This document shows positions 1 through 64,000 of a DNA stretch of 64,000 nucleotides, in pieces. The stretch is from Leptospiraceae bacterium (GTDB taxonomy: Bacteria > Spirochaetota > Leptospiria > Leptospirales > Leptospiraceae): positions 1,251,001-1,315,000 of the forward strand of contig JABTUZ010000001.1 in NCBI GenBank assembly GCA_015075105.1. The letters are read 5' to 3'. Both the position numbers and the translations under genes were made by a program. The number at the start of each line of letters is the position of its first letter. Positions within the stretch are counted from its first letter, which is position 1. The notes under the pieces are model-generated. The model ran no database searches. It saw only the letters and a list, made by a program, of their open reading frames with translations, and was not told the DNA's origin.

Positions 1-60
1 CATTTGATTCAAATCAATTACAATGTTTGTATATTGTTTTATAATGCTCACTTTTGCTAT

Positions 61-2886
61 TCATTGTTTAGACCCTAAAATCTTTTTTAGATATTGTCCG
101 GTAAAAGAACGATTCACTTTAGATATTTCTTTCGGAGTCCCTACCGCAATAACTTCTCCCCCTCCATCTCCTCCTTCAGGTCCCATATCAATAATATAGT
201 CTGCGTTCTTTATTATATCTAAGTTGTGCTCTATTACTATCATTGAGTTTCCCTTATCAACTAAGGTTTGCAGAACTACCAATAGTTTTCTTACGTCTTC
301 AAAATGAAGACCAGTTGTTGGCTCATCTAAAATATATAGAGTTTTACCAGTCGGCCTTTTCGACAACTCTGTAGATAGTTTGATCCTTTGAGCTTCCCCA
401 CCCGAAAAAGTGGTAGCCGATTGACCGAGTTTTATATAATCCAACCCGACTTCTTTTAGTGTTTCTAACTTTCTTTTTACAGATGGAATATTTTGAAAAA
501 ACTCCAATGCGTCTTCAACTGTCATCTCCAATACATCAAAAATATTTCTTCCTTTAAACTTTACTTCTAAGGTTTCTTTGCTGTATCTTTTTCCGTTGCA
601 CACTTCGCAAGTAACATACACATCAGGTAAAAAGTGCATCTCGATTTTTATAATTCCGTCTCCTTCGCACGCCTCACATCTTCCGCCACTTACGTTAAAA
701 CTAAATCTGCCGGGGCCATAGCCTCTAAGTTTTGCTTCTTCCAAATTTGCATACAGTTCTCTAATGGGTGTGAATAGTCCCGTGTAAGTCGCAGGGTTAG
801 ACCTGGGAGTTCTGCCAATTGGAGACTGGTCAATATTTATTACTTTGTCTAAATTCTCGATACCCTTGATTGATTTGTGTTTTCCTGAAACTGTTTTAGA
901 CTTCATTATCCTGTTAGCTAAATATTTATAAAGAATTTCATTTACTAAGGTTGACTTCCCTGATCCAGATACACCAGTCACTACTACAAGTAGCCCAAGT
1001 GGAATTTCTAAATCTATGTTTTTTAAATTATTTTCAGTAGCTCCTACAACTTGGATAGATTTTGAATTTCCTTTTCTTGGGCTTGAATTTATAGGAATAG
1101 TTTTTTCACCACTCAAATATTTTCCTGTAATGGACTTTTTATTTTTTTTAATTTCCTCAGGACTACCCTTAGCTACAATTTCTCCTCCATGAATCCCAGC
1201 CCCTGGGCCCATATCCAAAATGAAATCAGACTCCTCCATAGTTTCTTCGTCGTGCTCTACTACAATTACCGTATTCCCTAAGTCTCTAAGCTCTTTTAGT
1301 GTATTTAGTAGTTTTGTGTTATCTCTTTGATGAAGCCCGATAGAAGGCTCATCTAAAATGTATAAAACTCCCATTAACTTAGAACCGATTTGGGTAGCGA
1401 GTCGAATCCTCTGTGCCTCGCCTCCAGATAGCGTACCTGCACTTCTATCTAAGGTTAGATATCCAACACCTACATCTTTTAAAAAGGTAAGCCTTTGGTT
1501 TATTTCTTTTAAAATTGGTTTTGCTATAGTTTCATCCGAACCTTTAATTCCGAGTGACTTAGTAAAATCCAAAGCCTTTTCTACTGAAAAAGATACAAAT
1601 TTATCTATAGTCGTATTTTGTATTGAGACTGAAAGACTCATCGGATTCAGTCTTTTCCCGTTACAAGATGGGCATGGATGGTTAGTCATATAACTCTCCA
1701 TCCATTGACGCATAGAGTCTGACTTAGTTTCTTTATACCTCCTTTGTAAGTTAGGGATCACTCCTTCAAACTCACGAGAAAATTCAAAATGGGAATCTTC
1801 TTTTCTAAAATCATAATCAATTTTAACAGAAGAATCACCGTGTAGAATGGACTTCTGAATTTTTTTGGGTAATTTTTCCCAAGGAGTGTTGTAATCAAAT
1901 TTTAGAGTTTTTGCTAAAGCATGAATAGTTGCAACATACCAATAACCCCCGCTTTTTCCCCATACTTCAAAACAACCATCCATTAGAGAAAGAACTGGAT
2001 TGCTTACGATTAACTCTTCGTCAAACTCTAAAAGCATCCCAAGTCCGTCGCATTTTTGGCAAGCACCTTCAGGTGAATTGAAAGAAAATAGTCTGGGAGA
2101 AAGCTCCGGAATCGAAACATTATCACAATTTGGACAAGAAAGTTTTTGACTATACAAGTGGTCTTTTTCTCCATCGTCAACTATGAGTAAACCATTAGAT
2201 GCTTTTAAAGCAGTCTCCACTGAGTCGGCAAGTCTTGAGTTTAGTCCTTCTTTTATCACAAGTCTATCTACTACAATTTCAATATTAGACTTAATATTTT
2301 TTTTTAGGTGGAATTCTTCATCGAGTGAATGAATTTCTCCATTAATTCTTACTCTGTTAAATCCATCTTTTCTCGCCTTGTCAAAGATTTCTTTGTGCTC
2401 ACCTTTTAGAGAGCGGACTACCGGTGCAAGAATTTGAATCTTTGAACCAACAGGAAAAAGTAAAATTCTTTCAGTGATTTGATCTACGGATAAAGAGGTA
2501 ATTAAAGTTTTGCAAACAGGGCAATGTGGTTTTCCAATCCTTGCGTATAGTAACCTTAAATAGTCGTAAATTTCTGTAACAGTGCCTACAGTAGAGCGAG
2601 GATTTCTATGGGTAGTTTTCTGCTCGATGGAAATGGCTGGACTTAAACCCTCAATTAAGTCTAAATCCGGTTTTTCCATCTGACCTAAAAATTGTCTTGC
2701 GTAACTCGAAAGGCTTTCCACATAACGTCTTTGCCCTTCTGCATAAATTGTATCAAAAGCCAAAGATGACTTCCCTGATCCGGATAGACCGGTAATTACA
2801 ACCAATTTATCTCTTGGAATATCTATATTGATATTTTTTAAATTGTGCTCCCTTGCCCCTCTTACCCGTATAAAATTATCAGACAT
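61..2886 (-). CDS. uvrA: UvrABC excinuclease subunit A
   Basis: This is the damage-recognition ATPase of nucleotide excision repair, which loads UvrB at DNA lesions in the cytoplasm. The 941-residue product has the full UvrA layout: a first Walker A GLSGSGKS at about residues 33-40 followed by the family stretch [20 protein letters not shown], a CxxC...CxxC zinc module (CPNC and CQKC), an ABC signature LSGGEAQR near residue 490, a second Walker A GVSGSGKS near 640, a second zinc module (CEAC and CEVC), and a second signature FSGGEAQR near 830. Length matches the family (about 940). It starts with ATG and is divergent from the S49 peptidase gene across about 100 bases, so the two promoters must share that gap. 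Nothing looks broken. Confidence 0.98.
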
Positions 2887-2990
2887 TTCTTATTCCCTTG
2901 AATCTACTTTTTTTTAATCGCTCAAACATAAAACAAACTTTCCAGAGAAAAACCTTTTTTTTAACTGACTTTTAAAGAGAGGAAAACAAA

Positions 2991-4694
2991 TTGCTCTACC
3001 CAATATTCAGAATAATTTTATTACCATTGAAAACCCTTCAATTTTTATACTATTGGGTATTTCATATTTTTGTAAAAGGAGAAGTTTTACTCGTAGAAGT
3101 TCCATCTAAATTTTCCTCAGTTCAAAAATCTACTATCCTAAAAATTATCAGTGGTAAAGACGATGAAGAATTCTTAATAGATTTTTTAACATATCTTAGA
3201 CTGATCTCAAAAAACCCTTATATCAAAAAAGTATTTTTCATGGTAAAACCAATCAAATACGGTTTAGCTGAAGTTGATTCTATTTGTAGAGAAATCGAAA
3301 ATCTGAATTCTTCCGGAAAAGAAACTATAGCATTCACTGAATCGGGGGATTTAAAAACATTGTACCTACTCACCTACTTCCAAAAAAAATATACTATGGA
3401 CACGGGAGAATTTTTATCCATACTCCCTTCCTCAGAATCTTTTTTCTTCGGAAAGACTGCAAAAAAATTGGGGGTAGAAGTAGAAAGCTACGCGTCGGGT
3501 GCTTATAAATCTTTTGGGGAAATATTTTCTAAAGACAAATACTCAAAGCCGGCAAAAGAGAATATAGAAAATTTAGTAAATTCTATTAAAGATATTATAG
3601 TCCAAAGATTTTTAGAATCAACAAACTTAAAAGAAAAAGATTTACAAAAACCAATTCTTTCATCTCAGTTTCTATTAGAAAAAAATTTTTTTGACGGGTT
3701 TTTGGATGAAGAAGATTTTGAAGAAAACTACTCTTTGAAAGACTTTCCAAAAAATACTGATAGCAAAAATTCTTTGAAAGAATCCTCAGAGTTTCAAGTT
3801 TTATTTTTTAAAAAAAAGAAAGATTTTGAACTTTTCCCAAAAAGAAAAAAATCCATTTTAATCCTCCCTCTAAAAGGAAATATCCAAGAAGGAGATGTAG
3901 ATGAAGAAGAATTAAAAGCAGACAGTATCCACGCAAAACCGCTTATAAAAATTTTACGTAAAATAAAAAACAACAAAAAAATCGCAGGGGTAATTTTAGA
4001 AATGGATACGGGTGGAGGCTCAGCTTTTGCTTCCGAGATCATCCATAAGGAATTAGAAAAACTAAAAAAAGAAAAAAAACTATATTGCTATTTTCAAAAT
4101 ATTTCAGCTTCTGGTGGGTATTACATTTCCACGGCTTGTGAAAAAATCTATTCTAGTAAATTTTGTATTACTGGCTCAATAGGTACAATTGTACTTAGAC
4201 CCAATTTGAAAGGTCTATACGATAAGTTAGGTATCACTAAAGATAGGATTGGTTTTTATGAAAATAGGGAAATTTTTTCTGAATACGGCAAACTAAGCCC
4301 TTCCTCAAAAGAGCTAATTCAATTAGAAATTCAAAGAATCAACTCTCAATTTTATAAACGAGTGTGCGATTCAAGAAAAATCACGGAAAAAGAATTAGAG
4401 AAGTTGGCGAATGGTAGAGTTTTTAGTGGGAAAGATTTCTTTCATTACAAAATGGTGGATTCTAATTCCTCGATTATAGACTCAATCCAAGATATGAAAA
4501 ATGAGTTGAACCTAAAAAATGTAAACATACTCTATGAGCCTGCAAGTTATAGTTTAAAAAGTTTTTTCAAAGACACTAAATTTATCGGATCGAAGCTACA
4601 AGATTTGCAAAACTTAGATATACATTTTTTTGAAGAGCGTCTTCAAAAAAACCTAATTTCTCAAATTGCAATACAATTACAAAAAAATTTATGA
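2991..4694 (+). CDS. SppA-like S49 family peptidase, two-domain form
   Basis: Membrane-anchored serine peptidase of family S49 (signal peptide peptidase A type), expected to cut leftover signal peptides or membrane proteins. The 567-residue length fits the long tandem-domain SppA rather than short SohB or SppA36. Residues about 5-28 form an N-terminal membrane segment. The N-terminal domain carries YASGAYKSFGE with the likely general-base Lys173. The C-terminal domain carries ISASGGYYIS with the likely nucleophile Ser374 and TGSIGT just after. Start is TTG at 2991, preceded by GAGG 7 bases upstream; no ATG lies nearby. It converges with the Sua5 gene. Catalytic residues are assigned from the family, not measured. 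Confidence 0.88.
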   Translation: MLYPIFRIILLPLKTLQFLYYWVFHIFVKGEVLLVEVPSKFSSVQKSTILKIISGKDDEEFLIDFLTYLRLISKNPYIKKVFFMVKPIKYGLAEVDSICREIENLNSSGKETIAFTESGDLKTLYLLTYFQKKYTMDTGEFLSILPSSESFFFGKTAKKLGVEVESYASGAYKSFGEIFSKDKYSKPAKENIENLVNSIKDIIVQRFLESTNLKEKDLQKPILSSQFLLEKNFFDGFLDEEDFEENYSLKDFPKNTDSKNSLKESSEFQVLFFKKKKDFELFPKRKKSILILPLKGNIQEGDVDEEELKADSIHAKPLIKILRKIKNNKKIAGVILEMDTGGGSAFASEIIHKELEKLKKEKKLYCYFQNISASGGYYISTACEKIYSSKFCITGSIGTIVLRPNLKGLYDKLGITKDRIGFYENREIFSEYGKLSPSSKELIQLEIQRINSQFYKRVCDSRKITEKELEKLANGRVFSGKDFFHYKMVDSNSSIIDSIQDMKNELNLKNVNILYEPASYSLKSFFKDTKFIGSKLQDLQNLDIHFFEERLQKNLISQIAIQLQKNL

Positions 4695-4755
4695 TATAGA
4701 TTCAAACCATTGCATAGATTGAAGTGAAAATAAAATATCCCTTACTTAAAAATAA

Positions 4756-5682
4756 TTATTTTTTTATAGCTCTTGATATTCTATCCATCAAGGCAGGTTT
4801 ATACTTATCTTCATTTGGTATTTCACAATAAGCGGTTTGAATTTTATTTTTATCGCATTGAATAAAAAACGAATACAACTCTTTCATATATTCTAAATTG
4901 TCTTTAACTTTTTTATTTATATTTAGAGAAAGATGAAATTGAAAACCTATTTGAGCGGAGTTTTCATGTCTTTCAATATCTAAAAGGTTATCACAAAGAA
5001 TCACCTTACAATCGGGTGCGTAGTGTCTGTATTTTAACCCTGGGCTTTTAATTGCATTTTCTACATTCTCAACTACCCTAAGATCAGGAATATACTCTAA
5101 TAAGTCTATATAGGAAATTTTTCCGTGCCTTAAAAGAATTGGCGGGTTCACTGAAAAGTCTATTACAGTTGACTCAAGTCCAATTTCTGGCTCTTCACCT
5201 TTCAGAATCAAGTCAACTTTTTCAGAAAATTCACTCTCTATGTCTTCCAATTTCGTGATAGATGGCTTACCGGAAATATTTGCAGACGGGGCGCAAATCG
5301 GAACACCCACATGCAACAAAAACTCTAAAGCTGTTTTATTTCTTGGAATTCTAACACCGATTGTATCTAAGTTAGATGAAAATAAATCCTTGTCTTTTTT
5401 TTTTAATATTAAAGTTATGGGACCTGGAGAATAGATTTCAAAAATAGAATTTGCTAAGTTGGAAATATGGGCTATTTTTTTTACCTCCTCTATATTGAAA
5501 ACATGCAATATAAATGGGTTGTCGGAAGGTCTATTTTTAATTGTATAAATTCTGCTGCAAGCTTGAAAGTCTTTAGCCGAGGCACCAATTCCATATACAG
5601 TTTCAGTCGGAAATATAACTACCCCACCCTTAAGTATGCACTGTGCAGCCTCACAAGGATCCTCTGTTACAGAATTTCTTAT
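4756..5682 (-). CDS. tsaC: Sua5/YrdC-type L-threonylcarbamoyladenylate synthase, probable ATA start
   Basis: Makes threonylcarbamoyl-AMP from threonine, bicarbonate and ATP for the t6A37 modification of ANN-decoding tRNAs. The frame encodes the YrdC core GGVVIFPTETVYGIGAS and IKNRPSDNPFILH, then a C-terminal Sua5 domain, about 308 residues in all, the normal two-domain length. The first ordinary start (TTG at 5508) lies inside the core and would delete the PTETVYG motif. Between it and the in-frame stop at 5689-5691 there is no ATG, GTG or TTG. The ATA at 5682-5680 overlaps the GH18 stop (ATAA) and sits 9 bases after AGAAGGA, which fits a coupled, non-canonical start. A sequencing error is the alternative. 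Function is confident; the start is inferred. Confidence 0.8.
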   Translation of the reverse strand: MRNSVTEDPCEAAQCILKGGVVIFPTETVYGIGASAKDFQACSRIYTIKNRPSDNPFILHVFNIEEVKKIAHISNLANSIFEIYSPGPITLILKKKDKDLFSSNLDTIGVRIPRNKTALEFLLHVGVPICAPSANISGKPSITKLEDIESEFSEKVDLILKGEEPEIGLESTVIDFSVNPPILLRHGKISYIDLLEYIPDLRVVENVENAIKSPGLKYRHYAPDCKVILCDNLLDIERHENSAQIGFQFHLSLNINKKVKDNLEYMKELYSFFIQCDKNKIQTAYCEIPNEDKYKPALMDRISRAIKK

Positions 5683-7244
5683 CTCGTTTTATCCTTCTCT
5701 TCTGAATCAGGATAATTCTCATTTGCATTTTCGTCTTTTTCTTTTGATTCTTGAGTTACCTTTACAACCTGTTTCACTGAAATTGGTTCAACCGGGGGAA
5801 GTTTCCCACTAACCAAAAGTTCAAGGTAATCGTTTATACCCGGGTCATTGTCTTTTAATAATTGCCAAAAGGAAAACCCACCCAAATTGTATTTTCGTAG
5901 AAGATTCATTTTGTCTTCAAATGCTTTTCTGTTCATATAAAAAGCAACACGGTCGCAACCGTTAGACTTATACCACAAACTCGGATCCTCATACACTTTG
6001 TCTTCATGAATATACAAAAACTTAGATAAATTTTTCCACGATTTGCTATTGGCACTTTTTTCAAAAATTTTAGAAATATCAGTTGGCTGGTGCTCTACAC
6101 CTAAAGAGCGTATTCGATTGGCATCTGAAAAATACACAGCCTTTGCGGGTGCTTTGCAATTCAAAGCCCAATCGTATCCGTAGGTTGGGATTGCCATATA
6201 CAATTTATGTGCAGGAACTTTTGTTTTGGCATATTCTATAATATTCGCAATCCAAGTATTGGGTGCTTGAGGGCCTGGCCCCGGATTCCTGTATTTCCTC
6301 GGGTGAAGTTCATAAGCCATAATTTTAATACGGTCGGCGTGCTTGGCCAAAAACTCATAGTCATGGGTTGTAGGTCCCCTCCAGTTTTCCTGAAAATCTT
6401 GTTTGATTTTTTTTGGAAGACCCCTACAAGTTACCATTTTTTCTTTTGAAGATTGAGTCTTGGGGTGAACCGCAATGGATAAAATTTTGTTTCTTTTCTT
6501 CATCTCTTTAGAAAGAAGAACAATAAACTCTTCAAACTTCTCTTTCTTATTACAACTCATTCCCTCGTAATCAATATCAATCCCATCATATCCATAAGTC
6601 TCTACTTCACCTATTATAATCTCGATGTGTTTGTCTCGAATATCATTTCTGGAATTCATACCAATATTTTCAGAAATTTTTTCTTTCGGATTTTCCCATC
6701 TGAAAATTGTAGGAATAATTTTTACCTTGGGGTTTAATGCCCTCAGCTCTTTCACTCGATCCAACCGATTTTGTTTTGACCAAGAACATAAAATTTGACC
6801 ATTGTTGGTCAGTCCACCCTTCATAGAATAAATAAATGGGTGAATCTCGTGGTAGTAGTGTACAGTTTTTTTCATTGCCTCATAATCTGAAAACCAAGTA
6901 GAGGCTCGAAACTCAAGGCCTTCATTTTCTTGTTTCGCTGACTCATCAACTTCCTGTGCGGATTTGTCCTTCTGATTCGATTTGGACAAATTTTCATTCA
7001 AATCGGTACCCGGCTCTTTTGAACTTGCAGAATCCTTAAATACTATAGATTCAATCGAATCTTGAATTGAAGCAAAACTAAATGCAGAATGTGAATTATT
7101 GGATTGAACTTCCTTCCCTTCCTTTTTCCCGGAATTCAAAATTGAAACTCCGATATAAAAAGAAAATCCCGAAAGAAAAAGCCAGGATAAAATCAAAGTT
7201 GAATATAGTAGTTTCGTTCTTAGTTGTTTTATAAATTTTTTCAA
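5679..7244 (-). CDS. GH18 family glycoside hydrolase (chitinase-like or spore-lytic type fold), membrane-anchored
   Basis: Glycoside hydrolase family 18 protein likely to act on N-acetylglucosamine-containing glycan outside the inner membrane. Residues about 13-36 are a hydrophobic signal anchor, followed by a polar linker (residues about 40-105) rich in Ser, Lys, Asp and Glu. The TIM barrel holds the diagnostic DxxDxDxE as DGIDIDYE (residues 220-227), with Glu227 the expected acid. Later barrel strands appear as KIMAYELHPRK and GGFSFWQLLKDND. A charged tail closes the 521-residue protein. There is no LysM domain. Its stop overlaps the start region of the Sua5 gene, so the two are probably co-transcribed. 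Murein or chitin-like substrate cannot be told apart from sequence alone. Confidence 0.85.
   Translation of the reverse strand: MKKFIKQLRTKLLYSTLILSWLFLSGFSFYIGVSILNSGKKEGKEVQSNNSHSAFSFASIQDSIESIVFKDSASSKEPGTDLNENLSKSNQKDKSAQEVDESAKQENEGLEFRASTWFSDYEAMKKTVHYYHEIHPFIYSMKGGLTNNGQILCSWSKQNRLDRVKELRALNPKVKIIPTIFRWENPKEKISENIGMNSRNDIRDKHIEIIIGEVETYGYDGIDIDYEGMSCNKKEKFEEFIVLLSKEMKKRNKILSIAVHPKTQSSKEKMVTCRGLPKKIKQDFQENWRGPTTHDYEFLAKHADRIKIMAYELHPRKYRNPGPGPQAPNTWIANIIEYAKTKVPAHKLYMAIPTYGYDWALNCKAPAKAVYFSDANRIRSLGVEHQPTDISKIFEKSANSKSWKNLSKFLYIHEDKVYEDPSLWYKSNGCDRVAFYMNRKAFEDKMNLLRKYNLGGFSFWQLLKDNDPGINDYLELLVSGKLPPVEPISVKQVVKVTQESKEKDENANENYPDSEEKDKTR
5691..5698 (-). promoter_or_regulatory. Ribosome binding site for the Sua5 gene, deciding an ATA start
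   Basis: Minus-strand AGAAGGAT lies inside the last codons of the GH18 gene, about 8-9 bases before the ATA at 5682-5680. It is the only good Shine-Dalgarno match near the N-terminus of the Sua5 frame and places initiation where homologous proteins begin. Confidence 0.5.
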
Positions 7245-7351
7245 TCGAATTCCTTTTTTTATTTCTATATAATATTATTATCGAATAAATTCCAATCTTT
7301 CAGAATAATTTTCTTATAAACAAAACAGAAAGACACTTAATAAAGAAGATA

Positions 7352-9862
7352 TTATTCCTTGTAATAATCTAAATTTTCTTGCAAAGCAGGATGAAGAGAC
7401 CCGCTTGCCATGTATTTTTTGTAACGGTTTTCAAACTCACGGTGTTGACGACTACGAATATTCACAAAGCGATTGTGGGTATCTGCATAAGCAGGCATTT
7501 TACAAACCTTGTCTCGAATGACTTTTGTAAATGGAATATGTCTATAGAAAATATTTCGTACAACTCGATTGAGTCTTTGAACCCCTTCGGATTCGTATTT
7601 CACCCAATACAAATAATCGTTCACAAACTTATCTCTGTCTGTTCTAAATCTTTTAAATTCAGAAGCAATTTTTTCTTTCAGTTCAATAGATAAATCCTTA
7701 CTCTTTTTGAAAAATTGAATATAGTCCATATACTCCGATGTGATGGAAGGAATCCCAACATTATTCCAATCCGGACCCAGTATATTTTTACACAATTCCC
7801 AGCGAAATACAGCAATTGCTTCCATTAGCATAGTTTTTAGGTCACCCGTCACAAACATAGGCAGTATAATTCTTCCCCTGCTTTCTTTGGAGCCGGAGCC
7901 TCTCAGAATAGACAAGTCCTGCCACATCATCACTTTACTTCCGATTGACGGAACTATTACAAAATCGGGTGTAATACTTCTTTGAACAAATTCTTTACGA
8001 ATCCCAAGCTCTTCATTGTTAAAAATTATTTCTCTGTTGAATGCGGTATAATCTATCTTTAAAATTTCTTCGATCTCATCGCTAATCAGTTTTTTTGTAA
8101 TCCTGCATTTATCAAGAGGCAAAATGATATGGTTACGGGTGAGAATAGGCAGGTGGGTTGCGATACTCCCTGAAGTCAATTTAACATTTGGCTCATACAT
8201 AGCCAATAACTCAAATTTCAGTCTGGCTTCGTTTGTATCCATAGACGCTGGTAAATCAGATTCTTTTTTAATATTTGTATCTTTTATAGTTAGCTTGACC
8301 TTATCAAAATAAGTCTGACCAAGCTCATCTAAGGAGTTTGGTACTTCTTTTTTATAAATTTTCTCTAACCACTCTTGCCCATACCAAACAGGGGTATTTT
8401 CTTTGGACTTACTGTAATCGGAAGAAGTGTATAGATAAGCCAACTGATCGTTGTCGAGTAGTGTTTCATCGAAAAATCCGAACTGCAACATCATCTCTAC
8501 AGGCTTAGGTGCTTTTTTCGCCTGATTCAAATATTTTATAAAGCAAGACTGGTAAATTTCCCAATACGTTTTTGTAATATTTCTTCTAAATTTCCTAGCG
8601 TCAGAGTCCGGATCCAATGGGTCTTTCATCTGCTTTAGTTTTATCATTAACGCAGAAAATTCTTTGACCTTGTCCGGTGCAAGACCAGCAAAATTAATAA
8701 TCTTGTTGGCAGATGATTCTAATTCTTTTCGGATAGCCTCTACATCAATTCCGGCTCCTACATTAGTTTCTATTTTTGTTTGGATTTCAATTGGTTTTAA
8801 AGTACCAAATAGTTTTGTGGATTTCTCTTTAAACTTTTGGATGTTTGGAGAGAGATTGGAATACCCAACTCCAAATAAATTCTTGAATTGAGATAAAATT
8901 TGCGCAGCTTTTTCAGAAATATGCTCTGTAATAGGAACTAATATTTCTGGTTTAGCGTCCCCAAACCCAGTTTCTGCAAGATCTAATAATAGAAAAAACT
9001 TTTCTAACAGGCTTTCGTTTCCACCTAAAAAAACTCCACAATTCAAAGAAAGAGCATCCGTCTTTTCATCTATGCTGTTGAAAATTCCAGAATACACTTC
9101 GGATAATTTTTCACAAGCATAAACAAGTAAACTAACGTCTGCCTCAAAAAGTGCGCTCTGTATCTTTGGGTCTGTTGATAAAAGTTTTTTCATAAAAATG
9201 AATTCTTTATCGTCAAAATCAACCTCTTCAGAATAATCTCTTGCAAACTGATCATGAGGCTCATTTAAAAAAGCAACCGATGGAGGTTCGGGAAGTCTTC
9301 CCCCTCTTTCAAAAAATTCTTTTATATTGTCTCGGGTAAATTTCATAACAGAGTCATGAATTTCCATCGCCGGTGAAGGGACAGGCTTCTCCGGGCTTAT
9401 ATCCGGAAAAACAGAAGGGCTAAAAGCGTAATAAGTAATACTTAAATTGTCTGAATATTGTGCAACCTTTGAATCAAGTAATTGTATCTGATTGATTTTT
9501 TTATAAGATTCTAAAACCTCTCGTAAAATAGTCCTCGCTACAGTAATCCCCAAGGATACCTTTCCTGAAATAGTTTTACGAATTGTTGCAGGGTTTACGG
9601 AATAAGTAGAAATAACACAGTTTTGTGCTGCTTTAATCGTGTAGGGGTATCTCCCGGATGTAAAAAGTGCAATTGCACCAGGTGTCAGATTCACTCCGGT
9701 TATCTGAAATAATGGAAAATTTCCGGTTTTAATCTTTTTTTCAAATACGATTGAGCCTTCGTGCAAAATATTTAAGGAATTTGCAATTGAGCCTTCAGAG
9801 AATAAAACCTCTCCTGCGTTCACAGTAATTTTTTGATTTACTTTGCTTGTATCTACCGCCAT
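7352..9862 (-). CDS. Large cyclic-nucleotide-binding-domain protein, function unknown
   Basis: An 836-residue protein whose first 110 or so residues look like a CRP/CAP-type cyclic nucleotide-binding domain: a beta-roll pattern with [21 protein letters not shown], a [15 protein letters not shown] stretch and a hydrophobic run into a helix. The remaining 700 residues are mostly helical and polar, with no helix-turn-helix, kinase, cyclase or transporter motif that I recognise and no membrane segment. It may be a cytoplasmic cAMP-type sensor or only use the fold as a scaffold. Start ATG at 9862. The 205 bases before it, shared with the divergent DUF1343 gene, are AT-rich. The domain call is fairly sure; the rest is unassigned. 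Confidence 0.75.
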
Positions 9863-10067
9863 AAACTACACTATTTTTTAAAAAATAATTATAATAGATA
9901 ATTTCAATTCTATTTTTTAGAAATTATACTTGAAATATAAGAATTCAGTTAATTTTTGAAAAAAAATGACTTTTTAAGATTGAATACTCTCTATTTTAAC
10001 AATCTTAACTCTATTTTTATTTAAGAATTTTCTATAATTTGAATTTAAAAAATATTGATTCGACCCA

Positions 10068-11237
10068 ATGAAAAAAATATCTTCCAAATCGAAAAAACTA
10101 CTATCCGGACTTAGCACTGCAAGAACGGGGATACTTACAAATCAAAGCGCCTTTGGTTGGGATAAAACTTACCATTTTCAGAAGCTAAAAGACTATTTAG
10201 AACTACGTGTGATTTTTTTACCGGAGCACGGGCTATTTGCCGAATTGCAAGACCAAGTTTCCGGAGACTCCTTAAAATATTTTTTTGATTCAATCACAAT
10301 CGAAAACCTATATGGAAAGGATGAAAACTCACTTTTTATAAGAGAAGAAACTCTAAAAAACTTAGACCTAATTGTAATTGACATAAGAGACATCGGTTCA
10401 AGGTACTATACATTTTTAACCTCTGCCTATTATATACTGCAAAAAATCTCCAACTATAACAAAACATCGTCTAATAAAATCCAAATACTCGTTGTAGATT
10501 CACCCAATCCAATCGGAAGAAAAATAGAAGGTAGTCCCCTGCAAGAAAAATACGAGTCCTTTGTTGGTGTGAAAAAAATAGTGCACAGGCACGGGCTTTC
10601 CACTGCTGAACTAATGAATTATCACAACATAGAAAATAATTTCAATTTAAATATTTTTGTTATACCGATTGGAGAAATCTATCCCCAAAAAGACTCTGAA
10701 GATTTTTGGATTCCCCCCTCTCCTAATATTCCTAAAATTTCCACTTGTACAGTTTATACAGGTCAATGCCTGTTAGAAGGCACAAATTTATCTGAAGGCA
10801 GAGGAACAACCAGACCCTTTGAAATCTTTGGTGCTCCATTCATTGATATAAACAATCAAAGCTATTGGAATGAATTAATTCGGTATCAAAAAGATTTTTT
10901 CTATCTTCGACCCCTTCTTTTTATACCTACTTTTCATAAGCACAGAGATAAAGTATGCGGAGGATTTCAAATTTTCGTACAGAATAAAAATAAATTTCAT
11001 AGCTTACTTTTTTCTCTTCAATTCTTAAAAGTTACAAATGATTTTTTTAAAGAAAATTTTCAGTATTTACAGGGGGTGTATGAGTTTCGATCGGATAAGA
11101 GTGCAATAGAGTTGCTTGTCGGAGATGACTTTCTGCTCGGTTTCCTAAATGGAGTAAACACATACAAAATGACAGAAGATTATCTAAAGAACGAAGAGTT
11201 TGAATGGAAAAAAAAGATCAAAATCTTTAAAACATAA
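10068..11237 (+). CDS. DUF1343 / NamZ-like exo-beta-N-acetylmuramidase family protein
   Basis: The family releases N-acetylmuramic acid from non-reducing ends of murein fragments (NamZ of Bacillus). The 389-residue protein spans the whole family: RTGILTNQSAFG near residue 20, FLPEHGLFAELQDQ near 46-60, LIVIDIRDIGSRYYTF near 103-118, then VDSPNPIGR and LLEGTNLSEGRGTTRPFE. The FLPEHG and NLSEGRGTTRPFE blocks are the most diagnostic. No signal peptide is seen; the protein starts almost at the domain, so it would act in the cytoplasm, perhaps in murein recycling. The start is ATG and the context is monocistronic. Activity is inferred from the family only. Confidence 0.8.
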   Translation: MKKISSKSKKLLSGLSTARTGILTNQSAFGWDKTYHFQKLKDYLELRVIFLPEHGLFAELQDQVSGDSLKYFFDSITIENLYGKDENSLFIREETLKNLDLIVIDIRDIGSRYYTFLTSAYYILQKISNYNKTSSNKIQILVVDSPNPIGRKIEGSPLQEKYESFVGVKKIVHRHGLSTAELMNYHNIENNFNLNIFVIPIGEIYPQKDSEDFWIPPSPNIPKISTCTVYTGQCLLEGTNLSEGRGTTRPFEIFGAPFIDINNQSYWNELIRYQKDFFYLRPLLFIPTFHKHRDKVCGGFQIFVQNKNKFHSLLFSLQFLKVTNDFFKENFQYLQGVYEFRSDKSAIELLVGDDFLLGFLNGVNTYKMTEDYLKNEEFEWKKKIKIFKT

Positions 11238-11301
11238 AAGCAAGGCTCGGAAATAAAATTGCTGAATGATTTGATAGTTAAAGTGTCATAAAAAATCCCC
11301 T

Positions 11302-12642
11302 TCAAATCTTGTGATTTTCTATCGCAGACTTTAATAAATAGGACTCTGGAAATTTTCTTTCCAAAGCAACCAATATATCATGTCCTTCCTCTATCAGACC
11401 AATTTCTTTCAAAGCGATTGCTTTTAGGTAAAGGCTTTCTGCACCATACTTCAATCTCCCTGATTTAGATTGTGCTTGAAAAAAGGATTCATAATTTTTT
11501 TCAAAAAAAAGTAGGACAGAATACGCTCTTTGAATCAAATAGGAACTTGATAAACGAGAAATTGCTGCCAAAATATCTTGTTTTACTATTTCACCTACCT
11601 GAGAATTTAAAAGAGTGAGTAATTCAAAAGAAGTTAAGGTGTAGATCAGACCTTGGTTCTTCAACATTTCATATTTTTGTGATAATGGAATAGAGTCTTC
11701 CTTGGGCTGGCTTGGTTCTGGATGTTTTTTTTTCCCATTGATATAGTTTAAGTTTGCGAGCTTTTGTTTTATTTCACCTGTAGAATAAACTTTTTTCATT
11801 AAGAAAAATGATCTAAAATAAAATCCGAAGGCAAGGTAGTCATCAATAAATATTTTTTTTTCAGGGATTGTAAGGTTGGAATATTTTTTTAATACAATCT
11901 GAAATAGTGGCAAGGCATTTCTAATTCCGGATATTTTTTTGGAGTACAGATTGTAAACTACACCGATTAGATTTTGAGAATTTCCCGAAATTACAGTGTC
12001 GTATAACGCTTCTTTTTTTGTCTCGCTTATTCTTGACTGTTTCAATTCACACAATGCAAATAGAATAGAATCTTCCTCCATATTTCCTAAATCCAATTCT
12101 TTGGATTCTCCGATCAAATACATAAAAAGAGAAAGTTTTGTAGAAATAGAATTGTTCAGAGAAATTGCACTCGATATTTCTAAAACCTCAGAGATTTTCC
12201 CTTCGTTCAGTAAACTTGCGATTGCAATTTCCAATATTTCTTTCTCAAGACTTCCTTTATATTTTTTTACCAATAATAATAACTCGGAAACCAAAAATTG
12301 TAATAACTCTGTTTCTCTTTCAGAGAAGGATTTTTCTTTATTTATCCAGAAAGTATTGCTTACTTTTTCTTTTAGGCTGATTTTTCCGAAAAGATTCGTT
12401 TCCAAAAAATTTACAAGATCCAAATGAAATGAATTTCCGGAGGAAAAGTTTTTTATAATCTGGTACTGCAACTTTTTTATAGCAGAATCCATTCCATCTG
12501 AAACTAAAACCGGCAACTCTTGAGTAAAATCGGAATTTTTTAATACTATTTTTAACTCATGGTCTTGAGTATCCTGACCAATAAATATTTCCTTCCACTC
12601 TGGTATTTTTTTTTCAACATCTTCAAAAATAGAAATAGGCAC
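11302..12642 (-). CDS. Conserved-looking helical protein of unknown function
   Basis: A 446-residue, Lys/Glu/Leu/Ser-rich, predominantly helical protein. I see no signal peptide, membrane segment or catalytic motif. The helical pairs in the last 250 residues (for example YLKAIALKEIGLIEEGHDIL) look like degenerate TPR-type repeats. Start is GTG at 12642, with GAGGG about 10 bases upstream. It is divergent from the lytic transglycosylase gene across only 32 bases, so the two starts share a very short regulatory region, which hints at linked expression. I do not recognise the family. Confidence 0.7.
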   Translation of the reverse strand: MPISIFEDVEKKIPEWKEIFIGQDTQDHELKIVLKNSDFTQELPVLVSDGMDSAIKKLQYQIIKNFSSGNSFHLDLVNFLETNLFGKISLKEKVSNTFWINKEKSFSERETELLQFLVSELLLLVKKYKGSLEKEILEIAIASLLNEGKISEVLEISSAISLNNSISTKLSLFMYLIGESKELDLGNMEEDSILFALCELKQSRISETKKEALYDTVISGNSQNLIGVVYNLYSKKISGIRNALPLFQIVLKKYSNLTIPEKKIFIDDYLAFGFYFRSFFLMKKVYSTGEIKQKLANLNYINGKKKHPEPSQPKEDSIPLSQKYEMLKNQGLIYTLTSFELLTLLNSQVGEIVKQDILAAISRLSSSYLIQRAYSVLLFFEKNYESFFQAQSKSGRLKYGAESLYLKAIALKEIGLIEEGHDILVALERKFPESYLLKSAIENHKI

Positions 12643-12674
12643 TTTAGCTCCCTCTAACGAAATGGAATAATCTA

Positions 12675-14948
12675 ATGGTTGAGAAAAATTTTTTAATAAT
12701 CCTCTTACTGTTTATTTTCGGACATTTTCCTGTATTTGGTAACGAAGAAATGTATTTTCTGGTAAAATCCAAGCAATGGAAGAAGATTGAAAATATTTTC
12801 AAAAACTCTTCACCACGTACAGAAAGCGAATTTTTTGCCTTAGCGAGGTTTCACGAAGAGTCTTCTTCTGGGGATAGAGATAAAAAATTCAGGTTATATT
12901 CTTCAATTGCAACAGGAAAACAAGTAGATTTTGTGACTGAACATACTCTCCAAACTATTTTGGACAATCCGATGCCCGGACAATCCCCTGTAATTCGACT
13001 GACCTTCTGGAAACTTTACCACGAGTTCAATTCGAGAAAAATGCTATCTAAAAATAATAAATTGATCTTTCTTGAAAAATTTGCAAAAGAAGACGATCCA
13101 ATTTGTTTAGACGCTTTTGAAGAAATATTAAAAGTTTTGTATGAATCAGAAAACTATCAGAGTGTTATTCAAAAAGTTGATGAACTCAGCACTCAAGAAA
13201 AAAGAATTTTACTGACCTCTCAAGTCAAGCAAAGGTATGCTCAAAGTCTTTTTAGAAATTCTTCTAAAAAAAGAGCTATAGATACTTGGATTTCCATAAT
13301 CTCTGATCCAAATTGCCCGGATTATATACGATTGAATGTTTATTCCGATTTAAAATTCTACTTAAAGGACTCTATTTATGAAGATTTAGATTCAGTAGAG
13401 TTATCTTTTATCTTGAGCAAATTATCTCAAAAGGAAAGTAAACTCCTTTATGGAAAAAATAAAATTATACTCAACAGGAAGTACGAAAATCCTGTATCGG
13501 TTAAAAACATTATAAAATTTTTGGTTAAAAACCAACCTTCTCAAATATCAAATTTTCTAAAGATACATTCAGACTTCACCGAAAAAGAGCAAATTTTTCT
13601 ATCCGAAATCATCGAAATACTTTTTGCAAACAAAGAAATACATATATCCGAAGATTTACTGAAAAAATATATTCGAGAGACTTTTCCACTTAGCGCTCAA
13701 AAAACTTTTATTCGATTGTATTTCAAAAAACACCTTGAAGAAAAATTTCTTCATACTTTGATAAGCTATTTAAAAGAAAACCCCTACGATCTCGGATTCC
13801 AAGATAAACTAATCGACTTCTTGATAGGAAAAACTTCTGCAAATACATATTACGCAAAAAAGGAATACTGGGAAAAAGCAATTCTCTCAATTCCTAACCT
13901 ACCTGTAAAAGGCAGACTCATGTATTGGTATTTTAGATTCTTGAAAGATACCAATGACTATAAAACCCTGCTCTCTTATTTAGAAAATTTTTATGAGCAC
14001 TGCCCGGGTTCTTATTATGTGCATACGATTCAAGAAGAATTTAAGAAAGAGATTGAGCAAATTGCAAAACCTGCTAACCCTTTAACAAACAAAAAAAATC
14101 TCCTGAAATTTCTTTCACTTACCCCCCAAAGAGACTACGCACTCACTCTCCAAAATAAAGACTTAAGTTTCGCCTACGACATTAATAGTTTTGAATTGGG
14201 TACAAGGCTAAATAATTCCATAAACCAAATAAATAACCATAGACTTTTAAATCTTTCAAGAGACTATCTGAAAATTGGTGAAGAAAAAAGAGGGGTCTGG
14301 CTCGCCTCTAAATATTTTAATTCAAATAATTTAGGAGAAGAGGATCGGGCGTTACTCTATGTAGGTTTAGGAGATTTGTCATTCAATAGCTATCTAAGTA
14401 TTTTTTATACTCGTGTGCTTATGAAAAAAAATAAAATCCCAGATGACCCAATCCTTTTACCTTCAGCCATTCTATCCAGACTATACCCACGACCCCATAG
14501 AAATATTGTTCAAAAATTTTCAGATACGTATCAAGTGAGCGAAGATATCGTATATGCAGTGATGAGGCAAGAATCTTTTTTTCGAGAATCTGCTATATCG
14601 GTTTCAAACGCACAAGGTCTAATGCAGGTAATCCCTTCAACCGGAAAATTTTTGGCTAAAGCCCTAAACGAAAAAGACTATTCCCTATTTGACCCAAACA
14701 TTTCAGTGAAATTCGGAACTAAATTCTTGTCTGATTTATTAAAGATGAACGAAGGCGATATTCGTTGGGCAACCATAGCTTACAATGGAGGGCCCGGTAA
14801 TTTAAGAAAATGGAAAAGAAATCACTACAAGGGGGATTTTAATCATTTTCTGGAAGAAATTCCTTCTAAAGAATCGAGAGACTATTGTAGAATTGTAGTT
14901 TCTAATTATTATAACTATAGACTATTAAAGGAAATTTTCGATAGATGA
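12675..14948 (+). CDS. slt: Soluble lytic murein transglycosylase (Slt70-like)
   Basis: Cleaves the MurNAc-GlcNAc bond of peptidoglycan to give 1,6-anhydro ends in the periplasm. A signal peptide covers residues about 1-22 (hydrophobic IILLLFIFGHFPVFG). The first 600 residues are a long helical superhelix like the U-domain of Slt70. The C-terminal SLT domain starts near residue 620 with VMRQESFFRESAIS (catalytic Glu633), then NAQGLMQVIPSTG and AYNGGPGNLRKW, all classic. At 757 residues it is slightly longer than the enterobacterial enzyme. Its stop overlaps the next start as ATGA, so it is translationally coupled to the polysaccharide deacetylase. Confidence 0.92.
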   Translation: MVEKNFLIILLLFIFGHFPVFGNEEMYFLVKSKQWKKIENIFKNSSPRTESEFFALARFHEESSSGDRDKKFRLYSSIATGKQVDFVTEHTLQTILDNPMPGQSPVIRLTFWKLYHEFNSRKMLSKNNKLIFLEKFAKEDDPICLDAFEEILKVLYESENYQSVIQKVDELSTQEKRILLTSQVKQRYAQSLFRNSSKKRAIDTWISIISDPNCPDYIRLNVYSDLKFYLKDSIYEDLDSVELSFILSKLSQKESKLLYGKNKIILNRKYENPVSVKNIIKFLVKNQPSQISNFLKIHSDFTEKEQIFLSEIIEILFANKEIHISEDLLKKYIRETFPLSAQKTFIRLYFKKHLEEKFLHTLISYLKENPYDLGFQDKLIDFLIGKTSANTYYAKKEYWEKAILSIPNLPVKGRLMYWYFRFLKDTNDYKTLLSYLENFYEHCPGSYYVHTIQEEFKKEIEQIAKPANPLTNKKNLLKFLSLTPQRDYALTLQNKDLSFAYDINSFELGTRLNNSINQINNHRLLNLSRDYLKIGEEKRGVWLASKYFNSNNLGEEDRALLYVGLGDLSFNSYLSIFYTRVLMKKNKIPDDPILLPSAILSRLYPRPHRNIVQKFSDTYQVSEDIVYAVMRQESFFRESAISVSNAQGLMQVIPSTGKFLAKALNEKDYSLFDPNISVKFGTKFLSDLLKMNEGDIRWATIAYNGGPGNLRKWKRNHYKGDFNHFLEEIPSKESRDYCRIVVSNYYNYRLLKEIFDR

Positions 14949-15895
14949 AAACTTTTACAAACTATTTTCTATTTGCAATTCTATTCTTGTTGATAAAACC
15001 CATAATGTCAAAAGAAAGAGAGCCAAACGAACTCGGAAAAATCTTTGTTTTAACCTACCATAAAATCGGAGACTTTGATTCCAATTTTACGAGATCCAGA
15101 AAAGGTTTTGTGGAAGATTTACAAACTCTAAAAAGAGAAGGATTTATTCCGATCCAAACCAATGATTTTTCTAATGCCAATATAAAAATCCCAAAAGGAA
15201 AGAAGCCTGTTCTGATTACTTTTGATGACTCTTCTATCAGCCAATTTGAGGTTGATGAAAATGGACAAATAAAATCAAACTGTGCGGTAGGAATGATGGA
15301 AGAGTTTAAGAAAAAAAATCCAGATTTCCCCTTAACTGCGATTTTTTTTGTTACCCCGGGCTCAAAATCTCCAAACGATCTATTCGGGCAAATACGATTT
15401 ACCAAAATGAAAACAGAATTTCTATTGAATAATGGTTATGAAATAGGAAACCATACACTTTGGCATGCAAACTTAAATCAGTTTAGAGATAGAATTCAAG
15501 AGCAAATTGCCGGCTGTCAAAGAGAAATAAATAAATTTCTACCAGATTTTAGGATTTATGCAATGGCGACTCCTTATGGCTCTTTCCCACCTGAAAGATA
15601 CAACCACCTATTGATCGAAGGAAAATACAAAGGGCACTCCTATAAAAATAAAATTATTTTTGATTACTCCAATAGACTTAGTTATTCTCCCTTTGATATA
15701 AATTTTAATATTTATCGGGTTAGAAGAATCCATGGATTTGATAAAAACATAAAGAAAATTGTTCAAGAGTTGAATTCACCTACCTCCGATGCGTATATCA
15801 GCGACGGCTTAGAGGATACGATTACAATTCCACAATCGGAAGTTAAAAACTTAAATACAGAATGGAAAAAAAAGTTTAAAGTGAAGGTGTATTAA
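14945..15895 (+). CDS. Polysaccharide deacetylase (NodB-fold, CE4) family protein
   Basis: Predicted secreted or membrane-attached carbohydrate de-N-acetylase. Residues about 5-20 form a hydrophobic signal sequence. FVLTYHKIG near residue 35 opens the fold. Motif 1 is ITFDDS with Asp94/Asp95, and motif 2 is HTLWHAN with metal ligands His170 and His174. TPYGSFP near residue 225 resembles motif 3 (RxPxG) only loosely. The 316-residue gene overlaps slt by 4 bases, so the two products probably act on the same wall polymer: deacetylation of murein GlcNAc is a reasonable guess. The substrate is not proved by sequence. Confidence 0.83.
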   Translation: MKTFTNYFLFAILFLLIKPIMSKEREPNELGKIFVLTYHKIGDFDSNFTRSRKGFVEDLQTLKREGFIPIQTNDFSNANIKIPKGKKPVLITFDDSSISQFEVDENGQIKSNCAVGMMEEFKKKNPDFPLTAIFFVTPGSKSPNDLFGQIRFTKMKTEFLLNNGYEIGNHTLWHANLNQFRDRIQEQIAGCQREINKFLPDFRIYAMATPYGSFPPERYNHLLIEGKYKGHSYKNKIIFDYSNRLSYSPFDINFNIYRVRRIHGFDKNIKKIVQELNSPTSDAYISDGLEDTITIPQSEVKNLNTEWKKKFKVKVY

Positions 15896-15897
15896 AC

Positions 15898-16410
15898 CTA
15901 ACCGTTTAACTCTTTTCTTAGAACTTTTTCTGCTCTTTGGGCGTATTTTAAAATTTTACCTTTGTTAGGCTTTTCCCTATTCGCTAAAAGAATATCTTCA
16001 GCAAGACGAAACTTTCTGCGAAGATGGTTAATAGATGGGATAGTAGTTTTAAAGTGTTTGGCAAGCTCCCAATCCGTCATGGTTTTATTCATGTCATACA
16101 ATTTATTTAAGTCTTTCTCTGTCCATTCGCGTTTAGCTTGAGAATTCTTTTTTACTAAAAAATTAAATTTTTGCAAACGCCTTTGATTTCTTTCGTAGCT
16201 TCCTAAACCTTTTTGTGCTCTCCAATGAGCATTACGGTTTCTTGCCTTATGAATATCTTCGCTTGTAAACCCTGTTTTTCTTAGCCACTCAATTGTAATA
16301 CTTCCTTTTTGACCGGGTTTGAGTTTGGACTTGATGGATCTTTCAATATATTGCTCTGGAGTCTTTGCCGATAGTAGTTTTTTTCTTTCTTCTTCAAGAA
16401 TTTTAGACAT
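15898..16410 (-). CDS. Small basic protein with a helix-turn-helix-like segment
   Basis: A 170-residue, Lys/Arg-rich cytoplasmic protein. The central segment (residues about 95-135, REWTEKDLNKLYDMN then MTDWELAKHF and IPSINHLRRKFRL) has the spacing of a SANT/Myb-like or homeodomain-like helix-turn-helix, so it may bind DNA. Strong ribosome site AGGAG lies 5 bases before the ATG. It converges tightly with the deacetylase gene (2 bases between stops). I do not recognise the family by name; regulator is only a suggestion. Confidence 0.65.
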   Translation of the reverse strand: MSKILEEERKKLLSAKTPEQYIERSIKSKLKPGQKGSITIEWLRKTGFTSEDIHKARNRNAHWRAQKGLGSYERNQRRLQKFNFLVKKNSQAKREWTEKDLNKLYDMNKTMTDWELAKHFKTTIPSINHLRRKFRLAEDILLANREKPNKGKILKYAQRAEKVLRKELNG

Positions 16411-16489
16411 TTTTATCTCCTACTACAAAGTAAATTTTTCATCGTGTTGCGTTTAAAAACTTAAAATACAATAGTAGTGAAACTATGTA

Positions 16490-16933
16490 TTAATCTAATT
16501 TCTCGCCTTTTAAAAGTTCGTCCAAAGAAATTTTTTCTTTAGATATAGCTTTTAAATTTGGCCATTCATAACCTTGAGGATAATGTTTTTTATCGTTTGG
16601 ATCATAAAAATGCTTATAGTCTTTTTTATAGCCCCAAGTAAATACAGAGTTTTCAGGGAGTTGATTAATAACTACAAATTTTGGAGAAACATACCCTTCT
16701 ATTTTAGAATTTTTCACCTTAATAAATTCTTTCTGAAGTCTTTCGTGGTTCAAGTAATCAGAAGGCGTGACTATATCTCCTTTCTTCAATTCACCGACAA
16801 CTTTAGAATTTATGTTTGGCTCTGCATAAACCTTTGTATTCCATGTAATTTCTGCTTTTGTGCCGCAATTGAAAATAAAGAACGAAACAATGGATAGAGC
16901 AAATATTTTTTTTAGTAAATTTTTATTATTCAT
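16490..16933 (-). CDS. SH3-like domain lipoprotein downstream of the act operon
   Basis: A 147-residue lipoprotein: signal sequence of about 22 residues ending in FIFNCG, with Cys the lipidation site. Residues about 30-85 (KVYAEPNINSKVVGELKKGDIVTP, then IEGYVSPKFV) follow the bacterial SH3 (SH3b) pattern, a fold that often binds murein peptides. It starts 9 bases after the actF stop, so it likely belongs to the same transcript. Whether it helps assemble or anchor the respiratory complex or is only a passenger cannot be decided here. Confidence 0.7.
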   Translation of the reverse strand: MNNKNLLKKIFALSIVSFFIFNCGTKAEITWNTKVYAEPNINSKVVGELKKGDIVTPSDYLNHERLQKEFIKVKNSKIEGYVSPKFVVINQLPENSVFTWGYKKDYKHFYDPNDKKHYPQGYEWPNLKAISKEKISLDELLKGEKLD

Positions 16934-16942
16934 ACTTTTCCC

Positions 16943-18160
16943 CTATTGATGGTGGTGCAAAGATTCTTCCAATCTTGGATCGCCTACCGGAATTAATTTT
17001 GCAGATTCCAACCCTTTCAAAATTACAAATCCAAAAAGCCCAATAACACCAATTGTTACCCCAAAAGTGACGACAAGACTCAAAAAACTAAAGTATTCAA
17101 AATTAGCCGGAAATACAATCCAGAAAAGCTCTAAAATTTGAGTTACTACAATCCAAACGCTAATCCTGTTTAAGACTTCAATATCTCTTTTATTTGGTCG
17201 ATTTAGTAACCAAAGAAAAGGAATTACAAATTTTACAAATGGAATGAGTATTGTAATAAATGTCCAACCGCCTGTCAATCTCATCTCATACCAAAAAGTT
17301 TCTTCAGGTAGGTTCGCATACCATATTAACATAAATTGACTAAACGCAATATAAGCCCAAAATACTGTAAACCCAAGTAAGAACTTTCCTATATCGTGAA
17401 TATGGTTTTCGTTTACATAGTCTCCAAGATATCCTGACTTTTTTAAAATATAGATAAATATAATCATGGAAGCGAGAACAGTTTGGTAAGCCCCTCCAAA
17501 AATATACACACCGAACATAGTAGAAAACCAATGCGGAGTCAAAGACATAAGTAAATCAAATGAGGTAACAGAAAGAGTTAGCGCAAACACTATAATAAAC
17601 GCACCTGACAACTTTGCACTGAATTTTGTGTGAGATACATTTTTGTCCGAGTCTTGATCGACTGATCTTTTATAAAAAAAGTATCCGAAAAAAGACCAAA
17701 TCACCGCAAAAAAGATTAATCTACCTACAAAAAAAGGAGTTTTAAGCCAAGCACTTTTGTGTTTGATTAGTTTATCGGATGCTACTACCTCAGGGTGTGA
17801 CCACTCAAATAAATCGTGGATCCCTATGAACACTAAAATAAGCAAAATAATGACTACAGGCATAAATCTACCGTAGTTTTCAGTGAGCCTTCTAACCGTT
17901 ACAGACCAGTAAGACCCGGTGATATTGCTAAGTGCAGTAAAAAAAATACCGCATAGAGAAATACCGATTATAAAAGAAACGGCCACAAGGAGAGCAGACC
18001 AGGCAGGATTGCTGTGTCCATGTCTTGCGGTCTCATGCCCGAGTACAAAATACCCTATTACAAAACTGAGTATTCCAAGACCCATCATACCAAATAATAC
18101 ATTTCTAATCATTGGAGATAGTTTATAAGTTACTAAATTGTCTCTAATTTCAGCGTTCAT
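16943..18160 (-). CDS. actF: Alternative complex III membrane subunit ActF
   Basis: Integral quinol:cytochrome c oxidoreductase subunit of the NrfD-related ActF type. The 405-residue protein has about ten hydrophobic segments, typical of ActF. Recognisable parts are the HDLFEWSHPE loop near residue 115, the sequence around SAWLKTPFFVGRLIFFAVIW, and LTPHWFSTMFGVYIFGGAYQ near 210, all familiar from this family. It follows actE by 5 bases and is the last Act gene of the minus-strand operon. It likely forms the second quinol site or proton path with ActC. Confidence 0.9.
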   Translation of the reverse strand: MNAEIRDNLVTYKLSPMIRNVLFGMMGLGILSFVIGYFVLGHETARHGHSNPAWSALLVAVSFIIGISLCGIFFTALSNITGSYWSVTVRRLTENYGRFMPVVIILLILVFIGIHDLFEWSHPEVVASDKLIKHKSAWLKTPFFVGRLIFFAVIWSFFGYFFYKRSVDQDSDKNVSHTKFSAKLSGAFIIVFALTLSVTSFDLLMSLTPHWFSTMFGVYIFGGAYQTVLASMIIFIYILKKSGYLGDYVNENHIHDIGKFLLGFTVFWAYIAFSQFMLIWYANLPEETFWYEMRLTGGWTFITILIPFVKFVIPFLWLLNRPNKRDIEVLNRISVWIVVTQILELFWIVFPANFEYFSFLSLVVTFGVTIGVIGLFGFVILKGLESAKLIPVGDPRLEESLHHHQ

Positions 18161-18165
18161 CTTCC

Positions 18166-18756
18166 CTACTTAACCGCCTTTGTTTTGTTGTTTTCAGCTT
18201 CTTGCAATTTTCTGATATATTGAATCAGTTTCCATCTATCTTCCGGCTCGATTTGAGAAGCGTAGCTACTCATCACACCCTTTCCAACAGTAATTACGTG
18301 GTAAATTTGTCCGTCTGTAAATTTCACTACCCTTTCCTGAGTTAGAGGAGTCGGGGTCATTAGGTATCTTGGAGAAGGTCCGACTACATTACCATTTCCT
18401 TGACCTGTAACACCGTGGCACGGGGAACAATATATTTGATACCTGTCCTCACCTCTTTTATAATTAGCCAGACTTTTTTTCAATGGATTGGAAAGACCCT
18501 TTTCAGGATTTTTTAATTCATCTGCAAATTGTACATTTGAGTAAGGGTATGGATAATATCCTCTTGGGATCGTTCCTTCGGGAGGGATTCTATTCCCACC
18601 CAGAATACTTGCAGAAAGCACGTCAGCTTCTTGAGATTCTACTGCTCTGGAGTCAGCCATATCTGGAAAATATTCTAAAATAGGAGTTTTATACTCACAA
18701 TTCAAAATAAACAATACAGAGAAAAAACCAATTACAATAATTTTGAAATTTTTCAT
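18166..18756 (-). CDS. actE: Alternative complex III monohaem cytochrome c lipoprotein ActE
   Basis: A 196-residue lipoprotein cytochrome: hydrophobic leader ending FILNCE (lipidated Cys near residue 20) and one c-type haem site CSPCHG near residue 110, followed by the distal region GVMSSYASQIEPEDRW with a likely Met ligand. It is the electron outlet of ActABCDEF on the periplasmic face. The start overlaps the ActD stop by 4 bases (ATGA). The sequence segment GTIPRGYYPYPY before the haem is typical of ActE proteins. Confidence 0.9.
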   Translation of the reverse strand: MKNFKIIVIGFFSVLFILNCEYKTPILEYFPDMADSRAVESQEADVLSASILGGNRIPPEGTIPRGYYPYPYSNVQFADELKNPEKGLSNPLKKSLANYKRGEDRYQIYCSPCHGVTGQGNGNVVGPSPRYLMTPTPLTQERVVKFTDGQIYHVITVGKGVMSSYASQIEPEDRWKLIQYIRKLQEAENNKTKAVK

Positions 18757-19307
18757 TTTTTTACTACCTGCACTTCTTTGGCTCCAAGGCTTTTTATAAA
18801 TTGAATTACTTCACTTTCGTTATAACCAGCGACGTTAGACGGAATCCAGAGAGCAAATCTATGACTTGTAACATCGGGATGAATCGGCTTACGATCAAAC
18901 TTATACAATCCAGTTATGTAATACATAGCAAAAACAGTTGCAACACCTGCAAAAAAGACAGTAGCCTCGAACAATATCGGAACGTAGGCCGGCCATGCGT
19001 TATACGCCTTCCCTGAATATACAATTTGCCAGTCGATTGCGTGAGTTAAATACTGATAAGACAACCCGACCGCAAACCCAACAATTCCAAATATAAAAGT
19101 AATCCAAGGAAGACCTGACCTTGGAAGTCCCATAGCATCGTCTAAACCGTGTACAGGGAGTGGAGTAAAACAATCAAAATAGGAGTAGTTTTTCTCCTTA
19201 GTTTTTTTTGCTGCATGCAGAATCTCTTCTTGGGTATCGAATAGTCCGAATACTCCTGATTCTGTTTCCTGATATTTATGAAACTGCTCTAATTTTGGCT
19301 TATACAT
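18753..19307 (-). CDS. actD: Alternative complex III subunit ActD (DUF3341)
   Basis: A 184-residue membrane subunit with a soluble N-terminal part (GVFGLFDTQEEILHAAKK, a DUF3341 signature, then FTPLPVHGLDDAMGL), two membrane helices (residues about 68-88 and 108-132), and a ferredoxin-like C-terminal part. Its start overlaps the actC stop. ActD helps hold the periplasmic and membrane modules of the complex together. Confidence 0.9.
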   Translation of the reverse strand: MYKPKLEQFHKYQETESGVFGLFDTQEEILHAAKKTKEKNYSYFDCFTPLPVHGLDDAMGLPRSGLPWITFIFGIVGFAVGLSYQYLTHAIDWQIVYSGKAYNAWPAYVPILFEATVFFAGVATVFAMYYITGLYKFDRKPIHPDVTSHRFALWIPSNVAGYNESEVIQFIKSLGAKEVQVVKK

Positions 19308-20680
19308 CAGTGGTGTCCTCCTTCTTTTTTAGGCATCACAGTCTTGACTTCAGCAATTGCAATCACTGGAAGAATTCTTGTAAACAATAGGAACAATACA
19401 AAGAATAAACCAAAAGAGCCTAAAAGCATCAAATAGTCATAGATCGTAGGTATATACAATGCCCAACTGGAAGGTAAGAAATCTCTATGAGTGGTCATTA
19501 CTATTACGAATCTTTCAAACCACATTCCAATATTCACAAAAATTGATACTACAAACATCACAGGGATACTCGTCCTGAGCTTCTTTGACCAGAAAATTTG
19601 AGGACTAATTACGTTGCAAGAAACCATAATCCAATAAGCCCAACCGTAAGGACCAAAGGCTCTATTTACAAAAGTAAACCCTTCGTATTCGTTACCAGAA
19701 TACCAAGCTATGAAAAACTCAGTACTATATGCAAGACCTACCATCATACCGGTGACCATAATCACCTTGTTCATATTTTCTAAGTGCTTCATTGTGATTA
19801 GTTGCTTCAAGTTAAACACTTCTCTTGTAATCACCATGAGCGTTACAACCATTGCAAACCCTGAGAATACCGCACCGGCTACGAAATAGGGTGGGAAAAT
19901 TGTAGTGTGCCAACCTGGAAGGATAGAAATCGCAAAGTCAAAACTTACTATCGAGTGAACAGACAATACGATTGGAGTGGAAAGTGCCGCTAAAATCATT
20001 GCAACGATTTCCAAGTGAGTCCACGCTCTATTAGAACCAACCCACCCAAAAGAAAGAACACTATAAACCATCTTTTTAATTTTATGATTTGTCCGATCCC
20101 TGATTGCTGCGATATCAGGAACCAACCCTAAATACCAGAATAGTAGCGAAATAGTCAGATAGGTAGAAACTGCAAAAGTATCCCAAATTAAAGGAGATCG
20201 GAAATTTACCCAAAGTGGTCCTCTTTCGTTTGGATAAGGAAATAACCAAAAACCAAACCAAGGGCGACCTACGTGGATAATCAACATACTTGCCGCAACC
20301 ATAACCGCAAAAATTGTCATAGCCTCGGCGGCACGGTTGATACCAGTTCTCCATTCTTGCCTAAATAAATACAATACTGCTGAAATTAAAGTACCTGCAT
20401 GACCGATACCAATCCAAAAAACGAAATTCACGATAAAAAATCCCCAACCAACAGGATTGTTGATACCGAGTATGTATAAACCTTCATAAACCAAATAACC
20501 GATTACTGCAAAATCAATTACAGTAATCGTTATAGCTAAAATAAAAGCTCTCCACCAAAGTTTTGTAGGAAACTCATCTACGGGCTTTAAAACTTCGTCT
20601 GTTATCTGCTTTAGAGTTTTATTTCCTTCTACTAAAGGAACTATATCTAATTCTTTTTTAATTGCTTCTGACATTGACAT
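19307..20680 (-). CDS. actC: Alternative complex III NrfD-like membrane subunit ActC
   Basis: A 457-residue polytopic protein of the NrfD/PsrC family and the main quinol-oxidising subunit of ACIII. It has about ten transmembrane segments. Family landmarks include [21 protein letters not shown] near residue 95, a [33 protein letters not shown] stretch near 240-275, and WFERFVIV near 405. It ends in a short His-rich tail (GGHH). The start lies 15 bases after the actB stop. Confidence 0.93.
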
Positions 20681-20695
20681 CTTGAATTCCGCCTG

Positions 20696-23600
20696 TTAAC
20701 CTTTATTTCTAATTCTAGTCATATATCCTACTTGAGGACCTATGTTTAAGAAATCTAAAATTGTATATGACCTTGGGTCTTTTCTGTATTTGGAAACTTT
20801 TGATTCGGGATCATTCGTATTTCCAAACACAATAGCATCTGCAGGGCAAGTTTCTTCGCAAGCAGTTCGGATTTCCCTATCCTTTAAATTCCTGCCCTCA
20901 TTTTTAGCTTGAATTTTTCTTTCAGCTACTCTTCCTGCACAGAATGTACATTTCTCCATAACCCCTCTGGTTCTGACAGTTACATCCGGGTTGAACGCAA
21001 GATGCTTAGGTGCTCTTGAATCCGGTGTATCCACCCAGTGATTCATCCAATTATACCTTCTTACCTTATACGGACAGTTGTTAGAGCAGTATCTCGTTCC
21101 GACACAACGGTTGTAAACCATGTCGTTTGTACCTTCTTGACCGTGGGTTGTAGCTGCAACCGGACAAACTGTTTCGCAAGGTGCACTATCGCAATGTTGA
21201 CACATCACAGGTTGGTGGGCAATTTCCATCGTCTCCGGCTTTTCCGGATCGCCTATATAGTAACGATCTATTCTAAGCCAGTGCATTTCCCTTCCTACCC
21301 TGACCTCGTTTCTACCTGCAGCAGGAATATTATTCTCTACCTGACACGCTACAACACAAGCTCCACAACCGGTGCAAAGAGAAAGATCTACAGAAAGTCC
21401 CCACTTATTCCCTTTGTATTCATGGACAGGATTTAAGCCTCGAGCAGGAGTTTTTACCCCATTTATAGAAATCATAGGAATTTCTTCTTTTACGATTCCT
21501 GCATCCGGTTTTTTCAAATAGTCTTGAAAACTTGCAGATTGAATTAATGGTCTTTCTTCCCATTTAGTACCTGCTACCGGAGAAGGATTCATCATGTGGT
21601 GGTCTTGAGTAGTTGCAAGTTTGTATTTCTTGCCTGTTTTTTCCAAGGTAACGCTAATTCCAGAGTATTGATTCCCGTTATTCCCACTTACGGCTAATAG
21701 GTAAGAATTTTGACCTACTCCATTCCCAACTTTTCCTGCGGCAGTTCTACCGTATCCAAGAGCAACCCCCACTGCTTCAGAGTGCATTGCAGGTTGAATC
21801 TGCGCAGATAGGGTGATTTCTTTTCCGTTACTCGTTTTCACTTTTACCAAGTCATTGGAACGAATATCTAATTTCTTACCCAAAACAGGGGAAATTGCTA
21901 CAAAGTTGTCCCAGGTTACTTTTGTAATCGGATCGGGAAGCTCTTGCCTAAACGAATTGTTAGCCCCACTTCCGTCACCCATGGCAACTGTTGTGTATAA
22001 TACCAAAGAGAGACCGTCGATTTTTGTGGAGTCGTTTGACAGAGAGCCTTTGAATCCTCTGGCAGGTTTTACCCTACTTAACTCAGATGAATTTACAATC
22101 ACGCCTTCACGAAGTAAATTTTCCCAATTCGTTTTTTTAGAATAAGTATTCTTTAAAATTTCATAGAAATTTTTTCCGCCAAGCAGAGAACCACCTGCCC
22201 ACTGAATCAATGAATCTTCAAATGATCGATAGTTGAATAAAGGACGAATTGTAGGTTGACGAATTGCAATCACGCCCCTAACTGATTCGCTATCTCCCCA
22301 TGACTCTAAGAAATGAGTAGAAGTAGCTAAATAGCCGGACAAGAGTGCAGTTTCGTCTAACCTGTCTGAAAGAGAAACTACAAGTGCAGCCTTAGACAAT
22401 AAGGTCTTCCAATCTGTGTTTGGGTGTTCATAAGCAAGATTTACACCTTGAATGAAAAGAACCCCTACTTCACCTTTTTCGAGTTCCTTTTTCAATTCTT
22501 CTAAATTTTTAGCGTAATTTGTTTTAGAATCTCTTCTATTGGATACGTGGTCTATTGTTTTGCCGTCGTTACCCAAAATTGAATTAAGCATATTTACTGC
22601 TACTTGGATTTCTATTGCATCTTGAGTTTGAGCCGTAGTACCACCTGCAACAACCAAAGATTCACCTTTATGGGAATTTAAGTCTTTTGCAATTTTTTCA
22701 ATTACAGAAAGCTCAACTCCGATTTCTTTTGCTAGATCGGCAGATGATAAATTTGGAATATTCCCTTTTGTTCCTAACTTAGAAAGCTCAATCGCTAAGG
22801 CTAATAAAAACTTTTTCTGGTGACCTGGTTTTAATACCACTCTTTCGTCTGCGTTTGATCCTGTCACAGTCGGGAACGATTCTACAGAAATCAGTTTATT
22901 GAAAGACTTTTGTCCTTCTTTTAAGTTTCTTCCTTTGGAAAATCCTTTAGTAAATTCTACAGGAGAAATCCAAGTTCCAAGAAAGTCTGAATCCACAGAT
23001 ACAATTACTTTTGCGAGATCAAACCTGTAATTTGGAACAAGACCTTTACCATAAGAAATTTCCTGCCCAATAGAAATCGCATCTTCCGGTGACGTTGAGT
23101 CCGATTCATAGTGTTTACCACCACCCACAGATTTTAAAAATTCAGCAATCAACGAAATTGTAGAAGGAGAATTCAATCCACCGGTTAGGATTCTTGTCTT
23201 ATTTTTTGTGGTATTTAATTTTTCCTTTATGGCTAAATCTAATTTTGCCCAATCAATCGCAGTAGCCTTACCGTTTTCAATACGAAATGGCTCTTTTGCT
23301 CTGTCCGGATCATATAAATCCATAATAGAGGTTTGACCGGTTACGCATAACGCCCCCTTGGACACAGGATGATCGGGGTTCCCTTCTAACTTTAGAGGAC
23401 GGCCATCGCGAGTTCTAACCAACATACCGCAACCGGCAGAACAACCACCACATACAGATGTGTAATAATTAGAAGCACCTGGCTTAATAAATTCAGGAGC
23501 GTTTACATAAGGTACAATCTTCTCTACTGGTCTTCTTACACAATTCAATGTAAGCATCGCACTTGATGCACCCATCAACTTCAAGAAAGTTTTTCTGTCA

Positions 23601-23749
23601 GTTTTTCCGGTCTTGATCTTTTCGATAATCGGATCGGGTGAAGTGTAGTATTCGGTTTTTTGAAGTGTTTTTAGCTCTTTAGAATCTTTGGTCTCGTAAG
23701 ACTGCCAGTGGGATTTTTTTTCTTTTTGAAAATTCATTTTTTCAGACAT
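20696..23749 (-). CDS. actB: Alternative complex III iron-sulfur/molybdopterin-like subunit ActB
   Basis: A 1017-residue fusion: the N-terminal part resembles molybdopterin oxidoreductases (CGGCSAGCGM cluster site near residue 100, then GNPDHPVSKGALC), and the C-terminal part holds four ferredoxin-type Cys clusters (CTGCGACVVACQ, CQHCDSAPCETVCP, CVGTRYCSNNCPY, CTFCAGR...CEETCP). In ACIII the first part has lost the Mo cofactor and the second passes electrons to ActA. The leader has RKTFLKLMG (residues 52-60), a Tat-like motif with RK instead of RR, then LNC. I set the start at ATG 23749, preceded by AAGGAAA, rather than a TTG at 23785 inside actA. Confidence 0.93.
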   Translation of the reverse strand: MSEKMNFQKEKKSHWQSYETKDSKELKTLQKTEYYTSPDPIIEKIKTGKTDRKTFLKLMGASSAMLTLNCVRRPVEKIVPYVNAPEFIKPGASNYYTSVCGGCSAGCGMLVRTRDGRPLKLEGNPDHPVSKGALCVTGQTSIMDLYDPDRAKEPFRIENGKATAIDWAKLDLAIKEKLNTTKNKTRILTGGLNSPSTISLIAEFLKSVGGGKHYESDSTSPEDAISIGQEISYGKGLVPNYRFDLAKVIVSVDSDFLGTWISPVEFTKGFSKGRNLKEGQKSFNKLISVESFPTVTGSNADERVVLKPGHQKKFLLALAIELSKLGTKGNIPNLSSADLAKEIGVELSVIEKIAKDLNSHKGESLVVAGGTTAQTQDAIEIQVAVNMLNSILGNDGKTIDHVSNRRDSKTNYAKNLEELKKELEKGEVGVLFIQGVNLAYEHPNTDWKTLLSKAALVVSLSDRLDETALLSGYLATSTHFLESWGDSESVRGVIAIRQPTIRPLFNYRSFEDSLIQWAGGSLLGGKNFYEILKNTYSKKTNWENLLREGVIVNSSELSRVKPARGFKGSLSNDSTKIDGLSLVLYTTVAMGDGSGANNSFRQELPDPITKVTWDNFVAISPVLGKKLDIRSNDLVKVKTSNGKEITLSAQIQPAMHSEAVGVALGYGRTAAGKVGNGVGQNSYLLAVSGNNGNQYSGISVTLEKTGKKYKLATTQDHHMMNPSPVAGTKWEERPLIQSASFQDYLKKPDAGIVKEEIPMISINGVKTPARGLNPVHEYKGNKWGLSVDLSLCTGCGACVVACQVENNIPAAGRNEVRVGREMHWLRIDRYYIGDPEKPETMEIAHQPVMCQHCDSAPCETVCPVAATTHGQEGTNDMVYNRCVGTRYCSNNCPYKVRRYNWMNHWVDTPDSRAPKHLAFNPDVTVRTRGVMEKCTFCAGRVAERKIQAKNEGRNLKDREIRTACEETCPADAIVFGNTNDPESKVSKYRKDPRSYTILDFLNIGPQVGYMTRIRNKG

Positions 23750-23763
23750 ATCTATTTCCTTTG

Positions 23764-24270
23764 TTATCTGTGACAAGTAGAACAATCGTTTGGAGCGTTG
23801 TTTTCACGATGACAATTTACGCAAAAACCCATATTCATAGACTCCACTTGTTTTACCTTTACAGCTTCAGCTATATTTCCATGACACTTAGAACAATCCA
23901 CACCCCTCGAAATATGTCTTGAGTGATTGAAAAATACAAAATCCGGTGTATCGTGAACCTTTATCCATTCGATTGGTTTATTTTCTTCATACTGCTTTTT
24001 CAACCATTGGACATTTGAATTTTTCGGTGCTACCATTTTATGGCAATTCATACAAGTTGCGGTAGGCGGAATCCCTGCGTGTGCCGAAGTTTCTACAGTT
24101 GTATGACAATATCTACAATCGATCTTATCATCTCCTGCGTGTATTTTGTGATTGAACGGAATCGGTTGATCCGGTGAATATCCGACAGTTCTTGCCGGAG
24201 AAAAAATGAGATAAAGAATCACTGCAATTACTGCAAGAGAGACGGTTATCTTAATAGCCTGCTTGTTCAT
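23764..24270 (-). CDS. actA: Alternative complex III pentahaem cytochrome c ActA
   Basis: A 168-residue membrane-anchored cytochrome with one N-terminal helix (residues about 7-25) and five CxxCH haem sites: CRYCH, CMNCH, CSKCH, CVNCH and CSTCH, the count expected for ActA. Extra His residues (FNHKIHAGD, FFNHSRHISRG) are the usual distal ligands. It is the first gene of the operon, with AAGGAAA about 7 bases before its ATG. It is shorter than many ActA proteins but all haem sites are present. Confidence 0.92.
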   Translation of the reverse strand: MNKQAIKITVSLAVIAVILYLIFSPARTVGYSPDQPIPFNHKIHAGDDKIDCRYCHTTVETSAHAGIPPTATCMNCHKMVAPKNSNVQWLKKQYEENKPIEWIKVHDTPDFVFFNHSRHISRGVDCSKCHGNIAEAVKVKQVESMNMGFCVNCHRENNAPNDCSTCHR

Positions 24271-24726
24271 TCTAAATTTTCCTTTAGAGTTACTGAAAAA
24301 TAATCATAAAAATTAATCATAAAAAAAAATCAAGTATTCAAAAGAAAATTGCTAAAATTTTTTATTTTTACGAATATTGAGAATTAAAATCAATATCAAT
24401 TGAATCCAAATCTGTACGTTAGGCGGTAATGCAATCGGCTTTTTATTCGATTTTTAGGCATAAATTGAATTATAGAAAAGATTTTTATTCGTGCGAATAC
24501 AAAATAACGTCCATATCGAAAATCATTTTCTCTAAATAAAAAAACTTTTTCAAAATGGTGTGGTTTCAGAGGGCGTTAGGAATACTCTTATCGTATTATT
24601 TGAATTCGTTTCAATGGATTGTCGATTGAACTACCTGATTATTAGAATTTTTCACTCATCGAACGATTTTTTTATTGATTACAAATTCCATACTCTATCC
24701 AATTTTGTATTTTATCGGATAGAATT
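24271..24726. other. 456-base AT-rich intergenic region between divergent actA and a lipoprotein gene
   Basis: No open frame with a ribosome site is visible. On the actA side there is TTGATT followed 19 bases later by TATGAT and a repeated TATGATTA (around 24299-24328), a weak promoter candidate. The middle (about 24410-24620) has higher-complexity sequence without recognisable RNA or coding content. Confidence 0.4.
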
Positions 24727-25263
24727 ATGAAAATTTGGAAATTCTTTATTACATTTTTTATTCTGTTATTTTGCTATTTTCAAATCTTGTCTTGTACAAA
24801 TTATACAGTATCCAAACAAAGCACTGTCCCACCTATTTTAGTTTCAGTAGCTCATCAAAATACATCTTCTCTTAGTACTGTCACAGTTATACCTTCCGGC
24901 TACCTGCTTGTATTTAAAGCTGGAAACCCTGAAATATTTTTTGCAGACTATAAACTATTTGTAGGAAATACGGAAAATGAAGCAAGAAATCCACCGGATA
25001 TAAATAAGGGAACAGGCTGTACAGGAGGCCCGCAATTGACACCAAACCAACCGATAGAATATTCAGCCGAAATAAGCTCCCAGCCCGGAGGCTTGGCACC
25101 TGTGAATCCGGGAGAAAACACAAATAGGATTTGTAAATTTCAAGTCACAGTAAGCTCAGGACAATATATTGCAATTAGAAGCGCCCTTCGCTCTGTTTCC
25201 CCAATCCAAACTTCTAACACCTTGAATATTTCTGCATCTTCCAATGCACTCATTATCCCTTGA
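24727..25263 (+). CDS. Predicted lipoprotein of unknown function
   Basis: A 178-residue secreted protein. The leader is strongly hydrophobic (FFITFFILLFCYFQ) and ends in ILSCTN, a spirochaetal lipobox with Cys near residue 23. The mature part is Ser/Thr/Pro/Asn-rich and probably all-beta; two later Cys residues (CTGG and CKF) could pair. No catalytic motif is seen. It stands alone and converges with the J-domain gene. I do not recognise the family. Confidence 0.7.
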   Translation: MKIWKFFITFFILLFCYFQILSCTNYTVSKQSTVPPILVSVAHQNTSSLSTVTVIPSGYLLVFKAGNPEIFFADYKLFVGNTENEARNPPDINKGTGCTGGPQLTPNQPIEYSAEISSQPGGLAPVNPGENTNRICKFQVTVSSGQYIAIRSALRSVSPIQTSNTLNISASSNALIIP

Positions 25264-25272
25264 ATAAAAATT

Positions 25273-25746
25273 TTAATGAAACCAGATTTCAATTCTTTGA
25301 ATCGAATTTTTTGAATCTTCTAACCATATACTCTTCGGGTAATTTGATAGTATCTCTTCGTATTTCTCTTTTGCAGAATTTAATTTTGTTTTTAAGATCT
25401 TTAGCTCAGGGTTTTCGTTTTCTTTCAATGAAATTTTAAGCCCGTCTCTTTTTTTAAAATAATTTAAAATAGATTCATTCTCTATAAATTTAGCCTCTCT
25501 GTAAATTTGATAATCTTTCGAGTTTTTTATACTCTTGGAGTCAAGATTTTCACGGTTCTCTAGATACTCTTCGATGACTTCTCTGTATTTTACAAGCTCG
25601 ATAAATAAAACGTCAGAGGTAAATTCTCCCCTGTCGGGATGGTATTTCATAGATAGGGCGTGGTAAGCCTTCTGAAATTCTTTTCGAGAGAAATTCTTTT
25701 CTAATCCAAAAAAAAGAACTGCGTCTATGAAATTGTAGTTTTCCAA
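25273..25746 (-). CDS. Small J-domain (DnaJ-like) protein in the fliS operon
   Basis: A 157-residue protein with a J-domain over residues about 5-62: FSRKEFQKAYHALSMKYHPD carries the HPD tripeptide that stimulates Hsp70 ATPase. No Gly/Phe linker or zinc domain follows; the rest is a charged helical tail. It overlaps the preceding gene by 22 bases and is third in an operon with fliS, so it may couple DnaK to flagellar protein handling. J-domain identity is well supported; the flagellar link rests on context. Confidence 0.78.
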   Translation of the reverse strand: MENYNFIDAVLFFGLEKNFSRKEFQKAYHALSMKYHPDRGEFTSDVLFIELVKYREVIEEYLENRENLDSKSIKNSKDYQIYREAKFIENESILNYFKKRDGLKISLKENENPELKILKTKLNSAKEKYEEILSNYPKSIWLEDSKNSIQRIEIWFH

Positions 25747-26144
25747 AACGAATTGGGACTACGAAGATATTTTTTTAATTGAATTTTTGCTTGAATTGTA
25801 TTTAATTCTTTTTTCATAGAGTGAACAGATTTTTCAAAAAGCTCTGTTACTTTAGAATGAGCACCTCTAATTTCTTCTAAAAGAGTAAAAATTTTTTCTG
25901 AAAGAAAGATCATTTTGACATTTTGAGGAGAATTTTCACCGACAATCCCGATTTCTTCGTCTATTCCGTCTAACTTTTGAATCATCTTTTCGTTTTGAAA
26001 AGATATTTTTGCAGCTCCTTCACCATCTCCATAGCTTAGAATATCCATCTGCCTGTGCAGGTTTTTAGAAAGCTCACTTAAAACAGTAATTTTTTTTTCG
26101 TAAAGACTTTCTAAATTTAGGCTTTTAGCTACTTTTTTTTTCAT
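25725..26144 (-). CDS. Small helical protein, candidate FliT/FlgN-type flagellar chaperone
   Basis: A 139-residue helical, Lys/Glu-rich protein without signal or membrane segments. The heptad-like N-terminus (SLYEKKITVLSELSKNLHRQ) and size are like FlgN or FliT export chaperones, and it is encoded directly after fliS with a 4-base overlap. Sequence in this class is too variable for a firm call, so the assignment rests mainly on position. Confidence 0.55.
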   Translation of the reverse strand: MKKKVAKSLNLESLYEKKITVLSELSKNLHRQMDILSYGDGEGAAKISFQNEKMIQKLDGIDEEIGIVGENSPQNVKMIFLSEKIFTLLEEIRGAHSKVTELFEKSVHSMKKELNTIQAKIQLKKYLRSPNSFWKTTIS

Positions 26145-26590
26145 CCTCGGATCGAGAACCCCGCTCCCCTATCAATGGAAACTTGATTGCCTGCACTCGT
26201 TTCTTTTTTGGCCACTTCTTCCCATGCCTCTTTTAGATTGGTAAAATACCCTAAGATTTCGTTAATGATTGCAGAATCCTTCTTCATATTGGCTTCAAGG
26301 AGGCGTTTTTTGATATATACATAGATACTTAAAAGGTCGTTTGCCATTTTACCCCCCTCGTCCATATTCAAAGCCAAGATCAGCTCGGTTACAATGTCTT
26401 GGGCTTTGATAATATTGTTATTTACCAAATCGTATTTTCGTGGAGTCATATTTTCCGAAGCAATTTTCAGGAAGCGAATTGCACCCTCATACAGCATTAC
26501 AATCAGCTTGCCCTGGCTTACAGTAGCCACTTCATTCTTTTTGTATTGGTCATACCCTGAAACTAAATTTTCTTTTCTTGCAAGCGACAT
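26141..26590 (-). CDS. fliS: Flagellar export chaperone FliS
   Basis: Binds newly made flagellin and keeps it unfolded until export. The 149-residue protein shows the FliS pattern: YDQYKKNEVATVSQGKLIVM near the N-terminus, LYEGAIRFL, then KAQDIVTELILALNMDEGGKMANDLLSIYVYI. Length is slightly above the typical 125-135. ATG is preceded by CAGGAG. It is first in an operon with two overlapping genes. Leptospires have periplasmic flagella, so the partner would be FlaB flagellins. Confidence 0.92.
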   Translation of the reverse strand: MSLARKENLVSGYDQYKKNEVATVSQGKLIVMLYEGAIRFLKIASENMTPRKYDLVNNNIIKAQDIVTELILALNMDEGGKMANDLLSIYVYIKKRLLEANMKKDSAIINEILGYFTNLKEAWEEVAKKETSAGNQVSIDRGAGFSIRG

Positions 26591-26680
26591 TTTTTTCTCC
26601 TGAAATATTCTTCGACAAAAACAGGCGGGGTCTTAATGGTCGTTATTAGGAAACTTAAATCATTTTAAAAAAGTCTGCAA

Positions 26681-27307
26681 GTGTTATTCAAAAAAAAGCT
26701 AAAGAAAAAAACCATTTTTTTGTGTTCCGGTAGAGGATCGAATTTTGAAGCCGTAATGAAATCTATCCATTCCGGGAAAATTTCCGCAAATCCGGTCGCC
26801 CTGATTACAGACAACCCTGATGCAAAAGCTCTCGAAATTGCAAAAAACTACAATTTAGAAAGAATCGTACTGCCCTACAAAAATTATTCAAATAAGCAAG
26901 AGTTTCACTCGGATCTCATAAAATCAACCCTTAGTTTTTCACCCGATCTGATTGTTACCGCAGGGTATATGAGGATTCTAAACAAAGATTTTATTTCCAA
27001 TTTTCCGAATAAAATTATCAATATCCACCCATCTCTATTGCCTTCTTTTCCTGGTTTAAACTCACAAAAACAAGCCTTAGACTATGGAGTAAAATTTACC
27101 GGCTGCACGACCCATTTTGTTGACGAAGGAGTAGATTCTGGTCCGATTATACTCCAAGCAGTAGTAAAAATAGAAAATTTGATTTCAGAAAGAGATTTGA
27201 CTTATAAAATACTAAAAGAAGAGCATAAGATATTACCGCTTTCGGTAAAATATTTTTGTGAAGACAAAATTCAAATAATAGGTAGAAAGGTAACTATTTT
27301 ACAATGA
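26681..27307 (+). CDS. purN: Phosphoribosylglycinamide formyltransferase
   Basis: Transfers the formyl group of 10-formyl-THF to GAR in purine synthesis. The 208-residue protein has the PurN core: [13 protein letters not shown] near residue 15, then [14 protein letters not shown] near residue 108 holding the catalytic Asn-His pair, and [17 protein letters not shown] with the catalytic Asp. Start is GTG at 26681 with a poor ribosome site; the ten residues before the core are Lys-rich. It overlaps purH by 4 bases (ATGA), a typical purine operon pair. Confidence 0.93.
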
Positions 27308-28845
27308 TTAAAATCCAAAGAGCACTAATATCCGTAAGCGATAAAACCGGTTTAGTCGAAATCGGCAAATTTTTAGAAAAGCACGGCGTAGAAATCTTGT
27401 CCACAGGAGGCACACTTTCTGAGCTAAGTAAAAATGGAGTGAATGTGACCTCTGTGGATTCTTATACAGGATTTCCTGAAATACTTGGTGGAAGGGTCAA
27501 AACTCTTCACCCTAAAATCCATGGGGGACTACTCGGTGACCCGGACAATAAAGAGCACGAAAGAGAATTACTCTCTCACAAAATTCCTTCAATTGACTTA
27601 ATCATAGTAAACCTTTACCCATTTGCATCCACAATTCAAAAACCAAATGTAACCATAGAAGAGGCAATTGAAAATATTGACATTGGTGGACCTTCCATGC
27701 TTAGGAGTGGGGCTAAAAATTATAAACATACAGTAGTAATTACAGATTTGTCCGATTATGAAGTTTTAAAAAAAGAAATGGATGAAAACAGTGGCTCGGT
27801 AAAAAAAACTACCTCTTTTGAGCTTGCAGTAAAAGCTTTTAGAAACACTGCCTCTTACGACTCGGTGATCTCTAATCACCTGACCTCACTATTAAAAATA
27901 AAATACCCAGAAAAAATTACACTTTCCTTTAGAAAAAAGCAAGACTTGCGATATGGTGAAAATCCACACCAAACTGCGGCGTTTTACGAGCCTTTACTCG
28001 CAAAGAGCGATTTTTCTCCTATTCAGGGGAAAGAATTGTCTTTTAATAATATGCTCGATTTTGACGCAGCCTTTCATATCGCAAGTCTTTTGCCTAAAAA
28101 TACAGTATCTATCATCAAGCACTTAAACCCCTGTGGAATAGGCAGTGGAGAAACTACCCTTGAGTCTTTTGAACTCGCAAAAAGAACTGACCCAATTTCT
28201 ATGTTTGGGGGAATTATCGGGGTGAGCGGGGTTGTAGATGATGTACTAGCCTCTAAAATTACAGAAGTTTTTGTAGAAGGAGTAATCGCTGAAAAATTCA
28301 CAGAAGAAGCAAAATCCGTGTTTTCAAAAAAACCAAATATCCGACTAATCCAAATAGAAAAATTCAAAGAAGCACTTTTAGAAATAGACCTACGACCAAT
28401 CCACCACGGTATCTTAATCCAAGACAGGGACTATTATACAATTCAAGAAAAAGATTTTAGAGTAGTGACTAAACTAAAACCTGACGAAGAAGATATTAAA
28501 GGGTTATGGTTTGCTTGGAATTGTGTTCGATTCATCAAATCCAATGCAATTGTTTACACAGATACTAACTCCACAATCGGGATAGGCGCAGGTCAAATGT
28601 CAAGGGTAGATTCGGTAGAGCTTGGAGCTTTAAAAGCACAAAAAGTTGGGCTGTCAGTTGTTGGAACTTATGTGGGAAGTGACGCATTTTTTCCGTTTAG
28701 AGATGGGATCGATGCAATCGCAAAAGTGGGAGCTAAGGCAATCATCCAGCCAGGTGGCTCTATTCGAGATGAAGAAGTGATTGAGGCTGCGGATAAGCAC
28801 GGTTTGATTATGGTATTTACAGGGATGAGGCACTTTAGGCACTGA
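27304..28845 (+). CDS. purH: Bifunctional AICAR transformylase / IMP cyclohydrolase
   Basis: Carries out the last two steps of IMP synthesis. The 513-residue length matches the family. The N-terminal MGS-like cyclohydrolase domain shows [33 protein letters not shown] and NLYPF. The transformylase part shows [34 protein letters not shown] (the catalytic Lys-His) and [12 protein letters not shown]. It ends FTGMRHFRH, the usual C-terminus. It is translationally coupled to purN. Confidence 0.96.
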
Positions 28846-28846
28846 T

Positions 28847-29482
28847 ATGGAATTTTTACTTTTTCTAATTTTTTTTGGTATAGCCTTCGGTGTAATCAGT
28901 GTTTTAAACTATTATTTTAAACTTTTTGGTGACAGAGAAAAAGATACTTTTTCCAGAGAAGAGCTGATTGATTTTTTGAGAATCATTCCCAAAGAAATGC
29001 TTTCCGTAATAGAATCTCACGGTGATATCCAAAACGGGGGAATCGCTTTTTTTCTTTCTGCTTTTTTCTCTTATCTTTGGTCTTTACTTGGAGGGTTAAT
29101 CGGCTCTCCCCACTATACGAATGAATTCGGTAACTATTTTTTTCAGTCCTTTTTTATTCTTGGGATTTTAATGGCTACTTACACTTCCTTAAAAGAAGCA
29201 ATCCTCGGAGATCTACTTTTTACAAATGAAGGTCATTTCTTAGTTAAATTACTTAGCCAAGAAATTCCTATTTTATGCGGAATGGGTGTTTCACTCATTG
29301 CTGCCAATTTATCTGTTTATGGTCTATACCATCAAACTCTATTTTTATTTACTTTATGCAATGTTTGTATTATAGCGGCCCTACTACTTTATAAAATGAG
29401 CGGAAAACAAATTCCAGATATTAATTTTCCTACCAGAGGCAAAGTTACCGGAAGAAAAAAAGAACCCGAAATTGAAGAATAA
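28847..29482 (+). CDS. Multipass membrane protein of unknown function
   Basis: A 211-residue protein that starts 1 base after the purH stop. It has an N-terminal helix (residues 2-24), a soluble segment, then about four helices (near 66-88, 100-115, 143-160, 165-183), and a basic tail. The arrangement is like Yip1/DUF1282 membrane proteins, but the motif support is weak. It may only be a transcriptional passenger of the purine operon. Confidence 0.65.
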
Positions 29483-29496
29483 TACGAGAATAAAAC

Positions 29497-31197
29497 ATGA
29501 AACTCATCCTGAATAATATCAAATATCAGATTACCCTGATATTTGCTATAGTTATTGCAATAAGTTTTTCCACCACTGCACTATTCACCTCCATCTCCTT
29601 CCAAGACAAATTTGAAAAGCTAATACAACAAGAATTAAAATCGGATATACGGTTTTCAAAAGAGCTTCTGGAACTTAGACTGCCAGGAGATTGGTCAGCA
29701 AGAGGAAACTCTCTTTATAAGGGAGAGGTTCTTATAAACAATAATTTTGAAATAGTTGACATGATCAAAGAAATTTCAGGAAATACAGCTTCGATTTTTT
29801 TAGGAAATACAAGAGTGACAACTAACGTATTAAAGCCGAACGGAGAAAGAGCGGTTGGAACAAAAGTATCTCCTCTCGTAGAAAATACTGTATTAAAAAA
29901 TAATAAACCCTATTACGGTGCGGCAGATGTGTTGGGTGTTATGAATCAAACTGCTTACGAGCCAATCCTAAATCGACAAGGAGAAGTAATCGGTATATTG
30001 TATGTTGGAATTCCAAGTACGACCTATAAATATCTGATCAATGAGTTTATTCTACTAATGATTGCAATCAGTACTATTATTTTAATTCTTGGAGGAGGAG
30101 TAATGCTATATTTTATAAATAAAAAAATCTCTCCTCTAAAAAGTCTTACAGAGGTTACAAAAAAAATAGCCAAGGGAGACTTGAAGTTCGACTACACAAT
30201 CAAAGAATCTGAAGATGAGATCGGGGTGCTTTCTTCAAGTGTTCATATTATGAAAGATCAAATTTATGAAGTGATCTCAAAAATGAAGCAAGCTACCTTA
30301 GAAAATAATAAAATTGTGACAAAGTTATCCAACTACTCTATTGATTTGAGCTATACGGCAGGAATACAGACAGAACAATCGAAAGAGTTTCATTCTACTT
30401 TTTTAGAATTGTCAAAATCTTCTAAGAAAATCAATGAGAATATTGAAAGTTCTGTTGACTCGACAAAAAATGTAAGTAATATCATTTTAGAATTTATAAA
30501 TTCTTTTAAAGACATTGCACAAATCACCCACCAATTAAACAGCCTCATCACCCATATCACAAACAATATCTTAACCAGTGAAAATGAAATACGCGATATT
30601 GCAAAAGCGATCCAAAACATAAAAGAAAGCACAGGACAAGTTTCGGAGTTTATAGGGATTATTACTGAAATCTCTGATAGGACAAATTTATTGTCATTAA
30701 ACGCATCCATCGAAGCGGCAAGAGCTGGAGAGAGTGGACGAGGGTTTGCAGTTGTAGCCTCCGAGATTACCAAGTTAGCCGATAAAACTCTTCACAGCGT
30801 GAAAGACATTGAATCAATCATTTCAACTTCCTCAAAATCTATTCAAACCGGGATTGACAGGGTGAATCTGACTCTTGATAGTATCCACTCGGTGATTAAC
30901 AATTTTGATAGTATCAATAATTACACAAACGAAATCAGAGAAAAATTTGAAAAGCAAAGTGAGATAACAAATACTATTTCAGAAAATTTAGACAATATCA
31001 ACAGCTACTCCGACGAAATCAAATCGAGCTTAATGATTCAGAAAAATTTCTTGAGTGAGGTATCTTATAGCGCAGAATCTTTAACTCAAAGTGCAGAAGA
31101 CCTAAATACCCAAGCTCTTTCATTAAAAGATATGTCAGATGGTTTAAGCCAAACTAACGATTCTATGTTTCAATCAGTGAGCAATTTTACAATCTGA
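29497..31197 (+). CDS. Methyl-accepting chemotaxis protein with periplasmic Cache domain
   Basis: A 566-residue chemoreceptor. Helix 1 is at residues about 12-33. The periplasmic part (about 35-180) looks like a single Cache domain, with [20 protein letters not shown] and GILYVGIPS. Helix 2 is at about 183-206, followed by HAMP ([20 protein letters not shown]) and the signalling hairpin, whose tip reads [21 protein letters not shown] and [15 protein letters not shown] ligand cannot be predicted. It follows the membrane protein by 14 bases. It would feed the CheA-CheY pathway that drives periplasmic flagella. Confidence 0.92.
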
Positions 31198-31214
31198 TTT
31201 TATTAATCAGTCAT

Positions 31215-31242
31215 GGAACCTTATTAAAAATTTCAGGTCTCA
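31215..31242 (+). promoter_or_regulatory. Candidate ECF-sigma promoter
   Basis: GGAACC at 31215-31220 and GTCTCA at 31237-31242 are 16 bases apart, matching the general ECF consensus (GGAAC, 16-17 bases, GTCT). It lies 21 bases before the ATG of the lipoprotein that heads the sigma-factor operon, which is what autoregulation by the encoded sigma factor would need. This rests on the pattern alone. Confidence 0.55.
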
Positions 31243-31262
31243 CTTGCATAAGGGAGAATAAC

Positions 31263-31706
31263 ATGAAAACATTTACAAAATTTATAATTCTAATGATCAT
31301 TGGAGGGGTATCTTTTACAGCTTGCAGAAGACACCACCCACCCTCTTTTCAAAAATTTACAGAATTTATCACTAAGAAATTGACAAAAGAATTGGATTTG
31401 AACGATACCCAAAAAGCTGTATTAGAAAAACTGAAAAATGAAGTAATTGCAAAACGACAAGAACTTCAAGTCCACGGGCATGGAGAAAGAATACCAAAAG
31501 AATTAGTAGAAGAAATCAGAAAAGAAAAAATCGACGAAGCAAAAGCACAAAAATATTTTGAGGCTGAATCTGCAAAGCATATCGCACTTAGAGGTTTTAT
31601 ATTAAAAAAATTCATTGAGTTTCATTCTGTTTTAAATCCAGAGCAAAGAAATAAATTGGGAGATTTGATTCTAAAAATGCAAAAAAGATTTCAACACAAT
31701 GACTGA
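31263..31706 (+). CDS. CpxP/CnrX-like periplasmic lipoprotein, probable sensor for the adjacent sigma factor
   Basis: A 147-residue lipoprotein: leader ends FTACRR with lipid Cys21. The mature part is all-helical with LTKELDLNDTQKAVLEKL (residues about 40-57) and SVLNPEQRNKLGDL (122-135), which resemble the paired LTxxQ motifs of the Spy/CpxP/CnrX group. Histidines cluster at 24-25, 71, 73, 106 and 121, so metal binding is possible. GGGAG precedes the ATG. Its end overlaps the sigma-factor start by 8 bases. In CnrYXH the same kind of protein senses Ni/Co and controls anti-sigma CnrY; that role is inferred here. Confidence 0.68.
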   Translation: MKTFTKFIILMIIGGVSFTACRRHHPPSFQKFTEFITKKLTKELDLNDTQKAVLEKLKNEVIAKRQELQVHGHGERIPKELVEEIRKEKIDEAKAQKYFEAESAKHIALRGFILKKFIEFHSVLNPEQRNKLGDLILKMQKRFQHND

Positions 31707-32199
31707 AGAAGAATTTGCGAAAATCGTAAACTCTACAAAAAAGATCGTCCTCTCTGCGATTTCCAAACATCTCAGAGAGAGGTTTTCTTTTGCTATTGAC
31801 GATGTTGCCCAAGAAACTTATTTCCGGGCTTACAAATCGCTAAGTAAGAATAGTTTTCGAGGAGATTCTTTATTAAGCACTTGGCTATACACTATCGCCA
31901 AAAATGAATCTATCAGAATGAATTCCAAATTGGAAAAAGAAGAAAAAAAAATCGAAAAATTAAAAAATCAAACTAAAACAGAAGAAATTGATTCTGAGGT
32001 TGGACTCGTCGAAAAATATTTAACCCTACTCCAAAAAATCCCAAAAAAATATTCTGAAATTTTACTCCACTACCATAAAGGGTATAGCGAAAAAGAGATT
32101 TCTGAAAAATTGAATATCAGCAAAGGAACCGTAAAAAGCAGAAATTCTCGCGGGAAAGTAATGATAAAAAAACTATCTATGGAGGTAGAAAATAAATGA
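31699..32199 (+). CDS. ECF-family RNA polymerase sigma factor
   Basis: A 166-residue sigma-70-family protein with only regions 2 and 4. Region 2 (about 10-80) includes IDDVAQETYFRAYKS and WLYTIAKNESIRM. Region 4 (about 105-160) includes KIPKKYSEILLHYHKGYSEKEI and a helix-turn-helix LNISKGTVKSRNSRG. The linker is short and Lys/Glu-rich. It is sandwiched by overlaps of 8 and 4 bases between the periplasmic lipoprotein and a one-pass membrane protein, the standard arrangement for an ECF factor with its signal chain. Confidence 0.9.
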   Translation: MTEEEFAKIVNSTKKIVLSAISKHLRERFSFAIDDVAQETYFRAYKSLSKNSFRGDSLLSTWLYTIAKNESIRMNSKLEKEEKKIEKLKNQTKTEEIDSEVGLVEKYLTLLQKIPKKYSEILLHYHKGYSEKEISEKLNISKGTVKSRNSRGKVMIKKLSMEVENK

Positions 32200-32468
32200 G
32201 AAACTCTAGAAATTCACAAATTCAAAAAAAAGTTCAAAGCGAAAGATGGGGAGAAGAAATTGCAGGAAAAGTTTTCCAAAAAAGGAGAATACAAAAAAGG
32301 AATATTCTATTTAGAATTTCACTAATTTCCGCTGCCCTTTTCTTTTCACTGTATTCATACCAAAATTCGATTAACTCGAATTTTGATAACTCAGCGACAA
32401 GCTATTTTGAGACTATTTTTGTTCAAAAAATCAATTTTGAAAATATTGCATCCGCTTTGGACGAATAA
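32196..32468 (+). CDS. One-pass membrane protein, probable anti-sigma factor
   Basis: A 90-residue protein overlapping the sigma gene by 4 bases (ATGA). Residues 1-37 are basic and polar (cytoplasmic by the positive-inside rule), 38-56 (ILFRISLISAALFFSLYSY) are a membrane helix, and the last 34 face the periplasm. Size and topology match CnrY (about 95 residues, short cytoplasmic sigma-binding N-terminus). There is no zinc-type anti-sigma motif. Anti-sigma function follows from position and topology only. Confidence 0.58.
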   Translation: MRNSRNSQIQKKVQSERWGEEIAGKVFQKRRIQKRNILFRISLISAALFFSLYSYQNSINSNFDNSATSYFETIFVQKINFENIASALDE

Positions 32469-32506
32469 ATCTTTATCCATTTTCGATTTTTTCCGATATA
32501 GTTAAC

Positions 32507-33190
32507 ATGAAACGACTTATACTATTTTTCCTGTTACTCACAACTGTAGGTTATGCACAAGATCGACCAAAATCTGAATCGTCCAGTTTGGATGGATTCG
32601 GGGAATCTGAATGGGGAGCCAGTTACGAATCCATTCGAGATAAATTTCTAAATTTATCTAAAAATCCAAATTCAACTGAAAAAATAGAAGTCGTAAATGA
32701 GGTGAAAGACGAAAGCCTTCTAATCAGAAGAAATGGAATTAACTATCTTTACAGATTTTACAAGACCCCTGCAATAGTAAAAGAATCCCGTGAAAAAAAT
32801 ATTGTAGATACCTCCTCTACCGAATTAGATCCGAAAACTGGAGACCAGAAACACGATGGGACAGGCAGCTTGTATTCAGTCGGAGTTTTATTTAATTATG
32901 TGGAAAGCGATTTACTAAAATTAAAAATAGAAAATAAATACGGTAAACCTAAGAAGGAATCGTTGGATGATAACAAAATCGGGGGAGCAGTGATCTGGGA
33001 GCTTACGAATGCAAATGAAGCCACTCCCAAAGGAGGGTATATAGTGCAATGGAAAGATGTGTATAGAAAAAAACCATTTTCCAGAAGAATGGACTATTAT
33101 AGTGCAAGTATCAAAGATATGATTGCAAAAGAATACAAAGAATACTTCTCAGTACCAGAAATCAAAACTTTAAAAGAATTATTAAACTAA
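32507..33190 (+). CDS. Secreted protein of unknown function
   Basis: A 227-residue protein with a clear signal peptide (residues 1-18, cleaved after YAQ). The mature part has LDGFGESEWGASYESIRDKF near residue 29, a pattern seen in secreted proteins that start with a Gly-Trp-Gly type motif, then a beta-rich region ending ELLN. It lies 38 bases after the putative anti-sigma gene and may be a target of the sigma factor or separate. Not recognised further. Confidence 0.65.
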   Translation: MKRLILFFLLLTTVGYAQDRPKSESSSLDGFGESEWGASYESIRDKFLNLSKNPNSTEKIEVVNEVKDESLLIRRNGINYLYRFYKTPAIVKESREKNIVDTSSTELDPKTGDQKHDGTGSLYSVGVLFNYVESDLLKLKIENKYGKPKKESLDDNKIGGAVIWELTNANEATPKGGYIVQWKDVYRKKPFSRRMDYYSASIKDMIAKEYKEYFSVPEIKTLKELLN

Positions 33191-33206
33191 CATTTAGGGG
33201 GATATA

Positions 33207-33854
33207 TTGAAACTTTTTTTAGATACGGCAGAGGTCGATGAAATCCAAAAAATTGCAGACCTTGGAATTTTAGACGGAGTAACCACAAATCCAAGTTTAA
33301 TAGCAAAAAGCAAAAGAAAATTCAAAGAAGTAATAAAAGAAATCTGCAAAATTACCAAGGGGCCGGTAAGTGCCGAAGTGATTTCTATAGATTACGAAGG
33401 GATGCTGAAAGAAGCACTTGAGCTAAAAGAAATTGCAGAAAATGTAGTGATAAAAATTCCACTTATTGGCGAAGGAATAAAAGCAGTAAGCGAGTTATCC
33501 AAAAGAAACATAGACACAAATGTAACTCTTTGTTTTTCATCTCCACAAGCTCTAATCGCAGCAAACGCCGGAGCGACTTATATTTCACCGTTTATTGGCA
33601 GATTAGACGACTATAGCCACGATGGGTTGGAGTTAATTTCTGAAATCAGAAATATCTATGATAATTATGGGATTCAAACGAAACTATTGGCAGCATCCAT
33701 TCGTAACCCGATCCATTTCAAAGAGTCGGCTTTACGCGGTGCCGATTGTGTTACCATCCCCTATTCTACCTTTACTACTCTTATTAAGCATCCACTAACA
33801 GAAATTGGTCTTAATAAATTTTTAGAAGACTCAAAAAATATAATCTGGACGTAA
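33207..33854 (+). CDS. tal: Transaldolase, small TalC/Fsa-type
   Basis: A 215-residue aldolase of the compact transaldolase/fructose-6-phosphate aldolase group. Key parts are [23 protein letters not shown] near residue 27, VVIKIPL with the Schiff-base Lys near residue 83, [27 protein letters not shown], and AASIRNP. Phe in SPFIGRLDD, where fructose-6-phosphate aldolases have Tyr, favours transaldolase. Start is TTG at 33207 after AGGGGGA. It serves the non-oxidative pentose phosphate pathway. Confidence 0.9.
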
Positions 33855-33900
33855 AATGTCTGCACATAGATTTTTTGGACTATATTTTCCGTGTAGAAAA

Positions 33901-34941
33901 TTATTTTTTTGAATGGGTTTTTTCGTATTCATCTAAAAGAAAATTCAACTGCTCGTTAAAACAAATACTAGACTGGTGGGATGCGTCGTAAAATAACGAA
34001 CAGTTAGAAACTTCATTTAAATTGAAAGATTTCATCTGGTAGTTTTCACTCAACTCTTCTAATTTTTTCCACCATGTATTTTTTAAATCAAACTCATCAT
34101 AGATTTTTTTATAATCTGGATACACTTTTGGGAAAAGAATATTTACCATAACTTCATTTTCTTTTGCAAGTTTCAACATTTCTTCAATGAAAAAATATTG
34201 AGTAGAGTCAATTTTAAAATTTGAGAAATAAATATTTTTCATTCTAAGAGAATCTTTTTTTAGTTTTGTATCATCGTTTTGAAAAGTTGTGTAGGCTACT
34301 TGCGCACCATTGTACAAATTTAAAATCATCATCTCTGAATTTGTTTTCGGATCGTATTGAGATAGAGATTTTGATTGTATTCGATTCAATAAAAGCTTAT
34401 AATCAAATTCCAAAGATCGATACACAAAAATCTTATCTAAAAAATATTCATACCTGTCTTCCTTCGGCAAAAATTTCCAATATTTAGAAATAAATTCTCT
34501 ATCAGCCCCAAGTCTTAAAAAAGGCTTAAATATAAGTCTTTTAGAATCATCGAAACCTTCCGGGCTAACTGCAAACACAACAAGTTTAGGCTTCACCTTA
34601 CTTTCTATAACTTTCCTGAACATGTAAAAAGAATACGCAGGAACTGCCTGAGCTGCACTGAAATTGTACACCTTCCAAGAATTCTTTCTTACAAAATTTT
34701 TTTCAAATGCAAGATCAGAATAGGAATACCCCCTCGAATCACCAAACACCAAGATCAAATTCTTATTAGTTGTGTCTTTTTTTAATTTTTCTAAAAGCAA
34801 TTCTCTATGTTTGTAATAGACTGCATTCCCTGTTTGTAAAAAACGTTCTTTAAAAAAAGAAATACTAAAAATTTTATCTATGAAAAATAAAAAAATTAGA
34901 AAAATCAAAGGGTAGTAAATATAAAAATTTTTCTTGTTCAT
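33901..34941 (-). CDS. DUF1574-like membrane-anchored protein paired with MBOAT
   Basis: A 346-residue protein with one N-terminal membrane helix (residues about 8-27) and a periplasmic domain beginning LILVFGDSRGYSYSDLAFE (residues about 60-80), a GDS motif like SGNH hydrolases. The end (SNCSLFYDASHQS near 315-325) may supply the Asp-His part. The Leptospira DUF1574 family and alginate AlgJ/DltD-like partners of MBOAT acyltransferases have this layout. It starts 9 bases after the MBOAT stop, so it likely completes transfer of acyl groups to an extracytoplasmic glycan. Confidence 0.75.
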   Translation of the reverse strand: MNKKNFYIYYPLIFLIFLFFIDKIFSISFFKERFLQTGNAVYYKHRELLLEKLKKDTTNKNLILVFGDSRGYSYSDLAFEKNFVRKNSWKVYNFSAAQAVPAYSFYMFRKVIESKVKPKLVVFAVSPEGFDDSKRLIFKPFLRLGADREFISKYWKFLPKEDRYEYFLDKIFVYRSLEFDYKLLLNRIQSKSLSQYDPKTNSEMMILNLYNGAQVAYTTFQNDDTKLKKDSLRMKNIYFSNFKIDSTQYFFIEEMLKLAKENEVMVNILFPKVYPDYKKIYDEFDLKNTWWKKLEELSENYQMKSFNLNEVSNCSLFYDASHQSSICFNEQLNFLLDEYEKTHSKK

Positions 34942-34950
34942 AATAGCGTC

Positions 34951-36372
34951 CTAAAATTTTGCATAGAAAAAATCTAAGTTACCACTCTGATTGGATATCA
35001 TTACCAACAACACAAGGATGTATCCAAAAGGCAAAATTCTATATTTGTATTTTTCAAACTTTCTAAAGGCATCCGGCCACTCTTGAACTGAGTGAAAAAG
35101 AAAGGTGAATACCCCTACATAAAAACCTGTTTCTAAAGCCGTAAGCTCCAAACCTTTTTTCATTATAGCTATATTTTTCATTACAAGAAGAGCCGTTTTT
35201 ACATCCGGAGTAAAAAAAAGAACCCACGAAATCAAATAGATATGGAGTACAAAAAAATATTTTAACCCAAACGATAGATAAGGTATTTTGGGAATCTTTT
35301 CCATGAATTGTAAATTTCCAAAAAACCTTTCAATAGACAAAAAAATTCCTGTCAAAAATCCCCACAAGGCAAAGTTCAAACTTGCGCCATGCCAAAGCCC
35401 TCCCAAAATAAATGTAATGAGTAGATTGAAAGAAGTTCTAAGCTCTCCTTTTCTTGACCCACCAAGAGGAATATAAATATAATCTCTAATCCAAAAGGAA
35501 AAAGTCAAGTGCCACCTTCTCCAAAAGTCTCCAAAGTTGGAAAGAAAAAAAGGAGCCTTAAAATTTTCGGGCAAAGAAAATCCGAGTAACTTTCCGATTC
35601 CTCTTGCCATGTCTGTTAATCCGGAAAAATCTAAGTACAAATGAAAAGCAAAAAAATAACTCGTATAAAGCAGAGATAAACCGGAGTAATCCGCAGGTTT
35701 TGAGAATACTGGATAGATAGAGAGTGCAATTAAATCAGAGAGTAGTATCTTCTTTACAATCCCAACTAAAATCAACCAAAGCCCGTCTGCCATGTCTTTT
35801 TCATTCATAGTCGGATTTTCAAATTGAGAACGAATGTCTTTGTATCGTAAAATTGGACCCGCAATCATCACCGGTAAAAATAAAATATAGGAAGCTATAT
35901 CGAAAAATTCTACCTTTTCTGAAATCACTTTTTTCTTTAAATCCACCCCAAGAGAAATAAATTGAAAAGTATAGTAACTGATTGTAGCGGGCAAGACCAA
36001 TTCAAAAACTTTTAAGTTTAGTAAACTTGAAAAATATCTATTCAATTCTGTTTTTTCAGATAAGACCCCTATCCCAAAAATTTGACCGATTAACTCTAAA
36101 ACAAAATAAAAATATTTAAACAGAATCAGATTGAATAAATTTACCCCTACGATTAATTTTACAAAAACCTCTTTCTGTAAAAAATATTTGATCATTAAAA
36201 AATTAATTAGGATTATAAAAATTAAATGAATTAAAAAATTAAAACTAAAAAAAGAATAAAATATACAAGAAGCAATAATAAGTAAAATTCTTTTCTTTTT
36301 TAAAGATACATTCCAATAGAAAACGTACAGAACTATAAATAAGGCTAAAAATTTTATAGATATAAAATTCAT
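34951..36372 (-). CDS. MBOAT family O-acyltransferase (AlgI-like)
   Basis: A 473-residue polytopic protein with about ten membrane helices. The family core is clear: YLDFSGLTDMARGIGKLLGF near residue 245, NFGDFWRRWHLTFSFWIRDYIYIPLGGSR near 275-300, and the catalytic histidine in GGLWHGASLNFALWG near 325. It passes acyl groups across the inner membrane to a glycan acceptor. It follows the pseudouridine synthase gene by 9 bases and is followed by the DUF1574-like gene. Confidence 0.92.
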   Translation of the reverse strand: MNFISIKFLALFIVLYVFYWNVSLKKKRILLIIASCIFYSFFSFNFLIHLIFIILINFLMIKYFLQKEVFVKLIVGVNLFNLILFKYFYFVLELIGQIFGIGVLSEKTELNRYFSSLLNLKVFELVLPATISYYTFQFISLGVDLKKKVISEKVEFFDIASYILFLPVMIAGPILRYKDIRSQFENPTMNEKDMADGLWLILVGIVKKILLSDLIALSIYPVFSKPADYSGLSLLYTSYFFAFHLYLDFSGLTDMARGIGKLLGFSLPENFKAPFFLSNFGDFWRRWHLTFSFWIRDYIYIPLGGSRKGELRTSFNLLITFILGGLWHGASLNFALWGFLTGIFLSIERFFGNLQFMEKIPKIPYLSFGLKYFFVLHIYLISWVLFFTPDVKTALLVMKNIAIMKKGLELTALETGFYVGVFTFLFHSVQEWPDAFRKFEKYKYRILPFGYILVLLVMISNQSGNLDFFYAKF

Positions 36373-36381
36373 TTTTGTGTT

Positions 36382-38013
36382 TTAATAAAAAATATCTTCC
36401 TTTTCAATCTTTTTGAATTCTCCTTCTGCAATATCTAAATCGTCTAACTTTAGTTTTCCTATTGAAATTCTTTGAAGGTCCAAAACTTTGGCACCAACTT
36501 TTGCAAACATTCTATGCAATTGTCTTTTTCTGCCTTCTTCCAATACCACCTTCACAAGTCCTTTCGATTTATCCAATACCTCAACTTCCTTAGCTCTAAG
36601 AAATTCACCATCGTCCTCGATTCCTCGAAGAAAACTTTCTCTTAAGTTCTTTTCATCAGGGCAATTTTCCACTACAAGCCTATACGTTTTTTTTTGATGA
36701 AAAGAAGGATGGCTTAGTGTTTGAATTAGATCACCGTCTGAAGACAAAATCATTAAACCCCGAGAGGTAATGTCCAACCGACCTGCAAGAAAAAATCTCT
36801 TATATTCTTTTGGCAATAAATGAAATACCGTATTCTCATTGTGCAAATCGTAGTGAGAAGAAATATATCCGGGAGGCTTATTGAAAGCAATTGTAAAGTT
36901 TTGCAAAATCGGGGTAACGATCTCTCCTTTAACTTCTACCTCATCTTTCCCTATTTGAATTTTAGTAGAAAAATCATTCACAATTATTCCGTTTATTTTT
37001 ACCTTCCCTTCAGAGATTAGTTTTTCAGAATCTCTACGGCTCCCAAACCCACATTTTGCCAAGAAACGATTGATTCTAAGCTCAGAAGGAAGTTCATCAT
37101 CCTCGTCATCGTGTATATCAGTAAATTTCGTATTCTTATTTAACTTGGAGAGTAAGCTGATTTTTTCACGATGGATTTCTTCTGGATCAGGTTTTTTCTT
37201 TTTTATTAAAAAATTTTTTGTAGTCTTTGGAAAATGCTTTTCATCTACCAACTCATGCTTTTTATTTTTTCTGAAAGAATCTCTTGGAATAGATTCACTT
37301 CTTCTAACCGAATATGGATCAAACTCTTCTGTATCAGATTCATACCTATCCGACCAATTTCTATTTTTAATAAAATTTCGATCTTCTCCTAAACCGGAAC
37401 GATAAGAAGTTTTTCTTTCTGTAGATTTCCCAAAGCCGTCATTCGTTTCTGAAGAATAGTTTTTTTTAAAAAATTCTTTTCTTCGATTGTCCGTTTTATC
37501 ACCGAAAGGTTTTCTATCCCTGAATTCTTTTTTATCTCCAAAAGATTTTCTGTCTCTGAATTCTTTTTTATCTCCGAAAGGTTTTCTGTCCCTGAATTCT
37601 TTTTTATCTCCAAAAGATTTTCTGTCCCTGAATTCTTTTTTATCTCCGAAAGGTTTTCTGTCTCTGAATTCTTTTTTATCTCCGAAAGATTTTCTGTCCC
37701 TGAATTCATTTTTATCACCGAAAGGTTTTCTGTCCCTGAATTCTTTTTTATCACCGAAAGATTTTCTGTCTCTGAATTCTTTTTTATCTCCAAAAGGTTT
37801 TCTGTCTCTGAATTCTTTTTTATCTCCGAAAGATTTTCTGTCTCTGAATTCTTTTTTAGGCAATTCTCCAGCCTTAGAAAAACTCTTTTTCGAACCTTTA
37901 TTCTCTCGTTTTGGAAAAGGTTTTTTATCTTCTTTGTCCTTAGGGTGAAAAGTTTTTTTTTCTTCGTTTGACTTAAGTTTTCTTGGGGTTTTCTTTTTAT
38001 TATCTGGGTTCAT
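36382..38013 (-). CDS. RsuA/RluB-family pseudouridine synthase with repetitive charged N-terminal extension
   Basis: Modifies uridine in rRNA. The C-terminal 240 residues hold an S4 RNA-binding domain (RINRFLAKCGFGSRRDSEKL near residue 310) and the synthase domain with AGRLDITSRGLMILSSDGD near residue 402 (catalytic Asp in GRLD) and GRKRQLHRMFAKVGAKVLDL. The first 300 residues are a Lys/Arg/Asp-rich extension containing ten copies of a 12-residue repeat (KEFRDRKxFGDK, residues 53-173). Normal family members are about 240-290 residues, so this 543-residue form is nearly doubled. The extension may bind RNA nonspecifically. Operon with MBOAT. Confidence 0.9.
   Translation of the reverse strand: MNPDNKKKTPRKLKSNEEKKTFHPKDKEDKKPFPKRENKGSKKSFSKAGELPKKEFRDRKSFGDKKEFRDRKPFGDKKEFRDRKSFGDKKEFRDRKPFGDKNEFRDRKSFGDKKEFRDRKPFGDKKEFRDRKSFGDKKEFRDRKPFGDKKEFRDRKSFGDKKEFRDRKPFGDKTDNRRKEFFKKNYSSETNDGFGKSTERKTSYRSGLGEDRNFIKNRNWSDRYESDTEEFDPYSVRRSESIPRDSFRKNKKHELVDEKHFPKTTKNFLIKKKKPDPEEIHREKISLLSKLNKNTKFTDIHDDEDDELPSELRINRFLAKCGFGSRRDSEKLISEGKVKINGIIVNDFSTKIQIGKDEVEVKGEIVTPILQNFTIAFNKPPGYISSHYDLHNENTVFHLLPKEYKRFFLAGRLDITSRGLMILSSDGDLIQTLSHPSFHQKKTYRLVVENCPDEKNLRESFLRGIEDDGEFLRAKEVEVLDKSKGLVKVVLEEGRKRQLHRMFAKVGAKVLDLQRISIGKLKLDDLDIAEGEFKKIEKEDIFY
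37495..37857 (-). repeat. Ten-copy 36-base coding tandem repeat in the pseudouridine synthase
   Basis: Encodes KEFRDRK[S/P]FGDK ten times with the seventh position alternating Ser, Pro, Ser, Pro without exception, so the evolutionary unit is probably 72 bases (24 residues, five copies). Synonymous differences (TCTCTG/TCCCTG, TCTCC/TCACC on the plus strand) show that it is not all one recent event. One copy has KNEF in place of KKEF. There are no stops in several frames, which creates false open frames on both strands. Confidence 0.95.
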
Positions 38014-38148
38014 ATACCTATAGTGTAACTAATTAATACATTTTTTATTTTCGATTTACAGTTTATTGAAGGCTTTTGACTTTACAACAATTATTATGTA
38101 CACGAAATAAAATACCTTCGTTCTCAAAATGCGTAAAGTCCAAATTCC

Positions 38149-38856
38149 TTATTTTTGAAACAGTCCATCAATAGTTTTCAATAGCATGTCAGATTCTACC
38201 TTAGTCAAATTATTTCTCTGACCCAATGGACTGTTATCTATTTGCGAATGTCGGTGTCTTTCCTCTTTAGATTTAGGCGGTTTCCAATCTTCCGGATTTA
38301 TCACAACATTTTTCTTATCTTTATAGAAAACCAAAATATCTTTTAAATTTACTTTATTATATTCTTGATCTTTTAGCTCTAATTGAATCTGACCTTCACA
38401 ATGACAAGTACCTTGATAGGCTCCTATTTGGAATGTATAAAATTTTGTTCCCCGAACGCTCGCAACCGATGTTGGTGTGTGTAAATAAAATTCATTCCCT
38501 TTTCCAAGTTTTGTGATTCTTGTCCAAACGCTTCCCTTTTGAACTTGAATAGATTGTATTTGTTTTAATAATGAATTTATAGTTAAAACCGTATTAGATT
38601 GAATCTCCATTTCCCCAAGATCATTATGAAACACTAACACCAAAACAGAATTATTGTATGTAAAAATTTTATCCCCTTCCCAAACCTTCTCTCCGTATTT
38701 TAGATCAGTTTTTTTTGAATTTCTTTCAACCACTGCCTTCCCTTTCACAAAACTGATAACCCCTACCGTATTTTCTCTTTTTTTATCCTCGCAGTGAGTC
38801 AAAAAAATACTTACCAAAAAAGCCAATAATATGAGATGAACAATTTTTATTTTCAT
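38149..38856 (-). CDS. FecR-domain lipoprotein
   Basis: A 235-residue lipoprotein (leader ends FLTHCED, Cys near residue 22) with a FecR-type domain at residues 30-140: GVISFVKGKAVVERNSKK, KYGEKVWEGDKIFTYNNS and a later TPTSVASVRGTKFYT, the common VRGT motif of this domain. The C-terminal part is basic and ends with a helical tail. Leptospires have several such stand-alone FecR lipoproteins; here no TonB receptor or sigma factor is adjacent, so a signalling role is unproven. Divergent from the GDSL esterase gene. Confidence 0.83.
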   Translation of the reverse strand: MKIKIVHLILLAFLVSIFLTHCEDKKRENTVGVISFVKGKAVVERNSKKTDLKYGEKVWEGDKIFTYNNSVLVLVFHNDLGEMEIQSNTVLTINSLLKQIQSIQVQKGSVWTRITKLGKGNEFYLHTPTSVASVRGTKFYTFQIGAYQGTCHCEGQIQLELKDQEYNKVNLKDILVFYKDKKNVVINPEDWKPPKSKEERHRHSQIDNSPLGQRNNLTKVESDMLLKTIDGLFQK

Positions 38857-38976
38857 AAGTTGCCCTTTATTCGTATTTTATCCGGTACCATACGGATGTC
38901 AATGGATTAAATTTCCCTTGACCAAATACGAAACATATTCGATTCAATTTTGAAAGTGCATAATGAGGTTTTTTTA

Positions 38977-39633
38977 GTGAAATACATTTTTTTACTTTTA
39001 CTATTTTGTGTTTTTTATTGTGAAAAACATACAGAGGAAAAAATTATAGAAAATTCGACCCACACAAAATCTTCTCCCAAAACTATTCTATTTTTTGGAG
39101 ACAGCCTTACTGCTGGAATGGGGTTGGATTCCCAAGAAGACTCTTTTGTAGGAATAATCCAAAAAAAATTAGACAAGGAAGACTTTCGTTATATTGCGAT
39201 CAATTCAGGTTTAAGCGGAGATACTACATCGGGTGGGATTTCCAGACTAGATTGGGCTCTCTCAAAAAAACCAGATATATTTGTATTGGAGCTTGGTGCA
39301 AATGATTCCATGAGAGGGATTTCACCGTCGCAAATCAAGTCCAATTTAATTCAAATTATTCAAATGGTAAAAAGAAGATACCCTGATTGTAAGATATTAT
39401 TACTCGGAATGAAAACATTTCCAAACCTCGGACCGATCTATGCCCGTAAATTTGAAAAAATTTTTCCAGAAATACAAATAGAAGAAAATATTATCCTTGT
39501 TCCGTTTTTATTGGAGAAAATTGCGGGTGAAAACTCTCTAAACCAACTGGACGGAATCCACCCTACCGAAGAAGGCCATAAAATTATGGCGGATACAGTC
39601 TATAAATATTTACGACCTATGTTAAAAAGGTAG
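38977..39633 (+). CDS. GDSL-type (TesA-like) esterase/arylesterase lipoprotein
   Basis: A secreted SGNH hydrolase acting on acyl esters. Blocks: ILFFGDSLTAGMGLD (nucleophile Ser), NSGLSGDTTSGG (block II Gly), LELGANDSMRG (block III Asn), and LDGIHPTEEGH (block V Asp-His). I prefer the GTG at 38977 (218 residues), with GAGG about 9 bases upstream and a leader VKYIFLLLLFCVFYC ending at a lipidated Cys. The upstream TTG at 38950 lacks support. It is the E. coli TesA type and may act on lipids in the periplasm. Confidence 0.86.
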   Translation: MKYIFLLLLFCVFYCEKHTEEKIIENSTHTKSSPKTILFFGDSLTAGMGLDSQEDSFVGIIQKKLDKEDFRYIAINSGLSGDTTSGGISRLDWALSKKPDIFVLELGANDSMRGISPSQIKSNLIQIIQMVKRRYPDCKILLLGMKTFPNLGPIYARKFEKIFPEIQIEENIILVPFLLEKIAGENSLNQLDGIHPTEEGHKIMADTVYKYLRPMLKR

Positions 39634-39752
39634 TTAGTCTCCTACAAAAAATTAAAAACATTTCACTCCATAGATAATAAATTCAAGTTGAAAAAAGATT
39701 TAATTCTTTACATTAGTTCTATTTATCCAAAAATGGTTTTAGCAAATTTTTT

Positions 39753-39827
<75 letters not shown>

Positions 39828-39830
39828 CAA

Positions 39831-39865
39831 AAATATTCGGTATGAGTCTGAATATTTCTTTATAA
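39831..39865 (+). terminator. Possible terminator hairpin after tRNA-Gly
   Basis: Perfect 8-base arms AAATATTC (39831-39838) and GAATATTT (39850-39857) with an 11-base loop, followed by CTTTATAA. AT-only arms and a short T run make it weak, but position right after the tRNA fits. Confidence 0.4.
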
Positions 39866-39892
39866 TTAACTACAAAGGTCATAATCAATCTT

Positions 39893-41236
39893 ATGGAATA
39901 CAAAGTAAAAAAAAACAACAATGCAACCGCAGATTTAAAGATTACTTTTTCTGCAAATGATATTGAAAAAGGATTTAAAAAAGCTTACGAGTATGCAAAA
40001 TCCAAAGTAAAGATTGACGGTTTTCGCCCCGGGAAGGCTCCCCTTGAGATGGTAGAAAAAATTCTTGGAGACTCTGTAACCGAGGATGCAATCAATATCA
40101 TATTACAAGATGGGTTCAATGAAATCATTGAGGCCCTTACACCTGCTCCGATTCGTTTCCCCCAGTTCAAAATTGAAGATTTTAATAGAAAGAAATCTAT
40201 GATTGCAACTGCTACCTATTTTACACCCGCCGAGGTAGTGTTGAATAAATACAAAAAGTTGAAATACGAAGAAAAAAAACCAAAAATTGCAGATGAAGAT
40301 ATTGCCGAAAAACTGAAAGACATTCAAAATCAGTTGATGAAAACTCAACTCAAAGAAGAAAATGAATTAAGCGAAAATTTTGATATTGTTGAAATTGAAT
40401 ATTCAGTTTCTCCAAATAAAAACAATCTGAGATTTCCGAAGCATGAAAGCGTTCATTTAGTCGCAGAGAAAAAGTTTGAAAAATTCGAGTCACATTTAAT
40501 CGGTGTAAAAGCAGGTCAACAACTAGAATTCACTATTGACACAAGGGATGTTACTGACTCGGAAACCCCTTCAAGTCCTGACGATAAACTTACGTATTCA
40601 GTTAAAGTTTTAGGGATCCAAAAAGTAATTTTACCCGAATTAAATGATGACCTTGCATTAGAATGGGACAATACTCCAAGTCTTGCAGAGTTAAAAGAAA
40701 AAATAAAAAATATTCAATATGGATACATGCAAAAGGAATTAAAATCCATTGCTATGGACGAATTGGCAGACAAGGTCATAGAAGAATCCAAGTTTACGAT
40801 TCCGAGTATCATGATAGACGAGGTTACCAACGATAACTTTCATAGGATGGTTCATTATGCAAATCTTCCCCACATTTCTATGGAAGAATACGCAAAAATG
40901 ATCGATAAACCTTTCAATGAAGTTAAAGAAAATTTTAATAGGAACTCGGAAAAACTTATCAAAGAGTGGGTTAGTCTGCTAAAAATTGCAGAAGAAGAAA
41001 AAATTGAGGTAACGGATGAAGACGTAAATCTTTGGGCAATCCAAGAATCTAATGGAGAAAACCCTGAAAAAATCCTAAAAAAGCTAAAAAAAGAAGGCAA
41101 AGAAGAAAACATAAGAAAAAACCTGCTTTTTAAAAAAGTGAGAAACTTTTTATATGACACAAGTGAAAAAAAATCCACAAAAGAAATTACTTTTTCCGAA
41201 TACATAAAAATCGTAACCAAAATTAGAGAGGTGTGA
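39893..41236 (+). CDS. tig: Trigger factor
   Basis: Ribosome-bound chaperone (with prolyl isomerase domain in most species). The 447-residue length is standard. The N-terminal ribosome-binding domain has the signature [11 protein letters not shown] near residue 44. The middle PPIase-like domain is divergent, and the C-terminal helical arms ([19 protein letters not shown] onward) are clear. It heads the tig-clpP-clpX cluster, the common bacterial order; the next start overlaps or abuts its stop. Confidence 0.94.
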
Positions 41237-41238
41237 AC

Positions 41239-41844
41239 ATGGCTCTTATGCCTTATGTAATAGAGCAAACCAGTCGGGGAGAAAGACAGTACGATATATT
41301 TTCAAGACTCTTAAAAGATAGAATTATCTTTATCGGAAATGCTATTGATGACGATTACGCCAATGTAATTACGGCTCAGTTGTTATTTTTAGATGCAGAA
41401 AGCCCAGAAAGAGATATTTGGCTTTATATAAATTCTCCCGGAGGCTATGTTTCTTCGGGTCTTGCAATTTATGACACAATGCAATACATCAAATCAGAGG
41501 TAAGAACACTTTGCATAGGACAGGCTTCTTCTATGGCGTCTCTACTACTCGCAGGTGGAGCCAAAGGCAAAAGATCGGCACTACCTCACGCAAGAATCAT
41601 GCTCCACCAACCTTACGGTGGTGCCTCAGGTCAAGCAAGCGACATTGAAATACAAGCAAAAGAAATTTTGCATATAAAAACTACTATGAATCAAATTTAT
41701 CAAAAACATACTGGTAAAACTGCCGAAAATATAGAAAAGGATACAGAAAGAAATTTCTATATGACCGCAGAAGAAGCAAAGAACTATGGTCTAATAGACA
41801 ATGTTGTAATTACTGACAGAAAAAAAGAAAAAACGAAAGGATAA
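41239..41844 (+). CDS. clpP: ATP-dependent Clp protease proteolytic subunit
   Basis: A 201-residue serine peptidase subunit. The triad is visible: Ser98 in GQASSMAS, His123 in MLHQPYGG, and Asp near 172 in the [16 protein letters not shown] region. Length is like mature ClpP, without a long propeptide. I chose ATG at 41239, preceded by GAGAGG, over a GTG two codons upstream; the start lies 2 bases after the tig stop. ClpX is encoded 6 bases downstream. Confidence 0.96.
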
Positions 41845-41850
41845 AATTTT

Positions 41851-43104
41851 TTGAGTAAAAGTAAAAAAAGTTCATCTATGGGAAATGAAAAACTATTTTG
41901 TTCATTTTGCGGTAAAGAACAGGACTCAGTAAAAAGACTCGTTGCAGGGCCCGGAGTCTATATTTGTGACGAATGTATAGCTCTTTGCACAGAAATCATC
42001 GCAGATGATCCTAATCAATCAGATAAGACCTCTACTCTGGGTGATGTCCCAAAACCAAACGAAATCAAAAAAATTTTAGACCAATACGTAATCGGTCAAG
42101 AAGTCGCTAAGAAAGCTCTTTCGGTCGCAGTTTACAACCACTATAAAAGAATTCATTTTAATTTAAAAAAGTCTGATGTAGAATTAGAGAAATCAAATAT
42201 TCTTCTCATTGGTCCGACAGGTAGCGGTAAAACTCTACTGGCTCAAACTCTTGCAAAAATACTAAAAGTACCATTTGCTATTGTAGATGCTACAGCACTT
42301 ACAGAAGCAGGCTATGTAGGAGAAGATGTTGAGAATATTATACTTAAGTTGATTCAAAACGCCGAAAACGATATAAAAAAAGCAGAACTTGGAATCATCT
42401 ATATAGACGAAATTGATAAGATCGCTCGAAAATCAGATAGTGCTTCTATTACACGAGATGTTAGTGGCGAAGGTGTACAACAGGCTTTGTTAAAAATTAT
42501 CGAAGGAACTCTAGCAAACGTTCCTCCTCAAGGCGGTCGAAAGCACCCTCATCAGGATTATATTTCTATTGATACCAAAAATATTTTATTTATATGCGGT
42601 GGAGCATTTGTAGATTTAGACAGGATTGTGAAAGCAAGAACTGGTGTTAAGGTGATCGGATTTAGTTCTGACAATAAAGAAGCCTCAAAAGAAGATACAC
42701 TAAAAGAAGTGATCCCAGAAGATTTACTAAAATTTGGTTTAATTCCTGAATTCGTTGGACGACTTCCAATTCTTGCAACCTTAGACGAAATTAATGTTGA
42801 AACAATGAAAAAAATCTTTACCGAGCCTAAAAACTCTATCATGAAGCAATACATTAAAATGTTTGAGCTTGAGAATGTAAAACTCAAATTTACAGAAGGA
42901 GCAATTTCAGCAATTGCAGAATTAGCTTTGAAAAGAGAATCCGGCGCAAGAGGACTCAGGGCTATCATTGAAGATACGATGATGGAATTAATGTTTCAGA
43001 TTCCATCCAGAACAGATATTGTAGAAGTTGTAATTACAGAAGAAGTGATTCAACGAAAAGAAGCTCCGGTATTGATTTTAAAATCTGAAGAAAAAATAGC
43101 CTAA
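41851..43104 (+). CDS. clpX: ATP-dependent Clp protease ATPase subunit ClpX
   Basis: AAA+ unfoldase delivering substrates to ClpP. The N-terminal zinc domain has CSFCG and CDECI (Cys4). Walker [13 protein letters not shown] lies near residue 120, Walker [11 protein letters not shown] near 182, then a sensor region and [14 protein letters not shown] near 370, and the GFSSDNKE region. The pore loop is GYVGEDV. 417 residues is normal. Start is TTG at 41851 with GAAAGGA about 10 bases upstream; an ATG nine codons later has no ribosome site. Confidence 0.96.
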
Positions 43105-43291
43105 ACCTATTCTACAGCGTATGTGAAAATTCACTGTTAAATTTACAATATTCAAAAACTGTACCAACTCTATTTCAATAATTCTAAATTTTTATAGAAA
43201 TTTTTGAATTATTCTGAAATTTATAACAAAAATTTACGGTAAAGATTCATAATGTTTATAAAACTGACTTAACAGCTAAAAATTATGTCCC

Positions 43292-46200
43292 ATGAAAGAA
43301 TCTGATTTTACACATTTGCATCTGCACACTACCTACTCCATGTTAGATGGAGCTATAAGAATACCTGAGTTAATGAAACACGTAAAAAAACTCGGGATGA
43401 GCGCAGTCGCTATGACCGATCACGGTAATATGTTTGGGGCAATTGAATTTTACAGAGAAGCTACTAAAGAAGGGATTAAACCAATCATTGGGTGTGAATT
43501 TTACGTTTCACCAAACAGATCAGAGGAAAGAGAATTAGACAGTATTCCTGATGGAAGTGCTTACCACCTAATTTTATTAGTCAAAGATGAAATCGGCTAT
43601 AAAAATATTTTGAAATTAGCAAGTAGATCCTACACAGAAGGATTTTATAAAAAAGCCAGAATAGATTACGAGCTTTTAGAATCCCACAGCGAAGGGTTGG
43701 TCTGTCTTTCAGCTTGTCTTGCTGGAGAAATCCCAAGAAAAGCTATGGAAGGTAAGGACAAAGAAGCAATTCAGTTGGCAGGAAAGCTGCATGAAATTTT
43801 CAGGAAAGAAGACTTCTATCTTGAAATTCAAAAACATGGGATAAAAGAGCAAGAAATTGTTGCAAAATCCTTAATAGAATATTCAAAGAACAATAATATT
43901 CCACTTGTACTGACAAACGATTCTCACTTCTTAACCAAGGAAGACCATTCCGCACAAGATATTTTACTCAGAATAGGACTACAAAAAAAAATTGACGAAG
44001 AATTAAAATTTGGATTTAACCCAGAATTTTTTGTAAAAAGCCCGGAAGAAATGAGTCTTTTGTATCCAGAAATTCCTGAAGCCTTTTTAAAAACTCTTGA
44101 AATTCGAGACAAGTGCAACCTGAAACTCAGCTTCGGAAATCACCTCTTACCAGAATTCGACGTACCAAAAGGATACAATAGCGAAACTTACTTAGAAGAA
44201 TTAGTCAATGAAGGAATTAAGAAAAGATATTCCCATATAACAAAAGAAATCCAAGATAGAGTAAATTTTGAAATGGATACGATCCGAAAAATGAATTTTT
44301 CCGGGTATTTTTTAATTGTACAGGATTATATAGAATTTGCAAGAAGAGAAAAAATACCGGTCGGACCTGGTAGAGGCTCTGCCGCCGGCTCAATTGTTTC
44401 CTACGCCATAGGAATGACCAATGTTGACCCATTAAGATACAACCTGCTATTTGAAAGATTTCTCAACCCGGACAGAAAAGATATGCCCGACGTTGACACA
44501 GACTTTTGTGTGGAAAGAAGAGAAGAAGTTATCAACTACATCAAGTCAAAATACGGTGAAGAAAGAGTAGGTCAAATAGTCACATTTTCTTCTTTGGCTG
44601 CAAAAGCTGCGTTGAAAGACGTTGCACGGGTTTTAAATATAAGCTATGCAGAGTCCAATGAAATAAGTAAAGCATTTCCGGGTAAGCCTGGAACGTCTAT
44701 AAAGTCAGCCTTAGAAATATCTAAAGACCTAAGAGAGTTTCAAAATAAAAATGAAACTAACCAGAAGCTATTTGCAATTGCAGATAGATTGGAAGGAAAC
44801 TTTCGCCAACCCGGAAGGCACGCTGCCGGTGTTGTTATATCCCCCTACCCATTAGAAGAAGTTGTACCTTTATCTACAGTCGCCGAAAAAGGGAAAAGTG
44901 GAAGAGCAATAGTAACCCAATACGATAAAGACAACTTAGAGAGTGTCGGTCTAATCAAAATGGATATTTTAGGTCTGAACAACCTCACAACGATTGACTA
45001 TGCAGTAAAGCTCATCGAAAAAAGAAAAAACATCAAAATTCAAATTGATGAAATTCCTTTAGACGATAGTGCCACATTCACCCTCCTGAAAAAAGCGAAT
45101 ACACTAGGAATATTTCAGTTAGAATCACCAGGGATCACTGACCTTGTTGCAAAAAGCCAAGTAAAAACGTTTGAAGAGATTGTTGCACTCATTGCTCTAT
45201 ATCGTCCGGGGCCTATGGAATCTGGAATGTTACAAGACTATTTGGATCGAAAAAGTGGAAAACAAAAAGTCACCTATCCTCACGAAAGCTGTGAAACTGT
45301 TTTAAAAGAGACCTTTGGAGTTGCGGTTTATCAAGAACAAGTGATGAGTATCTCCAGAATTGTGGGAGGGTTCACTATGGGTGAATCCGATATGCTTCGC
45401 AAGGCTATGGCAAAAAAGAAGGCTGAGCTTATGGAGCCGCTTAGAAAAAAATTTATAGAAGGCGCAATACAAAAAGGTCATTCAGAAAAATTTGCCAAAG
45501 AATTATTTGATTTATTGGAAAAGTTCGGTGGGTATGGGTTCAACAAGTCCCACTCTGTAGCTTATGCTTTAATTACATATCAAACTGCTTATTTAAAAGC
45601 AAATTATCCAACAGAATACTTTACGGCTCTTTTAATTACTGGAAACGGCGATACCTCTACAATTGTTAAATACGTAAATAACGCAAGAGAAATGGGAATT
45701 AAAATCTTAAACCCGGATGTAAACGAATCAGATTCAAATTTTACTATTCCAGAAGACAATACAATTCGATTTGGTTTATCTGCATTGAAAGGAGTCGGAG
45801 AATTAGCCAGTGAAAATATAATCTTGGCAAGAAAAGACAAAAAGTCTTTTTCAAATTTCATGGAATTTTTAACGAGTATCGATCTCCGATTGGTAAACAA
45901 AAAAGTATTTGAAGCTCTGATCCAAGCAGGAGCATTGGACTCATTCGGTTATACCCGAAAATGCCTATTCAACTCTTTAGACCAGATTACAAATTATGCC
46001 ATAAAAGAGCAAGAAAGGAAATCGGAAGGGCAAATTTCTCTTTTTGAAATGAGCGACAATGAATCTATTTCTTTAAATATACCCAAAAGTTCAGAAGAAT
46101 GGGGCTTGGACGAAAAATTAAAAAATGAAAAATTGATTACTGGCTTTTTCTTATCCGGTCACCCGTTGGATAAGTTCAAATTCAAACTAAAAAATCTCCC

Positions 46201-46798
46201 AACTTCAACGATTGAGAAAATTGACAATGTAAACTCCGGATCGAATATAGAGCTTGCAGGGATTATAACAAAACCTCAGTTGAAGCTCACCAAAAAAAAT
46301 GAAGAATTTATGAATTTCAAATTAGAAGACTATACCGGTGAAATTGATTGTACGATTTTTCCAAAGACTTACCAGAAATTCAAGGAATTGCTTAAAGAAG
46401 ACAACCCGGTCTTTCTAAAAGGAATTTTAGAAAAAGTAGAAGTTGGAGAATCTGATTTAAGAGGTCAGGTAATCGTAAACTCTATGGAAATTTTATCTGA
46501 AGACAGCCTCGAAAAAAGATTAGAAAGATCTCTTCATATTAAAATTGACACTACAGATTTTGCAAATACTGAGCTTGTAATGCGACTGTATTCGATCTTA
46601 ACTTCGTTTAAAGGAGACTCTTCAGTTTTCTTTCACCTATTGCAATCCTCTACAGAGAAAAAAGTAATCAAAGCGCACCCACACTACTCTATAGAGCCGA
46701 CCAACGAGCTGATGATGAGACTTACAGAAATTCTGGGAGATGGTACTGTATTCTGTTCGGTGGGTGAAGAGTTAAAAAGTTATTCAAAAAAAATTTAA
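43292..46798 (+). CDS. dnaE: DNA polymerase III alpha subunit
   Basis: Replicative polymerase catalytic subunit, 1168 residues, of the DnaE1 length. The N-terminal PHP domain opens [16 protein letters not shown] and [10 protein letters not shown]. The polymerase core has [32 protein letters not shown] (catalytic Asp residues), [16 protein letters not shown] and [17 protein letters not shown]. The C-terminal OB fold ([22 protein letters not shown]) follows. It is preceded by 187 bases with no gene and converges with ilvN. Confidence 0.97.
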
Positions 46799-46800
46799 CT

Positions 46801-47286
46801 CTACCACTCTTTAGTTTGATAAGGAAGTGCAATTTGACCTGTTCTTGCAATCTCGCTAATTCCGAATTTCTTCAACATTAAGATAATTGCATTTACTTGT
46901 CTTGAGCTTCCAGCAAACTCTACCATGAGAGACTCATCGGTCATATCTACTATCTTTGCTTGAAACACTTCACAAATAGAAATAATTTCAAATCTTGTAG
47001 AATTTGTTGACTTTATAGTCATTAGCACAAGCTCTCTTGTTAAAGATTCATGGTAGGCAAGATCCACTACTTTCAATACATCGGTCAATTTTAATAGTTG
47101 ATTTTTTACCTGACCTACAACCGCTTCATCTCCATTCACAACTATTGTCATACAGGAAATTTCAGGGTTGTCTGTTACGCCCACAGCGATCGAATCAATA
47201 TTGTATCCTCGGCGTGTAAATAAACCGGATACATGACTCATTACACCCGGATGATTATTTACTAAAATACTAATTACGTGTTTCAT
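46801..47286 (-). CDS. ilvN: Acetolactate synthase small (regulatory) subunit
   Basis: A 161-residue regulatory subunit that raises activity and gives valine feedback. The N-terminal ACT domain reads [29 protein letters not shown], the standard valine-site sequence, and the second ACT-like half follows ([15 protein letters not shown]). It overlaps the ilvB stop by 17 bases. Confidence 0.95.
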
Positions 47287-48988
47287 TTTCTGTACTCTTA
47301 ATCCCTTGAAATTCTATTATATCTTTTGCTGATTTTCCTGAAGGTATCATCGGATACACTTTTTCCAAAGATGGAATCACTACTTCCAATAAGGCTGAAT
47401 TATCGTCTTTCAGAAAAAATTCGAGTGCATTATCTATCTCATCTTTCTTTGAAATTTTCATAGACGGGATTCCGTAGCCCTCTGCGACTTTCATAAAATT
47501 GGGATTAAAATCCCACCCTGAATTAGAGTATCTTTCGTCGTAGAAAAGCTCCTGCCACTGTCTAACCATTCCCAAAAATCCATTATTAAAGATAAGAATT
47601 TTTACGCCTACCTTATACATGGATATAGTGCCAAGCTCTTGTATGTTCATCTGAATAGAGCCGTCCCCTGAAACACAAATTACGGTTTTCTTTGGATTCC
47701 CAATTTTGGCTCCGATGGCTGCCGGAAGACCATAACCCATGGTGCCCAACCCACCCGAAGTCAACCAATGGTTTGGCTCGTCGAATTTATAATATTGTGC
47801 CGCCCACATTTGGTGCTGACCAACGTCGGTTGCAACAATTGCTTTGCCTTTTGTCTTTTCGTAAAGTTTTTCCAAAAAATACTGTGGTCTGACAGAATCA
47901 CCTGAATTGTCATACTTTAATGGATGATTTTTTTTCAATTCCTGAATTCTATTTTTCCACTCTTTTCTTTCTATTTTTTCCACTAAAGGAATTAGAGAAT
48001 TCAAAACTTCTTTTAAATCTCCGTGAATGGCGTAGTCAACGAATATTCTTTTATTGAACTCTGCAACATCTATATCTATGTGAGCAATTTTTGCCAAAGG
48101 AGCAAATTCACCGAGTTTTGTAGCTACCCTGTCGTCAAACCTTGCACCCAGATTCAATAAAAAATCGCACTCCATGACTGCCTGATTCGCATATACAGTT
48201 CCGTGCATTCCGAGCATCCCAAGCGATAGTTCGTGGGTTCCCGGAAATGCTCCAAGCCCCATTAAAGTAGTCGTAACAGGGATATCTACTTTTTCTGCTA
48301 ACTTCAAAATTTCTTTATACGCACCAGAGCTAATTGCTCCACCACCTACATAAAGAACAGGCTTCTTGGATTTGTTAATCCCTTCTGCCAAAGATTTTAT
48401 ATCACCTGTTATCCCAAATTTTTCATAATGGTGGGGATCTATTTTTAAATCTTTGGGCTTATGAATTTTGGTAGTCTTCACTTGCACATCTTTTGGGAAA
48501 TCCAAAAGTACAGGGCCCGGTCTTCCACCAAGCGCAATCTTCCACGCTTCCTCAAAATGTCTGGAAACCTCATCTACATTTTTTAATAGTGCATTGTATT
48601 TAGTAATGGGTATTGTAATCCCATAAATGTCTGCTTCCTGAAAAGCATCTGTTCCGATTAAGTCCGTAGCCACCTGCCCGGTAATTGCCAAAACTGGAAT
48701 AGAATCCATCTTTGCGTCTGCAAGCCCGGTCACTAAATTTGTAGCTCCGGGTCCTGATGTTACTATACACACACCAACCTTCCCTGTGGAACGAGCGTAT
48801 CCTTCCGCCATGTGGATTGCTCCTTGCTCATGGCGCACTAAAATATGTTTGATCGAGCTTCTCAACATCTCGTCATAGAATGGCAGTATCGCTCCACCGG
48901 GATAACCAAAACAAATATCTACTCCCTTTTCCTGCAAAAGCTCAATCATTAGCTTTGCACCAGACAATAATTCTTCTTTTTTTTCCAT
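47270..48988 (-). CDS. ilvB: Acetolactate synthase large subunit
   Basis: ThDP- and FAD-dependent enzyme making acetolactate (valine, leucine) or acetohydroxybutyrate (isoleucine). Landmarks: [16 protein letters not shown], the catalytic Glu in [43 protein letters not shown], and the ThDP motif [14 protein letters not shown] plus [13 protein letters not shown] put the start at ATG 48988 (about 573 residues); a TTG at 49030 adds 14 residues with no homology or ribosome site. With CimA supplying 2-oxobutyrate, it sits in the isoleucine route. Confidence 0.95.
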
Positions 48989-49135
48989 ATTCACCACTTT
49001 TTGACTTACTTTTTTATGAAGTATGTTCAATTAAAACAATCATTTTACTAATAAAATCAAAAGAAATTTATAAATTTCTTTCTTATAATATCATAGAAAT
49101 TTGACCTGTGTGAAGTCAATAGAATATTGGTTATA

Positions 49136-50245
49136 ATGAATAGTTCAGAAGTTGCAAACACCGAAGAAGAAAAATTCAATAAGGTAAAAAGCCTCGCAAA
49201 GGATGCCTATCGTTTCTTAGACCAAAAAAAATTCGATGAAGCCAAGATTCGCTTAGACGAGCTTATAGAAACCGATCCTACAAATACTTACGGATTAGTT
49301 GGGCTGGGGGATCTTAACTATAAAACAAAAAATTATGATGAAGCAATCAAGTATTATAGAGAATGTTTGAAGTGGGACAACACAAATAAATTTTCTATCA
49401 TGGGGCTTATGAACTGCTACCGTGAAATGAAACAACTAAAGTCAGTAATTCAGATTGCAGAAGAGTTCAAATCTCTTACAGTTTCTGATGCCTCCATCCT
49501 TAGTCGAGTTGCAGATGCACACAGAAAATTAAAAAATTTTAAAGAGTCGGAAAACTATTATATGTCTGCTTTGCAAATCAACCCACGAGATCAGTACGTT
49601 ATTGTAGGGATTGGTCATTTGTATTTTGCCTGTCAGAGATACCAAGACGCAATTCTATGGTGGGAAAAGTTAGTTGATATCCAACCCCACAATATCAAAA
49701 TTTTAACAGAGATTGGAAATAGTTACAGAAAAATTAAAAATTTTGATAAGGCTATAGAATACTACGAAAGAGCCAAGAAGTTAGACAAAGGTAATTTTTT
49801 TGCGTTGTACGGTCTTGCCGAGTCTTATCGAGGAAACAAAGACTTTAAAAAAGCAATCGTGCTCTGGGAAGAAATTCTAAAAAATGATCCGGACAATAAA
49901 TTAATTCTAAATAGGTACGCAGACAGTCTTCGTGGTCTTGGGAAATACGATAAGGCGTTGGAGTGCTTTGATAAAATTCTACAATCCAACGACGACTATT
50001 ATGCAAAACTCGGAAAAGCATCCACTCTTGCCTTGAAAGGGAAAGACAGTAAAGCAGAAGAAATCTACGTTTCACTCAAAGATCAAAATCCTTTAGATTG
50101 GAGACCTGTAATAGAGCTTGCCGAACTCTGGTGCAATAACGGGAAAAAAGAAAAAGCTCTTGACCTCTTAAAAGAGTTTCATAAAAATAATCCTGCAAAT
50201 GCAGAGGTCGGTCTAAAAATCGACCAGCTTTTAGATCAAGGTTGA
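49136..50245 (+). CDS. Tetratricopeptide-repeat protein
   Basis: A 369-residue soluble protein made of about nine TPR units; good ones are [60 protein letters not shown] and [20 protein letters not shown]. No signal peptide is present. TPR stacks bind other proteins, and no partner is evident. Start is ATG at 49136; a TTG three codons upstream is possible. It overlaps the convergent P83/100 gene by 10 bases at the 3-prime end. Confidence 0.87.
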
Positions 50246-51858
50246 ATTTTTTTTAATAGCTTTAAATCATCCTTTTTGAATATCTTAATTTCTGTATTCG
50301 ATGAATCTTCTTTGCCTGTGATATAAATTTTTGAACCATAGAAAGTAACATTGGAATTGGGTCCAACCTCGCTATCTGATCTCAATACTCTTTTTAATTC
50401 TTTGTCAAACTTTGCAAAATACACTTTCCCATTTTCTTCTTCAAATGCGTAAAGTTCTTCCCCTTTTATAATCATGGGAGTTCTCCAAAATACATTGACC
50501 TCACTCATCTTCACCAATTTCAAAGAATCTTTGTCGATAAATGTAAGTTTGTGATTTTTTGAATGACTGTCTTGAAAACCTATAAGAAGCACCTTATCTG
50601 AGAAAATTTCAAAAGTTCTTCCGCAAATATTATTAAACTCCCCCTTCATAATAGAATCGTCTTTCTCGGGATCCAATACGTGCATCTCGTTATTATAGTG
50701 ACCTTGATCCAAATACTTTAGAGTTTTCAAAAAAAGAATTTTTCCACCAACTACGTTTTTATCGAACTCTGTCTTTTTTTTCTCTTCTTCCTTAACTTTT
50801 TCAAGCTCTTTCTTTGTAGCTTCTAATTCTTTTTTGGTTTGCTCTGCTGTTGGATCCTCCTTTTTTGATTTAGAAGGCTCACTTGTGGTTTCTTTCTTTT
50901 CGGACTTTTCTTCTTTTTTTACGATCTTCTCTTCCTTCTTTTCTATTTCTTTTTTTTCTTTTTCAACCGAGTCTTTTTCTTTTTTAACTTCCTCTTTCTT
51001 TGCCTCTTCTTTTTTGATTTCTTCTTTATTCTTCTCTGGATCTTTTTTTAATTCGGTTTCTCTTTTATTGATTTCTGTTTCTTTTTTGGCAATTTGTTCT
51101 TCTTTTTTTCTGATTTCTTCCTTCTTCTTTTCAATCTGCTTTTTTTCTTCGGTATTTTTTTTCTTTACTACATCGTCAAACTTGCTTTTATCTTCTTTCC
51201 CATTTTCTTTTTTCTCGATAACTTTATTCACTTCTTTTTCTAATTCATCTAAAGTTACGTCTTTCTTTTTATCCTTTAAAATATTTTTCTCAACCGGAAT
51301 CAAAATTTGAGTTTTGCCTTTCCACTCTCTATATGTTTTGGATATTCCAATTTTATTTTTATCGAGAGCACCTACTACATCTTTATTGTATCTCTTTTGG
51401 ATATAGCTTAAATTTCCCCTGTGCATCGCATTGTAATACAATATATACAAAGCAATCGTATCCGAATCAGACTCTTTGTATTCAAATGTATTTTGAATAT
51501 ACCCTGATAAAATTCTCTGAATAGAGTGAATATGCCCAAAGTTTGAATGTTCAGTAAGAGAGATAATATCTGCTCCAAATTGAATATCATCAGTTGCATT
51601 AATTCTTTTTACACTGACACCATTTCTTGAGTGTTTACTGTCTGGTTTTTTTTCCAGATTAATGGACAGGGATTTACCGACCTCGATATCCTTTTCCCTT
51701 GACCCTTCACTCGCCTTACGTGAGGTTCTATTTTGAAATTGAATCTTTTTTGAGGAGCGGACTTCTTTCTCGCTTAGTTTAGAATTTTCTTGACCAAAAA
51801 TTGGGATTTGCAAAATAAAAATACACACTGTTATAGATAGAATCTTGGTTAAAAACAT
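50236..51858 (-). CDS. P83/100-family spirochaetal protein with a highly charged coiled-coil
   Basis: Homologue-like to Borrelia P83/100: a signal peptide ([11 protein letters not shown]), an N-terminal domain ([20 protein letters not shown] and [11 protein letters not shown]), a long Lys/Glu coiled-coil (residues about 205-365) and a C-terminal beta domain ([20 protein letters not shown], then [14 protein letters not shown]). Such proteins are surface or periplasmic antigens with unclear roles. ATG 51858 with AAAGG upstream gives a clean signal peptide; an upstream TTG/ATG adds residues without support. About 540 residues. Confidence 0.82.
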
Positions 51859-52142
51859 AGCCCCTGCCTTTTTATGATAAACCTGATTCACCAAACAGAC
51901 TGCACCTTAATGGAAAATCAAGAAAACAATTTTTTCTTATTAATTATCGGAGAATTTTGTAAATAGAAATAAAACCTTATACCGTAATTTCCAAAAAAAT
52001 TAATTTTTTTTATAAATTGAATTTTTCTTTTTTTTATGAAAAATTCGTATTCAGATGACGATACACCAACAGATTTTTAACAATAATAAAAATATTGCAA
52101 TTTGAAGAAGTTGTATTTAATTAATATTTTGGAGAAAAAAAT

Positions 52143-52430
52143 ATGCCCATCCGAGAAATTTATATTAGAAAAATGCGTTTTGAAGAAGCGAAATATAAAT
52201 TGGATAGAGAAATTCAAGAAGCGTTTATGAATGGGGAGACATTTGTTGAAGTTGTACATGGAATCGGAGAAGGGATTTTAAAAAAATTAGTTGAAACCTA
52301 TATAAAAGAAAATGATTTCTTAAAAATTTACAACACAGAAAATTTTATCATTCCAAATCCCGGAAGCACAAAAGTAGAAATATTAGGAATAGACAAACAA
52401 AAGATCAGTAAATTAAAAAAGAGAATCTAA
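52143..52430 (+). CDS. Stand-alone Smr domain protein
   Basis: A 95-residue protein equal to one Smr domain (the MutS2 C-terminal nuclease domain): it opens IYIRKMRFEEAKYKLDREI and has the core VEVVHGIGEGILKKLV, matching HGxGxGxLr. The usual LDLHG motif is replaced by IYIRKMR, so one conserved acidic/His position is missing, which may weaken nicking. GGAG 8 bases before ATG. Confidence 0.85.
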   Translation: MPIREIYIRKMRFEEAKYKLDREIQEAFMNGETFVEVVHGIGEGILKKLVETYIKENDFLKIYNTENFIIPNPGSTKVEILGIDKQKISKLKKRI

Positions 52431-52470
52431 AACAATAGACTAAACTAAATACGGAAAAAATCTGGACTCT

Positions 52471-54009
52471 ATGAAAGAGAAATATATTGAAATCTTAGAT
52501 GTTACTCTCAGAGACGGCGAGCAAACAAGAGGCGTTAGCTTTTCAGGAGATGAAAAACTTGGTATTACAAAATTTTTACTTTTAGATATGAATATTAAGA
52601 GGGTGGAAATTGCATCTGCAAGAGTTTCCAAAGGAGAATTATCTTCAGTAAAAAAAATCTTTGATTGGGCAAGGACAGAAAATCTCACAGAAAGAATCGA
52701 AATTTTGGGCTTTGTTGACGAAAACCTTAGTATAGATTGGATTTCCGAAGCCGGTGGAAGAACAATCAACCTATTAACAAAAGGATCAAAAAAACATTTA
52801 ACCGAGCAATTAAAAAAAAGTTTAAAAGATCATCTATTCGATATTGAAAAAACTGTAAACTACGCTGATAAGAAAAACATTGCAGTCAACGTGTATTTAG
52901 AAGATTGGTCTAATGGAATTCAAAATTCACCTGAGTATGTATTTGAATTCGTACAGGGTCTTTCAAATCTTCATACTGGAAAAATATTTTTAGCCGATAC
53001 ACTTGGTATTTTATCTCCAGAAGAAACATTTCATTTTTCAAAAGAAATGATAACTAAATTTCCATCCATACATTTTGAATTCCACGGTCACAATGATTAC
53101 GATTTGTCGGTTGCAAATTGTATCTCAGCAGTAAACGCAGGCGTAAAAGGGATTCATGTATCCGTAAATGGCCTCGGAGAAAGAGCAGGCAATACTCCGC
53201 TCGAAGCTGTAGTTACAGCACTCCACGATAAAGTAAAAGTAAAAACCGGAATCATTGAAAAAAAAATTACCCAAGGAAGTCGCTTAGTAGAAATTTTTAG
53301 CGGAAAAAGAATTGCTGAAAATAGACCAATTGTTGGACAAGATGTATTTACCCAAACTGCCGGGATTCATGCGGATGGAGATAAAAAAGGGAATCTGTAT
53401 GCGAACCCAATACTACCGGAAAGGTTTGGTAGAAAAAGAAGTTATGCGCTTGGCAAACTTGCAGGGAAGGCAAGTATCTCTGAAAACCTAAAACAATTAG
53501 GTCTTGTTTTAAGTTCTGAAACAGAAAAAAAAGTTTTGGAAAGAGTGATTGAGTTGGGCGATCAAAACAAAACAATCACCCAAGAAGATCTACCATTTTT
53601 AATTGCCGACTTAGAAGGAGAAAAAAAAGAAAATCATATAGAAATCCTCTCCTGTATCGTAACCTCCGGAAAAGGTGTCTTCCCAAAGGCAGAACTCACA
53701 ATAAAATCTCAAGATAAAATATATGAAGAAACTGGAATAGGTGACGGTGGATACGATGCATTTATGGACGCTCTTTCTAAAATTATGAAAGGTCTAAACA
53801 TTCCTATTCCTTGTCTTCTTGACTACCAAGTAAGAATTCCACCCGGTGGAAAAACCTCAGCACTTGTAGAAACAATTATTACATGGGGAAAGTTCATAGA
53901 CTCTGAAGAAGAAAATACATTTCGAACTGTTGGAGTTGATTCGGATCAAATTACTGCTGCAATCAAAGCAACTGAAAAAATGCTAAACCTTCCTCTAAGT
54001 AACTCATGA
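52471..54009 (+). CDS. cimA: (R)-citramalate synthase
   Basis: Condenses pyruvate with acetyl-CoA to citramalate, starting the threonine-independent isoleucine route known in Leptospira. 512 residues. Catalytic start LDVTLRDGEQTRGVSFSGDEK, then VEIASARVSKGEL, FVDENLS, INLLTKGS, VYLEDWSNG, DTLGILSPEE, HFEFHGHNDYDLSVAN (metal ligands) and GLGERAGNTPLEA; LeuA-type regulatory domain at the C-terminus. The blocks match Leptospira CimA better than LeuA of other bacteria, for instance SARVSKGEL and LPERFGRKRSYALGKLAGKA. It overlaps pth by 4 bases. Confidence 0.92.
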   Translation: MKEKYIEILDVTLRDGEQTRGVSFSGDEKLGITKFLLLDMNIKRVEIASARVSKGELSSVKKIFDWARTENLTERIEILGFVDENLSIDWISEAGGRTINLLTKGSKKHLTEQLKKSLKDHLFDIEKTVNYADKKNIAVNVYLEDWSNGIQNSPEYVFEFVQGLSNLHTGKIFLADTLGILSPEETFHFSKEMITKFPSIHFEFHGHNDYDLSVANCISAVNAGVKGIHVSVNGLGERAGNTPLEAVVTALHDKVKVKTGIIEKKITQGSRLVEIFSGKRIAENRPIVGQDVFTQTAGIHADGDKKGNLYANPILPERFGRKRSYALGKLAGKASISENLKQLGLVLSSETEKKVLERVIELGDQNKTITQEDLPFLIADLEGEKKENHIEILSCIVTSGKGVFPKAELTIKSQDKIYEETGIGDGGYDAFMDALSKIMKGLNIPIPCLLDYQVRIPPGGKTSALVETIITWGKFIDSEEENTFRTVGVDSDQITAAIKATEKMLNLPLSNS

Positions 54010-54563
54010 CAGAAAAACAAAAATTACTTATAGTCGGATTGGGCAATCCCGGTAAAGAATATGCTTTCAACAGGCATAATATTGGTTTTATGGTTATAGA
54101 TGAGTTAGGAAAAAAATACAATGTTTCTTTTCAATCCGACAAGAATTCTATTTTTGGAAAAATAGAACTTGAAAATAAATTCATTTTTCTTCTAAAACCC
54201 ACAACCTATATGAATCTCTCCGGAAATCCCGTTTCTTCTTTTTTATCAAAAAATGGGATACTCCCTAATTGCATGCTTGTAGTTCACGATGAAATAGATA
54301 TTCCTTTTGAAGATATTAGGCTAAAATTTCAAGGTGGGCACGCGGGTCACAACGGTCTTAGAAATATTATTGATAGAGTTGGCTCTAAAGATTTCCATAG
54401 GTTACGATTTGGAGTCGGAAGACCCCCTCGCTCGGATTTTAGCGTAGCCGATTTTGTGCTTTCCAATTTTACTAAAGAAGAAAAAGAAAAATTATATGGC
54501 CTTCTAAATAAGTCTATATTAGAAATTGATAAATGGATAAAAAACTTTTTAGACGTAGCATGA
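54006..54563 (+). CDS. pth: Peptidyl-tRNA hydrolase
   Basis: Recycles tRNA from stalled peptidyl-tRNA. The 185-residue protein shows LIVGLGNPGKEYAFNRHNIGF with catalytic His24, LLKPTTYMNLSG, VVHDEIDIPF, FQGGHAGHNGLRNI and FHRLRFGVGRPPR. It overlaps cimA by 4 bases (ATGA). The downstream DNA is degenerate. Confidence 0.96.
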   Translation: MTEKQKLLIVGLGNPGKEYAFNRHNIGFMVIDELGKKYNVSFQSDKNSIFGKIELENKFIFLLKPTTYMNLSGNPVSSFLSKNGILPNCMLVVHDEIDIPFEDIRLKFQGGHAGHNGLRNIIDRVGSKDFHRLRFGVGRPPRSDFSVADFVLSNFTKEEKEKLYGLLNKSILEIDKWIKNFLDVA

Positions 54564-54618
54564 CTATTCTTTTTGTAAGCTTGTGTTGTTTTTTTTGTTT
54601 TTACTTTTGTTTTTTTGT

Positions 54619-55084
54619 TTATCCATCGGGTTTGTGTCGTTTTAGTCTGTTGTAGCGGGTTGTTTTTCTCTTGGAGAGGTAGGCTCCCCCCGCAATCGTG
54701 GTTACCGGGGTGGGAACTCCATTCTCGAAGAACCTGCTGGGGAGAATTATGTCCCATTCGGCAAGGTCAAGCACTAACAGAAGAGTAAAAAGAGCGGTCT
54801 TTGTGGTGCCAAGCCAGTCTGCAAGAATGCCAAGCTCAATCCAGTCCTCGTTATTCAGGGGTAAAATTCTTCTTCTGCAAATTTTGTCCGACTTCTTGAT
54901 ACGCTTTCTTTACTCTATCCATTTTCTCAAAAGTTCCCCAAAGAATCACATTTCTGTATCTGTTCAACAATGCGTGCAAATATTTTCGTCTCGAAAAACC
55001 TGTCGTTCTTCTATTAAACTCGTCCATGTATTTTGCTGGAACAAGCAAGCTCGATTGTGTTTCTACATATTTTTCTGGGTTCAT
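54619..55084 (-). pseudogene. DUF1564-family gene with a one-base frameshift
   Basis: Leptospira-restricted family of unknown function, about 150-190 residues, perhaps DNA-binding. ATG at 55084 has a very strong ribosome site (TTAAGGAG). The first frame reads SSLLVPAKYMDEFNRRTTGF and KYLHALLNRYRNVILWG and stops at 54851-54853; the family C-terminal half continues at once in the next frame (NNEDWIELGILADWLG, LLLVLDLAEWDIIL, NGVPTPVTT) to a stop at 54619. One extra base, probably in the AAAATTTTACCCC run near 54854-54867, explains it. Decay, error or slippage are all possible. Confidence 0.78.
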
Positions 55085-55203
55085 AAATTTCTCCTTAAAG
55101 TAAAATTTTCTGCTCTTCTTTATAAGGTAAAAAAAGTTTGCTTTAGAAAAAAAATTTTTGCATTTTTTAGAAAATTTTTTTGGCTTTTACAGAAAAAGTC
55201 CCA

Positions 55204-55369
55204 AATCTGCACTAAATGCGAAATCTTTTTTTATCCCCGAAAACGATGGAGTTCCCACATTTTTGCGTGAAAGGTGAACAATTGGTATAAAACATGCACT
55301 TTACTTAAAAGAGTGGAGTTCCCACATTTTCGCACGAAAAGTGTAAAATCTGCACTAAAAGCGAAATCT
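55204..55369. repeat. Tandem-like block of TGGAGTTCCCACA and AATCTGCACTAAA repeats
   Basis: TGGAGTTCCCACATTTT occurs at 55247 and 55314 (67 bases apart), and AATCTGCACTAAA followed by GCGAAATCT occurs at 55204-55226 and 55347-55369. A second copy of the first unit lies at 56995-57074, across the IS remnant. Non-coding, next to the DUF1564 gene. Confidence 0.75.
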
Positions 55370-55397
55370 CAAAAACTCTACTAAAGCTCAAAACCTC

Positions 55398-55439
55398 TAT
55401 CTACAAGATAAATGTAATTATCTACAAGATAAATGTAAT
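55398..55439. repeat. Two tandem copies of a 21-base unit containing a palindrome
   Basis: TATCTACAAGATAAATGTAAT is present twice without mismatch (55398-55418 and 55419-55439). Across the junction TTATCT-ACA-AGATAA is a perfect inverted repeat. It directly abuts the left end of the IS-like element. It may be an operator, a target site or a slippage duplication. Confidence 0.7.
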
Positions 55440-55440
55440 T

Positions 55441-56934
55441 AGTCCTCCCTGAAAAAATCAAATGTGGCGTTTTTCATATTGAAAATATAGCATTTTGGGT
55501 AGAATTATTGCCAAGAATTTCAATTTTTTCAAATACAAAATTTGGAAACAAAAGAAAGCCGAAGGATCTTTCTTAAATTAAAAGCCTGCACCAGCAAGCA
55601 ACGCATTGATTTTATCTCCCTTCACACCTTTCAGAAAATTTCTGTCCATCCTATGATCAAACTTTATATGTGAAATAATCGGTTCAATTGCATTTCTACG
55701 ATTCATTCTTTTTTTCTGTGTGATGGTCATTTTTTCTACTTTTGTTTGAAAGATTTACAATTATATCCTCTGGATGATTCTTGATTCTTTGTAACCGTTC
55801 TGATCGAAAGGAAAACTTCAATCGCTCTTTTTCGGAGGATAACTTTTCTGCCTGATCAATTGCTCAGGTTTTTAATGTATGTATGCGTCATACGGGTTGT
55901 CGTGTAACGCTTCAGCTCCAACAATCCAGTTATTTGGCTACTTGTTAAAACTATGCTCACTTTACAGCCGAATTCATATTTTTATATGCCTTCCCTTTAC
56001 GATACATTCAACTTCCGGTGCATGAAAACTATAGATTTGGTTTTGTTGCATCTCGTTTTGTTGGATTACTTTTTCTGGCTCTTTATTAAAGCTTCAAATC
56101 CTAAATCCGGATTGCCTGCTTTACGACGAATATCACGTGTCACTCTACCCAGTAAAATCAATAGTTTTTCGTTTCTTTTCGAGATCGTTTAGGTTGACTC
56201 GCATGTGAATAACGTCCTTGTTTGATTAAAGAAGCTTATTGATTACCCGCTCATAGGACTGCCTGCAATTTAATACTTCTCTTTTTGGGCTTCTCTTACC
56301 AGAGTAACTCTTGCTTTATGATACAACCGTGCGTCAGTCAGTAAACGCTATTGCTTTTCTTGAACTAACGTATCAACATTAATTTTTAAATTCACATTCT
56401 CGGTTATGATGTCTGCCCTTTTTGCCAAAGAAATTGTTTCTTTTTAAAAGTTTTTCGACTCCATCTGCTCCGACCTATTTCTCCATTTGGTTGAGATGTC
56501 GGTTCCACAGGGTAATCTATGCCAAAAAATTCATAACCACAAAAAATTGCCAGTAAGGATTTTCAATAAACTGTTCTACGACCCTTTCATCCGAAAAACA
56601 TTGTATGTAAATTTCAGATAATGAAGGCATTACAGACCACAAGCCAGAATTTGGTAGTCCAGGTCTTCCTTTATTTTCTACTCGGCAGCCAAATTCTATT
56701 TCAAAAGATTTCCAATCGATAGACAATGAAAGCTTGAATAATGGATGTCGGGGATCGAGAATTTGATCCAGTCGAGATTGAAATAATTGGATCTCATTAC
56801 GGTATTTTGTGAGGATTTTGTGATTTCATTATTTGCCAGCTTTTAAAGTAATTTCTAAAACATGGCAATTTTAATACGCTCAATTTTCATGAAAAAGCCT
56901 TTTATTTCAAGCTCTTTCCTTTTTCAGGAAGACT
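55441..56934 (-). mobile_element. Decayed IS5-like insertion sequence
   Basis: About 1.49 kb with imperfect terminal inverted repeats: AGTCCTCCCTGAAAAA at 55441-55456 and, read on the minus strand, AGTCTTCCTGAAAAA ending at 56934. ATT lies immediately outside both ends (55438-55440, 56935-56937), a possible 3-base target duplication. The interior is a broken transposase on the minus strand. Family assignment is from transposase motifs, not a database. Confidence 0.65.
55578..56829 (-). pseudogene. IS5-family transposase, multiply frameshifted
   Basis: From ATG 56829, fragments in changing frames read RLDQILDPRHPLFKLSLSID, then GRPGLP and ENPYWQFF (DUF772-type N-terminus), DARLYHKARVTLVREAQK, LGRVTRDIRRK, and finally NRRNAIEPIISHIKFDHRMD and GDKINALLAGAGF before stop 55578. 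These are the hallmarks of a DDE transposase of about 430 residues. Several stops and frameshifts mean it cannot work. Confidence 0.72.
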
Positions 56935-56994
56935 ATTTAAAAATCCTAGCTCCTCTATTTCAGTCCTCGGATTTCAGTCTTCAGTCCTCCGATT

Positions 56995-57074
56995 TGGAGA
57001 TCCCACATTTTTGCGTGAAAGGTTCACAATTGGTATAAAGCATGCACTTTGCTAAAAAGATGGAGATCCCACTT
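56995..57074. repeat. Second copy of the 66-base TGGAGWTCCCAC repeat unit
   Basis: TGGAGATCCCACATTTTTGC at 56995, followed by the same GTGAAAGGT, CAATTGGTATAAA and CATGCACTTT words as the block at 55247, and another TGGAGATCCCACTT at 57061. The copies flank the IS remnant and keep the same orientation. Confidence 0.7.
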
Positions 57075-57162
57075 AAATGAAACTTGGGCAAGAAATCAGA
57101 AATACGCTACAAATTACCAAAAGCTAATACAAGACAGGACCAAATCAGCCGATAAGAAATAT

Positions 57163-57864
57163 GTGAGAACCAAGCTAATTTTACTACTTGGAATTGTATT
57201 ATTATCAAGCTCTTTGAAGTCCGAGGTTGACTTAGATTATAACTATGAATATGAAAAAAATGGTACTCACACTAAATTTTCAGATTGGATTCCCTATAAA
57301 CTCCATAAATGGGAGCCTAAATTTTTAGAAGATTTTTATGAGTTATATGGGTTGAAACTCCATTATGGGGAAAATGAGCTAAGAAGAGATATTTATTTTT
57401 TAAAAATCGGATTAAAAAAAAGATTTAGAAATCCAAAAAATGCACTTTGTGAAATAAAAGACGAAAACGCTTACTATAAATACAGACTACTGGTATTCAT
57501 GCACATAAACTTACAAATTATGCGATCTCTTATGAGAATCGGCTCTCTCTATGACAAGAGGCATTTGTATTTTTACAATTTAGATTATGCTTATGATTTA
57601 AAAAAATCGTTTGAGATTGCAAATTCTTTCTACAAAGAATCCAAAGATTATTGGAAAAAAGCAAAAGACTATGCGGATAAAGCAGACAAAGTACCTATTG
57701 ATCTCGATTTAGGTACGATAGAATCAGAAAGATTTGATATTTCACATGGAAAATTAGATTTTGAGAAAATTATTGATACTCATTTGTCCAAATTAGACAA
57801 AAAACAAAAAATTGTAGATGAATTTCTTACAAACAACCCGGCCGCAAATTCACCCAGACTTTAA
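57163..57864 (+). CDS. Secreted protein of unknown function
   Basis: About 233 residues from GTG 57163: signal peptide (KLILLLGIVLLSSSLKS) then a mostly helical, Tyr/Lys/Asp-rich mature part with FSDWIPYKLHKWEPKFLEDF, LMRIGSLYDKRHLYFYNLDY and YWKKAKDYADKAD. The open frame extends upstream to TTG 57049 but that part is repeat DNA, so I reject the longer start. The ribosome site of the GTG is weak, so the repeat array may have altered the promoter. Family not recognised. It ends just before the sigma-54 site of glnN. Confidence 0.6.
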   Translation: MRTKLILLLGIVLLSSSLKSEVDLDYNYEYEKNGTHTKFSDWIPYKLHKWEPKFLEDFYELYGLKLHYGENELRRDIYFLKIGLKKRFRNPKNALCEIKDENAYYKYRLLVFMHINLQIMRSLMRIGSLYDKRHLYFYNLDYAYDLKKSFEIANSFYKESKDYWKKAKDYADKADKVPIDLDLGTIESERFDISHGKLDFEKIIDTHLSKLDKKQKIVDEFLTNNPAANSPRL

Positions 57865-57870
57865 TACATT

Positions 57871-57886
57871 TGGCACAAATCTTGCA
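57871..57886 (+). promoter_or_regulatory. Sigma-54 (-24/-12) promoter for glnN
   Basis: TGGCAC-AAATC-TTGCA matches the RpoN consensus TGGCAC, five bases, TTGCW, with the required GG (57872-57873) and GC (57884-57885) ten bases apart. It lies between the previous stop and glnN (ATG 58000), giving a leader of about 100 bases. Nitrogen-limited transcription by RpoN and an enhancer-binding protein is expected. Confidence 0.75.
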
Positions 57887-57902
57887 GTAAGAATAGTAAA
57901 GA

Positions 57903-57956
57903 ATAAATTCTCTGAATTTATCAAAATGACTTCTTACTTAAGAAAGCATTTTGCTT
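57903..57956 (+). other. Two perfect hairpins in the glnN leader
   Basis: ATAAATTC-TCT-GAATTTAT (57903-57921) and AAGCA-TTT-TGCTT (57944-57956) are perfect inverted repeats between the predicted sigma-54 start and the ATG. They could be an operator or RNA hairpins; no T run follows, so they are not simple terminators. Confidence 0.4.
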
Positions 57957-57999
57957 AAAATTTGAGCGATTTGTTAGTATTTAAAGCAAAGGATTAGAT

Positions 58000-60177
58000 A
58001 TGAATCAAATAACAGTCAGACAAGAAGCTATTTTTAGGATTACAAAAACTACACCGATGGATTGTGGTTTTAACTTCAAAAAGACCCCGGTTACAGAATT
58101 ATTCGGGGTGAAAGTATTTAGCGATAGCGTTATGCAGGAAAAACTCCCAAGAAATGTATATAAGTCTTTGAAAAAGACCATTGAAGACGGTAAGCCCTTA
58201 GAGCCATCTATTGCAGATATTGTGGCAAATGCGATGAAGGACTGGGCCTTAGAAAATGGTGCGACACACTTTACACATTGGTTCCATCCTTTAACAGGGC
58301 TTACAGCAGAAAAACACGACTCCTTCCTATCTCCTTCTTCAAATGGTAAAATCATTATGGAGTTCAGTGGAAAGGAGTTAATCAAGGGGGAGCCTGATGC
58401 GTCTTCTTTTCCTTCCGGTGGGATACGGGCTACTTTTGAAGCACGGGGTTACACTGCATGGGATGCGACCTCTCCCGCATTTTTAAAAGACGACACTCTT
58501 TGTATCCCAACCGCGTTTTGCTCTTATACAGGTGAAGCATTGGATATGAAGACCCCTTTGTTAAGATCAATGGATATCTTGAGTGAGCACGCTTTAAGAG
58601 TGCTTAGGATTTTTGGAAATACAACTGCAACCAGAGTGATACCGACTGTAGGTGCAGAGCAGGAATATTTTCTAATAGATAAAAATTTTTACAATCTAAG
58701 ACCGGATTTAATTGCCACAGGAAGAACTCTTTTTGGTGCAAAGCCGCCCAAAGGACAGGAATTAGAAGACCACTACTTCGGCTCGGTGAAGCCAAGAATT
58801 CTTGAGTTTATGAAAGAAATCGAAGGCGAGTTATGGCAGATGGGTGTTCATGCAAAAACAAGGCATAATGAGGTAGCGCCGGCTCAATACGAATTAGCAC
58901 CTGTATTCACTACAACTAACGTATCTTTAGACCACAACCAACTTGTTATGGATACAATGAAAAAAATTGCCTCCAAACATGGGCTGGTTTGTCTATTTCA
59001 CGAAAAGCCTTTTCGGGGAGTCAATGGTTCTGGGAAACACAACAACTGGTCAATGGGATCTAACGACGGACAAAATCTTTTAGAGCCGGGAAACAACCCG
59101 CATAAAAATGCACAGTTCCTTGTTTTTCTTGCAGCGATAATTCAAGCAGTGGACAAGCACGGTGATTTGCTAAGAGTTTCTATTTCAAATCCAGGCAACG
59201 ACCACAGGTTGGGTGCAAACGAAGCTCCTCCGGCGATTATTTCTATTTTCTTGGGGGATCAGCTCACTGATATCATCAACCAATTGGAATCAGGTGAAGC
59301 AACAACTTCCATTGCAAACAGTCAGATGGAGATTGGGGTCACAACTCTCCCACCTCTTCCTAAAGACACAACGGATAGAAATAGAACTTCTCCTTTTGCA
59401 TTTACTGGAAATAAATTTGAATTCCGTGCTGTTCCATCTTCACTATCACTTGGTGCGCCCAATTTTACTTTAAATACAATCGTAGCAGAATCTTTGGATG
59501 AAATCGCTTCAATACTCGAAAAAGACATTCAGTCAGGCACGACTCTTGAAAAAGCAGTTCAAAAATTACTCACGGGTATAATTAAAAAACACAAAAAAAT
59601 TATTTTCAATGGAGATAATTATTCAAGTCAATGGAAAATAGAAGCAGAGAAAAGAGGGCTTCCAAATTTCAAAACACTTGTAGATGCGATGCCTTCACTA
59701 ATCAAAAAAGAAAATATTGCACTATTTGATAAATACAAAGTACTTTCTCCGAGAGAAACAGAAAGCCGTTTCCATATTATCTTAGAGCATTACAATAAGA
59801 CAATAAATCAAGAAGGGAATTCTACTTTAGACATAGGAAGAAGATTAATCCTTCCGGCTTGTATAAAATACCAAGGAGAGATCGCAAAAAGTATTGATGA
59901 TACAAAAGACTTTGTAAGTGAATCAACCTTAAAGCCTCAGTTGGATTACTTAAAAGTAATTGCCGAAAGTACAGGAAATCTAAAACTAAAATTGGATGAA
60001 TTGGAAAAAATCCTCAAAGTAGAAGAAGACGATATATTAAAACACGCAATTCATTTCAGAGACAAGGTGATTCCTGCCATGAACGAAGTAAGAGAGATCG
60101 CAGATAAATTAGAATCGAATTCTGATTCTCAATTTTGGCCATTGCCTACTTATTCAGAAATGTTGTTTGTTTTTTAA
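58000..60177 (+). CDS. glnN: Type III glutamine synthetase
   Basis: Assimilates ammonia into glutamine using ATP. 725 residues, the length of GSIII (GlnN) and much longer than GSI. GSIII signatures include [21 protein letters not shown], the active-site stretch [26 protein letters not shown] (Mg site), [27 protein letters not shown] and [20 protein letters not shown]. It stands alone behind a sigma-54 promoter and is followed by tRNA-Met. Confidence 0.96.
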
Positions 60178-60256
60178 GAAATATTTTAGAGCAAAAAGTT
60201 TTCTTATAAATCGTGAAAATCAATTTTTAGGCAAGCTCATAAAGAATATTTCCCCT

Positions 60257-60312
60257 TCCTCACTTTTGAAATCAATAAAACTCCAATAGTGAGGGAGTGT
60301 ATTTTTTCTTAA
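60257..60312 (+). terminator. Possible terminator after glnN
   Basis: CCTCACT and AGTGAGG (about 60257-60263 and 60288-60294) are complementary across a loop of about 24 bases, followed by GAGTGTATTTTTTCTT. The long loop makes the call weak. Confidence 0.3.
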
Positions 60313-60386
60313 ATCAAACGAACTCAAATTCTATTTAAAAAGTTTTTGACACTAAAAGAATTTAAAAAAAACTAGCTATATTAGAA

Positions 60387-60460
60387 GGCGACATAGCTCA
60401 GCTGGTTAGAGCAATGGAATCATAATCCACAGGTCCGGGGTTCGAATCCCTGTGTCGCTA
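60387..60460 (+). tRNA. tRNA-Met (CAT), elongator type
   Basis: Cloverleaf: acceptor GGCGACA with TGTCGCT (first pair G-T), D arm GCTC...GAGC, anticodon loop ATCATAA (CAT), T arm CCGGG/TCCCTG-like around TTCGAAT. The anticodon stem lacks the GGG/CCC of initiator tRNA. A CAT anticodon could also be tRNA-Ile2 modified to lysidine, which sequence alone does not exclude. Confidence 0.85.
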
Positions 60461-60552
60461 TTTCTTATGCGAAAAGTTAGATGGACTTCGATCTAAAAGA
60501 TTTTTAATATTTAGGTTGAATTTGAAAATATTTTTGCAAATTAGGAGATAAT

Positions 60553-60837
60553 ATGACTAAGTTAATATTATTGATTTTCACAATCAGTTTTCTATCTTCA
60601 CCAATTTTTTCCATCGACAAGGGCTGCGAGCCTGCTTGCAACAAGTTTATAGAATGCACAGAACAAATGCACAAACGTAAACTAAAACCCGATGAAGACA
60701 AAAAGTTCAGAGCCGGTTGTATGAATACTTGTAAAAAGAAATCAAGAGAAGTTATTGCTTGCTACAATGATTCAAAAGATTCCTGTGATGCTTACGCTGC
60801 TTGTATTCAAAAGCAAGCCGATTCTAAAAAGAAATAA
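60553..60837 (+). CDS. Small Cys-rich secreted protein
   Basis: 94 residues with a signal peptide (LILLIFTISFLSSPIFS) and a mature part with eight Cys, including two CxxxC units (CEPAC and CMNTC), and later single Cys in IACYND, SCDAYAAC. Regular spacing suggests a disulfide-bonded helical hairpin. TAGGAG precedes the ATG by 6 bases. A Leptospira family of small Cys-rich secreted proteins has this form. Function unknown. Confidence 0.75.
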   Translation: MTKLILLIFTISFLSSPIFSIDKGCEPACNKFIECTEQMHKRKLKPDEDKKFRAGCMNTCKKKSREVIACYNDSKDSCDAYAACIQKQADSKKK

Positions 60838-60838
60838 A

Positions 60839-61957
60839 CTAACCCAAGATTGCCCGGTCAAAGTCTTTTAAAACCGGGTCAATCCCCAATAATCGAATTT
60901 TCTCCACTACTTCCTCCATTTCTCTCTTGTCCTCGATACTGAACTGTTCCAAAGCATCACTACCGGAATATCCACCCGGTTCAGTTTTTGACCCCGCAGA
61001 TATTGTAGTTATTCCGAGTCCGAAAAGTTTGTCCCTAAGTTCTGCTCTTTCACGAGTGGATAGTGCAATAGGAGAATCATTTTGAAACAATCGAATCGCA
61101 AAAATAAATCTTAAAAATTCTCTATCGCTTACAATCCTATTAATTTGAAACTCACTTTTAGTAGGTCTCATTCTGGGGAAGGAAACTTGGACGAGACTTC
61201 TCCAATAGGTTTTTATAAGGTATTCAGCGTGCAATCCTAAAAAAAACATTTCTCCCAATGGATCGGATAATCCAAGAAGTGCACCAATTCCGATTCGTCT
61301 AAATCCGGCGATCCCTCCTCGATCAGGGCCAGACAATCTATAACCCATATCTTTTTTTACTCCCCTCTTATGCACTTTTGCATACACCTCCTTATCGTAG
61401 GTCTCCTGATAAAGTGTTAGCCCGTCTGCACCGACTGAAATTAATTTAGAATACTCTTCTATCTTTAAAGGGTACACTTCTAAAGATATGGAAGAGAAAT
61501 ATTTTTTCAGTATGAGAATCGATTCGAATAAAAATGAAACAGGAGTCTTTGAGTAATCTTCACCTGTTAAAATAAGTACATGCCGAATTCCTTTATTATA
61601 AATTAATTTTGCCTCTCTTTCAATTTCCTCCAAACTAAGTGTAACTCTGGGAATTTTATTTTCATAACTAAACCCACAATACATACAAGACGACCTACAT
61701 TCATTAGATAGATACAAAGGCATAAAAAATTGGATTGTTTTTCCAAATCTATCTTCTGTAATCTTCTTGGAGTAATAAGCCATGTCTTCAAGAAAATCAT
61801 CCGCAGAGGGAGACACCAAGGATAGATAATCCTCAAAGTTTAACTTCATCTTTCTGGAAACTTTTTCGAGAGAGTCTATAGTGTCTGATTTAGTTTTGGA
61901 CTGGGCTTTGTTTATCGCATCGGAAAAAGAAATCTTTTCATGAATATCAGTGAACAT
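60839..61957 (-). CDS. thiH: 2-iminoacetate synthase (thiazole biosynthesis)
   Basis: Radical-SAM enzyme cleaving tyrosine to dehydroglycine for the thiamine thiazole ring in anaerobic-type pathways. Radical-SAM cluster [10 protein letters not shown] (CxxxCxxC; Cys87, 91, 94 from ATG 61957) is followed by [11 protein letters not shown] and [16 protein letters not shown], known ThiH blocks, then [19 protein letters not shown] and [11 protein letters not shown] choose ATG 61957 (GAGG about 9 bases upstream) over ATG 61972. It overlaps thiG by 11 bases. Confidence 0.93.
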
Positions 61958-62780
61958 CTCTTTTTTCCTCATCCAAAAATCCGGTGAGTGGACTAGATGC
62001 GTTTGCTTTATACTTTAAAAAAGAGTGAGACTTTTCTCCTCTACTTAGATAGGCAATTCTTCCTGCAATTGTAGCCAACTTAAAAGCATGGCTCATTTTT
62101 TCCGGATCCTTCGCTATGGCAATTGCAGTATTTACGAGAACTGCGTCTGCGCCCATTTCCATGGCTTCGGCTGCGTGTGATGGCTTCCCGAGCCCCGCAT
62201 CTACTACTACCGGAACTTTAGACTCTGAAATAATAATTTCTAAGTTTACCTTTGTTTTAATACCTGAGTTAGAACCAATCGGGGAACCAAGAGGCATTAC
62301 AGAAACACACCCTACATCTTCGAGATGCTTGCAAAGAATTGGATCTGCGTTAATATAGGGCATTACAAAAAACCCTTCTTTTGCTAAAATCTCTGCTGCC
62401 TTCAAAGTCTCAATAGGGTCCGGAAGCAAATACACAGGGTCTGGTGTTACTTCTAATTTTACCCAATCCCCTGCGCCAAGGGATCTAGCCAATCTTGCGA
62501 TCCTTACTGCTTCTTCAGAATTTCTTGCACCACTTGTGTTTGGCAATAACAAGACCTTCCCTCTATCAATGTGGGTTAATATATCGTCTCTTGGGTTACT
62601 TAAGTCAACCCTTCTAAGGGCTACAGTAACTATTTCAGTTTCAGAAGAACAGATCGACTTTTCCATTTCTTTGGATGAAGAAAATTTTCCTGTTCCAAGA
62701 AAGAGTCTAGATCGAAATATTCTATTCCCGATTTTTAATACATCTTCGTCAAATACATTTTCGTTAAAAGAATATTCCAT
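61947..62780 (-). CDS. thiG: Thiazole synthase
   Basis: Forms the thiazole phosphate from deoxyxylulose 5-phosphate, ThiS-thiocarboxylate and dehydroglycine. 277 residues. The barrel shows [54 protein letters not shown] (Schiff-base Lys) and [31 protein letters not shown]. No thiS, thiF or thiE is adjacent in the window. It lies 8 bases downstream of the smc stop. Confidence 0.95.
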
Positions 62781-62788
62781 ACTATTAA

Positions 62789-64000
62789 TTAGACTGCCAA
62801 TTTAGATTTTCCTGAAAAGGAGTGGGCTTCGTCTAACTTCAAGGATACAAGTTTAGACACTCCTGGCTCTTCATTTGTCACACCAAATACTGTATTTGCT
62901 CTGGAAATAGTAGGAGGAGCGTGGGTGACTACAATAAACTGGCTGGTATTTTTAAATTTATCCAATATTTGACAAAAACGAATCTTATTTATCTCGTCTA
63001 AGGCTGCATCTATTTCATCCAGAAAACAAAATGGAGATGGCTTTAACATATATATACCGAATAGCAAGGCAATCACAGTCAGAGATTTTTCTCCACCGGA
63101 CAGCAATCTCAAGTTTTGTACATGCTTTCCCGGAGGCTCTGCGATAATCTCAATTCCGGAATTCAATGGATCGTTTGGCTCTGTAAGCTCTAAAATTGCC
63201 CTTCCCCCATTAAAAAGCGTAGAAAATGTTTCTTGAAAGTTTGCCTTAATGATTTCAAAATTCTCTAAAAATACTTTTTCAGATTCTTTATCCAAATTTT
63301 TTAATATGGACTCAATCTTTTTCTTACTTTCTTCTACATCTTCTTTTTGTGATTTATTATGGTCGTAAATTTCTTTTAAATTTCTGTATTCATCAATCGC
63401 AAGCGGATTGATCGAGCCGAGTAAACCAATCTCAGATTTTAGGGTTCTTAAACGATTTTCTTCAGAAGATTGAACTAATTTTAGTGGAGATTTTTCTTCT
63501 TCTAATTCCATTTCAGAAATAGAATAATCATTGTATAATTCTTCACACAAAGATTCGATCTGCACTCTCACCCCTGTAGTTTTTCTTTCTTGATCTGTAA
63601 GTATAGGCAGCAAATTTTTGAAATCTTCCTGATCCTTCTGAGAAGACAATTTCAAACTTTGAATACTGTTAAATAAACCTTGCAAGTCTTGCTTTTCTTT
63701 TTCCAGATTTTTACTAATACCGATAAGCTCTGTTGTGGATTCTTCTACCTTTTCTTCTAATTCTTTTAATTCTTTAGAATAGTGACTTTTTTTTATTTTT
63801 AGCTGGTCTTTGCTACCCTCTAATTCCAAAATCTTGGAGGCCACTTCTAATTGTTTTTTATCAATACTATTTTGTATGATTAGCTTTTCTGATATTTTTG
63901 CCTTGGTTTCTAAAATAAGTTTTTCTACGCTCACAATAGAATCTTTTTCTTTTTCTAAGTGAATCCTGTACTTTTCAATTTCTTGAAAAACTTCATTCTT
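62789..64000 (-). CDS. smc: Chromosome segregation SMC protein, C-terminal part (partial)
   Basis: Only the end of the gene is present; the frame stays open to the last base of the window, so the first ORF methionine is not the true start. The piece has coiled-coil sequence, [19 protein letters not shown], then the C-terminal ABC head with [18 protein letters not shown] (signature), [13 protein letters not shown] (Walker B) and [23 protein letters not shown] compacts chromosomes with ScpA/ScpB. Upstream (N-terminal) parts lie beyond position 64000. Confidence 0.93.

Follow-up and report, generated by a model that had tools for sequence, protein, structure and literature searches.

In Cupriavidus metallidurans, CnrYXH forms a class II anti-sigma module of three small adjacent genes, encoding a one-pass membrane protein with its N-terminus inside the cell, a periplasmic protein of the CnrX fold and an ECF sigma factor. 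The SigAb operon of Acinetobacter encodes SigAb itself, the 107-residue one-pass protein AabA and the periplasmic protein AabB; anti-sigma activity has been demonstrated for AabA and AabB alike, SigAb directly controls three targets, copper is an inducer, and the sigma–AabA pair is predicted to be similar to CnrH–CnrY (PMC12153292). A sigma factor, an inner-membrane inhibitor and a periplasmic modulator also share one autoregulated operon in RpoE–RseA–RseB, and proteins of the LTXXQ/Spy/CpxP fold are found beside two-component systems, as CpxP is with CpxRA.

Here we describe a cassette of three genes, denoted X, H and Y, in a Leptospiraceae bacterium. The window analysed is a stretch of 64,000 nucleotides, bases 1251001-1315000 of one contig in a 3.42-Mb genome. 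The cassette resembles CnrYXH in fold and layout, but is not a member of that system on the features tested; the gene order is X-H-Y instead of Y-X-H and X is a lipoprotein, unlike CnrX. By analogy of layout, not of sequence, the closest experimental parallel appears to be SigAb–AabA–AabB, which would have in common with the cassette an ECF sigma factor, a one-pass anti-sigma factor of about 100 residues, a helical periplasmic protein, an autoregulated operon and a very small regulon, although its order is sigma–membrane–periplasmic. The domains of RseA and RseB were not found here, Y is far shorter than RseA, and the fold of X is unrelated to that of RseB. CpxP and Spy go with the two-component system CpxAR; X is instead paired with an ECF sigma factor and with Y.

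Layout of the locus

The cassette occupies window positions 31215-32468 and consists of a promoter element followed by X, H and Y, all on the plus strand:

31215-31240, plus strand: ECF-type promoter element GGAACC-N15-GGTCT (-35 at 31215-31220, -10 at 31236-31240)
31252-31256, plus strand: putative ribosome-binding site GGGAG, 6 bases 5' of the ATG, as read from the sequence
31263-31706, plus strand: X, periplasmic lipoprotein of the Spy/CpxP/CnrX fold, 147 residues (profile and fold matches)
31699-32199, plus strand: H, ECF sigma factor, 166 residues (Sigma70_r2, Sigma70_r4_2 and TIGR02937 matches)
32196-32468, plus strand: Y, putative anti-sigma factor, 90 residues (Trp helix, one transmembrane segment, genomic linkage)

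X and H overlap by 8 bases and H and Y by 4; coordinates, sizes and overlaps are all as given in a first-pass annotation made from the sequence. The promoter that it had written as GGAACC-16-GTCT is the same element as GGAACC-N15-GGTCT, but 22 bases, not 21, separate it from the ATG of X. The element starts 18 bases past the end of the chemoreceptor gene directly 5' of the cassette (29497-31197, plus strand); the product of that gene is a methyl-accepting chemotaxis protein whose sensor domain is of the sCache_3 type.

The gene 38 bases downstream of the cassette (32507-33190, plus strand) encodes a secreted-looking conserved unknown of 227 residues with no Pfam match above cut-off. It was considered as a cassette member and rejected, its homologues being present in 39 of the 41 spirochaete genomes searched and unlinked where checked. 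Farther along, on the minus strand, lie a pair judged by eye to encode an MBOAT-like O-acyltransferase (34951-36372) and a secreted SGNH-like partner (33901-34941), together spanning 33901-36372, and a gene at 36382-38013 whose product begins with a near-perfect tandem repeat (EFRDRKPFGDKK / EFRDRKSFGDKK) followed by an apparent pseudouridine synthase domain.

X has the Spy/CpxP/CnrX fold without the CnrX ligands

X is a member of the LTXXQ/CpxP/Spy superfamily and is modelled with the helical-hairpin fold of Spy, CpxP and CnrX, as the first-pass annotation had anticipated for the lipoprotein. It matches Pfam LTXXQ (PF07813) with an E-value of 8.4e-11 and 42.9 bits (cut-off 24.3), while its match to Metal_resist falls below the cut-off; a profile built from 15 cassette X proteins and compared with solved structures recovers Spy (E=4e-7), CpxP (0.003) and NccX (0.045). 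The predicted structure (pLDDT 87, pTM 0.72) returns in Foldseek only STV, Spy, CpxP, CnrX or NccX at PDB ranks 1-31, with probabilities of up to 1.0, and aligns with CnrX and NccX at TM scores of up to 0.69 by target length. The Foldseek E-values are 0.013 or worse, with none below 0.001, which probably reflects the small size and all-helical make-up of the protein.

X carries a lipobox-like FTAC with Cys21. This cysteine is kept in 20 of 33 X homologues, and the remainder resemble ordinary secreted proteins; lipid anchoring is thus confined to part of the family.

Six histidines (24, 25, 71, 73, 106 and 121) had been put forward as candidate metal ligands. All six are present, but only H121 is widely conserved (20/33 homologues); H24 and H25 are each kept in 4/33 and H106 in 5/33, and at position 73 the window X alone has histidine among the 33 compared. 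The number of histidines per X protein ranges from 1 to 10, with a single one in several cassette X proteins. We take H42, H46, E63 and H119 to be metal ligands of CnrX, with numbering matched to the CnrX sequence. M123 is a ligand as well (PMC7689651). With the register set by alignment and the L-x-P anchor, these five columns hold T37, T41, K58, K116 and F120 in X, and across the 33 homologues they are mostly neither His nor Met. The H119 column does contain His in 7/33 relatives, and other members of the family may therefore bind metal.

H is an ECF sigma factor accompanied by a conserved promoter

H has the simple two-domain build of an ECF sigma factor, with regions 2 and 4 and no additional domain (Sigma70_r2, E=5e-8; Sigma70_r4_2, E=1e-11; TIGR02937 above cut-off), which bears out its initial identification. 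In a maximum-likelihood tree of 60 rows, all 41 cassette sigma factors fall in one group (support 97/98), and the 19 other sigma factors, CnrH among them, lie outside it; CnrH is itself long-branched, and its exact placement is therefore unsure.

Promoters were scored at the 11 positions of GGAACC-N14-16-GGTCT upstream of X. The 43 ECF-linked X loci reduce to 37 distinct ones after six organisms present twice are dropped. About 21 of these 37 score at least 10/11, compared with 0.43% of shuffled sequence, as do 11 of 13 further cassettes, the shuffle rate over both sets being 0.4-0.6%; no good match was found at L053, L063, L065, L069, L202 and L211. In 44 collected motif instances, which were picked by score, AAC and GGT are invariant. 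A simple sigma-70 scan of the intergenic stretch before X gave no match, and the motif is absent from cnr promoters.

Fourteen X loci have no adjacent sigma gene. The nine of them that adjoin a response-regulator-like ORF score no higher than 8 (four of these ORFs are confirmed by Pfam; the others, and an apparent following kinase, were recognized by eye), and a perfect motif precedes three orphan X copies of one genus (L013, L014 and L161). The element goes with the sigma factor rather than with X. That pattern is the main evidence for H reading this promoter, and from this co-conservation we infer that H recognizes the GGAACC element before X. The initial proposal of a self-addressed promoter thereby gains ground, since the element is conserved upstream of cassettes in three phyla at rates far above those in shuffles.

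At L019, L020, L022 and L025 the X homologue adjoins an OmpR-type response regulator, with neither a sigma factor nor an ECF promoter, in an arrangement like that of CpxP with CpxRA. This suggests that X can serve either type of signalling, ECF or two-component.

Y is a candidate anti-sigma factor

Y has a transmembrane segment at about residues 37-55, followed by a periplasmic tail of some 35 residues without a folded domain. Eleven basic residues precede the membrane segment and one follows it, which predicts a cytoplasmic N-terminus; the same charge bias is seen in 34 of 36 family members. Y contains neither Cys nor His and hence no zinc anti-sigma motif (HxxxCxxC), so that the earlier description of a one-pass protein without such a motif holds. 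The N-terminal part contains an amphipathic motif, RLxSxxWxxxIAxxV, whose Trp18 is invariant in 36/36 homologues.

Pfam and NCBIfam searches gave no match for the window Y. The profile search that the first-pass annotation had proposed for this protein thus yields no family, and its only trace of CnrY comes from 3 of the 36 relatives, which match the CnrY model PF17524 below cut-off, in the region of the juxtamembrane helix; the strongest of them scores 19.4 bits, where 25 are required (E=0.0014). Direct comparison of the Y and CnrY profiles is at noise level (P 0.05-0.19), and we treat a possible distant kinship between the two sequences as a lead, not a result. Weak matches to DUF3040, PrgH and Cas3 were judged to be composition artefacts and rejected.

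In length and topology Y fits the short cytosolic stretch of class II anti-sigma factors that wraps sigma regions 2 and 4. An AlphaFold model of the sigma–Y read-through fusion of L066 (plus one row, L064) has a pTM of 0.41, with most helices well predicted; a value this low speaks neither for nor against docking. Y is probably the inhibitor of the sigma factor, and its family a probable new anti-sigma family.

The cassette recurs in several phyla

Relatives gathered in three ways, by X, by the sigma factor in named genomes and by Y in 296 Spirochaetota genomes, gave results that agree. The X-H-Y order and strand are constant in at least 40 loci from Leptospirae, other Spirochaetota, Firestonebacteria (L051, L054, L055 and L058-L060) and Myxococcota/Deltaproteobacteria MAGs (L049, L050 and L056). 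The original placing of the module in a spirochaete was correct but too narrow. Y was found in 74 of the 296 Spirochaetota genomes; among the best 30 matches, a sigma gene lies directly upstream in 30/30 and X is also present in 27/30, one of the three matches without X being truncated by a contig end. L205 and L210 have the sigma gene, Y and the promoter, and no X was detected in them. The genes flanking the cassette vary by lineage, marking it as a self-contained unit. A literature search returned no paper linking LTXXQ proteins to an ECF/anti-sigma cassette of this kind.

Regulon and neighbouring genes

In its own genome, the full 11-base motif with a spacing of N14-16 occurs only at the cassette promoter; the genome search suggested at the outset therefore recovers this site and no further full match. 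A relaxed motif is not enriched there (110 matches against 134 in controls), and two other exact GGAAC-N16-GGTCT sites were discarded as promoters because both lie inside ORFs. Judged by these sequence matches, H in this genome appears to control no genes but its own cassette. Across 12 relatives there are 50 exact sites against 46 in controls, which is chance level, so that a lone site elsewhere than before an X gene carries little weight. Sites common to congeners precede genes for a TetR regulator, a sigma-70-type factor and a small lipoprotein, and one site in relatives precedes a Band 7 lipoprotein gene; we offer these as suggestions for possible targets. In L157 and L158, of one genus, a perfect motif stands about 150 bases before the sigma-70-type factor gene, a possible sigma cascade.

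Efflux genes lie directly 3' of Y in some Firestonebacteria and spirochaetes: TolC and RND genes in L072, TolC and an adaptor in L054 and L058, and an adaptor with a LolCE/MacB-type permease in L065. The RND permease linked in L072/L179 is of the multidrug type, scoring 868 bits as such and only 369 with the heavy-metal model. No heavy-metal efflux gene or pump adjoins the cassette in the window.

Discussion

We propose, with a probability of roughly 0.65, that the cassette works as an ECF switch responding to the state of the envelope, one that amplifies its own expression and also brakes it, in which Y holds H and X senses the periplasm. At rest, Y would span the inner membrane with its N-terminal side facing the cytoplasm, where the amphipathic helix that bears the Trp would keep H inactive. 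X, anchored by lipid, would report on the periplasm, probably through contact with the periplasmic tail of Y; once X is drawn away or reshaped, Y would let go of H. The likeliest trigger would be misfolded envelope proteins, and a metal is possible. Freed H, together with RNA polymerase, would then read GGAACC-N15/16-GGTCT before X and yield more X, H and Y, with H amplifying the response, X and Y restoring the brake, and surplus X perhaps acting as a chaperone. That Y inhibits H and X signals to Y is what we infer, as is the nature of the signal. Counted in favour of this switch are the constant order in at least 40 loci, the strict linkage of Y to the sigma gene and the N-in topology of Y with its invariant Trp, together with the fold of X, the conservation of the promoter, its presence at orphan X copies and the SigAb parallel; counted against it are a sigma–Y fusion model too uncertain to bear on docking, an apparent regulon of a single cassette, which offers no clear downstream benefit, and the cassettes that are poor in promoter matches.

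The first-pass annotation had suggested an envelope or metal sensor in a possible CnrYXH-like module. In a metal sensor of the CnrYXH type, histidines of X would bind Ni, Co, Zn or Cu, and this would release H from Y. Component sizes, topology and the fold of X, common to CnrX and NccX, agree with that idea, as do the histidine-rich members of the X family and the prevalence of His at position 121; yet the CnrX ligand columns mostly hold neither His nor Met, conservation is poor for all the listed histidines but one, some cassette X proteins contain one histidine only, no heavy-metal efflux gene adjoins the cassette, the tested RND permease is of the multidrug type, H does not group with CnrH, and homology of Y to CnrY is not convincing. 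The likeness to the Cnr proteins thus stands for size, topology and the fold of X and fails for ligands and sigma clade, and it is unconvincing for the sequence of the membrane protein. We regard metal sensing as unlikely, and copper induction of SigAb, the nearest characterized layout (PMC12153292), and CnrX itself are what keep it alive.

A different mode of release, replacing only the conformational step, is proteolysis after the manner of RseA and RseB, with X shielding the tail of Y until its departure lets a membrane site-2 protease cut. This is a possible though doubtful variant: the short periplasmic part of Y, without a folded domain, would suit it, as would the two loci for M50 site-2 proteases in the genome, but M50 proteases are ubiquitous (the family occurs in 14/14 control genomes as well) and no site-1 recognition sequence was identified. 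Finally, Y might be a small membrane partner of X with no anti-sigma role, H being governed by its own transcription alone. The absence of a recognized anti-sigma domain and a fusion model that does not establish docking would fit such a partner, but Y follows the sigma gene more strictly than it follows X, persists in L205 and L210 where X was not detected, and is missing where X adjoins two-component systems; we consider this role very improbable.

The envelope switch that we prefer is of a kind already known. What is new may be summed up as a conserved cassette that joins an ECF sigma factor to a putative anti-sigma factor and a candidate periplasmic sensor, its sigma factors forming a separate clade and its Y proteins a family unrecognized by Pfam and NCBIfam. 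It is an evenly balanced question whether this amounts to an undescribed ECF group in at least three phyla, its clade being defined by the 60-row tree, with its own Trp-helix anti-sigma family and a Spy/CpxP-fold protein acting as a portable periplasmic sensor, which evolution has joined to an ECF/anti-sigma pair in some cases and to a two-component system in others.

Little is known of how spirochaetes signal envelope stress, and a 2025 review describes the ECF factors of Leptospira interrogans as poorly understood (PMC12655853). The cassette is compact enough to be tested as one unit: its promoter is defined, and Y and X are candidates for the inhibitor and the sensor. It also ties Spy/CpxP-type proteins to ECF as well as to two-component control.
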